Shown here one piece after another: positions 1-53,806 of a DNA stretch of 53,806 bases (position 1 is its first letter; each line of letters opens with the position of its first letter). Source of the stretch: Natrinema salsiterrestre (GTDB lineage: Archaea; Halobacteriota; Halobacteria; Halobacteriales; Natrialbaceae); contig NZ_JAMQOT010000016.1 of the NCBI RefSeq assembly GCF_029502005.1, positions 1 through 53,806 on the forward strand, in the 5' to 3' direction. The notes under the pieces were generated by a model. The model saw only the letters and a program-made list of their open reading frames with translations, searched no databases and had not been told where the DNA came from. A program made the translations under genes and the position numbers.

Positions 1-53
1 TTTTGAGCCAGCGACACTGCCTGTTTAACGAAGCGGAAGAGGGTGCTGGACAC
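1..53 (-). CDS. IS5-type transposase, N-terminal end only (runs off left edge)
   Basis: On the minus strand from a GTG at 53-51 the frame reads SSTLFRFVKQAVSLAQ. This resembles the N-terminus of the intact IS5-family transposase elsewhere in the window (ISRFTKKAVRLAK, from about 5342). The bases just upstream (about 54-100) also loosely resemble the leader between that transposase start and its terminal inverted repeat. Only 17 codons are visible, so this is an inference from similarity inside the window. The rest of the element lies outside. Confidence 0.4.
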   Translation of the reverse strand, partial: MSSTLFRFVKQAVSLAQ

Positions 54-481
54 ATCCGATTCTTCCGCTTCGCTTGTCCCTTCACAGCGACGCTATCCGC
101 TCGCCGTCTCCGGATTCAACAGAGCAGTAAGGATCCAAATCAGGACTGGTCGGTGAGAAGAACCACGAAGTGATGTTAATTCGATCTGAAACTGGGCTAT
201 CCTCCGAAACTGTGGCAGAAAGAGGACCGAGATTTTGTATAGCGATATACGATATACAATATTCTGAAGTGCGGAGTTCCGGCGCTAAGAGACTCTAGAC
301 CCCCGAATACTCCCGATGGCTCGAAAACAACAAGTGGTCCTGATTATGCCCGTAATCACGACCACTTTGAAGTACCCCGACGCCGTCGGTGAAGCACGAA
401 TGCTGCAACTGCCTCACGACGGCGCTTCCTCCGGGGTAGAGGCACCGAGACCGGGGTCGCAGGACGGTGGAGGGCCGGTGG
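54..481. other. Non-coding stretch left of the integrase
   Basis: I see no convincing gene here. Positions 236-258 hold an imperfect palindrome with TGTATA and TATACA arms around an AT-rich core, a plausible operator or regulatory site ahead of the integrase. The first ~70 bases probably belong to the upstream end of the IS5-like element at the left edge. Confidence 0.4.
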
Positions 482-1705
482 ATGCCTGATCGAGCGCTTT
501 CGACGCCGCTCCACGACAGCTTCGAGCGTTACCTCCAGGACAAGGGGAAAGGCCGCGGTGGGGACGGTGGGAACTATCGACGCAACGCAGCCCGCGAGCT
601 CGAGCGGTTCGCCGAGTGGGCCGCCGGCGACCGCGGCGATGACGACTGGACCGGGATCGTCCCCGGTGATGTCGACCGGGAGCCGACCTTCGACGATCTT
701 GACGAACGCGTGTTCCGGGAGTACGCCCGGCATCTCGGTGGAGATCGGGGACTCAAGCAGAACACGGTACAAACCTATTACCGCTATATCTCTGCATGGT
801 GTGGCTGGTGCGTCAACGAGGGACATCTCGAAGCGCATTACGCGCAGCGGGCGAGTGCGATGGCACCGCTACCGGAGGACGATGGCCGCAAGCCCGGCGA
901 CCAGCAGGCCTGGACGTCCGAGCAGCGCCACACCCTTACCCGCCACGTCGACGACCAGGCCCGCGACGCCGTCGAGGCGTACACGACACTTCCGGCGGAT
1001 ACTGACCCCCTCGATAAGCAGCGCGCCCGCTATGCGGCGCTGAAAGCCGCTCGTGACCGGGCTCTGGTGTTCGCCCTCGCGTACACAGCTGTCCGCGTCG
1101 GGGAACTTCTCCGGGACCCGAATGACCCCCGCCGGCGTGGCGTCCGCTGGGAGGACCTCTCCCTCGACGACGGGAGTATGGACGTCTACCGGAAGAAACA
1201 GCAATGGGACGCCGCGAGTCTCCCCGACCCGGTGATCTCGCCCCTGCGGAGCTACCGCAAGCTGATGGACCCGCCGACAGACCGATGGCCGGTGTTTCCG
1301 ACGTTCGACCAACGAACGCTCGCAGGGCTCGTCCAGGAAGAGCTCGCCGACCGAGGGGAACATCCGGATGCAATTGCCGAACGCCGTGAGGAGTACGCTC
1401 GCGACCTACTGCTGGCGCTTGAGGAGGATATTCGACCGCCGTCGATCACGACGGACGGCGCACGGTCGATTCTCCAGCGACTCTCGGAGGCCGCAGAGAT
1501 CGATATCGACCATCCGAAACACGATTACCTTGCTCCACACGGCGGCCGTCGTGGAATGGGTGAAGTCCTCGTTCGCGCGTTTGGGTATACAGTCGCAGCT
1601 CGATATCTCGATAATTCCGAGGAGATGGTGCGGGAGCGGTATTCACACATCGAGGCTGGCGAACTCGGTGATGTGGCTACCGAAGCACTAGAAGAGATCG
1701 ATTGA
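482..1705 (+). CDS. Tyrosine recombinase/phage-type integrase (XerC/D-like)
   Basis: Site-specific recombinase that would integrate or excise the element, or resolve multimers. The protein is about 407 residues from ATG 482; a GTG at 467 in the same frame is an alternative start. The N-terminal half fits a SAM-like core-binding domain (LQDKGKGRGGDGGNYRRNAARELERF, then a helical stretch). The catalytic half shows the first Arg in AYTAVRVGELLRD, the HxxR box in APHGGRRGMGEVLV, and the nucleophilic Tyr in MVRERYSHIEAGEL. The order and spacing fit the family, so the enzyme looks intact. It is GC-rich compared with its flanks. A small ORF with its own TATA box follows. Identification as an integrase is firm, but the target site is unknown. 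Confidence 0.9.
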   Translation: MPDRALSTPLHDSFERYLQDKGKGRGGDGGNYRRNAARELERFAEWAAGDRGDDDWTGIVPGDVDREPTFDDLDERVFREYARHLGGDRGLKQNTVQTYYRYISAWCGWCVNEGHLEAHYAQRASAMAPLPEDDGRKPGDQQAWTSEQRHTLTRHVDDQARDAVEAYTTLPADTDPLDKQRARYAALKAARDRALVFALAYTAVRVGELLRDPNDPRRRGVRWEDLSLDDGSMDVYRKKQQWDAASLPDPVISPLRSYRKLMDPPTDRWPVFPTFDQRTLAGLVQEELADRGEHPDAIAERREEYARDLLLALEEDIRPPSITTDGARSILQRLSEAAEIDIDHPKHDYLAPHGGRRGMGEVLVRAFGYTVAARYLDNSEEMVRERYSHIEAGELGDVATEALEEID

Positions 1706-1713
1706 CGCAAGCG

Positions 1714-1719
1714 TTTATA
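1714..1719 (+). promoter_or_regulatory. TATA box for the small ORF after the integrase
   Basis: TTTATA lies about 32 bases before the ATG at 1749. An archaeal start site 25-28 bases downstream would give a leader of only a few bases, typical for haloarchaea. Confidence 0.5.
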
Positions 1720-1748
1720 CGGGAGTAGAACCAAGATTGGATTGAACA

Positions 1749-1853
1749 ATGAGCCTCGAACAAGCGGTTGACGAAGCCCTCGCGACATACAATATGTCGC
1801 GGAGCGAAGAGGCCGAGGAAGCGGGCCGAACAGTCGCTACGCTCCAAGACTGA
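1749..1853 (+). CDS. Small acidic protein, 34 aa, unknown function
   Basis: The frame runs from ATG 1749 to TGA 1853 and encodes a 34-residue, strongly acidic, helical-looking peptide (MSLEQAVDEALATYNMSRSE at the start). It has the charge bias of haloarchaeal proteins and a well-placed TATA box. It follows the integrase by 43 bases and converges on another small gene. A perfect inverted repeat lies inside it (1781-1801). It could instead be the 5' remnant of a longer gene cut by recombination. No function is recognised. Confidence 0.45.
   Translation: MSLEQAVDEALATYNMSRSEEAEEAGRTVATLQD
1781..1801. repeat. Perfect 9-bp inverted repeat with 3-bp spacer
   Basis: CGCGACATA, spacer CAA, then TATGTCGCG. 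It lies 76 bases beyond the integrase stop, inside a small ORF. The arm and spacer geometry resembles a recombinase core or operator site, but this is only an inference. Confidence 0.5.
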
Positions 1854-1862
1854 AAGGGTCAC

Positions 1863-2045
1863 TTAGTCGAGATCCTGAATCTTCTCCGCGAATTCTGCTC
1901 TCGAGAGTCCCGGTGTCTCTGTCAGCTCCGGATAGCCGGCACGTTCGACAGCCTCCTCAACGAACTCGATCCAGAGATCCTCGTGCTGCTCCGCGTAGAC
2001 GAGTTTCGCCTCACTCGGGTACATATCCAGTTTCTCAGGAAACAA
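1863..2045 (-). CDS. Small acidic protein, probably 5'-truncated by IS debris
   Basis: The minus-strand frame encodes up to 60 residues ending AEFAEKIQDLD. It is acidic and helical, with a likely internal Met start at 2024 (MYPSEAKLVYAEQHEDLW). The upstream side runs directly into a degenerate ISH3-type transposase at about 2046, so the original N-terminus may be lost. Composition is typical of a real haloarchaeal protein. It converges with the 34-aa ORF. No family is recognised. Confidence 0.5.
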   Translation of the reverse strand: MFPEKLDMYPSEAKLVYAEQHEDLWIEFVEEAVERAGYPELTETPGLSRAEFAEKIQDLD

Positions 2046-2826
2046 CGGCTATTGCCGGACTGTGTCGATGTCGCGATAGACCACCATCAATGCGGTTTTA
2101 CGGTGATGCAGACACTGACCACGTTCTGATCACCTATCCCGATCAGGGAACAACTCGAACGTACTGTTTTGCGACAATCTGTATCGTTGTACCAGGAACG
2201 CGGTTTACACTTGATGTACTGGCATTGGAGGCGAACGGCTTTCGCGCCAAGCGCGAAGCCGTTCGCTTGCTGCTCGAAACGGCACGAAAGTACGTCTCGA
2301 TCAGACACGTCTACCTCGATAGGGATTTCTATCAGGTTCACGTCGTTACGGAACTCGAACAGCTTGACGTCGACTACATCGTCCGTGCACGCCCGAGTAA
2401 AGGGATGAAAGACCGTCTCAGCGCCGGCGCTGAGACGGTCGTCGATGAGTATCTCATGCAACGAAAGCGTAAACCAACTGCTTCAGTTCCAGTAACTGTG
2501 TTTGCCGTTCCACATCGATCAACCGAAGACGAGCACGTCTGGATCGTGACGAATCTTGAGCTCAAGACAGAGTCGGCGAGAGCGTACGCGGCGACGGAAC
2601 GTCGCCGCTGGGGAATTGAAACCTCCTATCGGCAGATCGGTGATTTTCTCCCGAGAACGTCGTCGCCGACGTTCTCGGTGCGGTTGTTCTACTTCTGTTC
2701 GCGGTTGCGATGTACAATCTGTGGGTCCTCGCAAATGTGCTCGTCTCAGCTGGTGCTGTACCAGAGAAACCGCCGATCCCGACGCGTCTCTTCCAAGAAT
2801 TCGTCGTTATGACTGACTACGGATAG
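2046..2826 (+). pseudogene. ISH3-type (IS4-superfamily) transposase, 5'-truncated and frameshifted
   Basis: The translation shows the DDE transposase core: an AIDHH-like start in one frame, then FYGDADTDHV, TLDVLALEANGF, YLDRDFYQVHVVTEL with the second Asp, and the catalytic-region RRRWGIETSYRQIGDF. Two frame changes are visible. One is near 2085, between AIDHH and MRFYGD. The other is near 2690, after which the C-terminus continues as LFAVAMYNLWVLANVLVSAG and ends FVVMTDYG at 2826. The N-terminal ~120 residues are absent; a matching N-terminal piece lies on the opposite strand at 5420-5627. This copy is dead. Confidence 0.8.
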
Positions 2827-2887
2827 CGGTTGATTGACCCGACCGAGCTTATCGGTCAGCACGCCATAACTGAGTGGAAACGCTCAG

Positions 2888-2910
2888 AAACGCCGCCAGC
2901 AGCGGCGTTT
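2888..2910 (+). terminator. GC-rich hairpin after the transposase relic
   Basis: AAACGCCGC, a 5-base loop, then GCGGCGTTT form a perfect 9-bp stem followed by TCTT. It could terminate transcripts or mark the end of the old IS. The rest of 2827-3391 holds only the small ORF below and no other gene I can support. Confidence 0.35.
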
Positions 2911-3058
2911 CTTCGCTCCTTCCATCTCTGTATCGCCTAGAGCATCGCAGTTTCACAATCTAAATCGCTTCATCAACTACGACTTCGCTCGGCCGTCGTG
3001 TCGAATCGGAAACTACTGTAAATGACGGGATTCTCCCCTCGAAGAAAAATAGTAGGTG

Positions 3059-3193
3059 ATGGTCAGTGACGCAGAGGATAATAGTGTGCTGGATACCTTA
3101 TCTACCGAGCGATTGACGGGGAATAGTAGTGATTTGATCCAGAAATTAGACAAGTACTGGCTCTCAACGCCCGTGTTGATCTTACCGCCGTAG
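3059..3193 (+). CDS. Possible small acidic ORF, 44 aa
   Basis: A frame from ATG 3059 to TAG 3193 begins MVSDAEDNSVLDTLSTERLT. It has haloarchaeal acidic character and an AGGTG just before the start. The ending (STPVLILPP) is odd for a small soluble protein, so this may be the 5' piece of a broken gene. There is no recognisable family and confidence is low. Confidence 0.3.
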   Translation: MVSDAEDNSVLDTLSTERLTGNSSDLIQKLDKYWLSTPVLILPP

Positions 3194-3391
3194 AATACAA
3201 ACAGTCGATGAGAAGCGGTCAATAGAGACTCCTAACAATGGGCAAAAGTTCTACATTAGTTTACATGGCTGTAAGGATCGGGCTATGGGTTGTCAGGTTC
3301 TGTTCGCTTCCGTCTGGGTTACAGACGGTCAGGACCAGTGGTTATAGCAGGGAAATTCGTAGATTTTCACTAGTGGAGCACGGCCAACCGG

Positions 3392-3913
3392 TTATTCACT
3401 GGTCCCGTTACCGCCAGTTTCGTTGCCACCGCTGCCGCCACCTTGGATTTGCAAGTCGCCCTCCATATTCGGATGGGGCTCACAGCGGTATCTGGCCATC
3501 TCGCTACTGGCCGTAAAATCAAAAAACAGTCCGTCACCGGGGTCTGAGACCGGTTCGCCCGTCGTGAGGTCATCGATGACTTCGTCGTTACTGTTCCGAA
3601 TCTGCATATTGTGGGCTGCACCATCGCCTTCCGACCAGCCGATCGTATAATCCTCACCCTTCTGAAGGATAAGCGTCGGGTTCTGCTCGCCCTCGATTGA
3701 GGATGGTGCAAGGCCTCCCCAGTGACCCGTTTGACCGCTGAAATCAAGTTGTGTTCCGGGTTCAATTTCGTAACCGTCGCTGCCACCACCACCACTACCA
3801 CCGCCATTACCGCCACCGTTACCACCACTGCAACCGGCGACAATCGCCGTCGATGTCGCAACACCAGCCAACTTGAGCATCCTCCGTCGGGATAGCCGCT
3901 CGTTTCGTGTCAT
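3392..3913 (-). CDS. Halocyanin-like blue copper lipoprotein (copy 1)
   Basis: Extracytoplasmic type 1 copper electron carrier of the plastocyanin/halocyanin type, 173 aa. The start was chosen at ATG 3913, which gives a Tat signal (NERLSRRRMLKLAG) and the lipobox IVAGC, hence export and lipid anchoring. A Gly/Ser/Asn-rich linker follows, then the cupredoxin domain. Copper ligands are visible: His in GAAHNMQI and the Cys-His-Met loop YRCEPHPNMEG. The tail GGNETGGNGTSE has two N-glycosylation sequons. It is a close paralogue of the gene at 10768-11394, sharing GLAPSSIEGEQNPTLIL and EPVSDPGDGLFF. The partner oxidase or dehydrogenase is unknown. Confidence 0.88.
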   Translation of the reverse strand: MTRNERLSRRRMLKLAGVATSTAIVAGCSGGNGGGNGGGSGGGGSDGYEIEPGTQLDFSGQTGHWGGLAPSSIEGEQNPTLILQKGEDYTIGWSEGDGAAHNMQIRNSNDEVIDDLTTGEPVSDPGDGLFFDFTASSEMARYRCEPHPNMEGDLQIQGGGSGGNETGGNGTSE

Positions 3914-3970
3914 CAAGTCACTCTTGTGCTCGTTCTCAAATGGGGGTTTTGGTTCAAGTGTCGAAACGCA

Positions 3971-3980
3971 GTATAAATTA
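3971..3980 (-). promoter_or_regulatory. TATA box upstream of blue copper gene 1
   Basis: Minus-strand TAATTTATAC lies about 60 bases before the ATG at 3913, implying a leader of roughly 30-35 bases. Confidence 0.4.
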
Positions 3981-4129
3981 GTATACATCCTTTTGGCTCT
4001 GTCAAATTCTGTTTCCCATATAAGCCTGTCCAAGAAACACTGACAGGGTAATTGGATTCTGCGAGTTCTGAGTTCACATGGCGTAGATTTTATCTAGCAG
4101 AAACTTCTGGATAGTGTGAGAATCCACCC

Positions 4130-4485
4130 GTGACGTCCAACATCATCCGATACGACCAAGATCAGCAACACCTCTTGCCGAAGAACGTCGCGGAGTGGGT
4201 TGAAGAAGATAGCCTCGAACGCTACGTTTCCGGCGTCATCAATTATCTCGACAACGAGGGCCGGCTCGACTCCTTCTATCCGGAAGATCGGGAGGACGGC
4301 TGTGGGCGACCGTCCTTTCATCCCGTGATGATGCTGAAGATCCACGTCTTTGGGTACTGTATCGGGATCCGCAGCTCCCGAAAATCGTCTGTCTCCTTGA
4401 ACGTGACGTCGCTTTCCGTTACCTTGCCGCGAATCAACACCCTGACTTCCGTACAATCAGCCTCTTCCGCAAGAACCACCGCGAG
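4130..4485 (+). pseudogene. IS1182-type (DUF772) transposase, N-terminal fragment
   Basis: From GTG 4130 the frame gives the DUF772-type transposase N-terminus (SNIIRYDQDQQHLLPKNVAE, later GCGRPSFHPVMMLKIHVFGY). Near 4360 a frameshift moves the continuation to DPQLPKIVCLLERDVAFRYL, AANQHPDFRTISLFRKNHRE. It is cut off at 4485/4486 by the terminal repeat of the IS5-family element. The catalytic half is missing, so it is inactive. Confidence 0.75.
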
Positions 4486-5419
4486 GGTCGTGGTGAATCG
4501 CCATACGGCGCTTGATTTCACTAGTTGACGGCACGCTTGATGTTATAGACAACACACATCAGGACGATTTCACGGAACTCTCGATACCAACTTCGCGCAC
4601 GCACGGTGTCGCCGAGCGTGCGCTTGATTACGGAGAAGACGGTCTCAGACAACGCTCTCTGGCCGTAGAGAGTCCCATCAATCCGCGCGTTATGCGCGTA
4701 ATCGATGGGACGGAACTCTCGATGCTTTATCAACGGTCTTACGCCCTCTTCCCTGAGCTTATCGCGCAATTGCTGCCAATCGTAGCCTTTGTCGGCAGCG
4801 AGGCTGTGCAACTCGTCCGCGTTGCGGCGGGCGAGTTGCCAGCCGATCTGCGTGTCGTGACGTTTCTCGGTTGTGCAGTGAATGTCGAGGATAGCTTGTG
4901 ACTCAGTATCGACGAGAGCGGTTGTTTTGAGCGTCTGAACACGATAATTCGTCCGACGGCAGTAGTGTTTGCTGGCGTTCTCGCGGTCGAAAAACGTCGC
5001 GTCCATCGCTGCATGGCTAGATGGCTCGTGCAGCTGCGCCAACAGGCGCAGCAACACTCGCCAGACTGCCATATTGATCCTATCAAACGCCTTCACTAGC
5101 GTCGAGTGATCAGGGAGATCGGCCTTCTCAAGGCCGATCTCCGCCAATATTTGTGGCATCTCGCTCCAGAGATCGAGCGCTTCCCGGTAGGATTTCTCTA
5201 AGTAAATCCGGAGACAATGCAGCGAAACGACGGCGTAGTCGGCGAATCCGCCGCCACCCTGCGGGGCGGATTCGCCTCGGCCACCAACAGCATTTTTAGC
5301 TAATCGCACTGCTTTCTTCGTGAAGCGGGAAATCTTCGACATGGACATCGGCGGTTTCCCGCTTCATCTCCCTAGTTCTGACGAACGAAGCCGACGCTGT
5401 CTAGCGATTCACCAGAGCC
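4486..5419 (-). mobile_element. IS5-family insertion sequence, about 934 bp
   Basis: The left end starts GGTCGTGGTGAATCGCCATA. The right end read inward from 5419 starts GGCTCTGGTGAATCGCTAGA. The two 25-base ends match at about 19 positions. The element contains one intact transposase ORF on the minus strand. The flanking 8-mers (ACCGCGAG left, TTCCCTCG right) do not match, so there is no target-site duplication. It interrupts an IS1182-type fragment on the left and an ISH3-type fragment on the right, so one flank was probably rearranged after insertion. Confidence 0.75.
4521..5348 (-). CDS. IS5-family transposase, apparently intact
   Basis: DDE transposase of 275 aa (273 from the second Met) that moves its own element. 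The N-terminal helical domain (SKISRFTKKAVRLAKNAVGG, FADYAVVSLHCLRIYL) is followed by the catalytic triad: Asp in HAAMDATFFDREN, Asp in SLAADKGYDWQQL, and Glu in RALSETVFSVIKRTLG. The downstream W-Y-R-E-F-R-E motif is also present. Length and motifs match haloarchaeal ISH1-like IS5 transposases. It is the only full-length transposase here. A related C-terminal relic lies at 51836-52120 and a matching N-terminal end at 1-53. Confidence 0.9.
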   Translation of the reverse strand: MSMSKISRFTKKAVRLAKNAVGGRGESAPQGGGGFADYAVVSLHCLRIYLEKSYREALDLWSEMPQILAEIGLEKADLPDHSTLVKAFDRINMAVWRVLLRLLAQLHEPSSHAAMDATFFDRENASKHYCRRTNYRVQTLKTTALVDTESQAILDIHCTTEKRHDTQIGWQLARRNADELHSLAADKGYDWQQLRDKLREEGVRPLIKHREFRPIDYAHNARIDGTLYGQRALSETVFSVIKRTLGDTVRARSWYREFREIVLMCVVYNIKRAVN

Positions 5420-5627
5420 TTCCCTCGAATATACCGACCTTGAGATGGTTCTCAAAGTCGTGTTTGTCCGTGTACGTACCGATTCCGAATTGATCGGCGA
5501 TGAACTCGCTGTCGACTACGTCGAGCAGCGAGTAAAATGTGCTCGCAATTGTAGGAGAATGAACGTCTTCGCTACTGAGCTCCTGATTCGACGAACACGG
5601 TATCTGAGGATGTGTCGTTTCCGTCAT
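5420..5627 (-). pseudogene. ISH3-type transposase, N-terminal fragment
   Basis: From the ATG at 5627 the minus frame reads MTETTHPQIPCSSNQELSSE, then FYSLLDVVDSEFIADQFGIG and FENHLKVGIFEG. This is the N-terminal signature of ISH3-type transposases. It stops at the terminal repeat of the IS5 element, and the last residues (RLW) come from IS5 sequence. It may be the missing front of the C-terminal relic at 2046-2826, which lies in the opposite orientation. Confidence 0.65.
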
Positions 5628-5851
5628 CAGCTTGTATGTGACGGTCTGACGCCGGATTTAAGTACTCGAAATGGGACAGATCGAAAAGTGGTTTTACACT
5701 CTCAAAATGCATGTCGGCCACTTCCATAACTCGTGAGTAGGAAGTCGAACCAGCGTTAGAGAGTGGCTGGGTTTGAGAATTCTTCAGTGATGTTACTCAA
5801 ACCGAAACAAATTTGGATGAGATATCAGCTAGTATCGCTAATATAGATCTT

Positions 5852-6790
5852 ATGCCATCAAAAACCTGCCCCCTCTGTGCGGAACAATTTCCGTCAGCCA
5901 GTGCTGTACGAGACCACACATGGGATCAACATCACGCATGTCATTATTGTAACGAACAGTTAAACGACGATGTCTCTAAACATGTGCTGTTCAAACACTG
6001 GCTCACAGCCCACCCTGACGACCTGCGGCGAGTGGATCGCAAGCAGGCAGACTCAGCTGTCGACTCAATAATGTTCTCGGACCGGCTCTCCAGCCAGGGT
6101 GTTGGAGCTGCCGTGGCAGGCCTCCCTCGACGATATTTTCTCCTCGCGGGTGCTACTTCGGTAGCAGGTGGAATTGCTAGTGCTAGCGCATACCTAAACT
6201 CCCAGTCCAACGGCGAAGTGGACAACAAGGTGAATTCAGTCGACGAGTACGAGTATGCGACAATCGGGGCCGAGGATTCTGGGACGACTATCACCTACTA
6301 CGGCAGTTACAAATGCCCATTCTGCGCGCAGTTTAGCACTGGCATGCTCAAGGAGCTGATTCGAGACTACGTTGAACCAAGCGATCTTGCAATTGTCTAC
6401 CGCAATCTTTCGTATTTCAATGGTCAAGCATTCTTAGGAGCAGATGCCCCGAATGCCGGTCACGCAGGACTGGCAGTCTACAACAACGAGCCTGAATCGT
6501 ACCTCGATTATCATGATTACGTATTCGAAAACCAACCGCCAGAAAGTCAGCAGTGGGCAACCGCAAACCGACTGACAGAGTTCGCCCGCGAAGCCGGTAT
6601 GTCAGATTCAAGTATTGTGCAAACAGCAGTCCAAGAAAATCGATATAGGGGTGCACTCCGGGAAACGGAATCCGCAGCTATGGAGGCAGGTATTAGAGGA
6701 ACACCAGCACTCATCATCGACGGAAAAATAGCTACTCCGGGCCAAGATCCAGTCCGAGAACTTATTGAAAATGCAATCTCCAATCCCTGA
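5852..6790 (+). CDS. DsbA-family thiol oxidoreductase with N-terminal zinc fingers
   Basis: Thioredoxin-fold protein predicted to oxidise extracytoplasmic thiols, 312 aa from ATG 5852 (a TTG at 5813 in frame is less likely). Residues 1-55 carry two C2H2-like units: CPLC with two downstream His, and CHYC with HVLFKHWLTAH. A hydrophobic anchor preceded by PRR follows (LPRRYFLLAGATSVAGG, about 94-115). The DsbA domain has CPFC in GSYKCPFCAQF and the cis-Pro loop RGTPALII. This implies zinc fingers inside the cell and the thiol domain outside. Its stop overlaps the start of a dsbB-like gene by 20 bases, consistent with translational coupling. DsbA identity is firm; the role of the fingers is unknown. 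Confidence 0.85.
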   Translation: MPSKTCPLCAEQFPSASAVRDHTWDQHHACHYCNEQLNDDVSKHVLFKHWLTAHPDDLRRVDRKQADSAVDSIMFSDRLSSQGVGAAVAGLPRRYFLLAGATSVAGGIASASAYLNSQSNGEVDNKVNSVDEYEYATIGAEDSGTTITYYGSYKCPFCAQFSTGMLKELIRDYVEPSDLAIVYRNLSYFNGQAFLGADAPNAGHAGLAVYNNEPESYLDYHDYVFENQPPESQQWATANRLTEFAREAGMSDSSIVQTAVQENRYRGALRETESAAMEAGIRGTPALIIDGKIATPGQDPVRELIENAISNP

Positions 6791-7214
6791 CCGAGTAGAC
6801 AATATACAGCTCTGGCTTGCAAGTGGAACGCTCATCGCTACTGTTGCAACTGCTGGAAGCCTTTATTTCAGTCTTGAACTCGAGTTACTCCCCTGTGAAC
6901 TGTGCTGGTATCAGCGAATTTTAATGTATCCTCTGGTGGTTGTGCTCGGCGTTGCGACGCTTGAACGAAGGCCAGACATCTGGCGGACTGTTCTCCCACT
7001 GTCAGTTCTCGGGGGTGGCATTGCGGCGTATCATTCTATTCTGCAGGTAACGACCGACTCGTGTTCGTTCAGTGGGTCCTGTGCAATAGTGCAGTGGCAG
7101 GCTCCGGTCGTTGGACTATCGATTCCGAATCTGTCACTGCTTGGTTTTCTGTTTGTGACGATTACTGTATTCGGTGCGAGCGAGACTGCACGTACAGATA
7201 CGACAAACTCGTGA
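6771..7214 (+). CDS. DsbB-family disulfide bond formation protein
   Basis: Membrane protein of 147 aa that reoxidises DsbA and passes electrons to quinone. Four hydrophobic segments are visible. The first Cys pair is in the loop LLPCELCWYQRI, and a second pair (DSCSFSGSC) lies in the outer loop before TM4, as expected for DsbB. ATG 6771 lies inside the dsbA-like gene, so the two are probably made together. The pair forms a complete oxidation module. Confidence 0.85.
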   Translation: MQSPIPDRVDNIQLWLASGTLIATVATAGSLYFSLELELLPCELCWYQRILMYPLVVVLGVATLERRPDIWRTVLPLSVLGGGIAAYHSILQVTTDSCSFSGSCAIVQWQAPVVGLSIPNLSLLGFLFVTITVFGASETARTDTTNS

Positions 7215-7661
7215 AAACTTTCAGAACAATTCTCGGGTGAGGTGGCCATTTGAGGCAGTCTGCTACCTGGAAGGACGACTCCGGGTAGCTGAGCCCCAAA
7301 TTGATGTTTATTGAACCTATAGTCAAATCTGTCTTCTTATTTGTATATTCCTACAATCATGCACAAATCATCTTCTTACTGACCGATCTAAATTGTTCTG
7401 CTAACAAGATAATCGGACGACGCGCTGATTTGACGAATAGATAGAACTTCTGACAAACAGGACACTACTCACAACGATGAACAGCATACTGAGCGGGTAG
7501 CAGTATCAACAAGTACTCAACCAGCGGTGTTGCGATGGAAGGTCTAGCTGCTAACTCAAAAAGTGCCATCAAACAGTGAAATCCATTGCCTCACGGTGAT
7601 TCAACAGGGCCAATCAGGGAGACATCGAACGGTCTTTACACGAGAGATTTCGAATTTGACT
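7215..7661. other. Intergenic stretch, no gene seen
   Basis: About 450 bases without a supported gene, relatively AT-rich in the middle. A TTTACA at 7635-7640 lies about 25 bases before ATG 7662 and may be the TATA box of the next gene. Confidence 0.35.
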
Positions 7662-8414
7662 ATGGCCGATGACGAAGTCAACATTACTAGGGACGGAACT
7701 GCAGATGAGACGACGATCCAGTGGCGGTGGGATGCCAGCACCTCACGTACCGTTCGACTCCTATGGGCGTTCGGTGTTGGTACCTTCTTCGCCGCGATCG
7801 TTACCGTCATCTGCTGGCGACTGTACAGGATGGCCGGTGAGGTCGCTGGCGGATTTGGTCGAGCTGTCGTTATCGCCCTCATCATCGCGCTTGCCGCGAC
7901 TGTTCTCGCACTAGCTGCCTCAAGCGATACCGAACGACACCTCAAGCGGATCACACGCCAGCTCCCCATCAATGTACCGTCAGAAACGAGTCTAGACAGG
8001 GCAATGGACGCTGCCGTCGGCACAGTCGTAATGGGGGTGATCATCGGTATGCTGATGGGTATCGGTCGATATGTTTCACAAAATGAGCTGCTGGCCGTCG
8101 GTGCTGGTCCCTTTACTGGGCTGGCTGCGCTGTTGCTTCCGCTTGCGCTCGTCGCGCTCGTCCTCGCTTCGTTCCTCCAATCCGTCGGTGCACTTGATTA
8201 TGAAGAACAGATGATATACCTCTATGAGCCGGAACAGACAATCGACCTCGCAGTAATTGAAGTTGTTTCGACCCGGCAATTTGGGGATGTCGTAGTAGTG
8301 AAACTCAGCTACGCCCAGCCAGATAATCAATACATCCAAGGCCCACGTCGAATTGTTGTACCGCCGGAGGTTGCCCATAAATTACAGTCGCCCATCGAAC
8401 ACCGCATGGCATAA
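7662..8414 (+). CDS. Haloarchaeal membrane protein with four TM segments and C-terminal soluble domain
   Basis: Start chosen at ATG 7662, giving 250 aa; the frame is open from 7563 but lacks a good start there. A short acidic N-terminus with a WRWD motif is followed by TM helices near residues 25-50, 58-80, 110-132 and 142-170. A polar domain of about 80 residues ends in a β-rich stretch (STRQFGDVVVVKLSYAQPDN). I do not recognise the family. It lies alone between DsbB and a convergent small membrane protein. Confidence 0.65.
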   Translation: MADDEVNITRDGTADETTIQWRWDASTSRTVRLLWAFGVGTFFAAIVTVICWRLYRMAGEVAGGFGRAVVIALIIALAATVLALAASSDTERHLKRITRQLPINVPSETSLDRAMDAAVGTVVMGVIIGMLMGIGRYVSQNELLAVGAGPFTGLAALLLPLALVALVLASFLQSVGALDYEEQMIYLYEPEQTIDLAVIEVVSTRQFGDVVVVKLSYAQPDNQYIQGPRRIVVPPEVAHKLQSPIEHRMA

Positions 8415-8470
8415 ACAAGCACATGGGAGAATGTTGATCCACTCGCTGCCAGGGGCTAACCTATCCTTTC

Positions 8471-8671
8471 TCAATCATGATTACTATTCCCCTCCTCTTG
8501 AAGTTTATATATCAACGCCACAAGTGCTGATATAATAGCCACCTCTATAACACCAAATGTCCAAGCCAGGACCTTTCCCGTAGATAATGCGTATACCAAG
8601 CTCACAAACAAAATGGCGGCGACAGCTACCCATTTAGTCGAAACTTTGTTAGTAAGATAATTTAATGACAT
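8471..8671 (-). CDS. Small two-TM membrane protein, 66 aa
   Basis: From ATG 8671 the frame encodes MSLNYLTNKVSTKWVAVAAI and onward. Two hydrophobic helices (about 13-29 and 34-55) are followed by a charged tail, KLQEEGNSNHD. The amphipathic ends and compact helices look like a genuine small membrane protein, but there is no family assignment. It converges with the gene ending at 8414. Confidence 0.5.
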   Translation of the reverse strand: MSLNYLTNKVSTKWVAVAAILFVSLVYALSTGKVLAWTFGVIEVAIISALVALIYKLQEEGNSNHD

Positions 8672-8920
8672 AAATGGCTATTCATGGGGCATGGGTAAAG
8701 GCCCTTGGGTAGAGATATCACGGAGAGTGTTATAGAGCCAATGCGATCGTCATACTACCTTTTCAACCGTAGTCCAATTAAATCGTGGTCTCCATAACAG
8801 TAGTTGTGAATATAAGCCGTCATAATTCCGCCATATCTGTGAAATATACGTGCGAAATAAGATATCCAGATTTGCATAGAAGCGACACGTAAATGGACCA
8901 CCAGTATCAACTACTAACCG

Positions 8921-10324
8921 ATGAGTGACCGTTCGGCTCTTGCTCGCCGGACTAGTATCGCCTTATTGCTTACACTTGCAGTTCTCGCAACTGGTGTCGG
9001 TGTCGTCGCTGCGAGCATGACTGCTTCAGGCCTCTCCGCGGGTGAGACTGATGTCACCGTTCCAACATGGTTATACCTCGCGACTGGCGGCGGTACCGTT
9101 GGTGCCTCAGCTTTATTGACGATGCTCGTCACTGATCGTGAGGTGATTGATACATATCATGATCGTGCAATCAGAACGTCTACGGACCGACTGCTAACTG
9201 CAGGCTCATTTTTGTTCGGAGTAATCGGTATCCTTGGGCTTATACTAATTTTCGTCGCTGGTGTTGTGGGGCCGAACATTGGGTTAGTCAGCGCAACTGT
9301 CTTAGTGACATTTGTTGGTGGGCGTACTCTGTTAACTATTGGTGCCTATACCATCGGAAATCCATGGCCGGCACTTAACCCTTGGAAACAGATTGCTAGA
9401 GCGCTCCCAAACAGCTATAAATCCTATCCCTCTTCGTTCGCCTCCTGGCCCGCCGTGGTGGCACTATTGACGTTTGTTGGTCTCGAAGTTATCGCTCCCC
9501 TGACTTCGTCACCGACTATATTGTTGCTTGTACTTGGCTTCTACTCGCTATTTACACTCTCAGGTGCGGTCGTGTTTTCGCCGGAAACGTGGTTCCGACG
9601 TGGTGATCCGCTCTCAATGTGGTTTCGGTGCTATGGGGCTGTTGCGCCGATCCAACTAACTGATAATGGGTTCGAATTGCGGTACCCTGGATCACGGCTG
9701 AGCGATGCCGACCTCATCACTGACACTTCGCTTGTGGCGTTTGTACTTGCACTGGTCTGGGAACTAACCTACAGCGGATTCATTGTCACTCCACTAGGTG
9801 TCCAGACTATCGAATTCCTCGTCGGACTTGGTGTACCTCCCTTATTTGTCTATTTAACGCTTCTCGTCGGTGGCTTCGGTCTGTTCTGGAAGGTATACTG
9901 GATCGCGATTGATCGGACTCGCCGGCGGGCCGAGACGTATCTCTCCTGTCGATACCTTGGGCTGCGGTTCGCAACGCCATTGCTGGCCATCGCGGCCGGC
10001 TACCACCTCGCGCACTACATTGGATTCGGAATCTCACTGTGGCCGTCGTTGCTTGACGCCTTGGCGATGCCGCTGGATCCACCGCCGAACCCAACCCGGT
10101 ACGCTTTGCCAGGTTGGTTCAACTATGTTGAGATCGCTGGCATCCTGCTCGGCCACGTCCTCGCAGTTTGGATCGCCCACACCATCTCCTTTGAACTATT
10201 TCCTGGGAAGCTCCAAGCAATCAGGAGCCAGTATCCGCTCATCGTTTTAATGGTCTTTCTCACGATGGTGAGCCTCTATCTCGTTTCACAAGGAACGATG
10301 AACCCGCCATACATTTCGAGCTGA
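8921..10324 (+). CDS. Multi-spanning membrane protein, about 12 TM, possibly fenitrothion-hydrolase-like
   Basis: 467 aa from ATG 8921, largely hydrophobic with about 11-12 predicted TM segments. The first segment (TSIALLLTLAVLATGVGVVA) could be a signal anchor. A motif in an outer loop, IGNPWPALNPWKQIARALPN, together with a central GAVVFSPETWFRRGDPLS, resembles the multi-spanning family annotated from the FedA/FedB fenitrothion hydrolase subunits. That link is from memory of the family, not a search. Its position near blue copper and Dsb genes suggests envelope redox or transport work, which is inference. Its stop faces the second blue copper gene. Confidence 0.6.
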   Translation: MSDRSALARRTSIALLLTLAVLATGVGVVAASMTASGLSAGETDVTVPTWLYLATGGGTVGASALLTMLVTDREVIDTYHDRAIRTSTDRLLTAGSFLFGVIGILGLILIFVAGVVGPNIGLVSATVLVTFVGGRTLLTIGAYTIGNPWPALNPWKQIARALPNSYKSYPSSFASWPAVVALLTFVGLEVIAPLTSSPTILLLVLGFYSLFTLSGAVVFSPETWFRRGDPLSMWFRCYGAVAPIQLTDNGFELRYPGSRLSDADLITDTSLVAFVLALVWELTYSGFIVTPLGVQTIEFLVGLGVPPLFVYLTLLVGGFGLFWKVYWIAIDRTRRRAETYLSCRYLGLRFATPLLAIAAGYHLAHYIGFGISLWPSLLDALAMPLDPPPNPTRYALPGWFNYVEIAGILLGHVLAVWIAHTISFELFPGKLQAIRSQYPLIVLMVFLTMVSLYLVSQGTMNPPYISS

Positions 10325-10767
10325 CTAACCCACGATCGTAAACGGGGTGGCTGCTAGACGAGTACGATATTGGATTTTTGGCTCTGTTGAAATCATCATA
10401 ACATGATGGGTTTGCCACTCTGTGCGGTCAGTACAGGGAATACACATTCCGCTTAGTACGAGTGGCTATTTTCTAAGTTGCATCAGAATATTCTCCATCT
10501 GAAGAGATTTCAGGCTGTATTGTAGAAATAGGCCCTATCTTTGCAGGTGTTAGATCTATTTGAAGAGAAGATGTGCGTTCCCTGCCGGGGTGCGGTGGAA
10601 AATCATACTACCATCGTCTCGTGTCATCACACTACCCCGGCCTTGTTAATATTCAGGGCCGCTCAGGAGAGTAGTACTCAACGGCGACTCAGTAGCCGAG
10701 ACCTTGCTGCCTAGAGTGAAAATATTCACCCCAGTGACGACTGCTAAGATCTTCCCGAATAGAGTTG
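10325..10767. other. Intergenic stretch with an IS6-like end relic
   Basis: No gene is supported. GGCTCTGTTGAAATC at 10380-10394 resembles terminal repeats of haloarchaeal IS6-type elements. Related strings occur at 3995 and 53549. The rest is unremarkable. Confidence 0.3.
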
Positions 10768-11394
10768 TTATTCAGTTTGGTTTCCGGTTTCATTCCCACC
10801 AGTTTGGTTTCCGGTTTCATTCCCACCAGTTTGGTTTCCGGTTTCATTCCCACCAGTTTGGTTTCCGGTTTCATTCCCACCAGTTTGGTTTCCGGTTTCA
10901 TTCCCACCGTCACCGCCTTGGAGCTGGATATCTCCTTCCATCTGGGGGTGGGGCTGACAGCGGTAGAGGGCAATTTCGTCGGTCGCCTCGAACTCGAAGA
11001 ACAGGCCATCCCCCGGATCCGAGACGGGTTCGCCTGTCGTGTAGTCATCAACGACCTCGCCGCTCGAGTTGCGCAGTTCCATGTTGTGGGCGGCACCGTC
11101 GCCTTCCGACCAACCGATCTCGTAGGTTTCGCCGCTCTGGAGGATCAGCGTCGGGTTCTGCTCGCCCTCAATCGAGGACGGTGCAAGGCCTTCCCAGTAA
11201 CTGGTCTGACCACTAAAATCGATCTGCGTACCGGGGTCGATTTCGAACCCGCTTCCACCGCTGCCGTTCCCACCGCCATTACCGCCGCCGTTGCCATTAC
11301 CACCGCCACCGCAGCCGGCGACGAACGCCGTCGACGTCGCGACACCTGTCAGCGTGAGCATCCGCCGTCGGGATACATGCTTATCTTGTGTCAT
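10768..11394 (-). CDS. Halocyanin-like blue copper lipoprotein (copy 2) with repeat tail
   Basis: Paralogue of the gene at 3392-3913, 208 aa from ATG 11394. Tat signal (KHVSRRRMLTLTG) and lipobox FVAGC, Gly/Asn-rich linker, then the cupredoxin domain. Copper ligands: His in GAAHNMEL and the Cys-His-Met loop YRCQPHPQMEG. After the domain the protein ends in five exact copies of a nine-residue unit, GGNETGNQT, each with two N-X-T sequons, encoded by a 27-bp tandem repeat. The tail could be heavily N-glycosylated by AglB or act as a flexible spacer. Probable role: diffusible or tethered electron carrier on the outer face of the membrane. Confidence 0.88.
   Translation of the reverse strand: MTQDKHVSRRRMLTLTGVATSTAFVAGCGGGGNGNGGGNGGGNGSGGSGFEIDPGTQIDFSGQTSYWEGLAPSSIEGEQNPTLILQSGETYEIGWSEGDGAAHNMELRNSSGEVVDDYTTGEPVSDPGDGLFFEFEATDEIALYRCQPHPQMEGDIQLQGGDGGNETGNQTGGNETGNQTGGNETGNQTGGNETGNQTGGNETGNQTE
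10773..10907. repeat. Five tandem copies of a 27-bp unit
   Basis: Units start at 10773, 10800, 10827, 10854 and 10881 and appear identical, without spacers. Each encodes nine residues of the blue copper protein tail on the minus strand, so expansion or contraction keeps the frame. Confidence 0.95.
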
Positions 11395-11618
11395 CGGGTT
11401 GGCTTGGGACTCAACATGAATAGGTGAGTACCCGTCTAATGCATGGGAATCAAGCCTAATCGGAGATCCAACTCTCTGGACAAAAGCTGATAGCGATTTT
11501 AAATTGGTGTTTAGCTTTCACATGTGGTGTTCGTGTATACACGTTAAAAAACACATGAATGATATAATTTCAACAGATCCGGTTTTCGAATCAGCAAACA
11601 TTTCATCACGCCACTGCA

Positions 11619-11912
11619 ATGGTCGGACGAATGGTGACCGATCACATGATCGAACGAGAGTATCGGGTGCCGACGGACGAAGACGAGACCTGTCCGTACT
11701 GTGGGCGACCATTCCGATCCAAGCGCTATATGACATTTCACGTCGGCATCGATCATGCTGAGAAGTGTTCAGATGTCGAACTTGAGGCCTTTAATGAGGA
11801 GCGCGACGACGAGGAATACGAACTCTTCACGTTCCACTTCAAGGCAGCCATCTCCGTGTTCCTAGCCTACTTCCTGTTCACGTTCATTTATGCCCTCGTC
11901 TGGTCTGGATGA
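11619..11912 (+). CDS. Single zinc-finger protein with C-terminal TM helix
   Basis: 97 aa from ATG 11619 (ATG 11634 also possible). A C2H2 finger, CPYCGRPFRSKRYMTFHVGI followed by DHAEKC, lies at about residues 25-50. An acidic linker (EERDDEEYELF) leads to one C-terminal hydrophobic helix (AAISVFLAYFLFTFIYALVW). This looks like a cytoplasmic zinc finger tethered to the membrane and resembles haloarchaeal DUF7410-type proteins. The DsbA at 5852 has a related layout: fingers, then membrane helix. Function unknown. Confidence 0.75.
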   Translation: MVGRMVTDHMIEREYRVPTDEDETCPYCGRPFRSKRYMTFHVGIDHAEKCSDVELEAFNEERDDEEYELFTFHFKAAISVFLAYFLFTFIYALVWSG

Positions 11913-12172
11913 AATGGACTAATATTGCATAGCAGAGATTAGCTGCCGTGATGGCCTTGTTACGTACCTTTTGGCGGTGTGTGTATTATTGAAGGTCTTG
12001 ATATTATCGTTAAGAGATGGTAGACTCGCTGCAGGGCTCTTTGAGCATTTCAAATTTAGATGAGTAAGTCTACAGCCACGGAAACATGAGATAAGTCACT
12101 AGTATCCCGATTCCAAAAAGGAAGATCAATGACACCTCAGACAATACCTCCATTCCTAAGGATGATCGAACT

Positions 12173-13579
12173 ATGACTAACCGATCACGTCGCTCGCTTG
12201 CTAACGTCCGATCGTTACTTTCACGGAACCGACTCCGGGTCGCCTTCGCCGTTATTATACTCCTTTCGGCAACTATGGTCGTTAGCGCGTCGACAGGAGG
12301 AATTTCGACGGCGTCAAAGGACGATGTCCCGGAGGCACCGCCGACGGAGAATCACACTGTTGTCACTGAATCAGGACGGGCTGGGACGATTACGGCTTAC
12401 ACACCTGACGGCGAAGTCCTCTACTACAACAATACGCGGACGAAGTATTTCGATGTTGACCCCGTCGAGGGAGATCCCCTGACCGTTGAGTACACCGCTA
12501 CAGACACAATCCACACGGAAGGACCCACCTGTGGCGACCCGCCATGTACCCGGAACGTTATCGAACGAGCCGACCTCGAGACTGGGGAGGTTGAGGTCAT
12601 CTATGAGCGCTACGACTACAAGGAATACGCCGGTGAGTGGCATGACGCGGATCGCATCAATGAGACCCACGTCGTCGTCGCCGATATGGTCTCGGACCAG
12701 GTGTTCATCGTCAACACCGAGACGGAGGTCGTTGACTGGCTTTGGGATGCACAGAGCGACTTCCCCGTTGAGGAAGGCGGCTCGTACCCTCGCGACTGGG
12801 CTCATATTAACGACGTCGAATACATCGAATCAGGAGAAATGGGGGGTCGAATCATGGTCAGTCTCCGAAATCAGGATCAGGTTGTCTTTCTCGATCGACA
12901 AGAGGGTCTGCTTGGGAACTGGACGCTTGGAAGCGAGAACGACTACGATATCCAATATGAACAGCACAACCCCGACTACATCTCTGAGAGTGAGGGCGGG
13001 CCGGCCATCGTCGTCGCCGACTCTGAGAACGGCCGCGTTCAAGAGTTCCAGCGCGAGGACGGCGAGTGGAACCGAACCTGGCAGTGGGAGGACGACCGTA
13101 TCCAGTGGCCCCGCGACGCCGACCGACTTCCGAACGGCAACACGCTGATCTCCGACACCCACGGCAACCGAGTGATAGAAGTCAATCAGTCTGGCGATAT
13201 TGTCTGGCAGGTCCCATCAACGCTCCCCTACGAGGCTGAACGTCTCGAGACCGGCGATGAAAGTACGGGCGGCCAGAGCGCGGCCGCGCTCGGCCTTGAG
13301 TCCCGGATAGCAGCCGAGAGCGACGGTGGTGACGGTAGGGGCGTATTTGGGTTCAACCCACTGGGATTCCTCGGTGACCTCATCGAGTTGGTCCTCCCCC
13401 ACCGGATCTACAACGCCCTCCTGTTCGTGAGTCCGGTCTGGATAGGTCAATCTGAGTTCGCCGCTATTGGGATTGCACTACTGACAGGCTTGTTCTGGGC
13501 TGGCCTCGAGATCAGATGGCAGCTCAGTGACGCTGGGATCAGCTTTCGGCTTCCTGTCTCCCGTCAGGGCGACGACTGA
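12173..13579 (+). CDS. Arylsulfotransferase-family (ASST) membrane-anchored protein
   Basis: 468 aa. N-terminal hydrophobic anchor at about 23-41, then a β-propeller-like body with repeated motifs typical of the arylsulfotransferase family: HDADRINETHVVVADMVSDQ, WAHINDVEYIESGEMGGRIM, AIVVADSENGRVQEFQREDG, DADRLPNGNTLISDTHGNRV. Two C-terminal hydrophobic segments (about 395-415 and 425-450) anchor the other end. Family members transfer sulfuryl groups between phenols or act as propeller scaffolds; the substrate is not predictable. Several N-X-S/T sites fit an extracellular domain. It stands alone. Confidence 0.8.
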   Translation: MTNRSRRSLANVRSLLSRNRLRVAFAVIILLSATMVVSASTGGISTASKDDVPEAPPTENHTVVTESGRAGTITAYTPDGEVLYYNNTRTKYFDVDPVEGDPLTVEYTATDTIHTEGPTCGDPPCTRNVIERADLETGEVEVIYERYDYKEYAGEWHDADRINETHVVVADMVSDQVFIVNTETEVVDWLWDAQSDFPVEEGGSYPRDWAHINDVEYIESGEMGGRIMVSLRNQDQVVFLDRQEGLLGNWTLGSENDYDIQYEQHNPDYISESEGGPAIVVADSENGRVQEFQREDGEWNRTWQWEDDRIQWPRDADRLPNGNTLISDTHGNRVIEVNQSGDIVWQVPSTLPYEAERLETGDESTGGQSAAALGLESRIAAESDGGDGRGVFGFNPLGFLGDLIELVLPHRIYNALLFVSPVWIGQSEFAAIGIALLTGLFWAGLEIRWQLSDAGISFRLPVSRQGDD

Positions 13580-13722
13580 TGAGGTCATAGAATTACCGCC
13601 CATACGGGTTCCGCTTTCATCGCTTTTGCTTGGTATATTTCCAGAAAACCGAAGTTTTGTGGGATGGATATCCGGATAACACGTATGTGGTGCGCTCTAT
13701 TAGGTAAACATAGTACCTCTAA

Positions 13723-14787
13723 ATGGTCCAAATGCCACTCCTCATCTGGGCTGGTGTTCTCGTTATTGGTGCATTCGTCGCTCACTGGGGGGCTGACAAA
13801 CTAAGCGCACCACTCAAAAAGGTCCGCCGCCAGTGGGGTCTGACTTCCGTTGCCGGTGGTGCACTCGTCGGGATCGCCGCTGCTGGCTCTGAAATTGGTA
13901 TTAATACCATCAGCGCTTACCGAGGCGTCTCAGATATCGGTCTCGGAATGATGCTCGGATCTAACATCGTCTCCGTTCCCCTCATCGTCACGACTGCCTA
14001 CTTCGTGTCTCGCACAGAAAGTCTGGGGGGCGGAAACGGTGAGAATGAGGATAGTGGCAGTAATGGATCCACTGGCCAGTCTAACAGGCTAGAAGCAGGC
14101 CATGAACAGCACCGGCAGGAGAATTTACTTCGTATTGGTCGTGATGCAGTCCATGTCCTCACTGTGCCGTACTTGGGAATACTCGCTCTCGTCGCCATTC
14201 TCACAGTACCTGAACCAGTTCGAGGACTTCAACCGCTGGATGGGGTGGTTATGGGTGCGGCGTACCTCGTATATCTGGGGCAGGCATTCATGCGTGGCCG
14301 TTCTTCTCCAGAGGATGTTAAATGGAAGAGAAAAGAGATCGGTCTCACTATTGCTGGGTTAGTCGCACTCGCCGCGGGAGCATATACAACCGTCCGTGCA
14401 ACAGAGAAAATTGTGGCTGGACTAGGGATCACCCGGCTCATCGGGGGATTGTTTATTACGGCGATTGTCACGGCACTTCCCGAAATTTTTGCCACCAGAA
14501 GCGTCGTCAAAAGTGGCCAAGTGACTGCCGGGACGACGAGCGTCATCGGCGATAACGCTGTGACGATGACCGTGGCGTTTCTCCCGCTAGCTGTTGTTAC
14601 CGTCCCGATTGATAACTTCCAGTTATACTGGGTGAACCTTACATTTGTGGCCATCGTGGCAGCGATGTTTGGTTTACTCATTCACGTCGGCTCGGTCGGT
14701 GAACACGGATTTGAGCGCTGGCAGGTTCTGGCCCTTGATGGCGTGTATCTCCTATACCTGATCGTGATAGCGTTCTGGGTACTGTGA
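13723..14787 (+). CDS. Sodium/calcium exchanger (CaCA) family protein
   Basis: 354 aa, about ten TM helices in two inverted halves. The α1 repeat is GSEIGINTISAYRGVSDIGL followed by GMMLGSNI. The α2 repeat is TALPEIFATRSVVKSGQVTA followed by GTTSVIGDNAV. A long polar loop rich in Gly, Asn and Glu (about 100-130) separates the halves, like the regulatory loop of exchangers. Likely a Ca2+ or cation:Na+/H+ antiporter. The codon at 13723 is ATG; a Met three codons in is equally possible. Confidence 0.85.
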   Translation: MVQMPLLIWAGVLVIGAFVAHWGADKLSAPLKKVRRQWGLTSVAGGALVGIAAAGSEIGINTISAYRGVSDIGLGMMLGSNIVSVPLIVTTAYFVSRTESLGGGNGENEDSGSNGSTGQSNRLEAGHEQHRQENLLRIGRDAVHVLTVPYLGILALVAILTVPEPVRGLQPLDGVVMGAAYLVYLGQAFMRGRSSPEDVKWKRKEIGLTIAGLVALAAGAYTTVRATEKIVAGLGITRLIGGLFITAIVTALPEIFATRSVVKSGQVTAGTTSVIGDNAVTMTVAFLPLAVVTVPIDNFQLYWVNLTFVAIVAAMFGLLIHVGSVGEHGFERWQVLALDGVYLLYLIVIAFWVL

Positions 14788-14905
14788 TTTGAGCCGATCA
14801 TATTATTCTCGAAAATTCCTAGCTGGATAGAAGGAGAAATCCATAATTTCATCGCTGTTCTAGAACAGTAGAAGTTTGCTGTGGATTTTGCTCACTACTC
14901 TATTC

Positions 14906-15085
14906 GGCCCTGGTGAATCGTCAGAAGGCGTTGGATTGGACTGTCTTAGCACTCCTCTGAACGAATCCAATCGCTTCGCCAGCATGGACTTGCTGGAAGT
15001 CATCGCCAAAATGACCTAAACGCAGCGTATCGACCCACTGAATCTAGTGGTGGAAGTCGCCGTCGTCTAGCGATTCACCTGAGCC
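14906..15085. mobile_element. 180-bp MITE of the IS5-family element
   Basis: The left end GGCCCTGGTGAATCGTCAGA and the right end read inward, GGCTCAGGTGAATCGCTAGA, match at 19 of 25 positions and match the ends of the IS at 4486-5419. No coding capacity. The flanking 8-mers CTCTATTC (14898-14905) and CTCTATTT (15086-15093) differ at one base, consistent with a target-site duplication. It is thus a non-autonomous element that the resident IS5 transposase could mobilise. Confidence 0.8.
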
Positions 15086-15165
15086 CTCTATTTAAGTATT
15101 CTACAGGCGTCAAGGTGAATTTGTTGTTAATAGACTCGTAGGCCATTAGCAACATGCTAGTAATT

Positions 15166-15171
15166 TTATCC
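15166..15171 (+). promoter_or_regulatory. Possible TATA box of the metal ATPase gene
   Basis: TTTATC lies within GTAATTTTATCCC, about 50 bases upstream of ATG 15220, implying a leader of about 25 bases. Confidence 0.35.
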
Positions 15172-15219
15172 CTATTTTCGCAGCTACATTAATAGGGCTA
15201 AAGCGATTAGAGTCATACA

Positions 15220-17844
15220 ATGGCTGATGAACCCACAGGATCACCACAAGATCAACCTCGAGAGAGTGATCACAACCATGGTCATGATCATGACTCTGAC
15301 CACGACCAAAACCCTGAGAGAGCACTCGGTTTCAGGGAGAGTGAGGCAGTCCAGTTGTCAGTTTCAGAAATGGATTGTCCTTCCTGTGCCGGAAAAGTCG
15401 AAAATAGCGTCCAGAAGCTCGACGGAATCGAGGACATCGACCCGCAGGTGACGACAGGGACGTTGACAGTCACCTACGACGGGTCACAAACGTCAGCGGA
15501 CGCTATCGCAGAGCGCGTCGAAAAGGCAGGCTACAGCGTTGATACCGATTCTAGTGAGGATACGGTGACGTTCACCGTCCCTGAGATGGACTGTCCGTCG
15601 TGTGCCGGCAAGGTCGAGAACTCACTCGACAAACTCGATGGCGTCACCTATGACACACGACCGACCGCTGGAAACGTCGTCGTAACGTACGACTCATCGT
15701 CACACTCCATAAACGAGATCGTCGACGCGATTGAGGCGGCTGGCTACGAGATCACCGACTCCTCCGCAGAGACAGGCGTCGGTTCCGACGACGAGCCGAC
15801 CGACGAACGTGAGAGCGTCTGGACCAGTTCGCGTGCGATCAAAACATGGATCAGTGGTGGGTTCGTCGCGCTCGGTCTCCTATTCGAGTTCCTCATTACG
15901 AGCCAAAACGCCCGTCTGGCAACGGTTGTTGGCCGTGAGTTGTTCGTCGCGGATATCCTCTTCCTCGTCGGCATCGGGATCGCCGGCCAGGTAATCTTCC
16001 GCAACGGCTACTACTCGCTTCTCAACCGAAACTTGGATATCGACCTGCTGATGTCGATCGCTATCGGCGGTGCCGTCACCGCGGGGCTCGCGTTCGGTCA
16101 GTCACTCTACTTCGAAGCTGCGACGCTGGCGTTCCTCTTCAGCGTCTCCGAACTCCTCGAGCGGTACTCGATGGACCGAGCCCGTAACTCCCTCCAGGAA
16201 CTCATGGACCTCTCGCCGGACGAAGCCATGGTTAAACGTGACGGAGAAGAAATCACGGTCCCTGTTGAGGAGGTATCCGTCGGTGAGATCGTCATCGTCC
16301 GACCCGGCGAGAAGATACCACTAGATGGCGACGTTTGTGAGGGCGAAAGCGCTGTCAACCAAGCACCAATCACTGGCGAGAGCATTCCCGTCGACAAGAC
16401 AGCAGGCGACGAGGTATTCGCCGGTAGTATCAACGAGGAAGGGTATTTGGAGGTCGAAGTCACCTCAGAATCTGGCGATAACACCCTCTCACGAATCGTC
16501 GAGATGGTCGAAGATGCTCAAGCTAACAAGACTGAACGTGAGCAGTTCGTCGATCGATTCTCGGCGTACTATACGCCGGTAGTCGTCATGTTTGGTGTCC
16601 TTGTCGCGCTCGTTCCACCACTTGTCTTCGGTGGCTCGTGGGTCACCTACATCGTCTACGGGCTGACACTACTCGTATTGGCTTGTCCATGTGCATTTGT
16701 CATCTCAACGCCTGTATCCGTGGTGTCGGGTATCACCAGCGCCGCAAAGAACGGTGTCCTGATCAAGGGTGGTAACTACCTTGAGGCAATGGGTGAGGTC
16801 GATGCTATTGCGATGGACAAGACGGGTACGATCACGAAGGGCGAACTCACTGTTACCGACGTTATCCCTCTCAACGATAACACCGAAAAGGATGTTCTCC
16901 GGTGTGCTCGTGGGCTCGAGTCACGGAGTGAACACCCCATCGGTGAGGCCATCATCGATAGGGCAGTCGACCAGAATGTCGGTGACCGCGATGTCTCGGA
17001 CTTCGAGAGCCTCACTGGGAAGGGAGTTCGCGCAGACCTTGATGGGACGACTCACTATGCTGGCAAACCGGGATTTTTCGACGAATTAGGCTTCGACCTT
17101 GGCCATGTCCATGCCACGACCGATGGCGGTGTCGTTACCCAGAAAACGCAACAGATATGTGAAAAGAACCGATGTCTCGATCTACTTGATGGCGTTGTTC
17201 CTGACCTCCAAGCCGAGGGGAAGACGGTTGTCTTGGTTGGCACAGAGGACGAACTTGAAGGAATAATCGCCGTTGCCGATGAAGTTCGCCCGGCGGCAAA
17301 GCGTACTATCGAGCGACTGCATGACCTCGGTATCGAGCAGATTATCATGCTCACTGGCGATAATGAACGTACTGCTCGTGCTATCGCTACGGAAGTTGGC
17401 ATCGATGAGTATCGCGCAGAACTTCTCCCTGATGAGAAAGTCAAGGCTATCCAAGAGCTCAATGAGCAGTACAACGGCGTTGCAATGGTTGGCGATGGCG
17501 TCAACGATGCACCGGCACTCGCGACAGCAACGGTTGGTGTCGCGATGGGTGCCGCGGGAACGGATACGGCGCTTGAGACTGCCGATATCGCGCTCATGGC
17601 CGACGATCTTACGAAGCTTCCGTATCTGTATGAGCTTTCGCACGACGCTAATAGCGTCATCCGTCAGAATATTTGGTCGAGTCTCGCCGCCAAGTCCCTT
17701 CTTGCGCTGGGGGTGCCATTTGGCTTCGTTCCCGTCTGGGCAGCAGTCCTCATCGGTGATGCCGGAATGACAACTGCCGTCACTGGGAACGCGATACGAC
17801 TGTCCCGTATCTCCCCTAAAGAGCTACTTGATCAATCGGACTGA
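15220..17844 (+). CDS. P1B-type heavy-metal ATPase, Zn/Cd type
   Basis: Exports divalent heavy metal ions at the expense of ATP, 874 aa. A His/Asp-rich start (HNHGHDHDSDHDQN) is followed by two HMA domains, each with MDCPSCAGK (Cys 53/56 and 125/128). The membrane core carries CPC at about 489-491 in LACPCAFVISTP, the ISTP ending being typical of Zn/Cd/Pb pumps rather than CopA. Other motifs: TGES in the actuator, phosphorylated Asp about 533 in DKTGT, SEHPIGEAI, and GDGVNDAPAL. A Cys-containing insertion (QICEKNRCLDL) sits in the nucleotide domain. It faces a CDF exporter convergently. Zn/Cd/Pb specificity is inferred from the motif. Confidence 0.92.
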   Translation: MADEPTGSPQDQPRESDHNHGHDHDSDHDQNPERALGFRESEAVQLSVSEMDCPSCAGKVENSVQKLDGIEDIDPQVTTGTLTVTYDGSQTSADAIAERVEKAGYSVDTDSSEDTVTFTVPEMDCPSCAGKVENSLDKLDGVTYDTRPTAGNVVVTYDSSSHSINEIVDAIEAAGYEITDSSAETGVGSDDEPTDERESVWTSSRAIKTWISGGFVALGLLFEFLITSQNARLATVVGRELFVADILFLVGIGIAGQVIFRNGYYSLLNRNLDIDLLMSIAIGGAVTAGLAFGQSLYFEAATLAFLFSVSELLERYSMDRARNSLQELMDLSPDEAMVKRDGEEITVPVEEVSVGEIVIVRPGEKIPLDGDVCEGESAVNQAPITGESIPVDKTAGDEVFAGSINEEGYLEVEVTSESGDNTLSRIVEMVEDAQANKTEREQFVDRFSAYYTPVVVMFGVLVALVPPLVFGGSWVTYIVYGLTLLVLACPCAFVISTPVSVVSGITSAAKNGVLIKGGNYLEAMGEVDAIAMDKTGTITKGELTVTDVIPLNDNTEKDVLRCARGLESRSEHPIGEAIIDRAVDQNVGDRDVSDFESLTGKGVRADLDGTTHYAGKPGFFDELGFDLGHVHATTDGGVVTQKTQQICEKNRCLDLLDGVVPDLQAEGKTVVLVGTEDELEGIIAVADEVRPAAKRTIERLHDLGIEQIIMLTGDNERTARAIATEVGIDEYRAELLPDEKVKAIQELNEQYNGVAMVGDGVNDAPALATATVGVAMGAAGTDTALETADIALMADDLTKLPYLYELSHDANSVIRQNIWSSLAAKSLLALGVPFGFVPVWAAVLIGDAGMTTAVTGNAIRLSRISPKELLDQSD

Positions 17845-17873
17845 CGGGTGGATCGAACGGAATACTACTGTTT

Positions 17874-18767
17874 TCACGAGAGTTCGTGTTCATGTTGGTA
17901 ACTAACGACTTCGACTGTCGAGTGTGTAATGTCATATTCAGCCTGTAATTTTTCGTGAATTTGGTTAATCAGTGCGTCACGCTCGTCAACTGTCTCCGCA
18001 GAGTCTGTCACGTAGACGGACGCAATCGCGATCTGACTTGAGAGGGCCCATACGTGAAAATCTTCGATATTCTCAACACCGTCGAGTTCCGCGATGCTTG
18101 CTCGGACTTCATCGGGATCGACAGGACTTTGCTGGAAAAATATCACACCGCTCTCACGGAGTAATATCATTGCCGACCAGACGATGAGAGCCGCGATTAG
18201 GACGGCTGTCAGCGGATCCACGATGAGTGCGTTCGTGAACATGATGACGAGCATCGAGACGATGACAGCAACTGACGCACCGGCATCGCCGAGAAGATGG
18301 TAGAACGCGCCGCGTTCATTGAGGCTCATCTCATCACCCTGGAGGATATACACAGACGCGAGATTGATGATAAGTCCGCCCGTGGCCAATATAATCGTCA
18401 TCTGTGCATTGATATCGACCGGCGAGAGATAGCGCTGATATGATTCATAAATGAGATAGAGGACCATCGGAACGAGGAGAACACCATTAAGGAACGCCGC
18501 GAACGGCTCGATGCGTTGTAACCCGTATGACCATCGACCACCTGGATCCGACCGACGAGCAATAACCGTCGCTCCGAGGGCAATCACGTACGCTATAGCG
18601 TCGAATAACATATGAAATGCGTCGCTGATGAGCGCAACAGAACCAAAGAGCAGACCTCCGGTTAGTTCGATGACAAATCCCGCTAGGTTGATGGCAGCTA
18701 CTATTCCCAGTTTCCGAGTGCTCTGTTCCTCCTGTTCTGTCGGTGCGCCGCGTTCATGGGTTTCCAT
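17874..18767 (-). CDS. Cation diffusion facilitator (CDF) family exporter
   Basis: Proton- or potassium-coupled divalent metal exporter of CzcD/ZitB type, 297 aa from ATG 18767 (a TTG at 18779 is in frame). Six TM helices. Metal-site residues appear in TM2 (SDAFHMLFDAIAYV) and TM5 (LLGDAGASVAVIVSM), followed by the cytoplasmic ferredoxin-like domain (DPDEVRASIAELDGVENIED, FHVWAL). The tail SYQHEHELS is His-rich. Convergent with the P1B ATPase, 29 bases apart; together they look like a zinc/cadmium resistance pair. Confidence 0.9.
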   Translation of the reverse strand: METHERGAPTEQEEQSTRKLGIVAAINLAGFVIELTGGLLFGSVALISDAFHMLFDAIAYVIALGATVIARRSDPGGRWSYGLQRIEPFAAFLNGVLLVPMVLYLIYESYQRYLSPVDINAQMTIILATGGLIINLASVYILQGDEMSLNERGAFYHLLGDAGASVAVIVSMLVIMFTNALIVDPLTAVLIAALIVWSAMILLRESGVIFFQQSPVDPDEVRASIAELDGVENIEDFHVWALSSQIAIASVYVTDSAETVDERDALINQIHEKLQAEYDITHSTVEVVSYQHEHELS

Positions 18768-19022
18768 TGGATGAACCAAACGAATGTTAAATAAGTTTTA
18801 CAAGATAGCTTCCTGTGTATTTCAATAACTAGACCGCTTTGATGGATCAGGACATACTATACCGGATCGCTCAGATCCATGGCCATAGCTACCATGACAA
18901 GTTTTCTTGTGCCGATGGAAAGAGACGGTCCCTTGGCGTGCAAGTTTTTCTAGCAACGCGATCACTGCGAACAATTCCGGTCGTATTAGCCGGTATTCTA
19001 TACGAAATTTCGGGCGTCCACG

Positions 19023-19926
19023 TTATGTCGACCGATAGTAGAGAGCCGTCGATACAATGGCAACAAGTATGGGATATTTGATTGCACCACTGAGATTTGT
19101 CCACGCGAAACCGGATTCGAATCCGGCGTTGACGGCAAGGCGCATCGTCGCGTGGGAGGAGAGCAGGGTCGCCAGCGGGTTATGGACCAGGACGACGTCT
19201 AACAACGGTGCAAACAGGAGGATCAAACACCGGCGAGCCGATCGACCTGTGTTCCGACGGTGACACCGACTAGCCCATAGATGAGCGCCGTTAGCAGTCT
19301 AGCAACCGCCAGCCCGAGTATATTCGCAGGGGCGAACACAGGTAGTGCGACCACCATAGACACTCCGACCGTCGCACTCGCTGCGATCGCTACGAGCGTG
19401 CCCCGTGCCAGAAGCGACCAGTAGTGCAAGCAGGACTGGTATCCGGAATATTTACGCAACTCGGTCGCGATGGTGGTTCGGACGTGGTTCGTTCGCATTA
19501 GGTGCCACCCCCGTTCACGCTCTCGGTTCGTCAATAGACAGGGATTGCTACAGTCCCTGCCGCGAGAGTATAGCCGACCACTGGGAGGACGTGCCCGCTA
19601 CTGAGTCCACCGTCCACGACGGCCGTCTGGAGAAGTTGATATGGGTGATAGAGAGGAAACACCTCGCCTACGAATTGGTTCGTTGGGAGGAGACTCGTCG
19701 CGAGGATGACGACGATATCAACGAGGAAAACGAGCGCCAGCGATCCCTCGAGCTCACCCGATAGGACGACCCAATAAGGAGTCCGACGAACGCGTACAGA
19801 ACGCCGCTAATACCGAGGATTGCAAATGTGAGTATGAGGTCTAAAACGTTCTCGGTCCAGACGAGGGCGACGGTCACGACAGCTGCCACGACTATTTCGA
19901 GGCCGCCGATCAGATATATGGGTTCG
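19023..19926 (-). pseudogene. ABC-2-type permease, decayed
   Basis: Minus-strand pieces in different frames form one permease order. They are AAVVTVALVWTENVLDLILT and LYAFVGLLIGSSYRVSSRDR, then LGEVFPLYHPYQLLQTAVVD with GHVLPVVGYTLA, then RERERGWHLMRTNHVRTTIA and VGVSMVVALPVFAPANILGL, and last ILLFAPLLDVVLVHNPLATL with SGAIKYPILVAIVSTALYYR. Several frameshifts and stops separate them. The partner ATPase gene is not in the window. A dead ABC export or gliding-type permease is likely. Confidence 0.7.
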
Positions 19927-20149
19927 CCGAAGACAACCGGTTAAACAGAGAGAAAACCCCAGCACAGGATTAGAGCGCTAAGTGACACCTGCCGAGACCA
20001 AGATCCTCGGGACAAAGGTAATATCCTCAGGGGACATTTCGAATCTCAGGCTATCACCTCGTAGTGGACTACAACAGGGAACTTTTACCTCCATTCTGCA
20101 TCAGAGGACGACTGGTGACCAAGTATGAATACTGTTGGAACCTTTCGCT

Positions 20150-21979
20150 TCAGACGACAAGAAGCCACAGGATCACGGTTAGAACGAGCGTCAACAGCAA
20201 GACAGTCGTCCCAATACCTGTTCGGAGGTGGATTGTCGACGGCCGGCCACCATCGGTCGGCTGGTGATCGTCGACTTCAACCAGCCAGTCAGGGAGACGA
20301 CCCGCAGCCGCGTCGACGGCAAGGACAGGGTTGTTCCTAATCCAGTAACAGCGTTTAACCGCGCCGACGACGGCGTTATCGACCGCGGCATAGGTTTCGG
20401 TCATCGCGAGCATCGTCCACCGGCTACCGTAGTAAGTCGCGGGGAAGACGACCATCGCCGGATCGCCGAGGTTAAGTTTCGAAAGCGGTTTCCGGACGAT
20501 CACGAATACGACGGCCGCGATCGCAGTCAGAATGCCTGCGGTTTCGAGGTGACCTCGGCTGTAGGGGTGAAGTTCGCCGTGGCCGCCGGGATACTCGAAT
20601 TCAACGCCGTGGACCATTGGAGTAAGGTCAGCCAGGCCCTGCCACCAGACGCCGAAGAGGAGGCACGCACCGCCGAGTCCGAGCATTGCAACCGTCTGAC
20701 CGGGTTTCGCGTCTGCGACCTCAAGGTCACTCTCACCGTGGAAAAAAACGTAGTAGCCAAGCTTGAGGAACGAAAGTAGCGTTCCTATTGCACCAAGGTA
20801 TAGCAGCCAGTACAGCGCCTGGTACTCGGGCTGGCCGTAGTAGTGGGGGTCGGCCGCGTTGAAGAGCATCCCCTTGCTGATGAAGCCGTTAAACCCTGGA
20901 ATTGCGGTGATCGAGAACGCGCCGAGGCCGAACCCGATTGCGGTCAAGGGCATCTCACGCCAGAGACCACCGAGTTCATAGAGGTCCTCCTCACCGGTCC
21001 GGTAGATGACGACGCCGACGGCCATGAATAGAAGGCTTTTGAAGAAAACGTTGTTGAACAGATGAGCCATCGCACCGGCGACAGCGATCGGAGACCCAAT
21101 TCCGATGCCAGCAACGATATACCCTAATTGGGCCTGGATGTGGTAGGAGAGTAGCGCCCGCATGTCGTGTTGTAGTAGGGCAAAGGTTGCACCGTAGACG
21201 GCCATCAGGCCTCCCATGTACGCAATATAGATTGACAGATCGCTCTGACCCTCCACGGGGAACGCCCGATAAAGCACGAACGCGCTCGTCTTCGTCGTAT
21301 ACACCGAAAGGAACACTGAAGCCGCGAAGTGGGGTCGCGGGTAGGTGTCTGGCAGCCAGACATGAACACCGATGAAAGCGACGTTGATGCCCATTCCTAG
21401 CACTGCGAGCAATGCTGGAATCCCGTCGGCGATGCCGGCAGCGTCGTAGATAAACGTGCCAGACTTGACGTAGTGGACTGCGACCGCCATCATCAGGAGT
21501 ACCCCAGCGGTGCCGTGGAAAAGCGCGTACCGGAAACCAGCTCGGACCGCTTCACCCCCATACTGCCAGACCACCAGCGTGCTGGTCACCGCCATCAGCT
21601 CCCACATAAACAAGAGCATGAGCCAGTCGCCAGCGAACGCCGCCCCGATTGACGAGGAGACATAGACGAGTGCGAAAGCAGTCAGCGTCTTACTGGCTTC
21701 ACTTGAGTAAGCATAGATGACGCTACAGATACCCAGAAACCCGAGTCCGAGACCGATCATCCGAGAGAATTCGTCGACGTAGAATGGGACGACCTCGAAC
21801 CCGAGGAAGGTCCCGGTTAGGTGCTGGCCCTCTGGGGCGACGATCGAGATCACCAGTACCGCCGCAAGGCTGAGTGTACCGACGGTGAAGCCGGCAATTC
21901 GCGGTAAGACAAGTACGAGCAGCGCCGCTATAAACACTAACAGTGGCGGGTAGGTCATTGTCAGAATGTCGACTTCCAT
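20150..21979 (-). CDS. Proton-conducting membrane subunit, Mrp antiporter D / NuoM-like
   Basis: 609 aa, about 14-16 TM helices, family of MrpD/NuoM/HyfB proton or sodium translocators. Conserved features: Glu in LMLLFMWELMAVTSTLVVWQ, GVHVWLPDTYPRPHFAASVF, and AMAHLFNNVFFKSLLFMAVG with the Lys of the proton path. The start at 21979 has GAGGTG eight bases upstream, and TAATG links it to a short upstream frame ending MTEVND. That suggests it was cut out of an operon whose other subunits are not here. The C-terminal ~100 residues add a soluble segment and a last TM. Whether it works alone is unknown. Confidence 0.85.
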   Translation of the reverse strand: MEVDILTMTYPPLLVFIAALLVLVLPRIAGFTVGTLSLAAVLVISIVAPEGQHLTGTFLGFEVVPFYVDEFSRMIGLGLGFLGICSVIYAYSSEASKTLTAFALVYVSSSIGAAFAGDWLMLLFMWELMAVTSTLVVWQYGGEAVRAGFRYALFHGTAGVLLMMAVAVHYVKSGTFIYDAAGIADGIPALLAVLGMGINVAFIGVHVWLPDTYPRPHFAASVFLSVYTTKTSAFVLYRAFPVEGQSDLSIYIAYMGGLMAVYGATFALLQHDMRALLSYHIQAQLGYIVAGIGIGSPIAVAGAMAHLFNNVFFKSLLFMAVGVVIYRTGEEDLYELGGLWREMPLTAIGFGLGAFSITAIPGFNGFISKGMLFNAADPHYYGQPEYQALYWLLYLGAIGTLLSFLKLGYYVFFHGESDLEVADAKPGQTVAMLGLGGACLLFGVWWQGLADLTPMVHGVEFEYPGGHGELHPYSRGHLETAGILTAIAAVVFVIVRKPLSKLNLGDPAMVVFPATYYGSRWTMLAMTETYAAVDNAVVGAVKRCYWIRNNPVLAVDAAAGRLPDWLVEVDDHQPTDGGRPSTIHLRTGIGTTVLLLTLVLTVILWLLVV

Positions 21980-22193
21980 TAGTCATTCACCTCTGTCATG
22001 AATGCCATACCAAAACTATCAACTAGTCACTCGAATAGTATCTTGAAGACTCCATCGATATCCACATAATGTATACCGCTTGTTAACATATTAGACCGGC
22101 GAGCGCTAAACAGGGAGTTATTTCCACCTGCTAGGACCGATTCCGTATTGTCTCTCCTCTCATTCTACAAAAATTAAAATGATTATATTTCCT

Positions 22194-22352
22194 TTAGATT
22201 TTTGAAGAGATAATGTCTGTGATTTTCGATAAAAGTTCGAGAGGGGACTGCCCTATGGAGTTCCTATCATGTGATAATGTTTCATCCCCTTCACTAGGGG
22301 TGTCTTTCTCAGTGATATCTTCACTTGGGGGATCCTGGCAATAGAGACACAT
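22194..22352 (-). CDS. Small CxxC-containing acidic protein, 52 aa
   Basis: Minus-strand ATG 22352 to TAA 22194 encodes MCLYCQDPPSEDITEKDTPS and onward, ending LELLSKITDIISSKI. The N-terminal C-L-Y-C could bind zinc. The charge profile is haloarchaeal, and TTTAATATT (22370-22378) on the same strand sits close upstream as a TATA box for a near-leaderless message. It is the only coding signal in the 538-base gap 21980-22517. No family recognised. Confidence 0.45.
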   Translation of the reverse strand: MCLYCQDPPSEDITEKDTPSEGDETLSHDRNSIGQSPLELLSKITDIISSKI

Positions 22353-22483
22353 TGTATGGTCTCCCGTTCAATATTAAACCATATAGATCCACCGAGTTAG
22401 ATTAGAATCGCTGTCATTATCTGGGAAAATGAGCCGATGAGGATCATAGACGCACTCAGAGTCACTTAACAAATCGAATCCTG

Positions 22484-22489
22484 TTTATG
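22484..22489 (+). promoter_or_regulatory. TATA box of the CPBP protease gene
   Basis: TTTATG lies 31 bases before ATG 22518, giving a leader of only a few bases. Confidence 0.45.
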
Positions 22490-22517
22490 ATGCCAGCTTG
22501 GATCTAGACACAGTAAG

Positions 22518-23231
22518 ATGAGTAGTTCACGCCTCCAATCAGCTTCCGCAGCTATCGGTCTTACCTATGGATCGTATCTCGTCGGAAACATAGTTATTCT
22601 TCTTGTGGTGCTTGTTTTGGGGGGAATTGGTATAAACCTCATGACCCGACCGTCACTTCGCCTATTACTCAGTACTGTTCTGCTTCAGGGAGTGACCTAT
22701 GGCGGTATCGTAATTATCTATCTCAAAGTTCGTAGCCTCAGCCCCGAATTCATCCCATTCTCTCTCCCGGATAAACACGATCTTATCGTCATTATTGTCG
22801 GGATCGTAGCTCTTCTCGGACTTCTCTTTGCGATGTCATCGGTCATCTCGTATCTCGGAATCGAGTCGGCTGAAAATCAGGCTGTCGAGATCGGGGAGCA
22901 AAATCCAGCTACCCTCCTTCTTCTCATTCTCCTCTCGTTTCTCTTGGTGGGGCCTGGTGAAGAGTTGCTATTTAGAGGGCTCGTTCAAGGTGCACTCAGA
23001 GAATCATTTGGCCCCACTCGAGCAATTGTCTTAGCCAGTGCACTCTTCGCCTCAATTCATCTTTTCTCCCTCTCCGGGGATGGCAAATTCGTGTACATAG
23101 GTATTGCGTTTGTTCTCGCCCTTGTACTTGGAGCAACGTACGAACACACAGATAATATTATCGTACCATCACTTATTCACGGTGTGTACAACGCCATTCA
23201 GTTCGCCCTTGCATATTTAGCTGTAACTTGA
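22518..23231 (+). CDS. CPBP family intramembrane metalloprotease
   Basis: 237 aa, about seven TM helices. The ABI/CPBP motifs are all present: motif 1 GEELLFRGLVQGALRE (EExxxR), motif 2 ASALFASIHLFSL (FxxxH), and motif 3 PSLIHGVYNAIQFAL (HxxxN). The family processes or regulates membrane proteins; in bacteria and archaea it often handles prenylated proteins or bacteriocins. No obvious substrate neighbours, apart from a small membrane protein downstream. Confidence 0.85.
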   Translation: MSSSRLQSASAAIGLTYGSYLVGNIVILLVVLVLGGIGINLMTRPSLRLLLSTVLLQGVTYGGIVIIYLKVRSLSPEFIPFSLPDKHDLIVIIVGIVALLGLLFAMSSVISYLGIESAENQAVEIGEQNPATLLLLILLSFLLVGPGEELLFRGLVQGALRESFGPTRAIVLASALFASIHLFSLSGDGKFVYIGIAFVLALVLGATYEHTDNIIVPSLIHGVYNAIQFALAYLAVT

Positions 23232-23354
23232 GATATTTAATCCACAAGATGGCTGCTTACAGTTTATAAGTTCATGTTCACCCGTAGTCATTTTCAATTA
23301 TTATATGTGTGGCGAACTCAATAGTGATTGTACCATCTCTCAAGATTCGGTTGA

Positions 23355-23360
23355 CTTATA
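23355..23360 (+). promoter_or_regulatory. TATA box of the 67-aa membrane protein
   Basis: CTTATA centred about 27 bases before ATG 23385, the spacing expected for a leaderless haloarchaeal mRNA. Confidence 0.5.
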
Positions 23361-23384
23361 CTGTTCGACAAAGATCCTTAATAT

Positions 23385-23588
23385 ATGAATAAGACACTTG
23401 GTGATGCCATGGTTGTAGTAATGTTGCTCCTTGGCTTTCTGATGGTGACAATGTATATTACACTTTCAGATCCTGCCGGATCTCCAATGTTTAATTTGAT
23501 CGTTAAGGGGACTGCAGGGGTCTCCCTACTCTTCACGATCACTCTCATTGGGATGGTAATAAAAGACACTGGTCCTAGTAATTACTAA
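23385..23588 (+). CDS. Small two-TM membrane protein, 67 aa
   Basis: MNKTLGDAMVVVMLLLGFLM then a short loop with DPAGSPMFN and a second helix (GTAGVSLLFTITLIGMVI). The ideal promoter spacing supports expression. No family recognised. The 240 bases after it hold nothing I can support. Confidence 0.55.
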   Translation: MNKTLGDAMVVVMLLLGFLMVTMYITLSDPAGSPMFNLIVKGTAGVSLLFTITLIGMVIKDTGPSNY

Positions 23589-23828
23589 TTCCTTGACGTT
23601 CCGTGTTGATTTGGGTTAGTAGCGTAGAAAGAGATGGTATCCACAGGAAATGATTGACGCAGCAAAGACAGAATGACCTCTTACCAGGCTGGCCCTCGAA
23701 AAGAGTGTTACCGCGCGGTGAAACTATGCGGACTAAAGTTTTAACATGCCTACTTGCTGCTATTTGATAGCACCTTCATAAGAAACCGAGATCTCAATTA
23801 ACCGGTTTTGTGAAGTGTTGAGTATTGG

Positions 23829-25169
23829 TCAGTGGCCTGCACGGCGCATTTTCCAGAGGTCGTCATAATTGATGACTTCAACATTGTCGGTATCATTAAT
23901 ATGCTGAAGTAGTTTCTCATACTCGTTTTCATCAATTGTATTATTAATCTCGAATTCGTGAAAGTTCAAGATTGTACACTGGCGGTGTTCGGCAGCAAGG
24001 TCGATACATCGGGTTGCGATATCGAGATTACTGCCGATTGTTCGCGGCAACGCAAGCGGATCAAATCCGTGGACACCAGTGAGGTTGACGTTACCAGACT
24101 GGTTGAACCCGCCCGCATAATAGTAGTTCGACGCGATATCATGGACAGTCTTGTCGAAGCTGTTGTGGGGATAGACAAGGAAATGACCGCCCTCCAGTTC
24201 ATTTTGAACAGCCCAGTTCTTATCTCGCCGTAGCGCATTCTCAAGGTCGTTCTCCTCCATCTCCGCGAGCCGCGTATGAGTCCCGTGAGCGACGATCTGA
24301 TCGCCAGCCTCTTGGCGCTCCTTGAGTTGTGCGACTGTCATGACTCCCTCACGCTGGTTACGCGTCCATTGTCGGACGGCCGCTTGAACGGCATTTACAT
24401 CGTACTCATCGTGCAGCGGACTTGCTCGCTCATAGAAGTCAGGAGTGCCGTCGTCCCAGCTGAGAATGACGTATCCATTGTCGGGTTTCTTGTGAGTACG
24501 TAGATCGTCAACCCATACCTCTGCATCACCAGTATTGTAAATAATAATCTGGATCTCCTCGACAACTTCCCGTTCAAGAGGCATCGAACTTTGCTCGAAG
24601 ACACCAGGACAGGTCCGGAACCAGTCGACATCGGATTCCCCGTAAGTAACAGATCGAAGTTGATGGTGAGCGTAGCCGCCGTAGATATCAACGAGTCGGA
24701 TATCGATGGCGATATTCGACGGCGTTGAGGTACGCACGGCCATCGAGACATCGAGGTCGCTCATATCAGTCTTCTCAATCTGGCGTGAGAGGATAATATT
24801 CTGGTTATTCTTGGCGGAGAGTCGGATGCTTTGAGAGCCGTCAAAGGTGATGTTCTGATCGGCTTCACCGGATCCCCGACTGACCTCCCATGGCTCGAGG
24901 TTCTCGAAGTCATCGAGTTGCTTGCCGGGTTGTTTGAACTTTTCGCGGCTGTTGTACTCCGTCTCGACCGTGAGTTCTGGCGATTCGATCTCGTCTATGT
25001 CGTTACTGGAATCAGATTCATTTCCGTTCGGCGAACTGTCGCCACCGTTGCCGTCGTTGACATTCGGAATTGCAGAGTTCACCCGGTCCATACAGCCAGC
25101 CATCGCGGCAAATGCAGTTACGCTAGATGCTGCAAGAAACTGGCGACGAGTATTCTGTTGGTTCGTCAT
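23829..25169 (-). CDS. Tat lipoprotein, polysaccharide deacetylase (NodB-like) family
   Basis: 446 aa from ATG 25169. Tat signal (NQQNTRRQFLAASS) and lipobox MAGC, then an Asn/Ser/Asp linker. A β-rich carbohydrate-binding-like domain (about 80-235) includes NITFDGSQSIRLSAKNNQN and AEVWVDDLRTH. The NodB-like domain starts GYVILSWDDGTPDFYERASP (motif 1 Asp pair) and later has QIVAHGTHTRLAEM with the His motif and CTILNFHEFEI. Family members remove acyl groups from surface glycans; acting on a cell-surface polysaccharide is inferred. It is isolated in a gene-poor area. Confidence 0.8.
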   Translation of the reverse strand: MTNQQNTRRQFLAASSVTAFAAMAGCMDRVNSAIPNVNDGNGGDSSPNGNESDSSNDIDEIESPELTVETEYNSREKFKQPGKQLDDFENLEPWEVSRGSGEADQNITFDGSQSIRLSAKNNQNIILSRQIEKTDMSDLDVSMAVRTSTPSNIAIDIRLVDIYGGYAHHQLRSVTYGESDVDWFRTCPGVFEQSSMPLEREVVEEIQIIIYNTGDAEVWVDDLRTHKKPDNGYVILSWDDGTPDFYERASPLHDEYDVNAVQAAVRQWTRNQREGVMTVAQLKERQEAGDQIVAHGTHTRLAEMEENDLENALRRDKNWAVQNELEGGHFLVYPHNSFDKTVHDIASNYYYAGGFNQSGNVNLTGVHGFDPLALPRTIGSNLDIATRCIDLAAEHRQCTILNFHEFEINNTIDENEYEKLLQHINDTDNVEVINYDDLWKMRRAGH

Positions 25170-25528
25170 CGGTGATACCCATTTTATAGACTAAGGATTG
25201 TGAATATACGTGTGTTAAATGGAATGTGCCGTATAAGCTTAAGGATGCATATATAGCCTATACCGCTGCAGATCCGAATATTACCACCTCTATAAACATT
25301 CTCAGGTTGAGCATTTTAGGACTTGTTTCCGAAGGGCTCTCAACACCTACTAGTAAAATATAGGACCTGAAAATATGGTAATAATATGTATAATATTTAA
25401 TAAAAAGTGGTTCTTTAAGTATTGATTGCTGGCGTATTTTTTGAGCCTTATAAGAGGTGGAGCCCTTCTCGGGTTCGATTCGGGAAGCAGTACTCGAAAA
25501 TGACTATGAGCAGCGCTACCCTGGAATC
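25170..25528. other. AT-rich intergenic stretch
   Basis: No gene is supported. It is clearly more AT-rich than its surroundings (25370-25440 especially), as is common upstream of mobile or decayed segments. Immediately after it lies the decayed ArdC-like gene. Confidence 0.35.
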
Positions 25529-25810
25529 TTCGATGATTCAGAGACCCAGTACAACAAGATGTATAACATGATCGAAAACGGATTGACGACCTTGTTGACG
25601 AGGTCGATAAAGCGGTCTTGAGTGGCCAATTCAATGAGTGCTCGAGGTCCAAAGCCACTTCCATAACTACCCCGCATCGAAATACACTCTTCCTCAAACT
25701 CTAGTATCCCGAGGCGACAAAGGTTACCGGCTACAACACGTGACGAAACGACTTCGACCGATAGGATGAGACAATCACTATCAACGCCGAAGAAATAACG
25801 ACCAAGAATA
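25529..25810 (+). pseudogene. ArdC-like gene, decayed N-terminal fragment
   Basis: Frames here align with the start of the intact gene at 52402. FDDSETQYNKMYNMIEN matches FDDSDTRRDEMHSTMET, IDDLVDEVDKAVLSGQFNE matches VDDLVDEVDDAVSSKQFQE, and LEVQSHFHNYPASKY matches LDVQSHFHDYSYRNK. Then GYNT, a TGA where Trp is expected, and RNDFDR match GYRTWQNEFDR. At least two frameshifts and two stops are present, and the protease half is gone. It records an older copy of the same anti-restriction-like module. Confidence 0.7.
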
Positions 25811-26007
25811 GTCGGATATAGAGTCCGCCGCCACTATCTCGCCAGAGCCACAAAATGACAAGTATATTTATTTGTTCGTATTATGTGAGCACGTCTACTG
25901 ATTAGATGATCCGATCCTGAAAATACTGCAAATAAACACTTCTGTGACACCGCGCTTTCGTGAAGTGAACCAACGACCATTTGATCCGTTGGTTCTACAG
26001 GTGAGAT

Positions 26008-26736
26008 ATGGATCGACGGACATATCTCGGCACAGCCGGAATCACGGGACTCACTAGTATTGCTGGTTGCCTTGGAGGAACGTTTGGCAGCGATAAGGGG
26101 AACGGAAACGGAAGCGAAAACGGAAGCGAAGGCAGAGGAAACTCCAATACCGTCCTTAAGCCGCCAGAGAGGAACCTGAGCGAGGCATCACACCCGAGTT
26201 ACGGCGACGAATTGCCCGCGCTCAGTCTTCCTGATCCCTTGGCCGGCGAAACGATCTCGACCGAGCAGTTTGAGGGTGAACGGGCCGTGTTGATGACGTT
26301 CGTCTATACAAACTGCCCTGACGGGGTGTGTCCGGCGCTGACACTACGATTGCGCCGTACTCAAGAAGTCGCTGCCGAAGAGGGCTTCAGCGACGATATC
26401 GCACTCCTCGAGATGACATTTGACCCTGAGCGCGACACCGAATCAAAACTGCGGACGTTTGCCAATGAGCAGGGTGTCGACGCCGAGGCCGAAAACTGGC
26501 ACTTCCTCAGACCGGAGACCTACGACAGTGCAAAGGAGATTATGACCGAGGATATTGGCCTTCCCTTCAAGAAGACTGATGCCGAAGAGTACGAGGACCT
26601 TGAGTACATCTTCCCCCACTTCGCCCTGATCTTGCTAGCCAATGAGCGTGGAATCGTCGAACGAGCGTATCCGAAGGGCAGCTCCATCGACCCGTCGACG
26701 GTCGTTGGTGATGTCGAAACAGTGGTGTCAGAGTAG
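26008..26736 (+). CDS. SCO1/SenC-family copper chaperone, Tat lipoprotein
   Basis: Delivers copper to or reduces thiols of the CuA site of cytochrome oxidase, or acts as a thiol reductase; 242 aa. Signal with DRRTYLG and lipobox IAGC, Asn/Gly linker, thioredoxin-like domain. The metal motif reads TNCPDGVCPALTLRLRR, that is C-x4-C rather than the usual C-x3-C, and the partner His is in EYIFPHFALILLANE. First gene of a three-gene operon, directly abutting the TlpA-like gene. Activity is likely but the motif spacing deserves a check. Confidence 0.85.
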   Translation: MDRRTYLGTAGITGLTSIAGCLGGTFGSDKGNGNGSENGSEGRGNSNTVLKPPERNLSEASHPSYGDELPALSLPDPLAGETISTEQFEGERAVLMTFVYTNCPDGVCPALTLRLRRTQEVAAEEGFSDDIALLEMTFDPERDTESKLRTFANEQGVDAEAENWHFLRPETYDSAKEIMTEDIGLPFKKTDAEEYEDLEYIFPHFALILLANERGIVERAYPKGSSIDPSTVVGDVETVVSE

Positions 26737-27303
26737 ATGCGCCGGCGTGACGTCCTCGCTGGGATCGGCAGTCTGGGCGTCATCGGCGGTGCGGGAGCGG
26801 TGGCAATCTACGGCCTGCCATCGGTCAACGACGAATCCGACGATGAACGCGAGCCGGTCGACCCCCTTACAGTCGAGACAATCGAGGCACCTGGTAGCGA
26901 GGCCGGCAAGGTTCGTGTGCCGGCAACCAACCAACCGACGTTCGTCGACTTCTTCGCGACATGGTGTGACCCTTGTTCGGAGCAGATGCCCGCACTTATC
27001 GAGGCCCACGATCGGCTTGATAACGATGTGCTGTTCATGTCAGTTACAAACGAGGCGGTCGGGCGCTCAGTGGCGAAAGCGGAGATCGTCGACTGGTGGA
27101 AAAACCATAACGGAAACTGGACGCTCGGGATCGATCCGACCGCAGAATTGAGCGCCCAGTACTCCATCACCGGAATTCCCTATGCCGTCGCAATTGACGC
27201 CTCTGGGCGCGTACAGTGGTCGGCAAGTGGGAGAAAATCAACAAACGAGTTCGTTGACGGCATTGAACGAGCACTCGAGAGCGACGGTGCCGAGGGAGAA
27301 TAA
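26737..27303 (+). CDS. TlpA/ResA-like extracytoplasmic thioredoxin
   Basis: 188 aa. N-terminal twin-Arg start (MRRRDVLAGIGSLGVIGGAG) works as signal or anchor. The thioredoxin fold carries the active site FFATWCDPCSEQMPAL and the cis-Pro segment YSITGIPYAVAIDASG. It begins right after the Sco stop and ends two bases before ccdA. Expected role: reduce Sco or CuA/apocytochrome cysteines with electrons from CcdA. Confidence 0.88.
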   Translation: MRRRDVLAGIGSLGVIGGAGAVAIYGLPSVNDESDDEREPVDPLTVETIEAPGSEAGKVRVPATNQPTFVDFFATWCDPCSEQMPALIEAHDRLDNDVLFMSVTNEAVGRSVAKAEIVDWWKNHNGNWTLGIDPTAELSAQYSITGIPYAVAIDASGRVQWSASGRKSTNEFVDGIERALESDGAEGE

Positions 27304-27305
27304 CG

Positions 27306-27995
27306 ATGGTCGACGCGACGCTTACTACCTCAGTCGTGTTCGCGCTGTCGACTGGTATCGCGACGTTTTTCTCCCCGTGTGCATACCCGCTACTGCCAGG
27401 TTACGTCGGCTATTACGTGAGCCAGACCGACGGCGAGCGGGCATCTCTCAGTGGTGCGCTAAGCCGTGGCTTGCTCGCTGGGCTTGGCGTCCTCGTTACC
27501 TTTACGGCCCTGCTTGGAGCGACCTTCTGGGTAGGTCAGTCAACGCTGTCGTCAGTCAAATGGTTCGAAGGCATAGCCGGACTCCTCCTAATTGGGTTCG
27601 GCGTATTGATCCTCATCGATCGTGCCCCATCGCTTTCGGTCCCACTCCCGAAGCGGCGTTCAAGTGTACTCGGTTTTGCTATCTTTGGCGCCGGCTACGC
27701 GCTTGCCTCGGCCGGCTGTGTCGCGCCGCTGTTCATCAGCATCGTCACCCGCGCGCTCTCGCTGTCAACGACTGATGCGGTGATCCTCCTCGGGATCTAC
27801 GTTAGCAGTGTCGTCGTCCTGATGGTCTCGTTGACCGTCGTGACAGGGATGGGCCTCGTCGCCAGCGCCGGTCGATTCGCTGCCTACTCTGGGCTGCTCA
27901 AGCGGATTGCGGGTGCAGTGATGATTATCGCTGGCCTTGGCCAGCTATATCTCGCCATTGTCGTCTTCGACCTGGTCTCATTGCCCCCGTTCTAA
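27306..27995 (+). CDS. CcdA-type thiol-transfer membrane protein
   Basis: 229 aa, six TM helices, DsbD/CcdA family. Passes electrons from cytoplasmic thioredoxin to the TlpA-like partner. The two redox Cys occur in TATFFSPCAYPLLPGY-like context (FFSPCAYPLLPGYVGYY) and ASAGCVAPLFIS. Last gene of the Sco-TlpA-CcdA operon, starting two bases after the previous stop. Confidence 0.88.
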   Translation: MVDATLTTSVVFALSTGIATFFSPCAYPLLPGYVGYYVSQTDGERASLSGALSRGLLAGLGVLVTFTALLGATFWVGQSTLSSVKWFEGIAGLLLIGFGVLILIDRAPSLSVPLPKRRSSVLGFAIFGAGYALASAGCVAPLFISIVTRALSLSTTDAVILLGIYVSSVVVLMVSLTVVTGMGLVASAGRFAAYSGLLKRIAGAVMIIAGLGQLYLAIVVFDLVSLPPF

Positions 27996-28191
27996 AATTT
28001 CATTTAATAAATGGCGGCGCAATCTGTGTATCGTTTTTCGTGTCGTGTTGAGATGGAGATCAAAGATCGCATTCACGTTAGTCCCACGAGTAGCGTGATC
28101 TTCAACTGCTATATCATCAATTTAGGCTCAACAGTCACAGAAATGTTCAAAAGTGAAACTTTTTGCTCAGGAGATGTCGAGTTCCACATAC

Positions 28192-28542
28192 TTATTCCCT
28201 GTTAATTTTGAAAGGGTGAAGGTTAGTTGTTGGCCCGCTTCGGTATACGGCGTAGAGTACAATAATAGCGATCAGAAAGTCGAAGCTGTGTTCAACAAGA
28301 TGGTGGACGGTCATCGGTACCAGTCCAAAAACAGTACCGAGCCCAACTATAGAGCGGGCAACGAGCATTCCAAGCGCAACTGTAATCAAGAGATAGCGGG
28401 CCGTTCGTCGCCTCAGATATGATATAAGGCCTACACCGAATAGAAGGATTGTCCCGATAACAGCGAGGATGATTATCGCGATGAGAACTGGCGCTAGCTG
28501 TGGATCTAGCCATCCACTACTGAGTGAACTTAAAGCGAGCAT
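28192..28542 (-). CDS. Three-TM membrane protein, DUF7471-like
   Basis: 116 aa. Hydrophobic helices at about 17-42, 50-73 and 84-102; the third includes HHLVEHSFDFLIAIIVLYAV. This His-rich helix edge is typical of a small haloarchaeal membrane family I associate with DUF7471, from memory. It often lies near HTH regulators; here it is divergent from the TFB gene. Confidence 0.6.
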   Translation of the reverse strand: MLALSSLSSGWLDPQLAPVLIAIIILAVIGTILLFGVGLISYLRRRTARYLLITVALGMLVARSIVGLGTVFGLVPMTVHHLVEHSFDFLIAIIVLYAVYRSGPTTNLHPFKINRE

Positions 28543-28979
28543 ACAGATGTGATCCGTATTTGGTTAGAAGGCTATCTATGTACTTCGGTGTAAAGCCTTC
28601 AGGAAAAATTTGTTATATAACAATAGGAGACTATCTATATATAAATAGTGAATATAAAAGCATTCTCTTTATCTAGCCTTCCTGCCTCTTTAGAATGGTC
28701 GAAAGTCGTTATGATAGTTTATATATATAATACAATCTATTCTGTTTGACATTCCTGCGTAGAAGAATGCAAGAACAGACGAATAAACATGTTCCGGTGT
28801 GGGGCTCAAATTACACGTCAATTGAGTTTCTCAAATTAGCTATTTGGAACTGATAATCCTTGGTAAATTGGATTATTCCTAAACAGTGGGAATCCCCCCT
28901 ATACTCATATTTGGTCTAGTGCTACTTGCTAGACAGCCACTGCCAGGATACAACCAGATAACTATAATCATCTCAAATA
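28543..28979. other. AT-rich divergent promoter region
   Basis: 437 bases without a gene. TTTATATATATAAT at about 28719-28732 and ATATATAAATAG at about 28636-28647 are strong candidates for TATA elements of the flanking divergent genes. No ncRNA could be identified. Confidence 0.4.
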
Positions 28980-29939
28980 ATGTATAATATACACACCACG
29001 GTTAGATCTCATGAGACATCAGACCAAACAGAATCAACTGAGTCAAGTATAGTATGTCCAGAATGTGATGGACAGATTACCAGCGATGTTGAACATGGTG
29101 AGACAACGTGTAGTGAATGCGGGCTTGTCGTTGATGAGAATATGATTGATCGTGGCCCTGAGTGGCGAGCGTTTGGCGATAGAGAGCGTGTAGAGCGTAG
29201 TCGAGTTGGGGCACCGACAACCGAACTTAGACACGATAATGGTCTCAGTACGATGATTGGTTGGCGCGACAAAGATACGCACGGAAATCACCTCTCTTCG
29301 GAAAAACGAAAACAGATTCAACGTCTTCGAACCTGGGATAAGCGGTTCGCTACGAAGAATGCACAGGAGCGTAATCTCAAGCATGCCTTTGGTGAGATTG
29401 ATCGAATGGCATCAGCACTTGGGATTCCAAAATCCTGTCGAGAAACTGCTGGTGTTATCTATCGGCGAGCCGTTGAACACGAATTATTACCAGGCCGATC
29501 GATTGAAGGAATGTCAACAGCTAGCTTGTATGCCGCTGCTCGCCAACATGGAACGCCACGTACACTGGTTGAGTTCGAGACAGTGAGCCGCGTCAAAAAG
29601 GTACGTATACAGCGGGCATATCGTTATCTGTCCCAAGAGCTCGGCTTACAACTTGAACCAGCCGATCCACTCCAGTATGTTTCGCAGTTTGCTTCGGCAC
29701 TTGATGTGAGTGGGGAAGCTGAACAACTTACACGGGAATTAGTTGAGACGGCGAAAGCAGAAGCCATACACAGCGGACAGAGTCCAGCAAGTATCGCCGC
29801 TGCAGCGCTTTATGCAGCTGCTCGACTATCGAATGAGCAGATTACACAAGATGAAGTGAGCGATGCCGCCCATGTGAGTTGTGTCACAATTCGAAATCAT
29901 TATACAGAAATACTTGACGTATTCGCTGAGCAGGATTGA
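28980..29939 (+). CDS. tfb: Transcription initiation factor IIB (TFB)
   Basis: General factor bridging TBP, promoter BRE and RNA polymerase; 319 aa, full length. N-terminal zinc ribbon with CPECDGQ and CSECGL, then the B-finger/linker region (DRGPEWRAFGDRERVERSRV). Two cyclin-fold repeats follow: ASALGIPKSCRETAGVIYRR with GRSIEGMSTASLYAAARQHG, and DVSGEAEQLTRELVETAKAE with GQSPASIAAAALYAAARLSN. The C-terminal HTH reads VSDAAHVSCVTIRNHYTEIL. Haloarchaea carry many TFBs, and accessory ones steer subsets of promoters, so this copy could favour genes of the element. Confidence 0.92.
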   Translation: MYNIHTTVRSHETSDQTESTESSIVCPECDGQITSDVEHGETTCSECGLVVDENMIDRGPEWRAFGDRERVERSRVGAPTTELRHDNGLSTMIGWRDKDTHGNHLSSEKRKQIQRLRTWDKRFATKNAQERNLKHAFGEIDRMASALGIPKSCRETAGVIYRRAVEHELLPGRSIEGMSTASLYAAARQHGTPRTLVEFETVSRVKKVRIQRAYRYLSQELGLQLEPADPLQYVSQFASALDVSGEAEQLTRELVETAKAEAIHSGQSPASIAAAALYAAARLSNEQITQDEVSDAAHVSCVTIRNHYTEILDVFAEQD

Positions 29940-29951
29940 CAATGGATAACG

Positions 29952-30185
29952 ATGATCGCTGGCGTACTGATTTTTGCAACAGGTGGAGTCACGTGGATCG
30001 GTCCCCGAGAGCGGCCGGTTGTCGTGAAGGCCGCGACGCTTGCAGAGATCTTCCACCTTCCGGTGCAGGTCCACCTCAGCGGGCTCACAGTAACGTAAGC
30101 GCCACAGCCGATTATCGTGTCAGTATATCTCGGTATCCCACTTCTCATCCTACTCAGCCTTACAGCTCCGACCTTGATGGCCTGA
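29952..30185 (+). pseudogene. Small membrane protein frame with internal TAA
   Basis: From ATG 29952 one frame reads MIAGVLIFATGGVTWIGPRE, RPVVVKAATLAEIFHLPVQV, HLSGLTVT, then TAA at 30096-30098. It continues in the same frame as APQPIIVSVYLGIPLLILLS, LTAPTLMA, with a TGA at 30183-30185. Two hydrophobic segments flank a soluble loop. A single nonsense change is a simple explanation; a genuine 48-aa protein is the alternative. I do not recognise the family. Confidence 0.45.
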
Positions 30186-30188
30186 TAC

Positions 30189-30209
30189 AGTGTGAACTCT
30201 ATTCACACT
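30189..30209. repeat. Perfect 8-bp inverted repeat, 5-bp loop
   Basis: AGTGTGAA, CTCTA, TTCACACT. It follows the broken membrane protein frame and precedes the DUF7260 gene by about 150 bases. It could be an operator or terminator stem; no poly-T follows. Confidence 0.45.
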
Positions 30210-30356
30210 ATCTGTCCTGTGAAGGAGGCCGTCGACAATCGACGGCAGGCTGCTGTACGGAAACAGAAGTATTCCGCTATGCTCTCTTCCGCGACATTCG
30301 CAAGTGGATCTGCCCCATAGCGTCACTGTTAGCACGTGAGAACTAGATGAAACCAG

Positions 30357-30842
30357 ATGACCATCATTGAGGACACTCCACTTCCCGCCGGACAAGCAGC
30401 CGTCGCTTGTGAACAACAGAGACTACGCGCGGAGGTCGCTGCGTTTCAGGAATTTGCCGAGCGGCTCTCTGATATTGAGCCTCATTGGTCTCAACGGCAA
30501 ATCTCTACTAGTGGCACACTCGGTAGCTTATCTACGAGCCGACCAATGAATGCCGACCAGCCGTCGGCATTCAATACAGTCTATACGGTGTACCACGAGA
30601 CTGTGCTTGACGTTGATCACTGGCAAACTACGTATGCTGAAGACACGGTCGAAGAAAGCCTTGCGAACGTGTTCCCATCCGATTTTGCAGACGCACTCAC
30701 GAATCCGTCTGGGACAACATTTTCACCAATGCTTCGTAATCGTCTCATTGCTGAAGCTACACAGGTTGCGACCACTCGTAGTGAAATTCTTGGTCTGATC
30801 GATACAGACTACTGTGGCGTCCATCTCCGATCGCTTTTTTGA
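30357..30842 (+). CDS. DUF7260-like protein, C-terminus replaced by IS630 sequence
   Basis: 161 aa. The N-terminal coiled segment (AACEQQRLRAEVAAFQEFAE-like, actually AVACEQQRLRAEVAAFQEFA) and the core AFNTVYTVYHETVLDVDHWQ, TTYAEDTVEESLANVFPSDF, TFSPMLRNRLIAEATQVATT fit the haloarchaeal DUF7260 family. That family usually continues with another helix. After about residue 144 (about 30790) the sequence is antisense IS630 DNA and the frame ends as LGLIDTDYCGVHLRSLF. The protein is thus truncated and may be non-functional. Function of the family is unknown. Confidence 0.65.
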   Translation: MTIIEDTPLPAGQAAVACEQQRLRAEVAAFQEFAERLSDIEPHWSQRQISTSGTLGSLSTSRPMNADQPSAFNTVYTVYHETVLDVDHWQTTYAEDTVEESLANVFPSDFADALTNPSGTTFSPMLRNRLIAEATQVATTRSEILGLIDTDYCGVHLRSLF

Positions 30843-31342
30843 GTTCGTCGTGGAATTCTTCTTGATCTGATTCACCGGCTTCGGCGGCTGAACGGCGTGA
30901 TTTTTGATAGCTCAATCCTGCTTCTTTCAACAACCGCCGACAACTCGGATAGGAGTACTCGACGCCATAGGTCTCCTGATAAAAATTCCTAGACGAGCGC
31001 CGGTGTCCACGCCGGCGCGTCGATCCCGACTTCCTCAGGAGGTTGGTGAACGGTTTGTTTGAACTCTTCTTGCTGTGGTTCTGAGAGTTTTCTTTTTCTT
31101 CCGGATCGATGGGCATCAGAGACAGTTTGCTCAAGCGGTTCGTCCGTATCGAGTCGAATGAGCCAGCTGTAGACCGTTCTTCGACCGGTGTCGTGCCACT
31201 CCGCAAGTTCGGTCTGCGTCACCCCGTTCTTGTATGCAATCGCCGCTAACAACCGTTGTGTCGGCTCGTTTCCCTCAACCTTGTCAAGGGCATCTTGGAG
31301 ATCTTCGACGGAAATTTTGTCGAGATGGTCTATTGCGTACAA
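30791..31342 (-). pseudogene. IS630-type transposase, N-terminal part with frameshift
   Basis: The minus frame from ATG 31342 has the wHTH region: YAIDHLDKISVEDLQDALDK and TQTELAEWHDTGRRTVYSWL. It stops at a TAG near 30989 and continues one base over as NFYQETYGVEYSYPSCRRLL, KEAGLSYQKSRRSAAEAGES. It then shows the beginning of the DDE half, TVVCIDQTK, before the junction with DUF7260. Two overlapping frames are usual for haloarchaeal IS630 elements, but the catalytic domain is missing, so it is dead. Confidence 0.7.
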
Positions 31343-31376
31343 GTAACAAGCTATCGGCGGAAAATTCTAACGGTTA

Positions 31377-31480
31377 CTATAGCGGGCACGAACGAAAGCC
31401 GACTTATTAGCCGCGATGCGAACGGGACGTGGACCGACGCGGGACAAGTGCCAGATGGGATTCGATCGCTCGCAGAGTAG
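31377..31480 (+). other. 3' remnant of an unknown gene
   Basis: An in-frame stretch ending at TAG 31480 reads TNESRLISRDANGTWTDAGQ then VPDGIRSLAE. It has the acidic, coding-like character of a protein C-terminus but lacks a start; the upstream side is IS630 DNA. Probably the tail of a gene cut by the insertion. Confidence 0.35.
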
Positions 31481-31501
31481 ACCAAAAACGACTGTCTTCA
31501 C

Positions 31502-32860
31502 CTACCGTTGCCGAATCTGCATTGGGAGGCCGTTCTTTGTCTGTGTGGTAATCTCCGGTTCGATCGTGATTGTTGGATCTCCACTAGCCCACTCGAGGGT
31601 CCACTGTTGGCCGATCGTCGCTAACACGAGCATCGCCTCAAGACGAGCAAACTCCCGACCGATACACGTCCGGCGACCACCACCGAATGGGATGAACGCA
31701 TGGTCAGCGAGTTCCTTTTCAAATTTTTCTGTCCACCGGTCGGGCTGGAATGAGAGTGGATCGTCGTAGAACCGCTCATCACGATGAGCCGAGATAATGG
31801 ACAGATGAACTTCCTCGTCGGCCGGGATCTGGTAGCCATCGACCTGGACATCTCGAGTCGTCTCCCGGGGGATCGTATGGATAGGGGGATACAGTCGGAG
31901 GGTCTCAGTGACGATTCGGTTTGTGAGATTGAGGTTTGTAATGTCTTCCGGTGTCGGTGGTTCATCCCCCAGAACAGCATCGAGTTCGTCGTGGAACGCT
32001 TGCCGGATATCAGGATTCATCGCCAGCGAGTACCAAGCAAATCCGAGCGCCGCGGCGGTGGTCTCGTAGCCAGCAAAGATCATTGTGAGCATCTGGTCTT
32101 CGACTTCCTCCGTTCTCAGACGGTCTTGGCCACTTGCCTCGCGTGCCTCGTGGAGCTTCGATAAGAGCGTCTCTTGCTGGAGGTCGTTCGACTGTGAACT
32201 GTCCGCTTGTCCCGAGTTTGCACTGTACTCCGCAAGCAGTTGTCGAACTTCCGTTCGGAGACGCTCTACTGAGTTGCCGAACTCCCGTCGTGATGGTGTT
32301 GGAATCCAGTTCGGTAAGAGCCATGACGTCGGCGCGAACCATTTGTTGAGTCCTTCCGATGCTGCACGGAGATCGTTGCCTTCCCCCGGAGGTAATTCGC
32401 GGCCAAAGAGTGTTGCAAAGAGAATCTCTATTGTGAGATCTTGCATCTCCGATTCTATATTTCGAGTTTCGCCTGGTTTCCACGTAGCGAGTCGCCGTTG
32501 CGTAGCGTCGACCATATACTCGCCATACCCCCTGATTCGATCCCGATGAAATAATGGCTGGAGGATTCCTCGCTGGCGACTCCATTGCTCTCCCTCTGTC
32601 GATAGCAATCCATTGCCAAACACCCGCCGAAAGTCCGCGGTCTTTCCGAATGCGTCGATGTCAGTCACTAGCGCTTGTTTGAAATACTCCGGATGGGCTA
32701 AGACGTAAACGTCGACGCTAGGAAGTTCCATCCGATAGAGGTCTCCACACTCGTTCGTCGCGCGGTCAACGAACTCAAACGGACTTCGAGCAAAATCGAG
32801 CGTATGACCGATCACTGGATGCCCTGAGGGCGTGGGAGGGAGACGAGCGTTTGGATTCAT
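31502..32860 (-). CDS. Cytochrome P450
   Basis: Heme-thiolate monooxygenase, 452 aa, soluble. Signature motifs: I-helix FAGYETTAAALGF (about 262-274), K-helix ETLRLYPP (ExxR), the meander region FYDDPLSFQPDRW, and heme loop FIPFGGGRRTCIGREFARLE with the Cys thiolate at about 399. It follows the CYP fold in length and looks intact. The substrate is unknown; related haloarchaeal P450s are often plasmid-borne. It is divergent from a FilR1-like regulator, which may control it. No ferredoxin partner is adjacent. Confidence 0.92.
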   Translation of the reverse strand: MNPNARLPPTPSGHPVIGHTLDFARSPFEFVDRATNECGDLYRMELPSVDVYVLAHPEYFKQALVTDIDAFGKTADFRRVFGNGLLSTEGEQWSRQRGILQPLFHRDRIRGYGEYMVDATQRRLATWKPGETRNIESEMQDLTIEILFATLFGRELPPGEGNDLRAASEGLNKWFAPTSWLLPNWIPTPSRREFGNSVERLRTEVRQLLAEYSANSGQADSSQSNDLQQETLLSKLHEAREASGQDRLRTEEVEDQMLTMIFAGYETTAAALGFAWYSLAMNPDIRQAFHDELDAVLGDEPPTPEDITNLNLTNRIVTETLRLYPPIHTIPRETTRDVQVDGYQIPADEEVHLSIISAHRDERFYDDPLSFQPDRWTEKFEKELADHAFIPFGGGRRTCIGREFARLEAMLVLATIGQQWTLEWASGDPTITIEPEITTQTKNGLPMQIRQR

Positions 32861-32879
32861 AGTAATTCATCCATACAGA

Positions 32880-32950
32880 ACATAAATAAATCCACTGTAG
32901 ATCCATGCTCAATTGGTAGTTATTTATGTGGTGTGGATTCCATATTGAGC
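32880..32950. promoter_or_regulatory. Divergent promoter with paired inverted repeats
   Basis: ACATAAATAA (32880-32889) is mirrored by TTATTTATGT (32920-32929). GCTCAAT (32907-32913) is mirrored by ATTGAGC (32944-32950). They lie in the 157 bases between the P450 and the regulator, so they are candidate operators or overlapping TATA elements. Confidence 0.5.
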
Positions 32951-33017
32951 TTGGTTATATCGAGAACCAATAAAATTGAATAACTATTAGATTAAAGAGA
33001 CAGATTGGAAACTCAAT

Positions 33018-34136
33018 ATGGGGGATACAACTGTGACTGGAAATATACGCCGAGCAAAGAACCTCCTTACAGGCGAAAAACTCGTTGTCCGGAACGTTAT
33101 CAATGAGACAGTCGACTCGGCGCGTCTGGAAGTTTTACGAGCTATGGGAGATTTCTCGAGCCCCGTGGCACAGACTGATATTGCCCAACAGGCTGATATC
33201 TCCCGACAGGCCGCCTCTAATCATCTTGCGGTTCTCCGAGATCGTGGATTCATCAAGAATCAGAACACGGGGATTGAGCTAACCGCTGGTGGTCTCTTAC
33301 TCCTGGATGTTATCGAGAACTGTCTTCAGACGGTCTCGGTTGAGGGGCTATCGTTTCTGACTCGCTCTGTCCATCCAATTGGCGTATTAAGAGCACTTGA
33401 GGGACAATCATACCGTCCGAGTAAGCTAGAATCAGCAGTAAGCAGTTCCCCGTCACGTCCCACAATTGGGCGTATCCTCAAGGTCTTCGAAGAGTATGGA
33501 TGGAGCCAAGATGGCGGGGGACAACAGCAGATCACATCTGCTGGAACACGAGCCCTGAATGCCTATGTTGATTTAGCGACGGCAGTTAAGCAACTCATAG
33601 AGAAAGCGCCATGGCTACAGCGCCTCCCGAGAGAAGATGCGACCTTTCCAATTTCAGAACTGGCTGACGCTGAGTTAATCATTTCTGACCCCACTCACCC
33701 CTCCTCAGTACTTTGGGCAGCTCTCAAGCTCTATGACCGACGAACAAGTCGCTTTCGAGGGTTCTGCTCTATCTTTAATCCAGTTCTGTTCCACGCCTAC
33801 CGAGGGTTACTTGAACTTGGCATTGAATGCGAGGCTATCCTTGATTTGCCAACCTATGTTGAAGCCGCCGAAAACCCTCAAACCCAGTATGTGGTCCACA
33901 GCTCGACGTATAACAACTACCAGCCCCTGGTCCTCGATCGTGCGCATACGCTCGGTATCGGAATCTACGATACTCGCAAGGTCGCTATTGGAGCGTACAA
34001 TGAATCCGGTAGTGGAAAGCACATTGCGATGATTGTCAGTTCTAACAAACGACTCGTCGAATGGGGAATTAACTTGTACGAGTCCTATCGCGCGCAAGCT
34101 CGACCTGCCTCCGAACTGGAACCAGAGTCGGTATAG
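33018..34136 (+). CDS. wHTH transcriptional regulator with FilR1-like middle domain
   Basis: 372 aa. The N-terminal winged helix is SARLEVLRAMGDFSSPVAQT with ADISRQAASNHLAVLRDRGF. A second wHTH-like stretch is RPTIGRILKVFEEYGWSQDG. The C-terminal effector-like domain runs through DAELIISDPTHPSSVLWAAL, GLLELGIECEAILDLPTYVE, and LGIGIYDTRKVAIGAYNESG. The layout matches haloarchaeal regulators with the FilR1 middle domain. It likely controls the divergent P450 gene and itself through the inverted repeats between them; that is inference from position. Confidence 0.75.
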   Translation: MGDTTVTGNIRRAKNLLTGEKLVVRNVINETVDSARLEVLRAMGDFSSPVAQTDIAQQADISRQAASNHLAVLRDRGFIKNQNTGIELTAGGLLLLDVIENCLQTVSVEGLSFLTRSVHPIGVLRALEGQSYRPSKLESAVSSSPSRPTIGRILKVFEEYGWSQDGGGQQQITSAGTRALNAYVDLATAVKQLIEKAPWLQRLPREDATFPISELADAELIISDPTHPSSVLWAALKLYDRRTSRFRGFCSIFNPVLFHAYRGLLELGIECEAILDLPTYVEAAENPQTQYVVHSSTYNNYQPLVLDRAHTLGIGIYDTRKVAIGAYNESGSGKHIAMIVSSNKRLVEWGINLYESYRAQARPASELEPESV

Positions 34137-34304
34137 AATTCATCAAACGCCCGTCTATCGAGATTATTTCCGGGTTACAGATAGATTCATCTGAGGATTA
34201 AATAACAGTACGGTTTACATACATATTGACGGTGTAAACGCCAGTGAAAATATAATCGTTCTCCTCGAAATTTCGCTTGGTGAGAACCAGTGGAAAAACA
34301 GTCA

Positions 34305-34520
34305 ATGGAGATAATTCAGGACCGACTCGCTCGAGAAGCACCTTCACTCATCTCCACCTGGCTCATTGATGGTAGCGATGAACTCCTTCGGTTCAGCGTT
34401 CGAGTCACGCGATTACTGATTCATCGAGACTCTGATAGAAACGGTGACTCTGTGATCAGTACCCCGCACGATGAGGACCTTCTCTCGAGTTTCCTCAGTC
34501 AGCGACCGGTCTGTGAGTAA
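34305..34520 (+). CDS. Small protein at the head of the T4SS-like operon
   Basis: 71 aa from ATG 34305 (GTG 34290 possible). MEIIQDRLAREAPSLISTWL and onward; soluble and mixed charge. No family recognised. It ends four bases before the next gene, so it is probably the first gene of the operon. Confidence 0.5.
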   Translation: MEIIQDRLAREAPSLISTWLIDGSDELLRFSVRVTRLLIHRDSDRNGDSVISTPHDEDLLSSFLSQRPVCE

Positions 34521-34524
34521 GAAA

Positions 34525-34806
34525 ATGGTGAAACGAACCACCACTACGACTATCTCGGTTATGCCCGCCGACGCCTTGTTCCTCAGTTGGGCGACCGGTA
34601 TCAACGCATCGGGGCTATTCCGCGAGGCACTCGCCGAACAGATGGCGTACCGTGACATCGAGCGGGACAGGCTCGTTGCACTTCTCGAGGAAGCGCTCCG
34701 CGACGACGATCGTGACCTCGACGACCTGATCGAACAGACCTCGTGCTTCGAGGACCTCGAAAACCTTCTCGACACACCAAGCGTCAACTCAGTTTCCCAT
34801 GAGTAA
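34525..34806 (+). CDS. Probable ribbon-helix-helix regulator of the T4SS-like operon
   Basis: 93 aa from ATG 34525. A β-strand-like TTTTTISVMP is followed by helices ending GINASGLFREALAEQMAYRD, the pattern of small RHH DNA-binding proteins, then an acidic helical tail (LVALLEEALRDDDRDLDDLI). Its stop overlaps the next start (ATGAGTAA). A small DNA-binding protein here could autoregulate the operon. Confidence 0.6.
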   Translation: MVKRTTTTTISVMPADALFLSWATGINASGLFREALAEQMAYRDIERDRLVALLEEALRDDDRDLDDLIEQTSCFEDLENLLDTPSVNSVSHE

Positions 34807-35284
34807 CCGTTCATCCTCCACGGCAACTGAATCGTCTAGTGAACACCCTGCTACCAACGAAAAGTCCCCGACATCTCGTCAAACGAGACCGCGAGTGCAG
34901 TTGCTTTTCACCTCTGTTCCACCACAGCTTGTCTCACTCGCAATTGGACTCCTCTTGTTAATTGTTGCAGTCGGTCCAGCGACCGCTCAAAGCGATGTCG
35001 GAGACGTTTACTGCGGCACCGGTGTCGAGACTGGTATCGGTATTGTTTTCGGCGCTGTTGCTGGTCTCGGGCTCCCTGCAACTGGTCTCTATGTTGGCCG
35101 AGCTGGCCTCTCGTACATGCGTGCTGGTGGAAATCCTGAAAAGAAGAACCAAGCCAAAGAGAAGCTCGTAATGTCGGGTATCGGATTCGGCATCATCGTC
35201 CTTGCCCTCATTTCACCGGAACTTATCGACAAAGTCGGTAGTCAGATGGGATTCGGCTTCTCTGACTGTGTGAAACCGTTCTAA
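34799..35284 (+). CDS. VirB2-like pilin candidate, two TM segments
   Basis: 161 aa. A charged Ser/Thr-rich start is followed by a signal-like helix (LVSLAIGLLLLIVAVGPATA, with AxA-type end) and a mature part. The mature part has two hydrophobic helices, GIGIVFGAVAGLGLPATGLY and LVMSGIGFGIIVLALISPEL, separated by a basic loop (GGNPEKKNQAKEK). Two Cys (YCGTG and FSDCVKPF) could pair. The size and topology resemble VirB2/TraA-type pilins, but sequence identity was not tested. It is followed by surface and channel genes. Confidence 0.6.
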   Translation: MSNRSSSTATESSSEHPATNEKSPTSRQTRPRVQLLFTSVPPQLVSLAIGLLLLIVAVGPATAQSDVGDVYCGTGVETGIGIVFGAVAGLGLPATGLYVGRAGLSYMRAGGNPEKKNQAKEKLVMSGIGFGIIVLALISPELIDKVGSQMGFGFSDCVKPF

Positions 35285-35315
35285 CACAGCGGACAAACCA
35301 TTTCACCGAAATCCA

Positions 35316-37070
35316 ATGACCACGTCACGTGCGATCTCCGTCGCCGTTGCGTTCCTCGCCGTAAGCGGAGGCATTGCGAGTCTGACTGTAGGTGTCGCTG
35401 CAGCTGCCCCAAACTCGAGTACGGCGATTCCTGCTGACGGACCGGATTACGGTGTAAACGAAACGCGGTTCCCGCTGTTGTGGTCGGAAGACATCGATAG
35501 GGAGGACCGCTCAAGTGAGGAGTTCACGAATACCGTTTCTTCCGACGCGGAGTTTTCCGCTCGGCTCGCAGGGTCGACGGATGTTCCGTTCGAAGAACCG
35601 GTTGAAGACGTCGAAACCTGGAACAGTGGTGACGTCCAGGATTTCACCCCTGGAAATGAGAAGACGTCAGTTCATCCCGAGAGAGCACAGCTTGAGGACG
35701 GGCGCTACATCAGGGATGCGTACGCGAGCATCTTTGTAGTACAGCCGTCGACGGTGTTGCATTCAGGAAACAACTCGACACAGTACATCGCTCCAGACGG
35801 TGAGATCCTCGCGATAACCGATTACCGAGTCCGTGTTCCAGATGACGATACCACTGGCTCGGTCCGCAATCAGTGGTCGATTGCTGAGACAGATATTGAC
35901 AGTGTCGAACTACGCGCAGACGGTCAGGTACTCGACTCCGGTGACGATCATCGCTCCACTCTCGAGTTCAGTGGACTGTCAGGGACACAGAACCTCTCCG
36001 TGGACGTTGCCATCTCCGTTCGTCTTCGCCATGAAATACGAACGTGCGATGATTACGACAGTGAGGCAGACTCCTGTGATGAGTCGTGGGAGACTGAAAC
36101 CGAGAATGTGAGCGAGCGGGTAACGGCAACCGAATCCCGTCAGACGGTCGTTACTCGGATCGACAATAGTGCCGGGAAGCGCGTGACGTTCGAGAGTAAC
36201 GAGAATCGCACTGGCGTCGTCGTGCACCCGGGCACTAGGTGGACAGCAATCGATGTTGACAGTACCGCTCGTCTTCGTGGAAATTGGCGGTTCTACTCTG
36301 CAGGAGTAGACGGCTGGCGCACGATGGTGTCCCAAACGGAAGGGGACACGACCCGGAAGAACTCATCCGTCCGCCCAGCGCAAATTCACGCCGTACCGGC
36401 GCAGAAACGGCCAGATATGCCAAGCGAGGCGACGGATACTGCTGAGCCACCGTTGGTTATCGAAGAAGCCTGGGGGAGTGAACAAGACGGTCCCTCCCTC
36501 CCGAACGAGATCGATATTGCGACTGTCGATCGCTACGTGAACGCAACGTCAGTCGCCGTCCAATCGGAGACGCTTCCAGCAGCGACCTTTGACGAGGTGA
36601 CCGTTCACGGCATCGTCCGTGGCCAGTCGCAATCCATCTCGATTGATGACAACGGAACCGTTCGCGAAACGAACCTCGAATTGACGGTCCTCGAAGCGAA
36701 CTCGTCAGGGGCCCGCGTTCAGGCAACTGTCACAGAGAAGGCGACCGGTGATCCGATCACAACCGGCCGGGTCGAAGTTGGGAATCAGTCCACTACTGTC
36801 AACGCTAGTGGAATGGCCGTTCTCGAACTCGAGAATCGGCCGTCTGTAGTCGTTGATGGGCAGTACATTCCAACGGAGTGGTGGCGCGCGAATCAACTGT
36901 ACTCCGCAGCAGAAGATAGGGCGAAGATCCCACCGAAATATCCCGGTTTCCAGAAGATCGTTCAGTTGATTCTCGTAACACTGCTCTGGTTTCTGCCGGT
37001 CGCTCTGGCTGTCTACGGTTTCGACTACCTGTCCGGAGGCACGTTCCTCGGACTTACAGATCAACAATGA
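35316..37070 (+). CDS. Large secreted surface protein with C-terminal TM anchor
   Basis: 584 aa. N-terminal signal (TSRAISVAVAFLAVSGGIAS), a long β-rich, acidic ectodomain with many N-X-S/T sites, and an anchor near the end (QLILVTLLWFLPVALAVYGF). A carboxypeptidase-regulatory-like repeat seems to lie near the end: EKATGDPITTGRVEVGNQST. Probable extracellular part of the transfer apparatus or adhesin. Its stop overlaps the next start (ATGA). Confidence 0.6.
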   Translation: MTTSRAISVAVAFLAVSGGIASLTVGVAAAAPNSSTAIPADGPDYGVNETRFPLLWSEDIDREDRSSEEFTNTVSSDAEFSARLAGSTDVPFEEPVEDVETWNSGDVQDFTPGNEKTSVHPERAQLEDGRYIRDAYASIFVVQPSTVLHSGNNSTQYIAPDGEILAITDYRVRVPDDDTTGSVRNQWSIAETDIDSVELRADGQVLDSGDDHRSTLEFSGLSGTQNLSVDVAISVRLRHEIRTCDDYDSEADSCDESWETETENVSERVTATESRQTVVTRIDNSAGKRVTFESNENRTGVVVHPGTRWTAIDVDSTARLRGNWRFYSAGVDGWRTMVSQTEGDTTRKNSSVRPAQIHAVPAQKRPDMPSEATDTAEPPLVIEEAWGSEQDGPSLPNEIDIATVDRYVNATSVAVQSETLPAATFDEVTVHGIVRGQSQSISIDDNGTVRETNLELTVLEANSSGARVQATVTEKATGDPITTGRVEVGNQSTTVNASGMAVLELENRPSVVVDGQYIPTEWWRANQLYSAAEDRAKIPPKYPGFQKIVQLILVTLLWFLPVALAVYGFDYLSGGTFLGLTDQQ

Positions 37071-37924
37071 CAGAAAATTCCAATACGGATGGCAGTCGTA
37101 TCGCTCGCAGGTCAGTCCTTGCTACCCTCGGCGTTAGTACAGCCACTCTTGCTGGCTGTGCGTCAGGGTCAGACCCATCGAACAATAGTACAAATGGAAA
37201 CGGAATCAGTGCTGGAGATAGTGATGTCTTCACGTCCGTCGAGATAGCGGAGGAGAGCCTCGAGATCGAAGTTGCTGATGATACGTCGGTTGAGTTCATC
37301 AATCTCGTTGATCCGAGTGGAGAGCTGTATGATCAACAGCGTCTCGAGAACGGCGAGACTGAGACATCGTTCGAAATTCTTGGCCGATATGAAGATGACT
37401 TCCCCACTGGAAAATACGAGCTAGTCGCCCTCGATGGAGACGATCAGGTCGATACAACGACGCTCACGCTCGAGGCTAACTGTACAATCACAGATGTCCT
37501 GTGGGCGGCAGAGAATCCCGACATGGGGTGGGACAAAAACTCGCCTACTTGGGAGACATATGCGGCAGTCGTTATTGAGAACACGGGGACGATTCCATCG
37601 TTGCTCACTGAACTCGAGTGGGAAGGAGCTCCGGTTGCTCGACTGCAGTCGAAAAAATCGCAGTCATACTACCACGAGGCACGCTTACCGCCGGGGGAGA
37701 CTACTGTTTATTCTAAGGGGTCGGTCTATGCTACAGATGGTGCAGTTCACTCGCTGAACTGTAGCGATCTCGAGACAGAACCGATGACTGTCACGGCCGT
37801 CGTTCAAGTCGGACCAGATCCATCATATACTCAGGATATTGAATATGGGGGCGATCAATCGTGTAGTCTTACCATCGTCAATAGCGACTCTACTAGAGGT
37901 TCATTTAGCGAGGGTGAGAGTTGA
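37067..37924 (+). CDS. Tat lipoprotein of the T4SS-like operon
   Basis: 285 aa. Tat-like signal (GSRIARRSVLATLG) and lipobox LAGC, Asn/Ser linker, then two β-sandwich-like parts (SVEIAEESLEIEVADDTSVE; AAVVIENTGTIPSLLTELEW). Overlaps the upstream gene and immediately precedes the VirB6-like gene. It may be an extracytoplasmic assembly or docking factor; function unknown. Confidence 0.65.
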   Translation: MTENSNTDGSRIARRSVLATLGVSTATLAGCASGSDPSNNSTNGNGISAGDSDVFTSVEIAEESLEIEVADDTSVEFINLVDPSGELYDQQRLENGETETSFEILGRYEDDFPTGKYELVALDGDDQVDTTTLTLEANCTITDVLWAAENPDMGWDKNSPTWETYAAVVIENTGTIPSLLTELEWEGAPVARLQSKKSQSYYHEARLPPGETTVYSKGSVYATDGAVHSLNCSDLETEPMTVTAVVQVGPDPSYTQDIEYGGDQSCSLTIVNSDSTRGSFSEGES

Positions 37925-39133
37925 ATGGGATGGCTTCAAAACGAAGTTGAGACTGCAATTGAGAACGTCATCGAGGATTTCACCGATGCGCTTCTCGGCC
38001 TTGTCAATGACATTTATGAAGCGATCTTAGGTCCAATCGTCGGTGTTCCAACCCCCAAATCAGATTCGGGGTATATGGTTGTCGGAACCCCGGACAATGC
38101 GCCATGGGAGAGTCTGTATCAGGACGTATACCTCTCATACATCATGCCGCTGGCGATCATGCTGTCGGTTATCGCCTTTGCGTTTGTTGGACTCCGGGCA
38201 GGTTCGATGAGTGAGTACCGACGAAAACAGCTCCTGCGACGACTTGGTCTCGTATTTATGGGGACTTTTGTTTGGTTTCCACTTGTATCGATTCCGTTAC
38301 AGTTCATCGACGCAGTAGGTATGACGATTGCCCCAATCGACGAGATGTCGGCAGGACTCGGTGGCCTCATCCAATCCTCGCTTGGGGGCGTGTTCACCAT
38401 CCTTGCGATGGTCGTCATATCGAACTTCTTCTTAGTTATCGCAGGGTTTGTCGTCGCTCTCCGATGGATTGCACTCTGCGTCTTGACGCCGATCATGCCG
38501 CTACTAGGCGTCCTCTGGTCGATGGAAGTCTGGCCGTTTAGTCCTGCGGCAAACATGGCACGCCGAGCTTCAGGGATCTATCCAGGCTTAGTGCTCGCTG
38601 GGATTCCGCCAGCTATTCTCTTCCGAATCGGCTGGGAGGTTGGCGGTCTCGAAACATCTGTTAAGGGCCTCTTTTCGTTGTTCATCGGATTAACGCTGAT
38701 TCCTGCAGCGATTATCACGATGATCATGACGGTGTACTGGAGCAGCCCGGCAATACGGACCGTCGCACAGAAGGGCGTCTCGGCAACGAATCCTACAGCA
38801 GCCGCATCCGGGGCTGCGAAGGCAAAACGTACTTCTGGAAAGGCTGTCCGGGGGGCCCGAAACGTCCATCGAGGATATGCGAACAATCAGGTTGGCGCAG
38901 TCACGAAGAGTGGCCAGACGACGCTCGGGGGTGGCAACTCGAAAGCCTACCAGCTCGGATCATCAGCCCGCTCGACGAAGGCTCACGCTGGTCGGTACAA
39001 TAATCTTCGGAAGTCGAAGACGGGCCGTATGCGAGACAAAGCCGCCGATGACGCTCGTAAAGCCACACAGAAGACATCGACTCGAGCAAAGCGCGGGCTC
39101 AAGAACACGAAACAGAAGGTCTCACGGTGGTAA
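37925..39133 (+). CDS. VirB6/TrbL-like multi-TM channel protein
   Basis: 402 aa. An amphipathic N-terminus (NEVETAIENVIEDFTDALLG) is followed by about six TM helices between residues 75 and 285, including VISNFFLVIAGFVVALRWIA and GVLWSMEVWPFSPAANMARR. The Lys/Arg/Ser-rich tail of about 110 residues contains AKAKRTSGKAVRGARNVHRG. Topology and position, just before the VirB4-like ATPase, match VirB6/TrbL/TraG-N proteins. The basic tail could contact DNA. Confidence 0.75.
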   Translation: MGWLQNEVETAIENVIEDFTDALLGLVNDIYEAILGPIVGVPTPKSDSGYMVVGTPDNAPWESLYQDVYLSYIMPLAIMLSVIAFAFVGLRAGSMSEYRRKQLLRRLGLVFMGTFVWFPLVSIPLQFIDAVGMTIAPIDEMSAGLGGLIQSSLGGVFTILAMVVISNFFLVIAGFVVALRWIALCVLTPIMPLLGVLWSMEVWPFSPAANMARRASGIYPGLVLAGIPPAILFRIGWEVGGLETSVKGLFSLFIGLTLIPAAIITMIMTVYWSSPAIRTVAQKGVSATNPTAAASGAAKAKRTSGKAVRGARNVHRGYANNQVGAVTKSGQTTLGGGNSKAYQLGSSARSTKAHAGRYNNLRKSKTGRMRDKAADDARKATQKTSTRAKRGLKNTKQKVSRW

Positions 39134-39139
39134 TTTCGT

Positions 39140-42100
39140 ATGAGTACGAATACAGCTGATAGCGAGTATAGTACGAGAAAGATCCATCAATCACTGGGCG
39201 GCACTACGGCGTTCTTTCGAGGGTACACGATCGGCGAACTCATGCTGTTTCTCTCAGTGGCGTTCGTCACTGTCATCGCAGCGACGTTCGTCCCTGCTGC
39301 ACTGACGATCCCGGTACTGGGATTCGGAATCATGCTCACGATCCTCCTGTTCTTGCTCCATAAGGTGAAGCCCAGATACCTCTGGCTCACCGAGTGGCTC
39401 GCTGCCCGCTTCGGCTGGGCGATCCAGAACAAGGAGTATGCCCACGGTGGTGAGGACAACAGCGAGGTTCGGTATCTGACTCGCTTACAACGGGTGTACC
39501 CCCACGCTGTCGAACGAACGGATGGTGCACTCGTCGGAGCGATGCAAGTCGAGCCAGCGAACATGGCCCTCGAGGACGACGATGCATGGGCGAAGGCTGT
39601 CCAGTCGCTTTCTGAGTTCGTTAACTCGACTGTGGACTTCCCAGTGAAGATCTATATCACCAGCCGAGAGGTCGACGATGACGATGTCGTCCGTGCACAC
39701 CAAGACCGACTCGGTGACGCTGATGTTCGGTCACGGCCGGTCTTGAAGCGGCTTCTCGAAAAATACGTCACCGCGAATACGACCGAAAGCGGAGACATCG
39801 ACTCAGAGACGACAACGATTCGCGAGTACTACCTCATCACTGCAGTGAACGATGACGATGTCGAACAATTCGATGAGACGGGTGACAGCGTCCTCGCCTA
39901 TCTCGCAGAGATGCCTATGGTAGGTCGATTCTTCGACCGGTTCCAGACCGATGAGCTAACTGACCCTGAGCGTGAGCGACTCAAAGCAGAGCAACTCGAG
40001 TCACGACTCACACAGCTTCGACGCGGCGGCTCGTCGCTCTACCAGTGTTCAGTTGGCCCGGTTGACGCATACGACCTTGCTCGGATCACGAAGGAGTACT
40101 GGTCGTGTCAGTCCGAGGAGTACGCTGATATCACGGATACACTGGGTACGTTCCCAGTCGTCGCCCACGGGATTAGCGATGGTGTTCCAGCAACGCCCGA
40201 TCCCGATGACGTCCTCGATGCAATGGACGAACAGACCAGTACGTCGGAATCAGCCTCGGACGATCGTACTGAAGAGAATATCGACGAGGGTCTCTCGATT
40301 CCATCCGGCGATTGGTTGCCAGATACGTCGACGATGCACCAGTCGGTTATCGCCCCGACGACGGTCGATTGGGAGACGACCTACGCCGTGATCAACGACG
40401 AGACGTACGTCCGTACGTTCTGGATCGAACAGTTCCCCGAGGAACCCTCGGATGGCCTCCTCGAGCGTCTATTGCTCGAGACCGACCTTCAGACGGATAT
40501 CAGCATCCACCTCGACCCGTTCGACAGCCAGTCGGCCCAAGACATGATGGCGGACTGGATCTCGGATTTGAAGATCAATCAGCACGACTCGAACAGCCTC
40601 CAATCCGAGGATCTTCAGGACGATATCGATCAGGCGAAATACATGCGGTCGCTCGTTCGTGCGAACAAAGCGTCGTTCTACCGCGGTGGCGTGTTCATTC
40701 GCCTCGCCGCTGACAGCGAGCAAGCGCTCGACAATCAGACGACTCGCTTGCGGTCGATCGTCAAGGATGCCCCGGCGAACTGTACGCTCAAGGTCGCGAG
40801 CCGGTGGCAAGAACGTGGCCTCGCAACGGTGTCACCGCTCGGGACGAACGAACTCGGTCGCGATCGGATGTCCACACTGACGAATCAGGCGATCGGCGCG
40901 ATGTTCCCGTTCTCGTCGAACTACCAGATGATGGACGACGGTATCGAGTACGGCTATCACGGCCACAACGGTTCTCCCATCCGAATCAACCCGTGGGAAC
41001 TCGAGACCGGGCACAGCGAACTCGTCGTCGGGATGCCGGGTGCTGGGAAAACGTTCGGTGATATCATGCGCCACCTGCGGATGATGAAGCGGCGCAACGA
41101 CACGATGCTCGTCCTCGTCGATCCAGTCGGCGGCTTCCGTGGTATCGCGGATGCTTTGAACGCGAAGACGATCACCGTCGGGGGCGACACGAAACTGAAC
41201 CCGCTCGAGATCCGAGAGACGCCACGGCACGTCCTCAAGTCCAACGATGGTATCTCACCTCTCTCGGCGAAGAAAGACGAGGTCTACGCCATTCTCGAGA
41301 ACTTCCTCGACGCTCGTGATATCGAACTCGGTGCCGAGACGGGTGTCCTCTCGTACGTCATTGACGAGGCCTACCGACAAGCAGGGATCGTCGAGGATGA
41401 TGTCTCGACGCATACCTCGAAGAACTCACCGACGATGCAGGACGTCCATCGGATTCTCTGTGATATCGCCGAGAATCCAGATGAGCACAATATTGCGGCA
41501 TCCGAATCCGCTCGCGAGCGTGCCGCACAATATGCAGACGAACTTGCAATCGCGTTTCAGCCCTTCCGAGAGGGCGGTGCCTACGAAAATCTCTCACACC
41601 GCTCGGAGATCAATATCCTCGAGGGCGACAACAAGGTCGTCTACATCGATCTCGGGCAGATCGAGGGCAGCGCATCAGGAATCGACCGCCAGACGTTCCT
41701 GATGCAACTCTTGCTCTCGACGATCTATCAGCAGGCGAAGAACACCCAACGGAACGTCGAACTCGCGATCGACGAAGCGCACTACCTCTTCGAGGACCAG
41801 GCGAACCTTGATTTCCTCGAGACGGCATTCCGTCACCAGCGCCACGCCGGCCTTCGAATGGTTCTCCTCTCGCAGACTGCCCAGGAGTTCTATGAGACCG
41901 AGCAGGCCGAGAAGATCATCGGGATGTGTCCGATCAAGGTCTTTCACAAATTGCCCGACCTAGGCGACGAGACAGCCGACAAAATCGGCCTCACAGAGGA
42001 ACAACGTCGGTACGTTCGACGGGCTGATGCAGGGAAGGAAGACCTCGGATACAGTCAATCGCTTGTTCGCGTCGAAGAACATGGAACGTATCCGCTGCAT

Positions 42101-42442
42101 CTCGTCGCCGACGACTTCGAGAAGCGCGTCATCAACTACGACCCAGAGGACCAGGCCTTCATCGAGCAGGCAATTCGTGAAGAGCCAGCGGAGTTGCTCG
42201 CCTTCGAAGAGTTTGTCGAGAACGAAGCCCAGCGCAACGCGCTTGCAACGCGTCTCGATCTCAGCGCAGACGCGGCCGGTCGGCTTCTTGAGGTAAATCT
42301 CACGAAAGAGGAGGTTCTCGATGCGCTCGTCAAGTATTCCCTCGAGACAGACAGTGAGAAGTCGGCTGTCCGGCCTGATGGTGGAGAATCAGGAGAGTCA
42401 GTTACTGCAGAGGAGACGACTGAAACTACGTGTGATACCTAA
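39140..42442 (+). CDS. VirB4-like ATPase with fused VirB3-like N-terminus
   Basis: Energises the transfer or pilus apparatus; 1100 aa. Residues 1-90 carry two close hydrophobic helices (GELMLFLSVAFVTVIAATFV and LTIPVLGFGIMLTILLFLLH) resembling VirB3/PrgI. The central VirB4 N-domain runs through SLSEFVNSTVDFPVKIYITS and QTTRLRSIVKDAPANCTLKV. The C-terminal motor has Walker A GMPGAGKT (about 631-638), Walker B VELAIDEAHYLF (Asp/Glu 878-879), and an LRMVLLSQTAQEF sensor region. The next gene begins four bases after its stop. Confidence 0.85.
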   Translation: MSTNTADSEYSTRKIHQSLGGTTAFFRGYTIGELMLFLSVAFVTVIAATFVPAALTIPVLGFGIMLTILLFLLHKVKPRYLWLTEWLAARFGWAIQNKEYAHGGEDNSEVRYLTRLQRVYPHAVERTDGALVGAMQVEPANMALEDDDAWAKAVQSLSEFVNSTVDFPVKIYITSREVDDDDVVRAHQDRLGDADVRSRPVLKRLLEKYVTANTTESGDIDSETTTIREYYLITAVNDDDVEQFDETGDSVLAYLAEMPMVGRFFDRFQTDELTDPERERLKAEQLESRLTQLRRGGSSLYQCSVGPVDAYDLARITKEYWSCQSEEYADITDTLGTFPVVAHGISDGVPATPDPDDVLDAMDEQTSTSESASDDRTEENIDEGLSIPSGDWLPDTSTMHQSVIAPTTVDWETTYAVINDETYVRTFWIEQFPEEPSDGLLERLLLETDLQTDISIHLDPFDSQSAQDMMADWISDLKINQHDSNSLQSEDLQDDIDQAKYMRSLVRANKASFYRGGVFIRLAADSEQALDNQTTRLRSIVKDAPANCTLKVASRWQERGLATVSPLGTNELGRDRMSTLTNQAIGAMFPFSSNYQMMDDGIEYGYHGHNGSPIRINPWELETGHSELVVGMPGAGKTFGDIMRHLRMMKRRNDTMLVLVDPVGGFRGIADALNAKTITVGGDTKLNPLEIRETPRHVLKSNDGISPLSAKKDEVYAILENFLDARDIELGAETGVLSYVIDEAYRQAGIVEDDVSTHTSKNSPTMQDVHRILCDIAENPDEHNIAASESARERAAQYADELAIAFQPFREGGAYENLSHRSEINILEGDNKVVYIDLGQIEGSASGIDRQTFLMQLLLSTIYQQAKNTQRNVELAIDEAHYLFEDQANLDFLETAFRHQRHAGLRMVLLSQTAQEFYETEQAEKIIGMCPIKVFHKLPDLGDETADKIGLTEEQRRYVRRADAGKEDLGYSQSLVRVEEHGTYPLHLVADDFEKRVINYDPEDQAFIEQAIREEPAELLAFEEFVENEAQRNALATRLDLSADAAGRLLEVNLTKEEVLDALVKYSLETDSEKSAVRPDGGESGESVTAEETTETTCDT

Positions 42443-42446
42443 GACC

Positions 42447-43634
42447 ATGACTAGGCTCAAGCGAATCAAGACGATCTTGGATTCGTCGCCACAGTACGAG
42501 GCGACACAACTCGACTTCGGTAAACACGATTCGTTCGTCCAACAGCAAGCGGATACGCCAGGTACGCTGCTGCGGATCCGCCCCTACAAAGAGAACAACG
42601 GTATAGCGGACGGGGCTGGGGTTCTCCAGTCAGTCCACGATGTGACGACGAACTTCCGCGGAAAGAATACGAGCGACCACCACTCGTTTGAGGTCTGGTT
42701 CGACAAAGGGAAGATCAAGTTCTACATGCACGCTGCCACTGAGGCAGCTGTCGACAAGTTCCGTCGTCGTGTTGGGAACAACTACGCCAACAGCGAGGTT
42801 TTCCCGGTTGAAGAGGGCTATGCGTTCCCCATTATCAACTCTGACGAGTACGTCGCTGGTGCGTGGCTCGAGATGGAGAAGATCCCCTACTACCCGATTC
42901 GCCATCACAATAGCGAGGGGTTCGAGACGGATCCCTACGGCGAGGTTACGAGCGAGATGCTGTCGCTCGATGAGAGTACCGTCGTTACGCAGGTCGTCTT
43001 CCGGCCTGCAAAACAGTCGTGGACCGACGGCGACCGGTTCAAACATAATAGCGTCGACGAACTCGCTCACGCGCTTCGGCAAGGGACGTCCGTCGGCTGG
43101 CTCAACCCTCGTACGCGACCGCCAAGCGAGAAGGACAAACAGGCCGCGAAAACCATCGAACAGCAGCGTGGTCAGCAGGCGTTCCACGTGAACATTCGCG
43201 TCCTCGCTGCCTCGAGCGAACAAGACGAAGCCGAGGCCCGTGCTCGTGGCGTCGCGGGAATGTTCAGGAAGTACTACAACGCGATCACTGAGCAGGGCCT
43301 CGACGACAAGCCCGTCTGGCATCGCCGAGAGAGCAAACGCGCAACGCGGCTTCGGCAGTTTGTCGAGCGAATGCGTGACCGCGAGTGGATCAATCAGCAC
43401 ATGATTATGACCGTCGACGAACTTGCCGGTGTCGCACACATCCCCAATTCGGAGATTGAGACACCAAAGATTGACTGGCGATATACACAGCGTGGTGATC
43501 GGTTGCCAGCAGATGGAAGCCGATACGCAGCTGACGAATCACCGGTAGATGGGCAGACCCCTAGCATTCCGAACGAGACAGCAGTCAGCTTTGAAGAGCC
43601 CACTCGAGAGCAGGAGGGATTCGATGGTGCTTGA
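42447..43634 (+). CDS. T4SS-operon protein, DUF8128-like
   Basis: 395 aa from ATG 42447 (the open frame extends upstream to 42321 but overlaps the virB4-like gene). Soluble, mixed α/β: TILDSSPQYEATQLDFGKHD, then VWFDKGKIKFYMHAATEAAV, QAFHVNIRVLAASSEQDEAE. The tail is acidic. Similar proteins precede the VirD4-like gene in haloarchaeal conjugation-type clusters (DUF8128, from memory). Overlaps the next start by 11 bases. It may be an adaptor of the coupling protein. Confidence 0.7.
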   Translation: MTRLKRIKTILDSSPQYEATQLDFGKHDSFVQQQADTPGTLLRIRPYKENNGIADGAGVLQSVHDVTTNFRGKNTSDHHSFEVWFDKGKIKFYMHAATEAAVDKFRRRVGNNYANSEVFPVEEGYAFPIINSDEYVAGAWLEMEKIPYYPIRHHNSEGFETDPYGEVTSEMLSLDESTVVTQVVFRPAKQSWTDGDRFKHNSVDELAHALRQGTSVGWLNPRTRPPSEKDKQAAKTIEQQRGQQAFHVNIRVLAASSEQDEAEARARGVAGMFRKYYNAITEQGLDDKPVWHRRESKRATRLRQFVERMRDREWINQHMIMTVDELAGVAHIPNSEIETPKIDWRYTQRGDRLPADGSRYAADESPVDGQTPSIPNETAVSFEEPTREQEGFDGA

Positions 43635-46600
43635 TCGCTTCTTCGGACCCGGCAACGAGGCTTCCAGCGACGACCGACATGAGGAGCGAGTTGCTAGAGG
43701 CGATGAACAGACAGAAGAGAACACGATCTCAGAATCGTCCACTCATCAGCAACCCGATCTCGATGACGGTGACCAATATAATATCGTGGAACAGAACACG
43801 ACTCGTATTGGTGGGAAGCCGGTTATCACGGAAACAGTCGACGAGGGAACAGTTGCAGGCTCGTTCGTTCGAGAAATGTTCGAAGCTGGGATGTACAACG
43901 CACCAGCCCCACTCTGGATTGGCTACTCAGAGGATCCCCAGACTGGTTTTCGTGAGGCGCCGCTCCGTTTCGAGTCGCTCTTTCGCCACACCTGGATCGC
44001 TGGAACAACTGGCTACGGAAAGACAACCGAACTCCTGAATATGATGGTTCAGTGGGCCTACTCCGGCTATGGCTTCACGTACTTCGACCCCAAGGGTCGT
44101 GACTCTCGAGAGTTGCTCCGGATGCTCCCCAAACATCGTCTCAAGGACGTGGTTTGGATCGAACCTGGCTCGACCACCCACGAGAAGACGATCGGGATGA
44201 ACTTCCTCGAGGTGCCCGAGTGTGAGACTACCGAGGAACTCGAGAACGAGATCGAAAACCGAGTTGAGAACCTGAAAGCGGTCTTCGATACTTCCGATTA
44301 CTGGGGTATCAACATGGAGGCGATCACCGAATCGATGGCGCGAGCGATGATGAAATCGGAGAAGCCGTTCTCGATTATCGATATGTACTTCACCTTACTC
44401 AACGCCGAGCGGCGCGAAGACTTCGCACTCGACGTTGAGGACCCCTATATCAGAGAGTTCTGCCTCGAGATCGCGAACATGGAAGAGGAGACGATCCGCC
44501 CGCTCCTGAAACGGATCAAGTCGTGGGTCGAGAATTCGGTGATTCGTCGGATCATTGCCCATCGTGAGAGTACGATCGATTTCCGAGACATCATTGATAA
44601 CGACCGAATTGTCATTGTCCGAACGCCCGTCGAGAACACAGACATCAAGAAGATGGTCACGCTCGGCGTAATGCGCAATCTCTGGAGTGCTATCCAGCGG
44701 CGGTCGTACGAGATAGATACGACGCCGGATCCCTACTTCGTCCTCTGTGATGAGTTCGATGATATCGCCAGCGATAATCTCGATATCGAGTCAATGTTGG
44801 CTCGAGCCCGGTCGATGCGGCTCTCCGTGACCCTTGCCTCACAGTATCCCTCGCAGTTTGACGAGGATACGTTGAAAGCGATGCAGAACAACTGCGACAA
44901 CCTCCTCACGTTCTCGGTCAACGACAGTGATGACGCTAAGTTATTGATGAAACGGTTCCGCGACTACACAGCAGAAGACCTCATCACGACCGACCAGTTC
45001 AAAGTGTGGACGCGGCTTCCCCTCTCTGGAGGACGATACTCCGAACCCGTCTTGATTCGGACGTTTCCGCCGTATCCGCCTCTCCGTGGCACAGACGACG
45101 TTGATGATGTTATCGAACAGAGCTTAGAGCGCTATGGTACTAAGCCGTTGACTGACGCGGAGATCCTCCAGAACCTCATCTACAGCGACGCCAATGAAGC
45201 CGCCAATCCGACGAAGATACTGGATGAGACCATGGCAGAAGCGCTACGTACAGTCCAGATCCGAGAAGGTGTGCGGGCGGAAAACGGCTGGGTCGACGTC
45301 ACGGCTGTTGACGAGGAACTCATGGCCCGTCTTGAGAAGACCGAGCCTGAGATTGATTATGCATACGAAGACCTGCCGGACGTGCGTGATACCTCGCAGT
45401 TGATCGAGGTCGACCTGCAGAACGACGAGATCGTCGCTCGCCTCACTGACAAGGGTGAAGAGCTAGTCCGGCCCAAGACGGGCACTGTCGGCTCAGCTGG
45501 TGGAACTAGCCACGATGCAGTGCTCCTGGATGCTGAGGTATCGCTCACTGAATGCGGGTTTAGTGTCGAGATCCTCGAGCAAGATGGGAGCGAGCAACCT
45601 GACGCAGTTGCCACGCACCCAGATCGCGATGTGGTGTTTAACATCGAGGCTGAGACAACAACGCCCGACCGACCGGCGAAGGTTCTGCAGAATCTCAAAC
45701 GCGCTCACGAGGAAGACCGCATTCCGATCTTCGTTGTTCGACCTGGAGAATCTGAGACACAGGTGGCATCACGAGTCGAGAATATCCTTTCAAAGCCACT
45801 GCACGAACGATCGGATGGCACTGAGCAGTTCTACAACTGTGATGAGATTGTGACCTTCGGTGGTGGCGCGACAGCTCATGGTGGCGTCACTGCGGTTCGT
45901 CCACAGACGACGGATGCAAATCGGACTGTCTGGGTACGTGACAACGGAGAGCGTGTGCTGTCAGATGGTGAGACAGAATTTACCCGTGTGCCGGATGATG
46001 GTCCGACCTCGAAAGATGATGTGCCGGCCTACTACAGTTATGATCATGAGTCCGGTCAGTACACCGTCCACCAACCCGGTGAGACACTGACTTACAACTC
46101 GAAAAGCGAGTTCGAGACAGAGTGGACGCCGATCAAACGGCCGTTCCTTCCCGACGTTGACCTGCCAGACGCGAACTATTCGCGTGAGAGCTATCTCATC
46201 CTGATACACCCGACAGACGGGAGTCCCCTGCTCTTCCAGCAGGGCGACACGTACGAGCTGTCTGAATCGCCGGATAACGAGGAGCTATGGCCAGATGCTT
46301 CTTCTGCTGAACACTCCAAGGCTGTGGAGCCGTCCCAGCCGGCAGAATCATGCTCCACAGGAGAGCAATCTGTACAGATCGAACCAGATAGTGATGGCAT
46401 CGAGGCGTTCGCAGCGATGTACATCAGAGAGGCAGATGGTGTGCAGATACCGAAGGAAGAATTGTTTCAGGCGTACTCGAGATGGACTGATCAGCAGGAC
46501 ATTGATGGGACAAACGCGAGCTGGTTCGGTCGGAAGCTTGCGAACGTCGTTGAGTATGAAGATGACCGTATCAGAGACAGCGATAATCTGGTAACAGTCT

Positions 46601-46647
46601 ACACTGGAATTGACCTGACCAGCGATGGATCAAAGCTCCTTGAATGA
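43624..46647 (+). CDS. VirD4/TraG-like coupling ATPase with long C-terminal extension
   Basis: 1007 aa from ATG 43624. The N-terminal FtsK/HerA-like motor has Walker A AGTTGYGKTT (about 126-135) and Walker B VLCDEFDDIAS (Asp/Glu about 376-377). SVTLASQYPSQFDEDTLKAM and NCDNLLTFSVNDSDDAKLLM are further family motifs. There is no clear N-terminal TM anchor. After a small helical part (TDAEILQNLIYSDANEAANP) come about 450 extra residues. They include a segment with QPDAVA (about 658-663), NIEAETTT (about 673-680) and KVLQNLKRAHEED, reminiscent of PD-(D/E)xK-type folds, then a β-rich region and a wHTH-like end. It would deliver DNA to the apparatus. Confidence 0.85.
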   Translation: MVLDRFFGPGNEASSDDRHEERVARGDEQTEENTISESSTHQQPDLDDGDQYNIVEQNTTRIGGKPVITETVDEGTVAGSFVREMFEAGMYNAPAPLWIGYSEDPQTGFREAPLRFESLFRHTWIAGTTGYGKTTELLNMMVQWAYSGYGFTYFDPKGRDSRELLRMLPKHRLKDVVWIEPGSTTHEKTIGMNFLEVPECETTEELENEIENRVENLKAVFDTSDYWGINMEAITESMARAMMKSEKPFSIIDMYFTLLNAERREDFALDVEDPYIREFCLEIANMEEETIRPLLKRIKSWVENSVIRRIIAHRESTIDFRDIIDNDRIVIVRTPVENTDIKKMVTLGVMRNLWSAIQRRSYEIDTTPDPYFVLCDEFDDIASDNLDIESMLARARSMRLSVTLASQYPSQFDEDTLKAMQNNCDNLLTFSVNDSDDAKLLMKRFRDYTAEDLITTDQFKVWTRLPLSGGRYSEPVLIRTFPPYPPLRGTDDVDDVIEQSLERYGTKPLTDAEILQNLIYSDANEAANPTKILDETMAEALRTVQIREGVRAENGWVDVTAVDEELMARLEKTEPEIDYAYEDLPDVRDTSQLIEVDLQNDEIVARLTDKGEELVRPKTGTVGSAGGTSHDAVLLDAEVSLTECGFSVEILEQDGSEQPDAVATHPDRDVVFNIEAETTTPDRPAKVLQNLKRAHEEDRIPIFVVRPGESETQVASRVENILSKPLHERSDGTEQFYNCDEIVTFGGGATAHGGVTAVRPQTTDANRTVWVRDNGERVLSDGETEFTRVPDDGPTSKDDVPAYYSYDHESGQYTVHQPGETLTYNSKSEFETEWTPIKRPFLPDVDLPDANYSRESYLILIHPTDGSPLLFQQGDTYELSESPDNEELWPDASSAEHSKAVEPSQPAESCSTGEQSVQIEPDSDGIEAFAAMYIREADGVQIPKEELFQAYSRWTDQQDIDGTNASWFGRKLANVVEYEDDRIRDSDNLVTVYTGIDLTSDGSKLLE

Positions 46648-47003
46648 GATTCATATCATAAACATGTCTATATTTAAAGAGAATAAAACATTGGATACCT
46701 CTGCACTAGCACTAGTATTCCGATCTCTGCTCATCAGGCCAGTCACACGCCAATTTCCTGTTTACACCACTATTTGTTCAGGGCAAATTAATTATTCAGG
46801 TCAAAGGTCTGAAAAATGTTCAGGGCAAAACCGCAGGACGGAAGCGATGTTCATGGCAAGTCGAGGGTCAAAACCAACTAGTATAGAAGGGGTAGCCCCC
46901 GTTGGACAGGGTAGCGAACAGCCCACTGGATTTCGGTGTGTTTGTCAGCACCGTGATAGTGGATGCACGATGTCCAACTGGACGCATATTACGAGGTCGA
47001 TCG
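46648..47003. other. Gap between transfer operon and primase-like gene
   Basis: 356 bases without a recognised gene. It begins AT-rich and contains the iteron-like repeats listed next. It is the best candidate in the window for a replication origin or a regulated promoter. Confidence 0.45.
46776..46873 (+). repeat. Iteron-like direct repeats upstream of the primase-like gene
   Basis: GTTCAGGGCAAA (46776-46787), ATTCAGGTCAAA (46794-46805), GTTCAGGGCAAA (46818-46829) and GTTCATGGCAAG (46849-46860), with a weaker GAGGGTCAAAA near 46863. All run in the same direction with 18-31 base spacing, next to AT-rich sequence. They may bind a replication initiator or a regulator. Confidence 0.6.
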
Positions 47004-48266
47004 ATGATGTCTGAGAGTGCGGTCTCGGTATTCCCCGAAGAACTACGTGAGCGCGACCAGTGGGTCTGCTGGAAAGAAGAGCCTCGAGATGGGAAGACGA
47101 CAAAGATACCCGTGACGCCAGGCAGTGGTGCGTTCGCGTCGTCAACGGATCCCGAAACATGGGCGTCGTTCAAGACAGCACTCGAGTACGCTGACACAGG
47201 GAACACCGATGGCATTGGCTTCGTCTTTACCGACGACGATCCCATCGTCGGTGTGGATCTGGATGACTGTCGAGATCCCGCAAGCGACGACGTCGACGGC
47301 ATAGCGCTGGACATCATCGAGCGACTCGATTCCTATACGGAGATCTCTCCCTCGGGTACTGGGTTCCACGTACTCATTGAGGGAGAACTCCCAGATGGGC
47401 GGAACCGCCGTGGCAGTATCGAACTGTACGACACTGCCCGGTTTTTCACCGTGACCGGCGACCGCCTCGAGGACACGCCACCTCGCGTTGCACGCCGGCA
47501 GGACGCACTAGTAGCAATCCATCGTGAGTACGTCCAAGACTCTGACCCACGTTCAGAGCACGAATCTGGGAACCATCGCAATAGGGACGAGACCGAAACG
47601 ACAGGCAGTGCAGCTCATACTGGCGTTGATCTCAAGGATCAGGAGCTGCTCGAGCGAGCGCAGAACGCATCGAACGGTGAGAAGTTCGAACGGTTGTGGC
47701 GTGGTTCGACTGCTGGTTACGAGAGTCAGTCAGAGGCGGACATGGCGCTGTGTTGTTTGCTGGCGTTCTGGACTGGTGGTGACCAGCAGCAGATAGATCG
47801 GCTCTTCCGCCAATCAGGGCTGTTCCGAAACAAGTGGGATGAGGTCCACTACGCAGACGGCTCTACGTATGGCGAGAAGACCATCGAACGAGCGATTGCG
47901 AGTTCCTCCGAGTTCTACGACCCGGACACTCGAGATACGTCAACTGAATCTATTCCAAGAACAAGCAAGTCGTCCACCACTGCTAGCCGTGACGAATTGG
48001 AGCAGAATCAGAATCGTGCGTATCTAGTCGAGAAGAATCGACTGTTGACTGTCCGTGTCGACGAACTTGAGGCCACGCTCGAACAGAAAGATGAGCGTAT
48101 TGATCGCCTCGAGGCAACGATCGAGGATCTCAAAACCGAACTTGCGGAGCGTAACCGAGAGATCAAGCAGACTCGAGAAGGACAAGCCGAGACGATGTCC
48201 GACTGTGACACCGCTTCAGAGACATCCTCTCTGTGGGGACGATTATTTGGAGGTAGTTCCAAGTAA
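47004..48266 (+). CDS. Primase/polymerase-like protein (NrS-1 polymerase type) with coiled-coil tail
   Basis: 420 aa from ATG 47004 (ATG 47007 also; the frame opens at 46902 with TTG). The N-terminal archaeo-eukaryotic primase-like domain has ELRERDQWVCWKEEPRDGKT, GFVFTDDDPIVGVDLDDCRD with the acidic catalytic pair, SYTEISPSGTGFHVLIEG, and SIELYDTARFFTVTG. A helical-bundle part (SEADMALCCLLAFWTGGDQQ, QIDRLFRQSGLFRNKWDEVH) follows, as in NrS-1-type replication proteins. A heptad coiled coil (VDELEATLEQKDERIDRLEA) and LWGRLFGGSSK end it. No helicase motor is visible. Likely a replication initiator or primase of the element. Confidence 0.75.
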   Translation: MMSESAVSVFPEELRERDQWVCWKEEPRDGKTTKIPVTPGSGAFASSTDPETWASFKTALEYADTGNTDGIGFVFTDDDPIVGVDLDDCRDPASDDVDGIALDIIERLDSYTEISPSGTGFHVLIEGELPDGRNRRGSIELYDTARFFTVTGDRLEDTPPRVARRQDALVAIHREYVQDSDPRSEHESGNHRNRDETETTGSAAHTGVDLKDQELLERAQNASNGEKFERLWRGSTAGYESQSEADMALCCLLAFWTGGDQQQIDRLFRQSGLFRNKWDEVHYADGSTYGEKTIERAIASSSEFYDPDTRDTSTESIPRTSKSSTTASRDELEQNQNRAYLVEKNRLLTVRVDELEATLEQKDERIDRLEATIEDLKTELAERNREIKQTREGQAETMSDCDTASETSSLWGRLFGGSSK

Positions 48267-48367
48267 CTCGTTGAGAAAAGGGTTTCTTCAACTTAGAGCG
48301 ACTGATAATAGAGGCACCCAATTCGGTAAGTAAGTCTGCGAACTGAATGACAACAGTTTAAGTCCAG

Positions 48368-50164
48368 TTAGTCATCAGAATCCGTCCCTACTCTGAGGGG
48401 ACGCATCATGTCGTGATCCTCGTGTTCAATCATGTGACAATGCCACATGTATTCGCCAGTCTGGTCGTTGAACAACCCTTTGTACTCTCCAAAGTGTGCA
48501 ATCACGTGAACCACCTCACCAGGATCAACAGTCACTACGTCTTTCCAGCCCAATTCGAAGGGTCTTGGTGACTGGAATGTGTCCGTATCGATGGTCTCCG
48601 CGGTCGCGTCGTAGTCGGCCAGCGACTGTCGGCCCAATACCTGAAAGTGGATAAGGTGGATATGTATTGGGTGCGACATCCCGGTGTTATTAGCGATACT
48701 CCAGATCTCGGTATCACCGAGCATTGGATTTTCGGTGACGGGATCAGTCAGTTTGTACCCTCGTATTTGATCCTGTGTCCCGAGTAGGTGGAGCCTCCGT
48801 CCATAGTCATCGGTTCGCGTAGAGAGCCAGAGCTTTCTGTGTCTGTCAACCGTGTCAGCAGGGAGTTTCGGAACTGTCGTTAGTTCGTTCGGGACCTGGC
48901 TTGAATCTTGAACATTTCCTGCGTCGTCAACGTCGATGAGCATAACCTCCGGAAGTGGCTTCGTCTCCTCGCTTCTCTCTAGCGTGCCTCGGTACAGTGA
49001 TGGTGCATTGTTGTGGAGGAGCAGCGTTTGGCCAGCGTAGTCGGAAAAGTCAACGACGACATCGGCACGTTGACTCGATCCAAGTTCGAGGCGATCAGTG
49101 ATCTCGACCGGTTCTGAGAGGAGACCACCATCGTTCCCGATCTGGATGAATGAGGGACCATCGGCAGCGGTCTCGCCGGAGGTTTCGTCGTACTCAAGGA
49201 GTGTAAGATTGTAGTATCGACTATTTGCCCCGTTGAGAAGCCGCAACCGGTATCTTCTAGGTTCGACAGGCAGTCGAGGCCAGGCTTTCCCGTTAACGAT
49301 TGACGTATCTCCGTAGAACTGTGGAACGATGCTTGGCTCCGGTTGTGGATCATCTCCACGTATCTGATCATCCGAGACGGCTGTCGGATAGAACAACGAT
49401 CCGTCATCATTGAAGCTTCGATCCTGAAGAACGAGTGGGATCTCGTACTCGCCCTCTGGTAGCCCGAGTTCCTGTTCGTGTTCGTTTCGAAGGAGATAGA
49501 AGCCCGCCAGACCGGCATACACGTTTAGTCGTGTGATGCCGAGAGAGTGGTCGTGGTACCACAGAGTCGTTGGAGGCTGATCGTTCACATAGTAATAGTC
49601 ATTTTTCTCGAATTTCGGTCCCGTCTCCTGAAAGTCCCGAGTGAACCACGCCTGAGCATGACCATCGCTCTCGGATTCGACGTTCCCACCATGAAGGTGC
49701 GTTACGACGCGTACGCCTAGCGTATCGTACGGTATAAGATCGCTATGGATCGTCGTATCTTCGGGTAAGAGGTGATCGTCTGGTAATTCGTTTTGCCACC
49801 GCACATAGATTGGTTCGCCCTGTTGGGCTTCGATAGTCGGCCCTGGATACTGGCCGTCGTATCCCCAGACTGTCGTCAAGGGAAGATCGTTGTGGAGTTT
49901 CTGTTCAACCTCACGCATCCCAATTTCGTAATAAGGTTGTCCGTTTTTCGTCCCAGTTGGCTCTATAACTCCTGGGCGTGGAACTTGGTCGACCCATTTT
50001 TCGAGGTCTGGCGACGAATGCTCTGATACAGTAGTTGGTATTGGTTCCTCCGTTGAGCTCGGTGCTGAACAGCCTGCAATAGCCGAGATACTTGTCGCAC
50101 TGGTTGCCAAGAGAAGTTTACGGCGTGAGACACCTGTTCCAAGCACCTCGCTACGCTCGTTCAT
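48368..50164 (-). CDS. Multicopper oxidase, Tat lipoprotein (laccase/CotA-like)
   Basis: Oxidises phenols, metal ions or bilins with O2 reduced to water, on the cell surface. 598 aa, Tat signal (VSRRKLLLATSATS) and lipobox IAGC. Copper motifs are complete: HLHGG (about 156), WYHDHSLGITRLN (about 202), HPIHIHLIHFQVLG, and WHCHMIEHEDHDMM (Cys about 576) giving the type 1 and trinuclear sites. Three cupredoxin domains are recognisable, and the architecture resembles CotA and the haloarchaeal laccase LccA. The gene converges with the primase-like gene. With the blue copper and Sco genes it adds to the copper theme of the window. Confidence 0.92.
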   Translation of the reverse strand: MNERSEVLGTGVSRRKLLLATSATSISAIAGCSAPSSTEEPIPTTVSEHSSPDLEKWVDQVPRPGVIEPTGTKNGQPYYEIGMREVEQKLHNDLPLTTVWGYDGQYPGPTIEAQQGEPIYVRWQNELPDDHLLPEDTTIHSDLIPYDTLGVRVVTHLHGGNVESESDGHAQAWFTRDFQETGPKFEKNDYYYVNDQPPTTLWYHDHSLGITRLNVYAGLAGFYLLRNEHEQELGLPEGEYEIPLVLQDRSFNDDGSLFYPTAVSDDQIRGDDPQPEPSIVPQFYGDTSIVNGKAWPRLPVEPRRYRLRLLNGANSRYYNLTLLEYDETSGETAADGPSFIQIGNDGGLLSEPVEITDRLELGSSQRADVVVDFSDYAGQTLLLHNNAPSLYRGTLERSEETKPLPEVMLIDVDDAGNVQDSSQVPNELTTVPKLPADTVDRHRKLWLSTRTDDYGRRLHLLGTQDQIRGYKLTDPVTENPMLGDTEIWSIANNTGMSHPIHIHLIHFQVLGRQSLADYDATAETIDTDTFQSPRPFELGWKDVVTVDPGEVVHVIAHFGEYKGLFNDQTGEYMWHCHMIEHEDHDMMRPLRVGTDSDD

Positions 50165-50511
50165 AATACATATTAGCGTATAAACCTCTCATGGATAGTG
50201 GTGAGGGCCGTTCCTGTCGGATGGGAATCGAGAGAACATGCTTGTCACTACTACCACCTACTGTATTTCATAAGATGGGGAAGTTGGCTGGAGAATTATT
50301 GGTATAAGAAATGGGCGAGTTCTAAATCCACAACGGCAGGTGAAACTACTGACCTAGGCGATATGTATTTCACCTGTATTTGTCACGGTATTTGAACCAT
50401 CGAGTTCCCCGGAATGTTGACGCTCTATAATCGCTTTAAACGCGAAACCTAAGAGATGTCGCCTGTCTCATGGAACTGGTCGGGGTAGGACGTCTCCAGG
50501 AAGTATACATC
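50165..50511. other. Intergenic stretch upstream of the broken regulator
   Basis: 347 bases without a gene that can be supported. HVO_A0114-type regulators are sometimes preceded by a TumE-like toxin gene, but no such frame was recognised here. Confidence 0.35.
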
Positions 50512-50916
50512 ATGCCCACGTTCAAAGTTACCGTCGGTGAACGTAATCGTCTCAATCAGCGCACGCATAGCCACATCAAGGCTGCCCAAGCGGGTAAAGA
50601 CCTTGACGATGCCCAGCCAGTGTTGAACTTCGGATCGTATGCAGAACTTAGTCGCCTGCTTAGCCCGAAAAACCTATAACTGTTGGTGACAGTCTCCAAA
50701 CACGAGCCCGAGAGCATCCGCGAAGCCGCTGACCTGGTGGAGCGAGACTACAAGCAGGTCCATCGGAACCTTTCCGAGCTCGAAGACATTGGCATCATTG
50801 AGTTGAAAAACGACAGACCTGGTCAGGCAAAGAAACCGAAACTGGCCTATGACAGTCTTGAAATTGACATCTTGTTTGCAGAATCGAATGGGAGTATCGG
50901 TTCAGCAGCACCCTGA
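50512..50916 (+). pseudogene. HVO_A0114-family DNA-binding protein with one in-frame stop
   Basis: The frame from ATG 50512 reads MPTFKVTVGERNRLNQRTHS, DDAQPVLNFGSYAELSRLLS PKNL, then TAA at 50677-50679. It continues in the same frame: LLVTVSKHEPESIREAADLV, ERDYKQVHRNLSELEDIGII, ending GSIGSAAP at 50916. The family normally has Glu at the stop position (NLELL), so a single G-to-T change explains it. The HTH lies after the stop. Without readthrough or re-initiation the regulator is inactive. A partner toxin gene was not recognised. Confidence 0.75.
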
Positions 50917-51129
50917 AAGATCCTGTTCTTGGATATCCGAAAACCGAAGCCCTCACTCTCTGTTCTCGCTACACGTGGTCGACGAGTTACTCTGGCGCAC
51001 CGATGTACTTTGCCAGCAGTATCTATGAGATGAATCCCCTGTTCGTTCGAAACAATTGAAGCGGTAGCGCAGAGTCACTCGATCCCACTTTGATCTCTTC
51101 GGGGGTGTGCGAATGATGCGCTGATACGC

Positions 51130-51702
51130 TCACTTGTGGTTCTCTTTTCGCCAAAGAAACGCGATGCCAGGTGAGCCATCAATTACCCAGAGCGAGAATA
51201 CCAGTAGATACGGTACTGTGTAAATAGCGAGAAAGAGAAAATGTTCGGTAGTCAGCATCTCGTTGAAGAATGTACTGAAGATTCTCTCGATTTGCCCAAA
51301 CAATGTTGGTTCGCCTCGGTATGGCGGAAGCGTAACGATTGGCCAAAGAAGCCGATCGCCCGGCGAAACACCACGTTTTGGAACGGCGAGCATCGCATCA
51401 CCAACGAGATGCGACCAGTATGCCAGGACAAATGCGATACCGATATCTCGGCTTCTGAAAGCTGTTACACCGAGAATAAGTAGCCCAACGGGGACAGCAA
51501 CGAGTATGGAGTGAGCGATAGAATAGCCTTGTGGAAAGAGATGGAGTCCCCATGAGAGCGTTTTATCTACGACATCCGGCAACTGAGTGCCGACTACTAT
51601 TGCGAGAACGACTCCAAATCCAGCTGGTGGCTTACGTGTCACAAAACGATGACCAAGTGAATACAGAACATAGCCGAAGGCGAGATGCCCCCATGGCATC
51701 AT
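51130..51702 (-). CDS. YdjM-like membrane-bound metal-dependent hydrolase (DUF457 type)
   Basis: 190 aa, four to five TM helices. Conserved His/Asp motifs: PWGHLAFGYVLYSLGHRF, GTQLPDVVDKTLSWGLHLFP, GYSIAHSILVAVP and VLAYWSHLVGDAMLA. These form the metal site of the LexA-binding inner-membrane hydrolase family (YdjM). Biological substrate unknown. No operon partners; a 200-base gap precedes it. Confidence 0.8.
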   Translation of the reverse strand: MMPWGHLAFGYVLYSLGHRFVTRKPPAGFGVVLAIVVGTQLPDVVDKTLSWGLHLFPQGYSIAHSILVAVPVGLLILGVTAFRSRDIGIAFVLAYWSHLVGDAMLAVPKRGVSPGDRLLWPIVTLPPYRGEPTLFGQIERIFSTFFNEMLTTEHFLFLAIYTVPYLLVFSLWVIDGSPGIAFLWRKENHK

Positions 51703-51835
51703 AATCGCATCACCAATCGAGGAGCACGGTAATGCAGAAATCGAGTAGCGGTAGAGATGACTGTAGAACCACTATCGTCTGATGATCTCATTGTTAACGG
51801 GTAGTAACTCGATCCTTAAAAGCACGCAATATCGA

Positions 51836-52195
51836 TATACATATCTACGACGGGAAGCCGTTCTGCGACGAACTCTGTGCCGATGGCATCCGCCCGTTGA
51901 TCAAGCATCGGATCTATTCCCCGCTGGATAAAGCGCACAACGCCCGGCTGAATCGTCGCTGGTACAAACCGCCAGTGATGGTTGAACCGTTTTTTCAAGC
52001 ATCAAGCGCACGCACGGCAGAGCCGAGCGTGCGCGAAGCTGGTACCTCGAATTCCGGGAGCCGGTGCTGAAATCTGCTGTCTACAATCTTCGTCGGACGG
52101 TTAGATATCCGTAGAAGTGACCGTCGTCTCTCGGTTTCTGACTAGTGGCTGAGTTAGTGAGTACGCCGAAATCGAGCTTCGTCTAGCGATCCTAC
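51836..52195 (+). pseudogene. IS5-type transposase, C-terminal relic
   Basis: The plus strand holds IRPLIKHRIYSPLDKAHNAR and then frameshifted pieces. Its DNA from about 51997 to 52105 closely parallels the end of the intact transposase at 4521-5348 (minus), including the region coding for the R-S-W-Y-R-E-F motif. The end near 52173 (CGTCTAGCGATC) resembles the IS terminal repeat. Only the last third remains. Confidence 0.65.
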
Positions 52196-52401
52196 GAAGC
52201 AGATCGCTGATGTCGCAGGAACCTCGCCGAATATTCTTCGCAGCCGTCGAGACGAACTACTCTGGATCGAAGTCTGTATTTCTAGCAGATAACCAGTGAG
52301 GGAAACGCGATGAGATCTACTCAAACGCTGACTTGAGTTCGTTTTTTCTCCCCCTGAGGGGTGAGGGCGTTCTCCGAAGTGAGCGTCCATCGTCGAGAAC
52401 A

Positions 52402-53340
52402 ATGACTACGAGCGACTGTAGACCGGTGTCCTTCGATGATTCGGACACCAGACGTGACGAGATGCACAGTACAATGGAAACCTGGGTCGACGACCTCGTC
52501 GACGAGGTTGATGACGCAGTCTCGAGTAAGCAGTTCCAGGAGTGGCTCGATGTCCAGAGTCACTTCCACGACTACTCCTACCGAAATAAGCTGCTGATCA
52601 CTCGTCAGTGTCCGAACGCGACTCGCGTTTCCGGCTATCGAACCTGGCAAAACGAGTTCGATCGGCATGTGAAAGAAGGCGAGAGTGCAATCTGGATCTG
52701 GGCACCGATCATCGCAAAGCAGTGCCCCGAGTGCGAAAACTCGCCGTCGTACCACGATCGAAGCGACTGTGAGTACGACGAGACGTCACCAGAAGAGTGG
52801 TCGAAAGGACTCATCGGCTTTCGGCCAGCGCCAGTCTTCGACATTTCTCAGACAGAGGGAGAGCCACTGCCCGAACTCGAGACCGAGGCGACCGGGGAGG
52901 CCGACGAGCTGGTGCCAGCGCTCCTCGAAGGGGCTTCGATGCTTGAAGTGGGAGTCGAGGTCGTTTCTCCAGCGGAGTGGCCTCACGGCGATGCCAGAGG
53001 TGTGTGTCAGTACCGTTCTCCTGCGGAGCGACCACTAATCGAGGTCTGCGATCGTGAGAACAGCGCCGACCTTGCCGTAACGACCGTCCACGAGTACGCT
53101 CACGCACTCTTGCACGGTGATGTCGATGACGAGACCGAACGCTCGAAACGCGAACTCGAGGCGGAAGCCGTCGGCTACATCGTCGGTCGGTATTTCGGGC
53201 TGGACACGAGTGGGTCGGCGTTCTACCTCGCTGCATGGGAGTGCGAAGAGTCGGAGGCCATCCTCGATCGACTCGAGCGGATCAGTTCGACCGCTGCGGA
53301 GATTATCGATGTCGTTGACGAGGTGATCACAGTTGAGTGA
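52402..53340 (+). CDS. ArdC-like antirestriction/ImmA-IrrE-type metalloprotease
   Basis: 312 aa from ATG 52402 (the frame is open from 52333). The N-terminal ssDNA-binding ArdC-like domain includes WVDDLVDEVDDAVSSKQFQE, HFHDYSYRNKLLITRQCPNA, and VSGYRTWQNEFDR. A Cys-rich stretch (QCPECENSPSYHDRSDCEYD) may bind zinc. The C-terminal protease domain has VHEYAHALLHG, HExxH at about 230-234, and the third ligand region ERSKRELEAEAVGYIVGRYF. ArdC proteins protect incoming DNA during conjugation, so its place on a transfer element fits. A decayed copy lies at 25529. The next ORF overlaps its end. Confidence 0.85.
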   Translation: MTTSDCRPVSFDDSDTRRDEMHSTMETWVDDLVDEVDDAVSSKQFQEWLDVQSHFHDYSYRNKLLITRQCPNATRVSGYRTWQNEFDRHVKEGESAIWIWAPIIAKQCPECENSPSYHDRSDCEYDETSPEEWSKGLIGFRPAPVFDISQTEGEPLPELETEATGEADELVPALLEGASMLEVGVEVVSPAEWPHGDARGVCQYRSPAERPLIEVCDRENSADLAVTTVHEYAHALLHGDVDDETERSKRELEAEAVGYIVGRYFGLDTSGSAFYLAAWECEESEAILDRLERISSTAAEIIDVVDEVITVE

Positions 53341-53545
53341 TCGACACCTCCTCTTCGAAATCGTCGACGCGCTCGAAACGGAGGGGCTCGGGTGTAACGA
53401 GTACCAACTGCAACGAGTGATCGATGTTGAAGCACTCAAGCACCTCGTGGACTCGGCGAACGATGATCTCGAGGTTAGATTCTCGATCGGAGAGTTTCGT
53501 GTCCTCGTCACGCAGTCCGGTGTACGGATCCTCACGAATCCATAG
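53333..53545 (+). CDS. Small protein after ArdC, possibly HalOD1-like
   Basis: 70 aa from TTG 53333, overlapping the ArdC stop by eight bases: SDRHLLFEIVDALETEGLGC, then DVEALKHLVDSANDDLEVRF and VLVTQSGVRILTNP. The pattern LLxxIVxALExxG and DLEVRFxxxxxxVxVxxxGV resembles the haloarchaeal HalOD1 output domain. The overlap suggests co-translation. Function unknown. Confidence 0.6.
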   Translation: MSDRHLLFEIVDALETEGLGCNEYQLQRVIDVEALKHLVDSANDDLEVRFSIGEFRVLVTQSGVRILTNP

Positions 53546-53548
53546 ATT

Positions 53549-53575
53549 GGCTTTGTTGGAATCCTTAACTTTGAT
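53549..53575. repeat. IS6-like end relic
   Basis: GGCTTTGTTGGAATCCTTAA resembles the terminal sequence of haloarchaeal IS6-type elements. Related strings occur at 10380 and, weaker, at 3995. No element body is attached. Confidence 0.3.
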
Positions 53576-53692
53576 AGTTTCTACACCACCAATCGCTCAG
53601 TACAGATAGTTCACTGAACGGTTGTTTATTCCGGCCCCTGTTTTACGCCGTAGGTTGGTCTAACAGTGAGTGATGGTAGCATCTGTATTCGG

Positions 53693-53806
53693 TTAAGCTT
53701 CTGAGCCTGCATAGAGATCAGCACACACCTCCTCTAAGAGCGTCATTCGTGCCGGAGACGGCTGTTTAGCTTCTTGATACAGCAGCTCAGGGATGTTCGG
53801 CGAAGG
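53693..53806 (-). CDS. C-terminal end of a gene running off the right edge
   Basis: From the window edge the minus frame is open for 37 codons and ends with TAA at 53693: SPNIPELLYQEAKQPSPARM, then TLLEEVCADLYAGSEA. The sequence is helical and acidic, with coding character. Too little is visible to name a family. Confidence 0.5.
   Translation of the reverse strand, partial: PSPNIPELLYQEAKQPSPARMTLLEEVCADLYAGSEA

Follow-up and report, generated by a model that had tools for sequence, protein, structure and literature searches.

The window, by which the whole analysed stretch of 53,806 nt from Natrinema salsiterrestre is meant, carries a transfer operon with VirB2-, VirB6-, VirB3/B4- and VirD4-like genes (Table 1). 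These genes had been named in an earlier reading made without database searches (hereafter the sequence-only reading), and the assignments agree with the matches to PF18895 and NF045849, PF19590, NF045971 and the T4CP families of Pfam. As well, a region comparable to the upstream partner gene is fused to the coupling ATPase in long relatives (about 1440-1540 aa), the N-terminal extension of which matches the partner gene in size and is partly similar to it in sequence. The most constant neighbour of the coupling ATPase gene is a primase-polymerase gene, which has a homologue in 75 of the 80 loci and lies 282-451 nt past the ATPase stop in nearly all of them.

The coupling ATPase is read from the ATG at 43624, while a further in-frame ATG is present at 43549. 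Its residues 113-453 match TraG-D_C (1.1e-5), TrwB_AAD_bind (2.6e-5) and T4SS-DNA_transf (1.7e-4) in Pfam, all beyond the curated cut-offs, and full-length relatives with 66-83% identity are encoded by haloarchaeal plasmids. Within the Walker A motif, T129, G130, G132 and K133 are 96% conserved in a 76-sequence alignment. The protein can be assigned to the VirD4/TraG/TrwB coupling proteins, because it possesses a T4CP-type ATPase domain with both Walker motifs, and because VirB4, VirB6 and a pilin are co-encoded in the window and in relatives. No N-terminal transmembrane anchor was obvious on inspection of its sequence alone. The extension after the ATPase part amounts to about 470 aa, close to the 450 extra residues estimated previously.

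Table 1. Genes, domains, motifs and intergenic element at the coupling ATPase locus (positions in the window).
Feature	Coordinates	Strand	Evidence
T4SS pilin (VirB2-like)	34799..35284	+	PF18895 3.8e-9; NF045849 2.2e-9
TrbL/VirB6-like membrane protein	37925..39133	+	PF19590 5.1e-13
VirB3/VirB4-like ATPase	39140..42442	+	NF045971 3.4e-51; in 62/80 loci
Upstream partner gene, start uncertain	42321..43634	+	Separate-gene homologue in 25/80 loci
C-terminally extended VirD4/TraG-like coupling ATPase (1007 aa)	43624..46647	+	Pfam matches; full-length relatives
Walker A, residues 127-135 (GTTGYGKTT)	44002..44028	+	Sequence
Walker B, residues 371-377 (YFVLCDE)	44734..44754	+	D376/E377 99% conserved, 76 sequences
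Predicted winged-helix domain, residues 536-617	45229..45474	+	AlphaFold2 model, pLDDT mostly 80-94
Predicted PD-(D/E)XK-fold core, residues about 628-722 (a-b-b-b-a-b-a)	45505..45789	+	AlphaFold2 secondary structure
P659-D660, at the start of strand 2, with the first catalytic-type acid	45598..45603	+	108/108 invariant
E675-A676-E677, ExE replacing (D/E)xK, strand 3	45646..45654	+	E675 108/108; E677 107/108
Helix after ExE strand, P684...K686...N690...A694	45673..45705	+	108-sequence alignment
Region aligned to Pox_D5 (primase-helicase) winged helix	46396..46623	+	Pfam PF03288 8.5e-8 in relative L043
Intergenic iteron-plus-core element	46774..46905	.	Sequence and alignment
Primase-polymerase-like protein with NrS-1 helix-bundle domain	47004..48266	+	PF22763 5.7e-32

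The fold of the extension was predicted with AlphaFold2 for two divergent haloarchaeal members, the window protein and L088 (46% identity), and in both models a winged helix is followed by an alpha-beta-beta-beta-alpha-beta core. The winged-helix domain matches the winged helices of ORC1/Cdc6, MukE and TubR (Z 7.6-8.9, VIA). Compared with solved structures, the window-protein model matched Hjc 1gef (Z 8.3), VRR_NUC 4qbn (Z 8.2) and FAN1 (Z 7.4) in VIA, and the L088 core model replicated the first two (Z 8.9 and 8.8) and matched Hjc 2eo0 in Foldseek (E 2.4e-3, prob 1.00), where Z of 8-9 is moderate and the L088 model has a mean pLDDT of 65. Almost all solved-structure matches of the core have the PD-(D/E)XK fold, namely archaeal Hjc, VRR_NUC, FAN1, RecU and TnsA, and this fold dominates the VIA and Foldseek lists. 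Winged-helix folds ranked above nuclease folds for the two-domain model (VIA), a ranking that was gone with the core-only model of the other member. According to these models, the C-terminal domain would almost certainly have a PD-(D/E)XK-like fold. The resemblance suspected by the sequence-only reading is therefore borne out by the top structural matches and by the essentially invariant acids D660, E675 and E677, and neither model gave a confident match to an unrelated fold.

Searches of Pfam, NCBIfam and PDB sequences with the nuclease-fold domain returned no meaningful match, so the nuclease fold is recognisable by structure only. The defence nucleases DdmD, HamA and SPARDA are also present among the structural neighbours of the core. 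Toward the C-terminus, the Pox_D5 region of relative L043 is colinear with the C-terminal region of the window protein in a MAFFT alignment of families A and C; in that region the window protein gave no Pfam match.

The conserved motif of the domain is PD...(I/V)E-x-E, with glutamate where lysine is usual, and it is represented in the window protein by P659-D660, N673-I-E675-A-E677-T-T-T680 and K686-VLQN690-LKRA694. These residues had been correctly placed before as QPDAVA, NIEAETTT and KVLQNLKRA within residues 645-710. As the motif residues are invariant in the 76-sequence alignment as well as across the 108-sequence set, in which the lone exception at E677 is a decayed 113-aa fragment (L060), the pattern is no chance likeness. 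The following helix is also conserved (P684 in 106/108, N690 in 103/108, and K or Q at position 686 in 104/108). The domain thus has the strand-2 and strand-3 acids of PD-(D/E)XK enzymes, D660 and E675, while the residue two positions past the strand-3 acid is E677 instead of lysine. Since an ExE variant is known in BamHI, the catalytic acidic triad of which consists of Asp94, Glu111 and Glu113 (D...ExE), the domain was classed as a variant of the fold and not as a classical PD-(D/E)XK member.

The missing lysine had been noted earlier and is confirmed, while the derivative that just binds DNA, proposed along with it, is disfavoured, for lack of the lysine does not by itself imply inactivity and the invariant D...ExE of BamHI type argues for catalysis. 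Judging from these conserved residues, the PD-(D/E)XE domain is probably catalytically active. The rival explanation that survives best is an inactive domain of this fold whose role, together with the winged helices, would be limited to recognition of the transferred DNA or docking of a separate relaxase. Some PD-(D/E)XK-fold proteins are indeed non-catalytic, and both the glutamate found throughout in place of the catalytic lysine and the winged helices on both sides would suit such a role. However, the three acids stay invariant though overall identity drops to about 30% or less, E677 is lost just in the decayed fragment, and ExE is catalytic in BamHI, which together make an inactive domain unlikely.

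The nuclease-fold domain was found, fused to T4CP-type ATPases, in 187 of 391 Halobacteria genomes. Archaeoglobaceae-like genomes also have it joined to VirD4/TrwB-type ATPases, beside VirB4-like ATPases. On the conjugative archaeal plasmids pT33-3, pNOB8, pKEF9, pING1, pARN3/4, pAH1 and pTC, VirD4-like proteins have these motifs at the corresponding position, and a relaxase has not been found for such plasmids. Most Sulfolobales plasmid proteins gave profile E-values of 9e-5 to 0.06, against 0.65 or worse for reversed decoys. The score of pARN4 did not exceed that of decoys, and pT33-3 was too weak to be reported when the merged profile was used. In hhalign, the haloarchaeal profile matched the Sulfolobales one with E 1.6e-4 at a probability of just 38-50%. 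Among the matches listed, bacterial T4CPs end at the ATPase (residue <=365 of the same query), and searches of viral contigs revealed no relative. The nuclease-fold domain is very likely a family-wide feature of archaeal coupling ATPases.

The absence of an HUH or MOB relaxase from the 54 kb, remarked on in the sequence-only reading, extends to the entire genome for five relaxase/Rep families (PF03432, PF08751, PF03389, PF02486 and PF07514), none of which gave a match although the positive controls were detected; no linked relaxase gene of these families was detected just outside the window. PF13814 (Replic_Relax) had no match either, in a whole-genome search in which no control genome matched. 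The kinship with replication-relaxation proteins that had been suggested for the domain was not supported, because no domain member matched PF13814 by sequence. According to published papers, the relaxase is unrecognisable on archaeal conjugative plasmids (PMC12857230, PMC9905601, PMC6563490), and the start of archaeal conjugation without a recognisable relaxase was called unsolved from 2011 to 2025 (PMC3158045, PMC6563490, PMC9905601, PMC12857230).

Between the coupling ATPase gene and the primase-polymerase gene lies a conserved intergenic element, composed of iterons (TGTTCAGGGCAAA-type), a 16-nt core AAAACCAACTAGTATA at 46870-46885 and a GGGG-TAG-CCCC hairpin, in this order. The core has 33 exact matches in 194 genomes, compared with 0 for the reversed control. 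Of the 33 copies, nine do not lie beside an intact coupling gene; most of these nine adjoin a primase-polymerase gene, and two adjoin neither gene. A replication origin or promoter would explain this just as well, and the element was therefore not accepted as evidence of an oriT. It is a possible oriT, replication origin or promoter.

The nuclease fold, the invariant acids, the fusion in several archaeal groups and the five undetected relaxase/Rep families make the coupling ATPase a credible candidate for the missing nicking or cutting activity of archaeal conjugation, with catalysis and substrate both inferred. Whether the archaeal conjugation ATPase unites pump and nuclease-fold domain in one polypeptide that nicks or cuts the transferred DNA without a separate relaxase appears to us an evenly balanced proposition. 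In such a mechanism, the element's transfer site would be bound by the winged helix or helices and nicked or cut, in a metal-dependent reaction, by the PD-(D/E)XE domain; the ring-shaped ATPase would then drive the freed strand or end through the channel of VirB4 and VirB6, making a separate HUH relaxase unnecessary. In this haloarchaeal family, the conserved primase-polymerase could then turn the transferred single-stranded DNA into duplex. That the domain supplies the initiating nick or cut of transfer is put forward tentatively. More speculative still is relaxase-less conjugation common to Halobacteria, Archaeoglobi, Thermococci and Sulfolobales, in which a pump-fused, HUH-independent PD-(D/E)XE nuclease would cut the origin of transfer, which in haloarchaea may be the iteron-plus-AAAACCAACTAGTATA element next to the gene, and pass the DNA straight to the channel. 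To our knowledge, PD-(D/E)XK enzymes form no covalent phosphotyrosine link with DNA, so the non-cleavage functions of a relaxase (pilot protein, strand re-closure) are unexplained by this domain.

Alternatively, the domain might be an active nuclease that is not the initiator and instead trims or resects ends, or stops transfer by a cut at the end of each pumped unit, in the manner of HerA-NurA or phage terminase motors. Archaeal pumps of the same ATPase superfamily do work with nucleases (HerA-NurA; PMC9905601) and the nearest structural neighbours are the junction and flap nucleases Hjc, VRR_NUC and FAN1, but none of the other operon products could be identified as a nickase that starts transfer, and small conjugative plasmids already carry the domain, so we regard this role as rather improbable. 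A protective or competitive nuclease that degrades the DNA of rivals or of the recipient and has no part in starting transfer would accord with the defence nucleases among the structural neighbours but is very improbable for a domain that is fused to a coupling ATPase, is retained on conjugative plasmids across several groups of archaea and has transfer and primase genes as its conserved neighbourhood.

For the Thermococcus plasmid pT33-3, a published mutational transfer assay is described in PMC12857230. As the question narrows to three residues in a single domain of one protein, and pT33-3 carries them too, an initiating role of the domain is directly testable by point mutation. If true, it would represent a conjugation route based on PD-(D/E)XK instead of HUH chemistry, and archaeal mobile elements would have to be annotated differently, since nearly all these haloarchaeal plasmids, as well as pT33-3, are now classed as non-mobilizable in PLSDB.

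Among known systems, bacterial VirD4/TraG/TrwB coupling proteins share the ATPase domain (PF10412, PF02534, PF12696) and the VirB4/VirB6 gene neighbours, from which context the role here is inferred; they end with the ATPase among the matches listed, whereas the present protein continues into a winged helix and a PD-(D/E)XK-fold domain, and no accompanying relaxase was detected. Hjc, VRR_NUC and FAN1 have in common with the domain the predicted a-b-b-b-a-b core, with the strand-2 D and strand-3 E-x-x at equivalent places, but differ in that the third residue here is E and not K, a pump ATPase is fused and no sequence-level match was found. The BamHI-type D...ExE endonucleases resemble the domain in the motif alone, BamHI being absent from the structure lists. 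HerA-NurA likewise combines an archaeal FtsK/HerA-superfamily pump with a nuclease, although pump and nuclease are separate proteins there and the NurA fold is RNase H-like (PMC9905601). Finally, MOB/HUH relaxases and Replic_Relax (PF13814) proteins would fill the role proposed here for the domain, namely the start of transfer, and the HUH fold differs from that of the domain described here.

The coupling ATPase carries about 470 residues past its ATPase, in agreement with the long C-terminal extension claimed by the sequence-only reading, and the Pfam matches to TraG-D_C, TrwB_AAD_bind and T4SS-DNA_transf all fall inside residues 113-453. The motifs noted in that reading were found again in the protein sequence (P659-D660; N673-I-E-A-E-T-T-T680; K686-VLQNLKRA694), and the VirB2-, VirB6- and VirB4-like genes it had proposed were recognised as pilin, TrbL/VirB6 and VirB4. 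As well, the same genome encodes a second coupling ATPase (L002, G000:C9), which belongs to the long type, is 38% identical over the shared region and keeps the motifs intact. ArdC proteins accompany bacterial conjugation, and a putative ArdC-like domain is encoded near the end of the window. A plasmid-borne TFIIB homologue lies upstream of the transfer operon, and 16 of 80 related loci have homologues of it; in thaumarchaeal elements, TFIIB genes were described close to T4SS genes (PMC6563490).

Features of the transfer region and its surroundings
Feature	Coordinates	Strand	Remarks
TFIIB homologue	28980-29939
T4SS pilin	34799-35284		same operon as coupling ATPase
TrbL/VirB6 protein	37925-39133		same operon as coupling ATPase
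VirB4	39140-42442		same operon as coupling ATPase
Coupling ATPase	43624-46647	+	1007 residues encoded
Intergenic element	46774-46905		between coupling-ATPase and primase-polymerase genes; iterons, 16-nt core AAAACCAACTAGTATA, hairpin
Primase-polymerase-like gene	47004-48266	+	NrS-1 helix-bundle domain PF22763, 5.7e-32
ArdC-like N-terminal domain and M78-type metallopeptidase	52333-53340		weak Pfam matches

Recognisable relaxases were reported to be missing from archaeal conjugative elements, whose mechanism may differ (PMC3158045, PMC6563490, PMC9905601, PMC12857230), and HerA-NurA was proposed as the single-strand source (PMC9905601). The absence of a relaxase, first claimed for the 54-kb window, extends to the whole 4.79-Mb genome for PF03432, PF08751, PF03389, PF02486 and PF07514, which gave no match while positive controls responded; PF13814 also gave none, in a search in which control genomes gave no signal either. 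In two other haloarchaeal genomes (G060 and G016), small ORFs (L136, L137, L138 and L139) match PF03432, the Relaxase family, and relaxase-like genes therefore exist in some haloarchaea.

The suspected PD-(D/E)XK domain is borne out by two AF2 models, whose predicted folds both match Hjc and VRR_NUC. The first model (residues 536-772, 50 homologues) reaches a pLDDT of 80-94 over the winged helix, with most values at 73-89 across the core, which consists of H93-108, E112-115, E126-129, E136-141, H149-161, E165-169 and H176-187 in model numbering. In VIA-align, model residues 1-82 matched winged helices, while residues 93-184 matched Hjc (1gef, Z 8.3; 2wj0, 7.9; 1ob8, 7.5), VRR_NUC (4qbn, Z 8.2) and FAN1 (9eoa, Z 7.4); the best Foldseek match was VRR_NUC (probability 0.97, E 0.076). 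The topology recurred in the second model, which covers the core of L088, a 46% identical member, with Hjc 2eo0 (E 2.4e-3, probability 1.00), RecU, VRR_NUC and Hjc leading in Foldseek. Of the 50 VIA rows for this second model, nearly all show PD-(D/E)XK-fold nucleases or nuclease-like proteins, among them TnsA, EndoMS/NucS and tRNA-splicing endonuclease as well as several defence nucleases. Z scores of 8-9 are persuasive here because both models, and many separate members of one superfamily among the matches, agree. In a literature search, whose reach excluded key subscription papers, no earlier account of archaeal VirD4 proteins with a nuclease domain was found.

A tblastn search of PLSDB with the coupling ATPase returned 111 records, haloarchaeal throughout among the matches listed. 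The haloarchaeal relatives split into close, full-length relatives (group A), shorter ones missing the final winged helix (group B), and proteins of about 1440-1540 aa (group C), whose N-terminal extension is about as large as the gene that stands separately upstream in group A. Of 391 Halobacteria genomes, 187 had a match to a profile of the domain (residues ~555-738); they belong to 62 of the 86 genera. A haloarchaeal protein of 772 aa (L132:5584-7902) bears the domain with PD...E-P-E and no detected ATPase domain. Beyond Halobacteria, in the wider phylum, the profile matched further genomes (families f13 and f15), which we term Archaeoglobaceae-like by inference; the proteins examined there are TrwB/T4SS-DNA_transf ATPases too, and a VirB4-like ATPase is encoded directly upstream in two loci (L130 and L131).

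With a compact 587-aa relative from an Archaeoglobaceae-like genome as tblastn query, the top plasmid match was the 103-kb pT33-3 of Thermococcus nautili 33-3, followed by the Sulfolobales plasmids pMGB1, pAH1, pYN01, pTC, pARN3, pARN4, pNOB8, pKEF9 and pING1. The alignment covers the C-terminal domain in pT33-3 and the first six of these, and the bacterial matches listed end at the ATPase (query residue <=365). Past the winged helix, direct reading of the plasmid proteins gives Q ... PD-x-(V/I)-A-x-P ... A-(V/I)-A-(V/I)-E-I-E-S-x-N-E ... H-x-E-Q-(V/I)-x-x-N-x-x-K, in the order and place seen in the haloarchaeal and Archaeoglobaceae-like members. A profile merged from those members, built without these plasmid sequences and run on a set of about 1,180 ORFs, reversed ones included, gave E 9e-5 to 0.06 for most Sulfolobales plasmid proteins (best reversed decoy 0.65). 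At E 0.55 pARN4 was not separated from decoys, and the pT33-3 protein was absent from the matches; the motifs of both are intact by eye. In hhalign, the haloarchaeal and Sulfolobales profiles aligned at E 1.6e-4 (probability 50%). The domain is likely homologous in Sulfolobales and Thermococcus plasmid proteins.

Of 80 haloarchaeal loci, 75 carry the primase-polymerase-like gene downstream of the coupling gene, and the distance between the two hardly varies; among long-type relatives the primase-polymerase-like gene is conserved better than VirB4. A Pox_D5-type winged helix, which usually partners primase-helicases, terminates some long relatives, where it aligns colinearly with the C-terminal end of the coupling ATPase in the window. 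In the intergenic element, iterons are lineage-specific, the core AAAACCAACTAGTATA is near-invariant and a G/C hairpin occurs in many loci. The exact core has 33 copies in 194 genomes, with none for the backwards-read pattern, and most lie about 1.1 kb past the nuclease domain, as placed by the Halobacteria survey. Nine copies have other locations, of which most adjoin the primase gene and two neither gene, and the element is therefore a candidate for an origin of transfer, an origin of replication or a promoter alike.

The coupling protein, with the architecture and conservation observed, most likely works by winged-helix binding, PD-(D/E)XE cutting and ATPase pumping; we infer the binding, the cleavage, the strand number and the site. 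The winged helix would bind a site on the element and the PD-(D/E)XE domain would nick or cut DNA; the ATPase might pump the product into the VirB4/VirB6 channel, and the neighbouring primase-polymerase could prime the second strand. Alternatively, the nuclease-fold domain might act as an end-processing nuclease or as a competition or defence nuclease. It might also be a non-catalytic docking domain.

Among 108 aligned sequences, P659, D660 and E675 are present in all and E677 in 107, the sole exception being a 113-residue ORF fragment (L060:9989-10327) with alanine; Q653 is kept in 104, N690 in 103, and K or Q at position 686 in 104. The residue between E675 and E677 varies (V, A, I, S or P), and the invariance of the acids is therefore not due to overall conservation. 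The motif lysine, which the sequence-only reading found not obvious and for which it considered a DNA-binding derivative, is absent. The invariant D...ExE argues for, and does not prove, a PD-(D/E)XK site that is variant but active, not dead. In the L088 model, conserved D48 is predicted directly before strand 2 and E63 and E65 on strand 3, at positions equivalent to those of Asp33, Glu46 and Lys48 in the Hjc of Pyrococcus. The domain thus differs from Hjc in having Glu where the latter has Lys48, whereas it shares the residue set D...ExE with BamHI, in which this set is catalytic.
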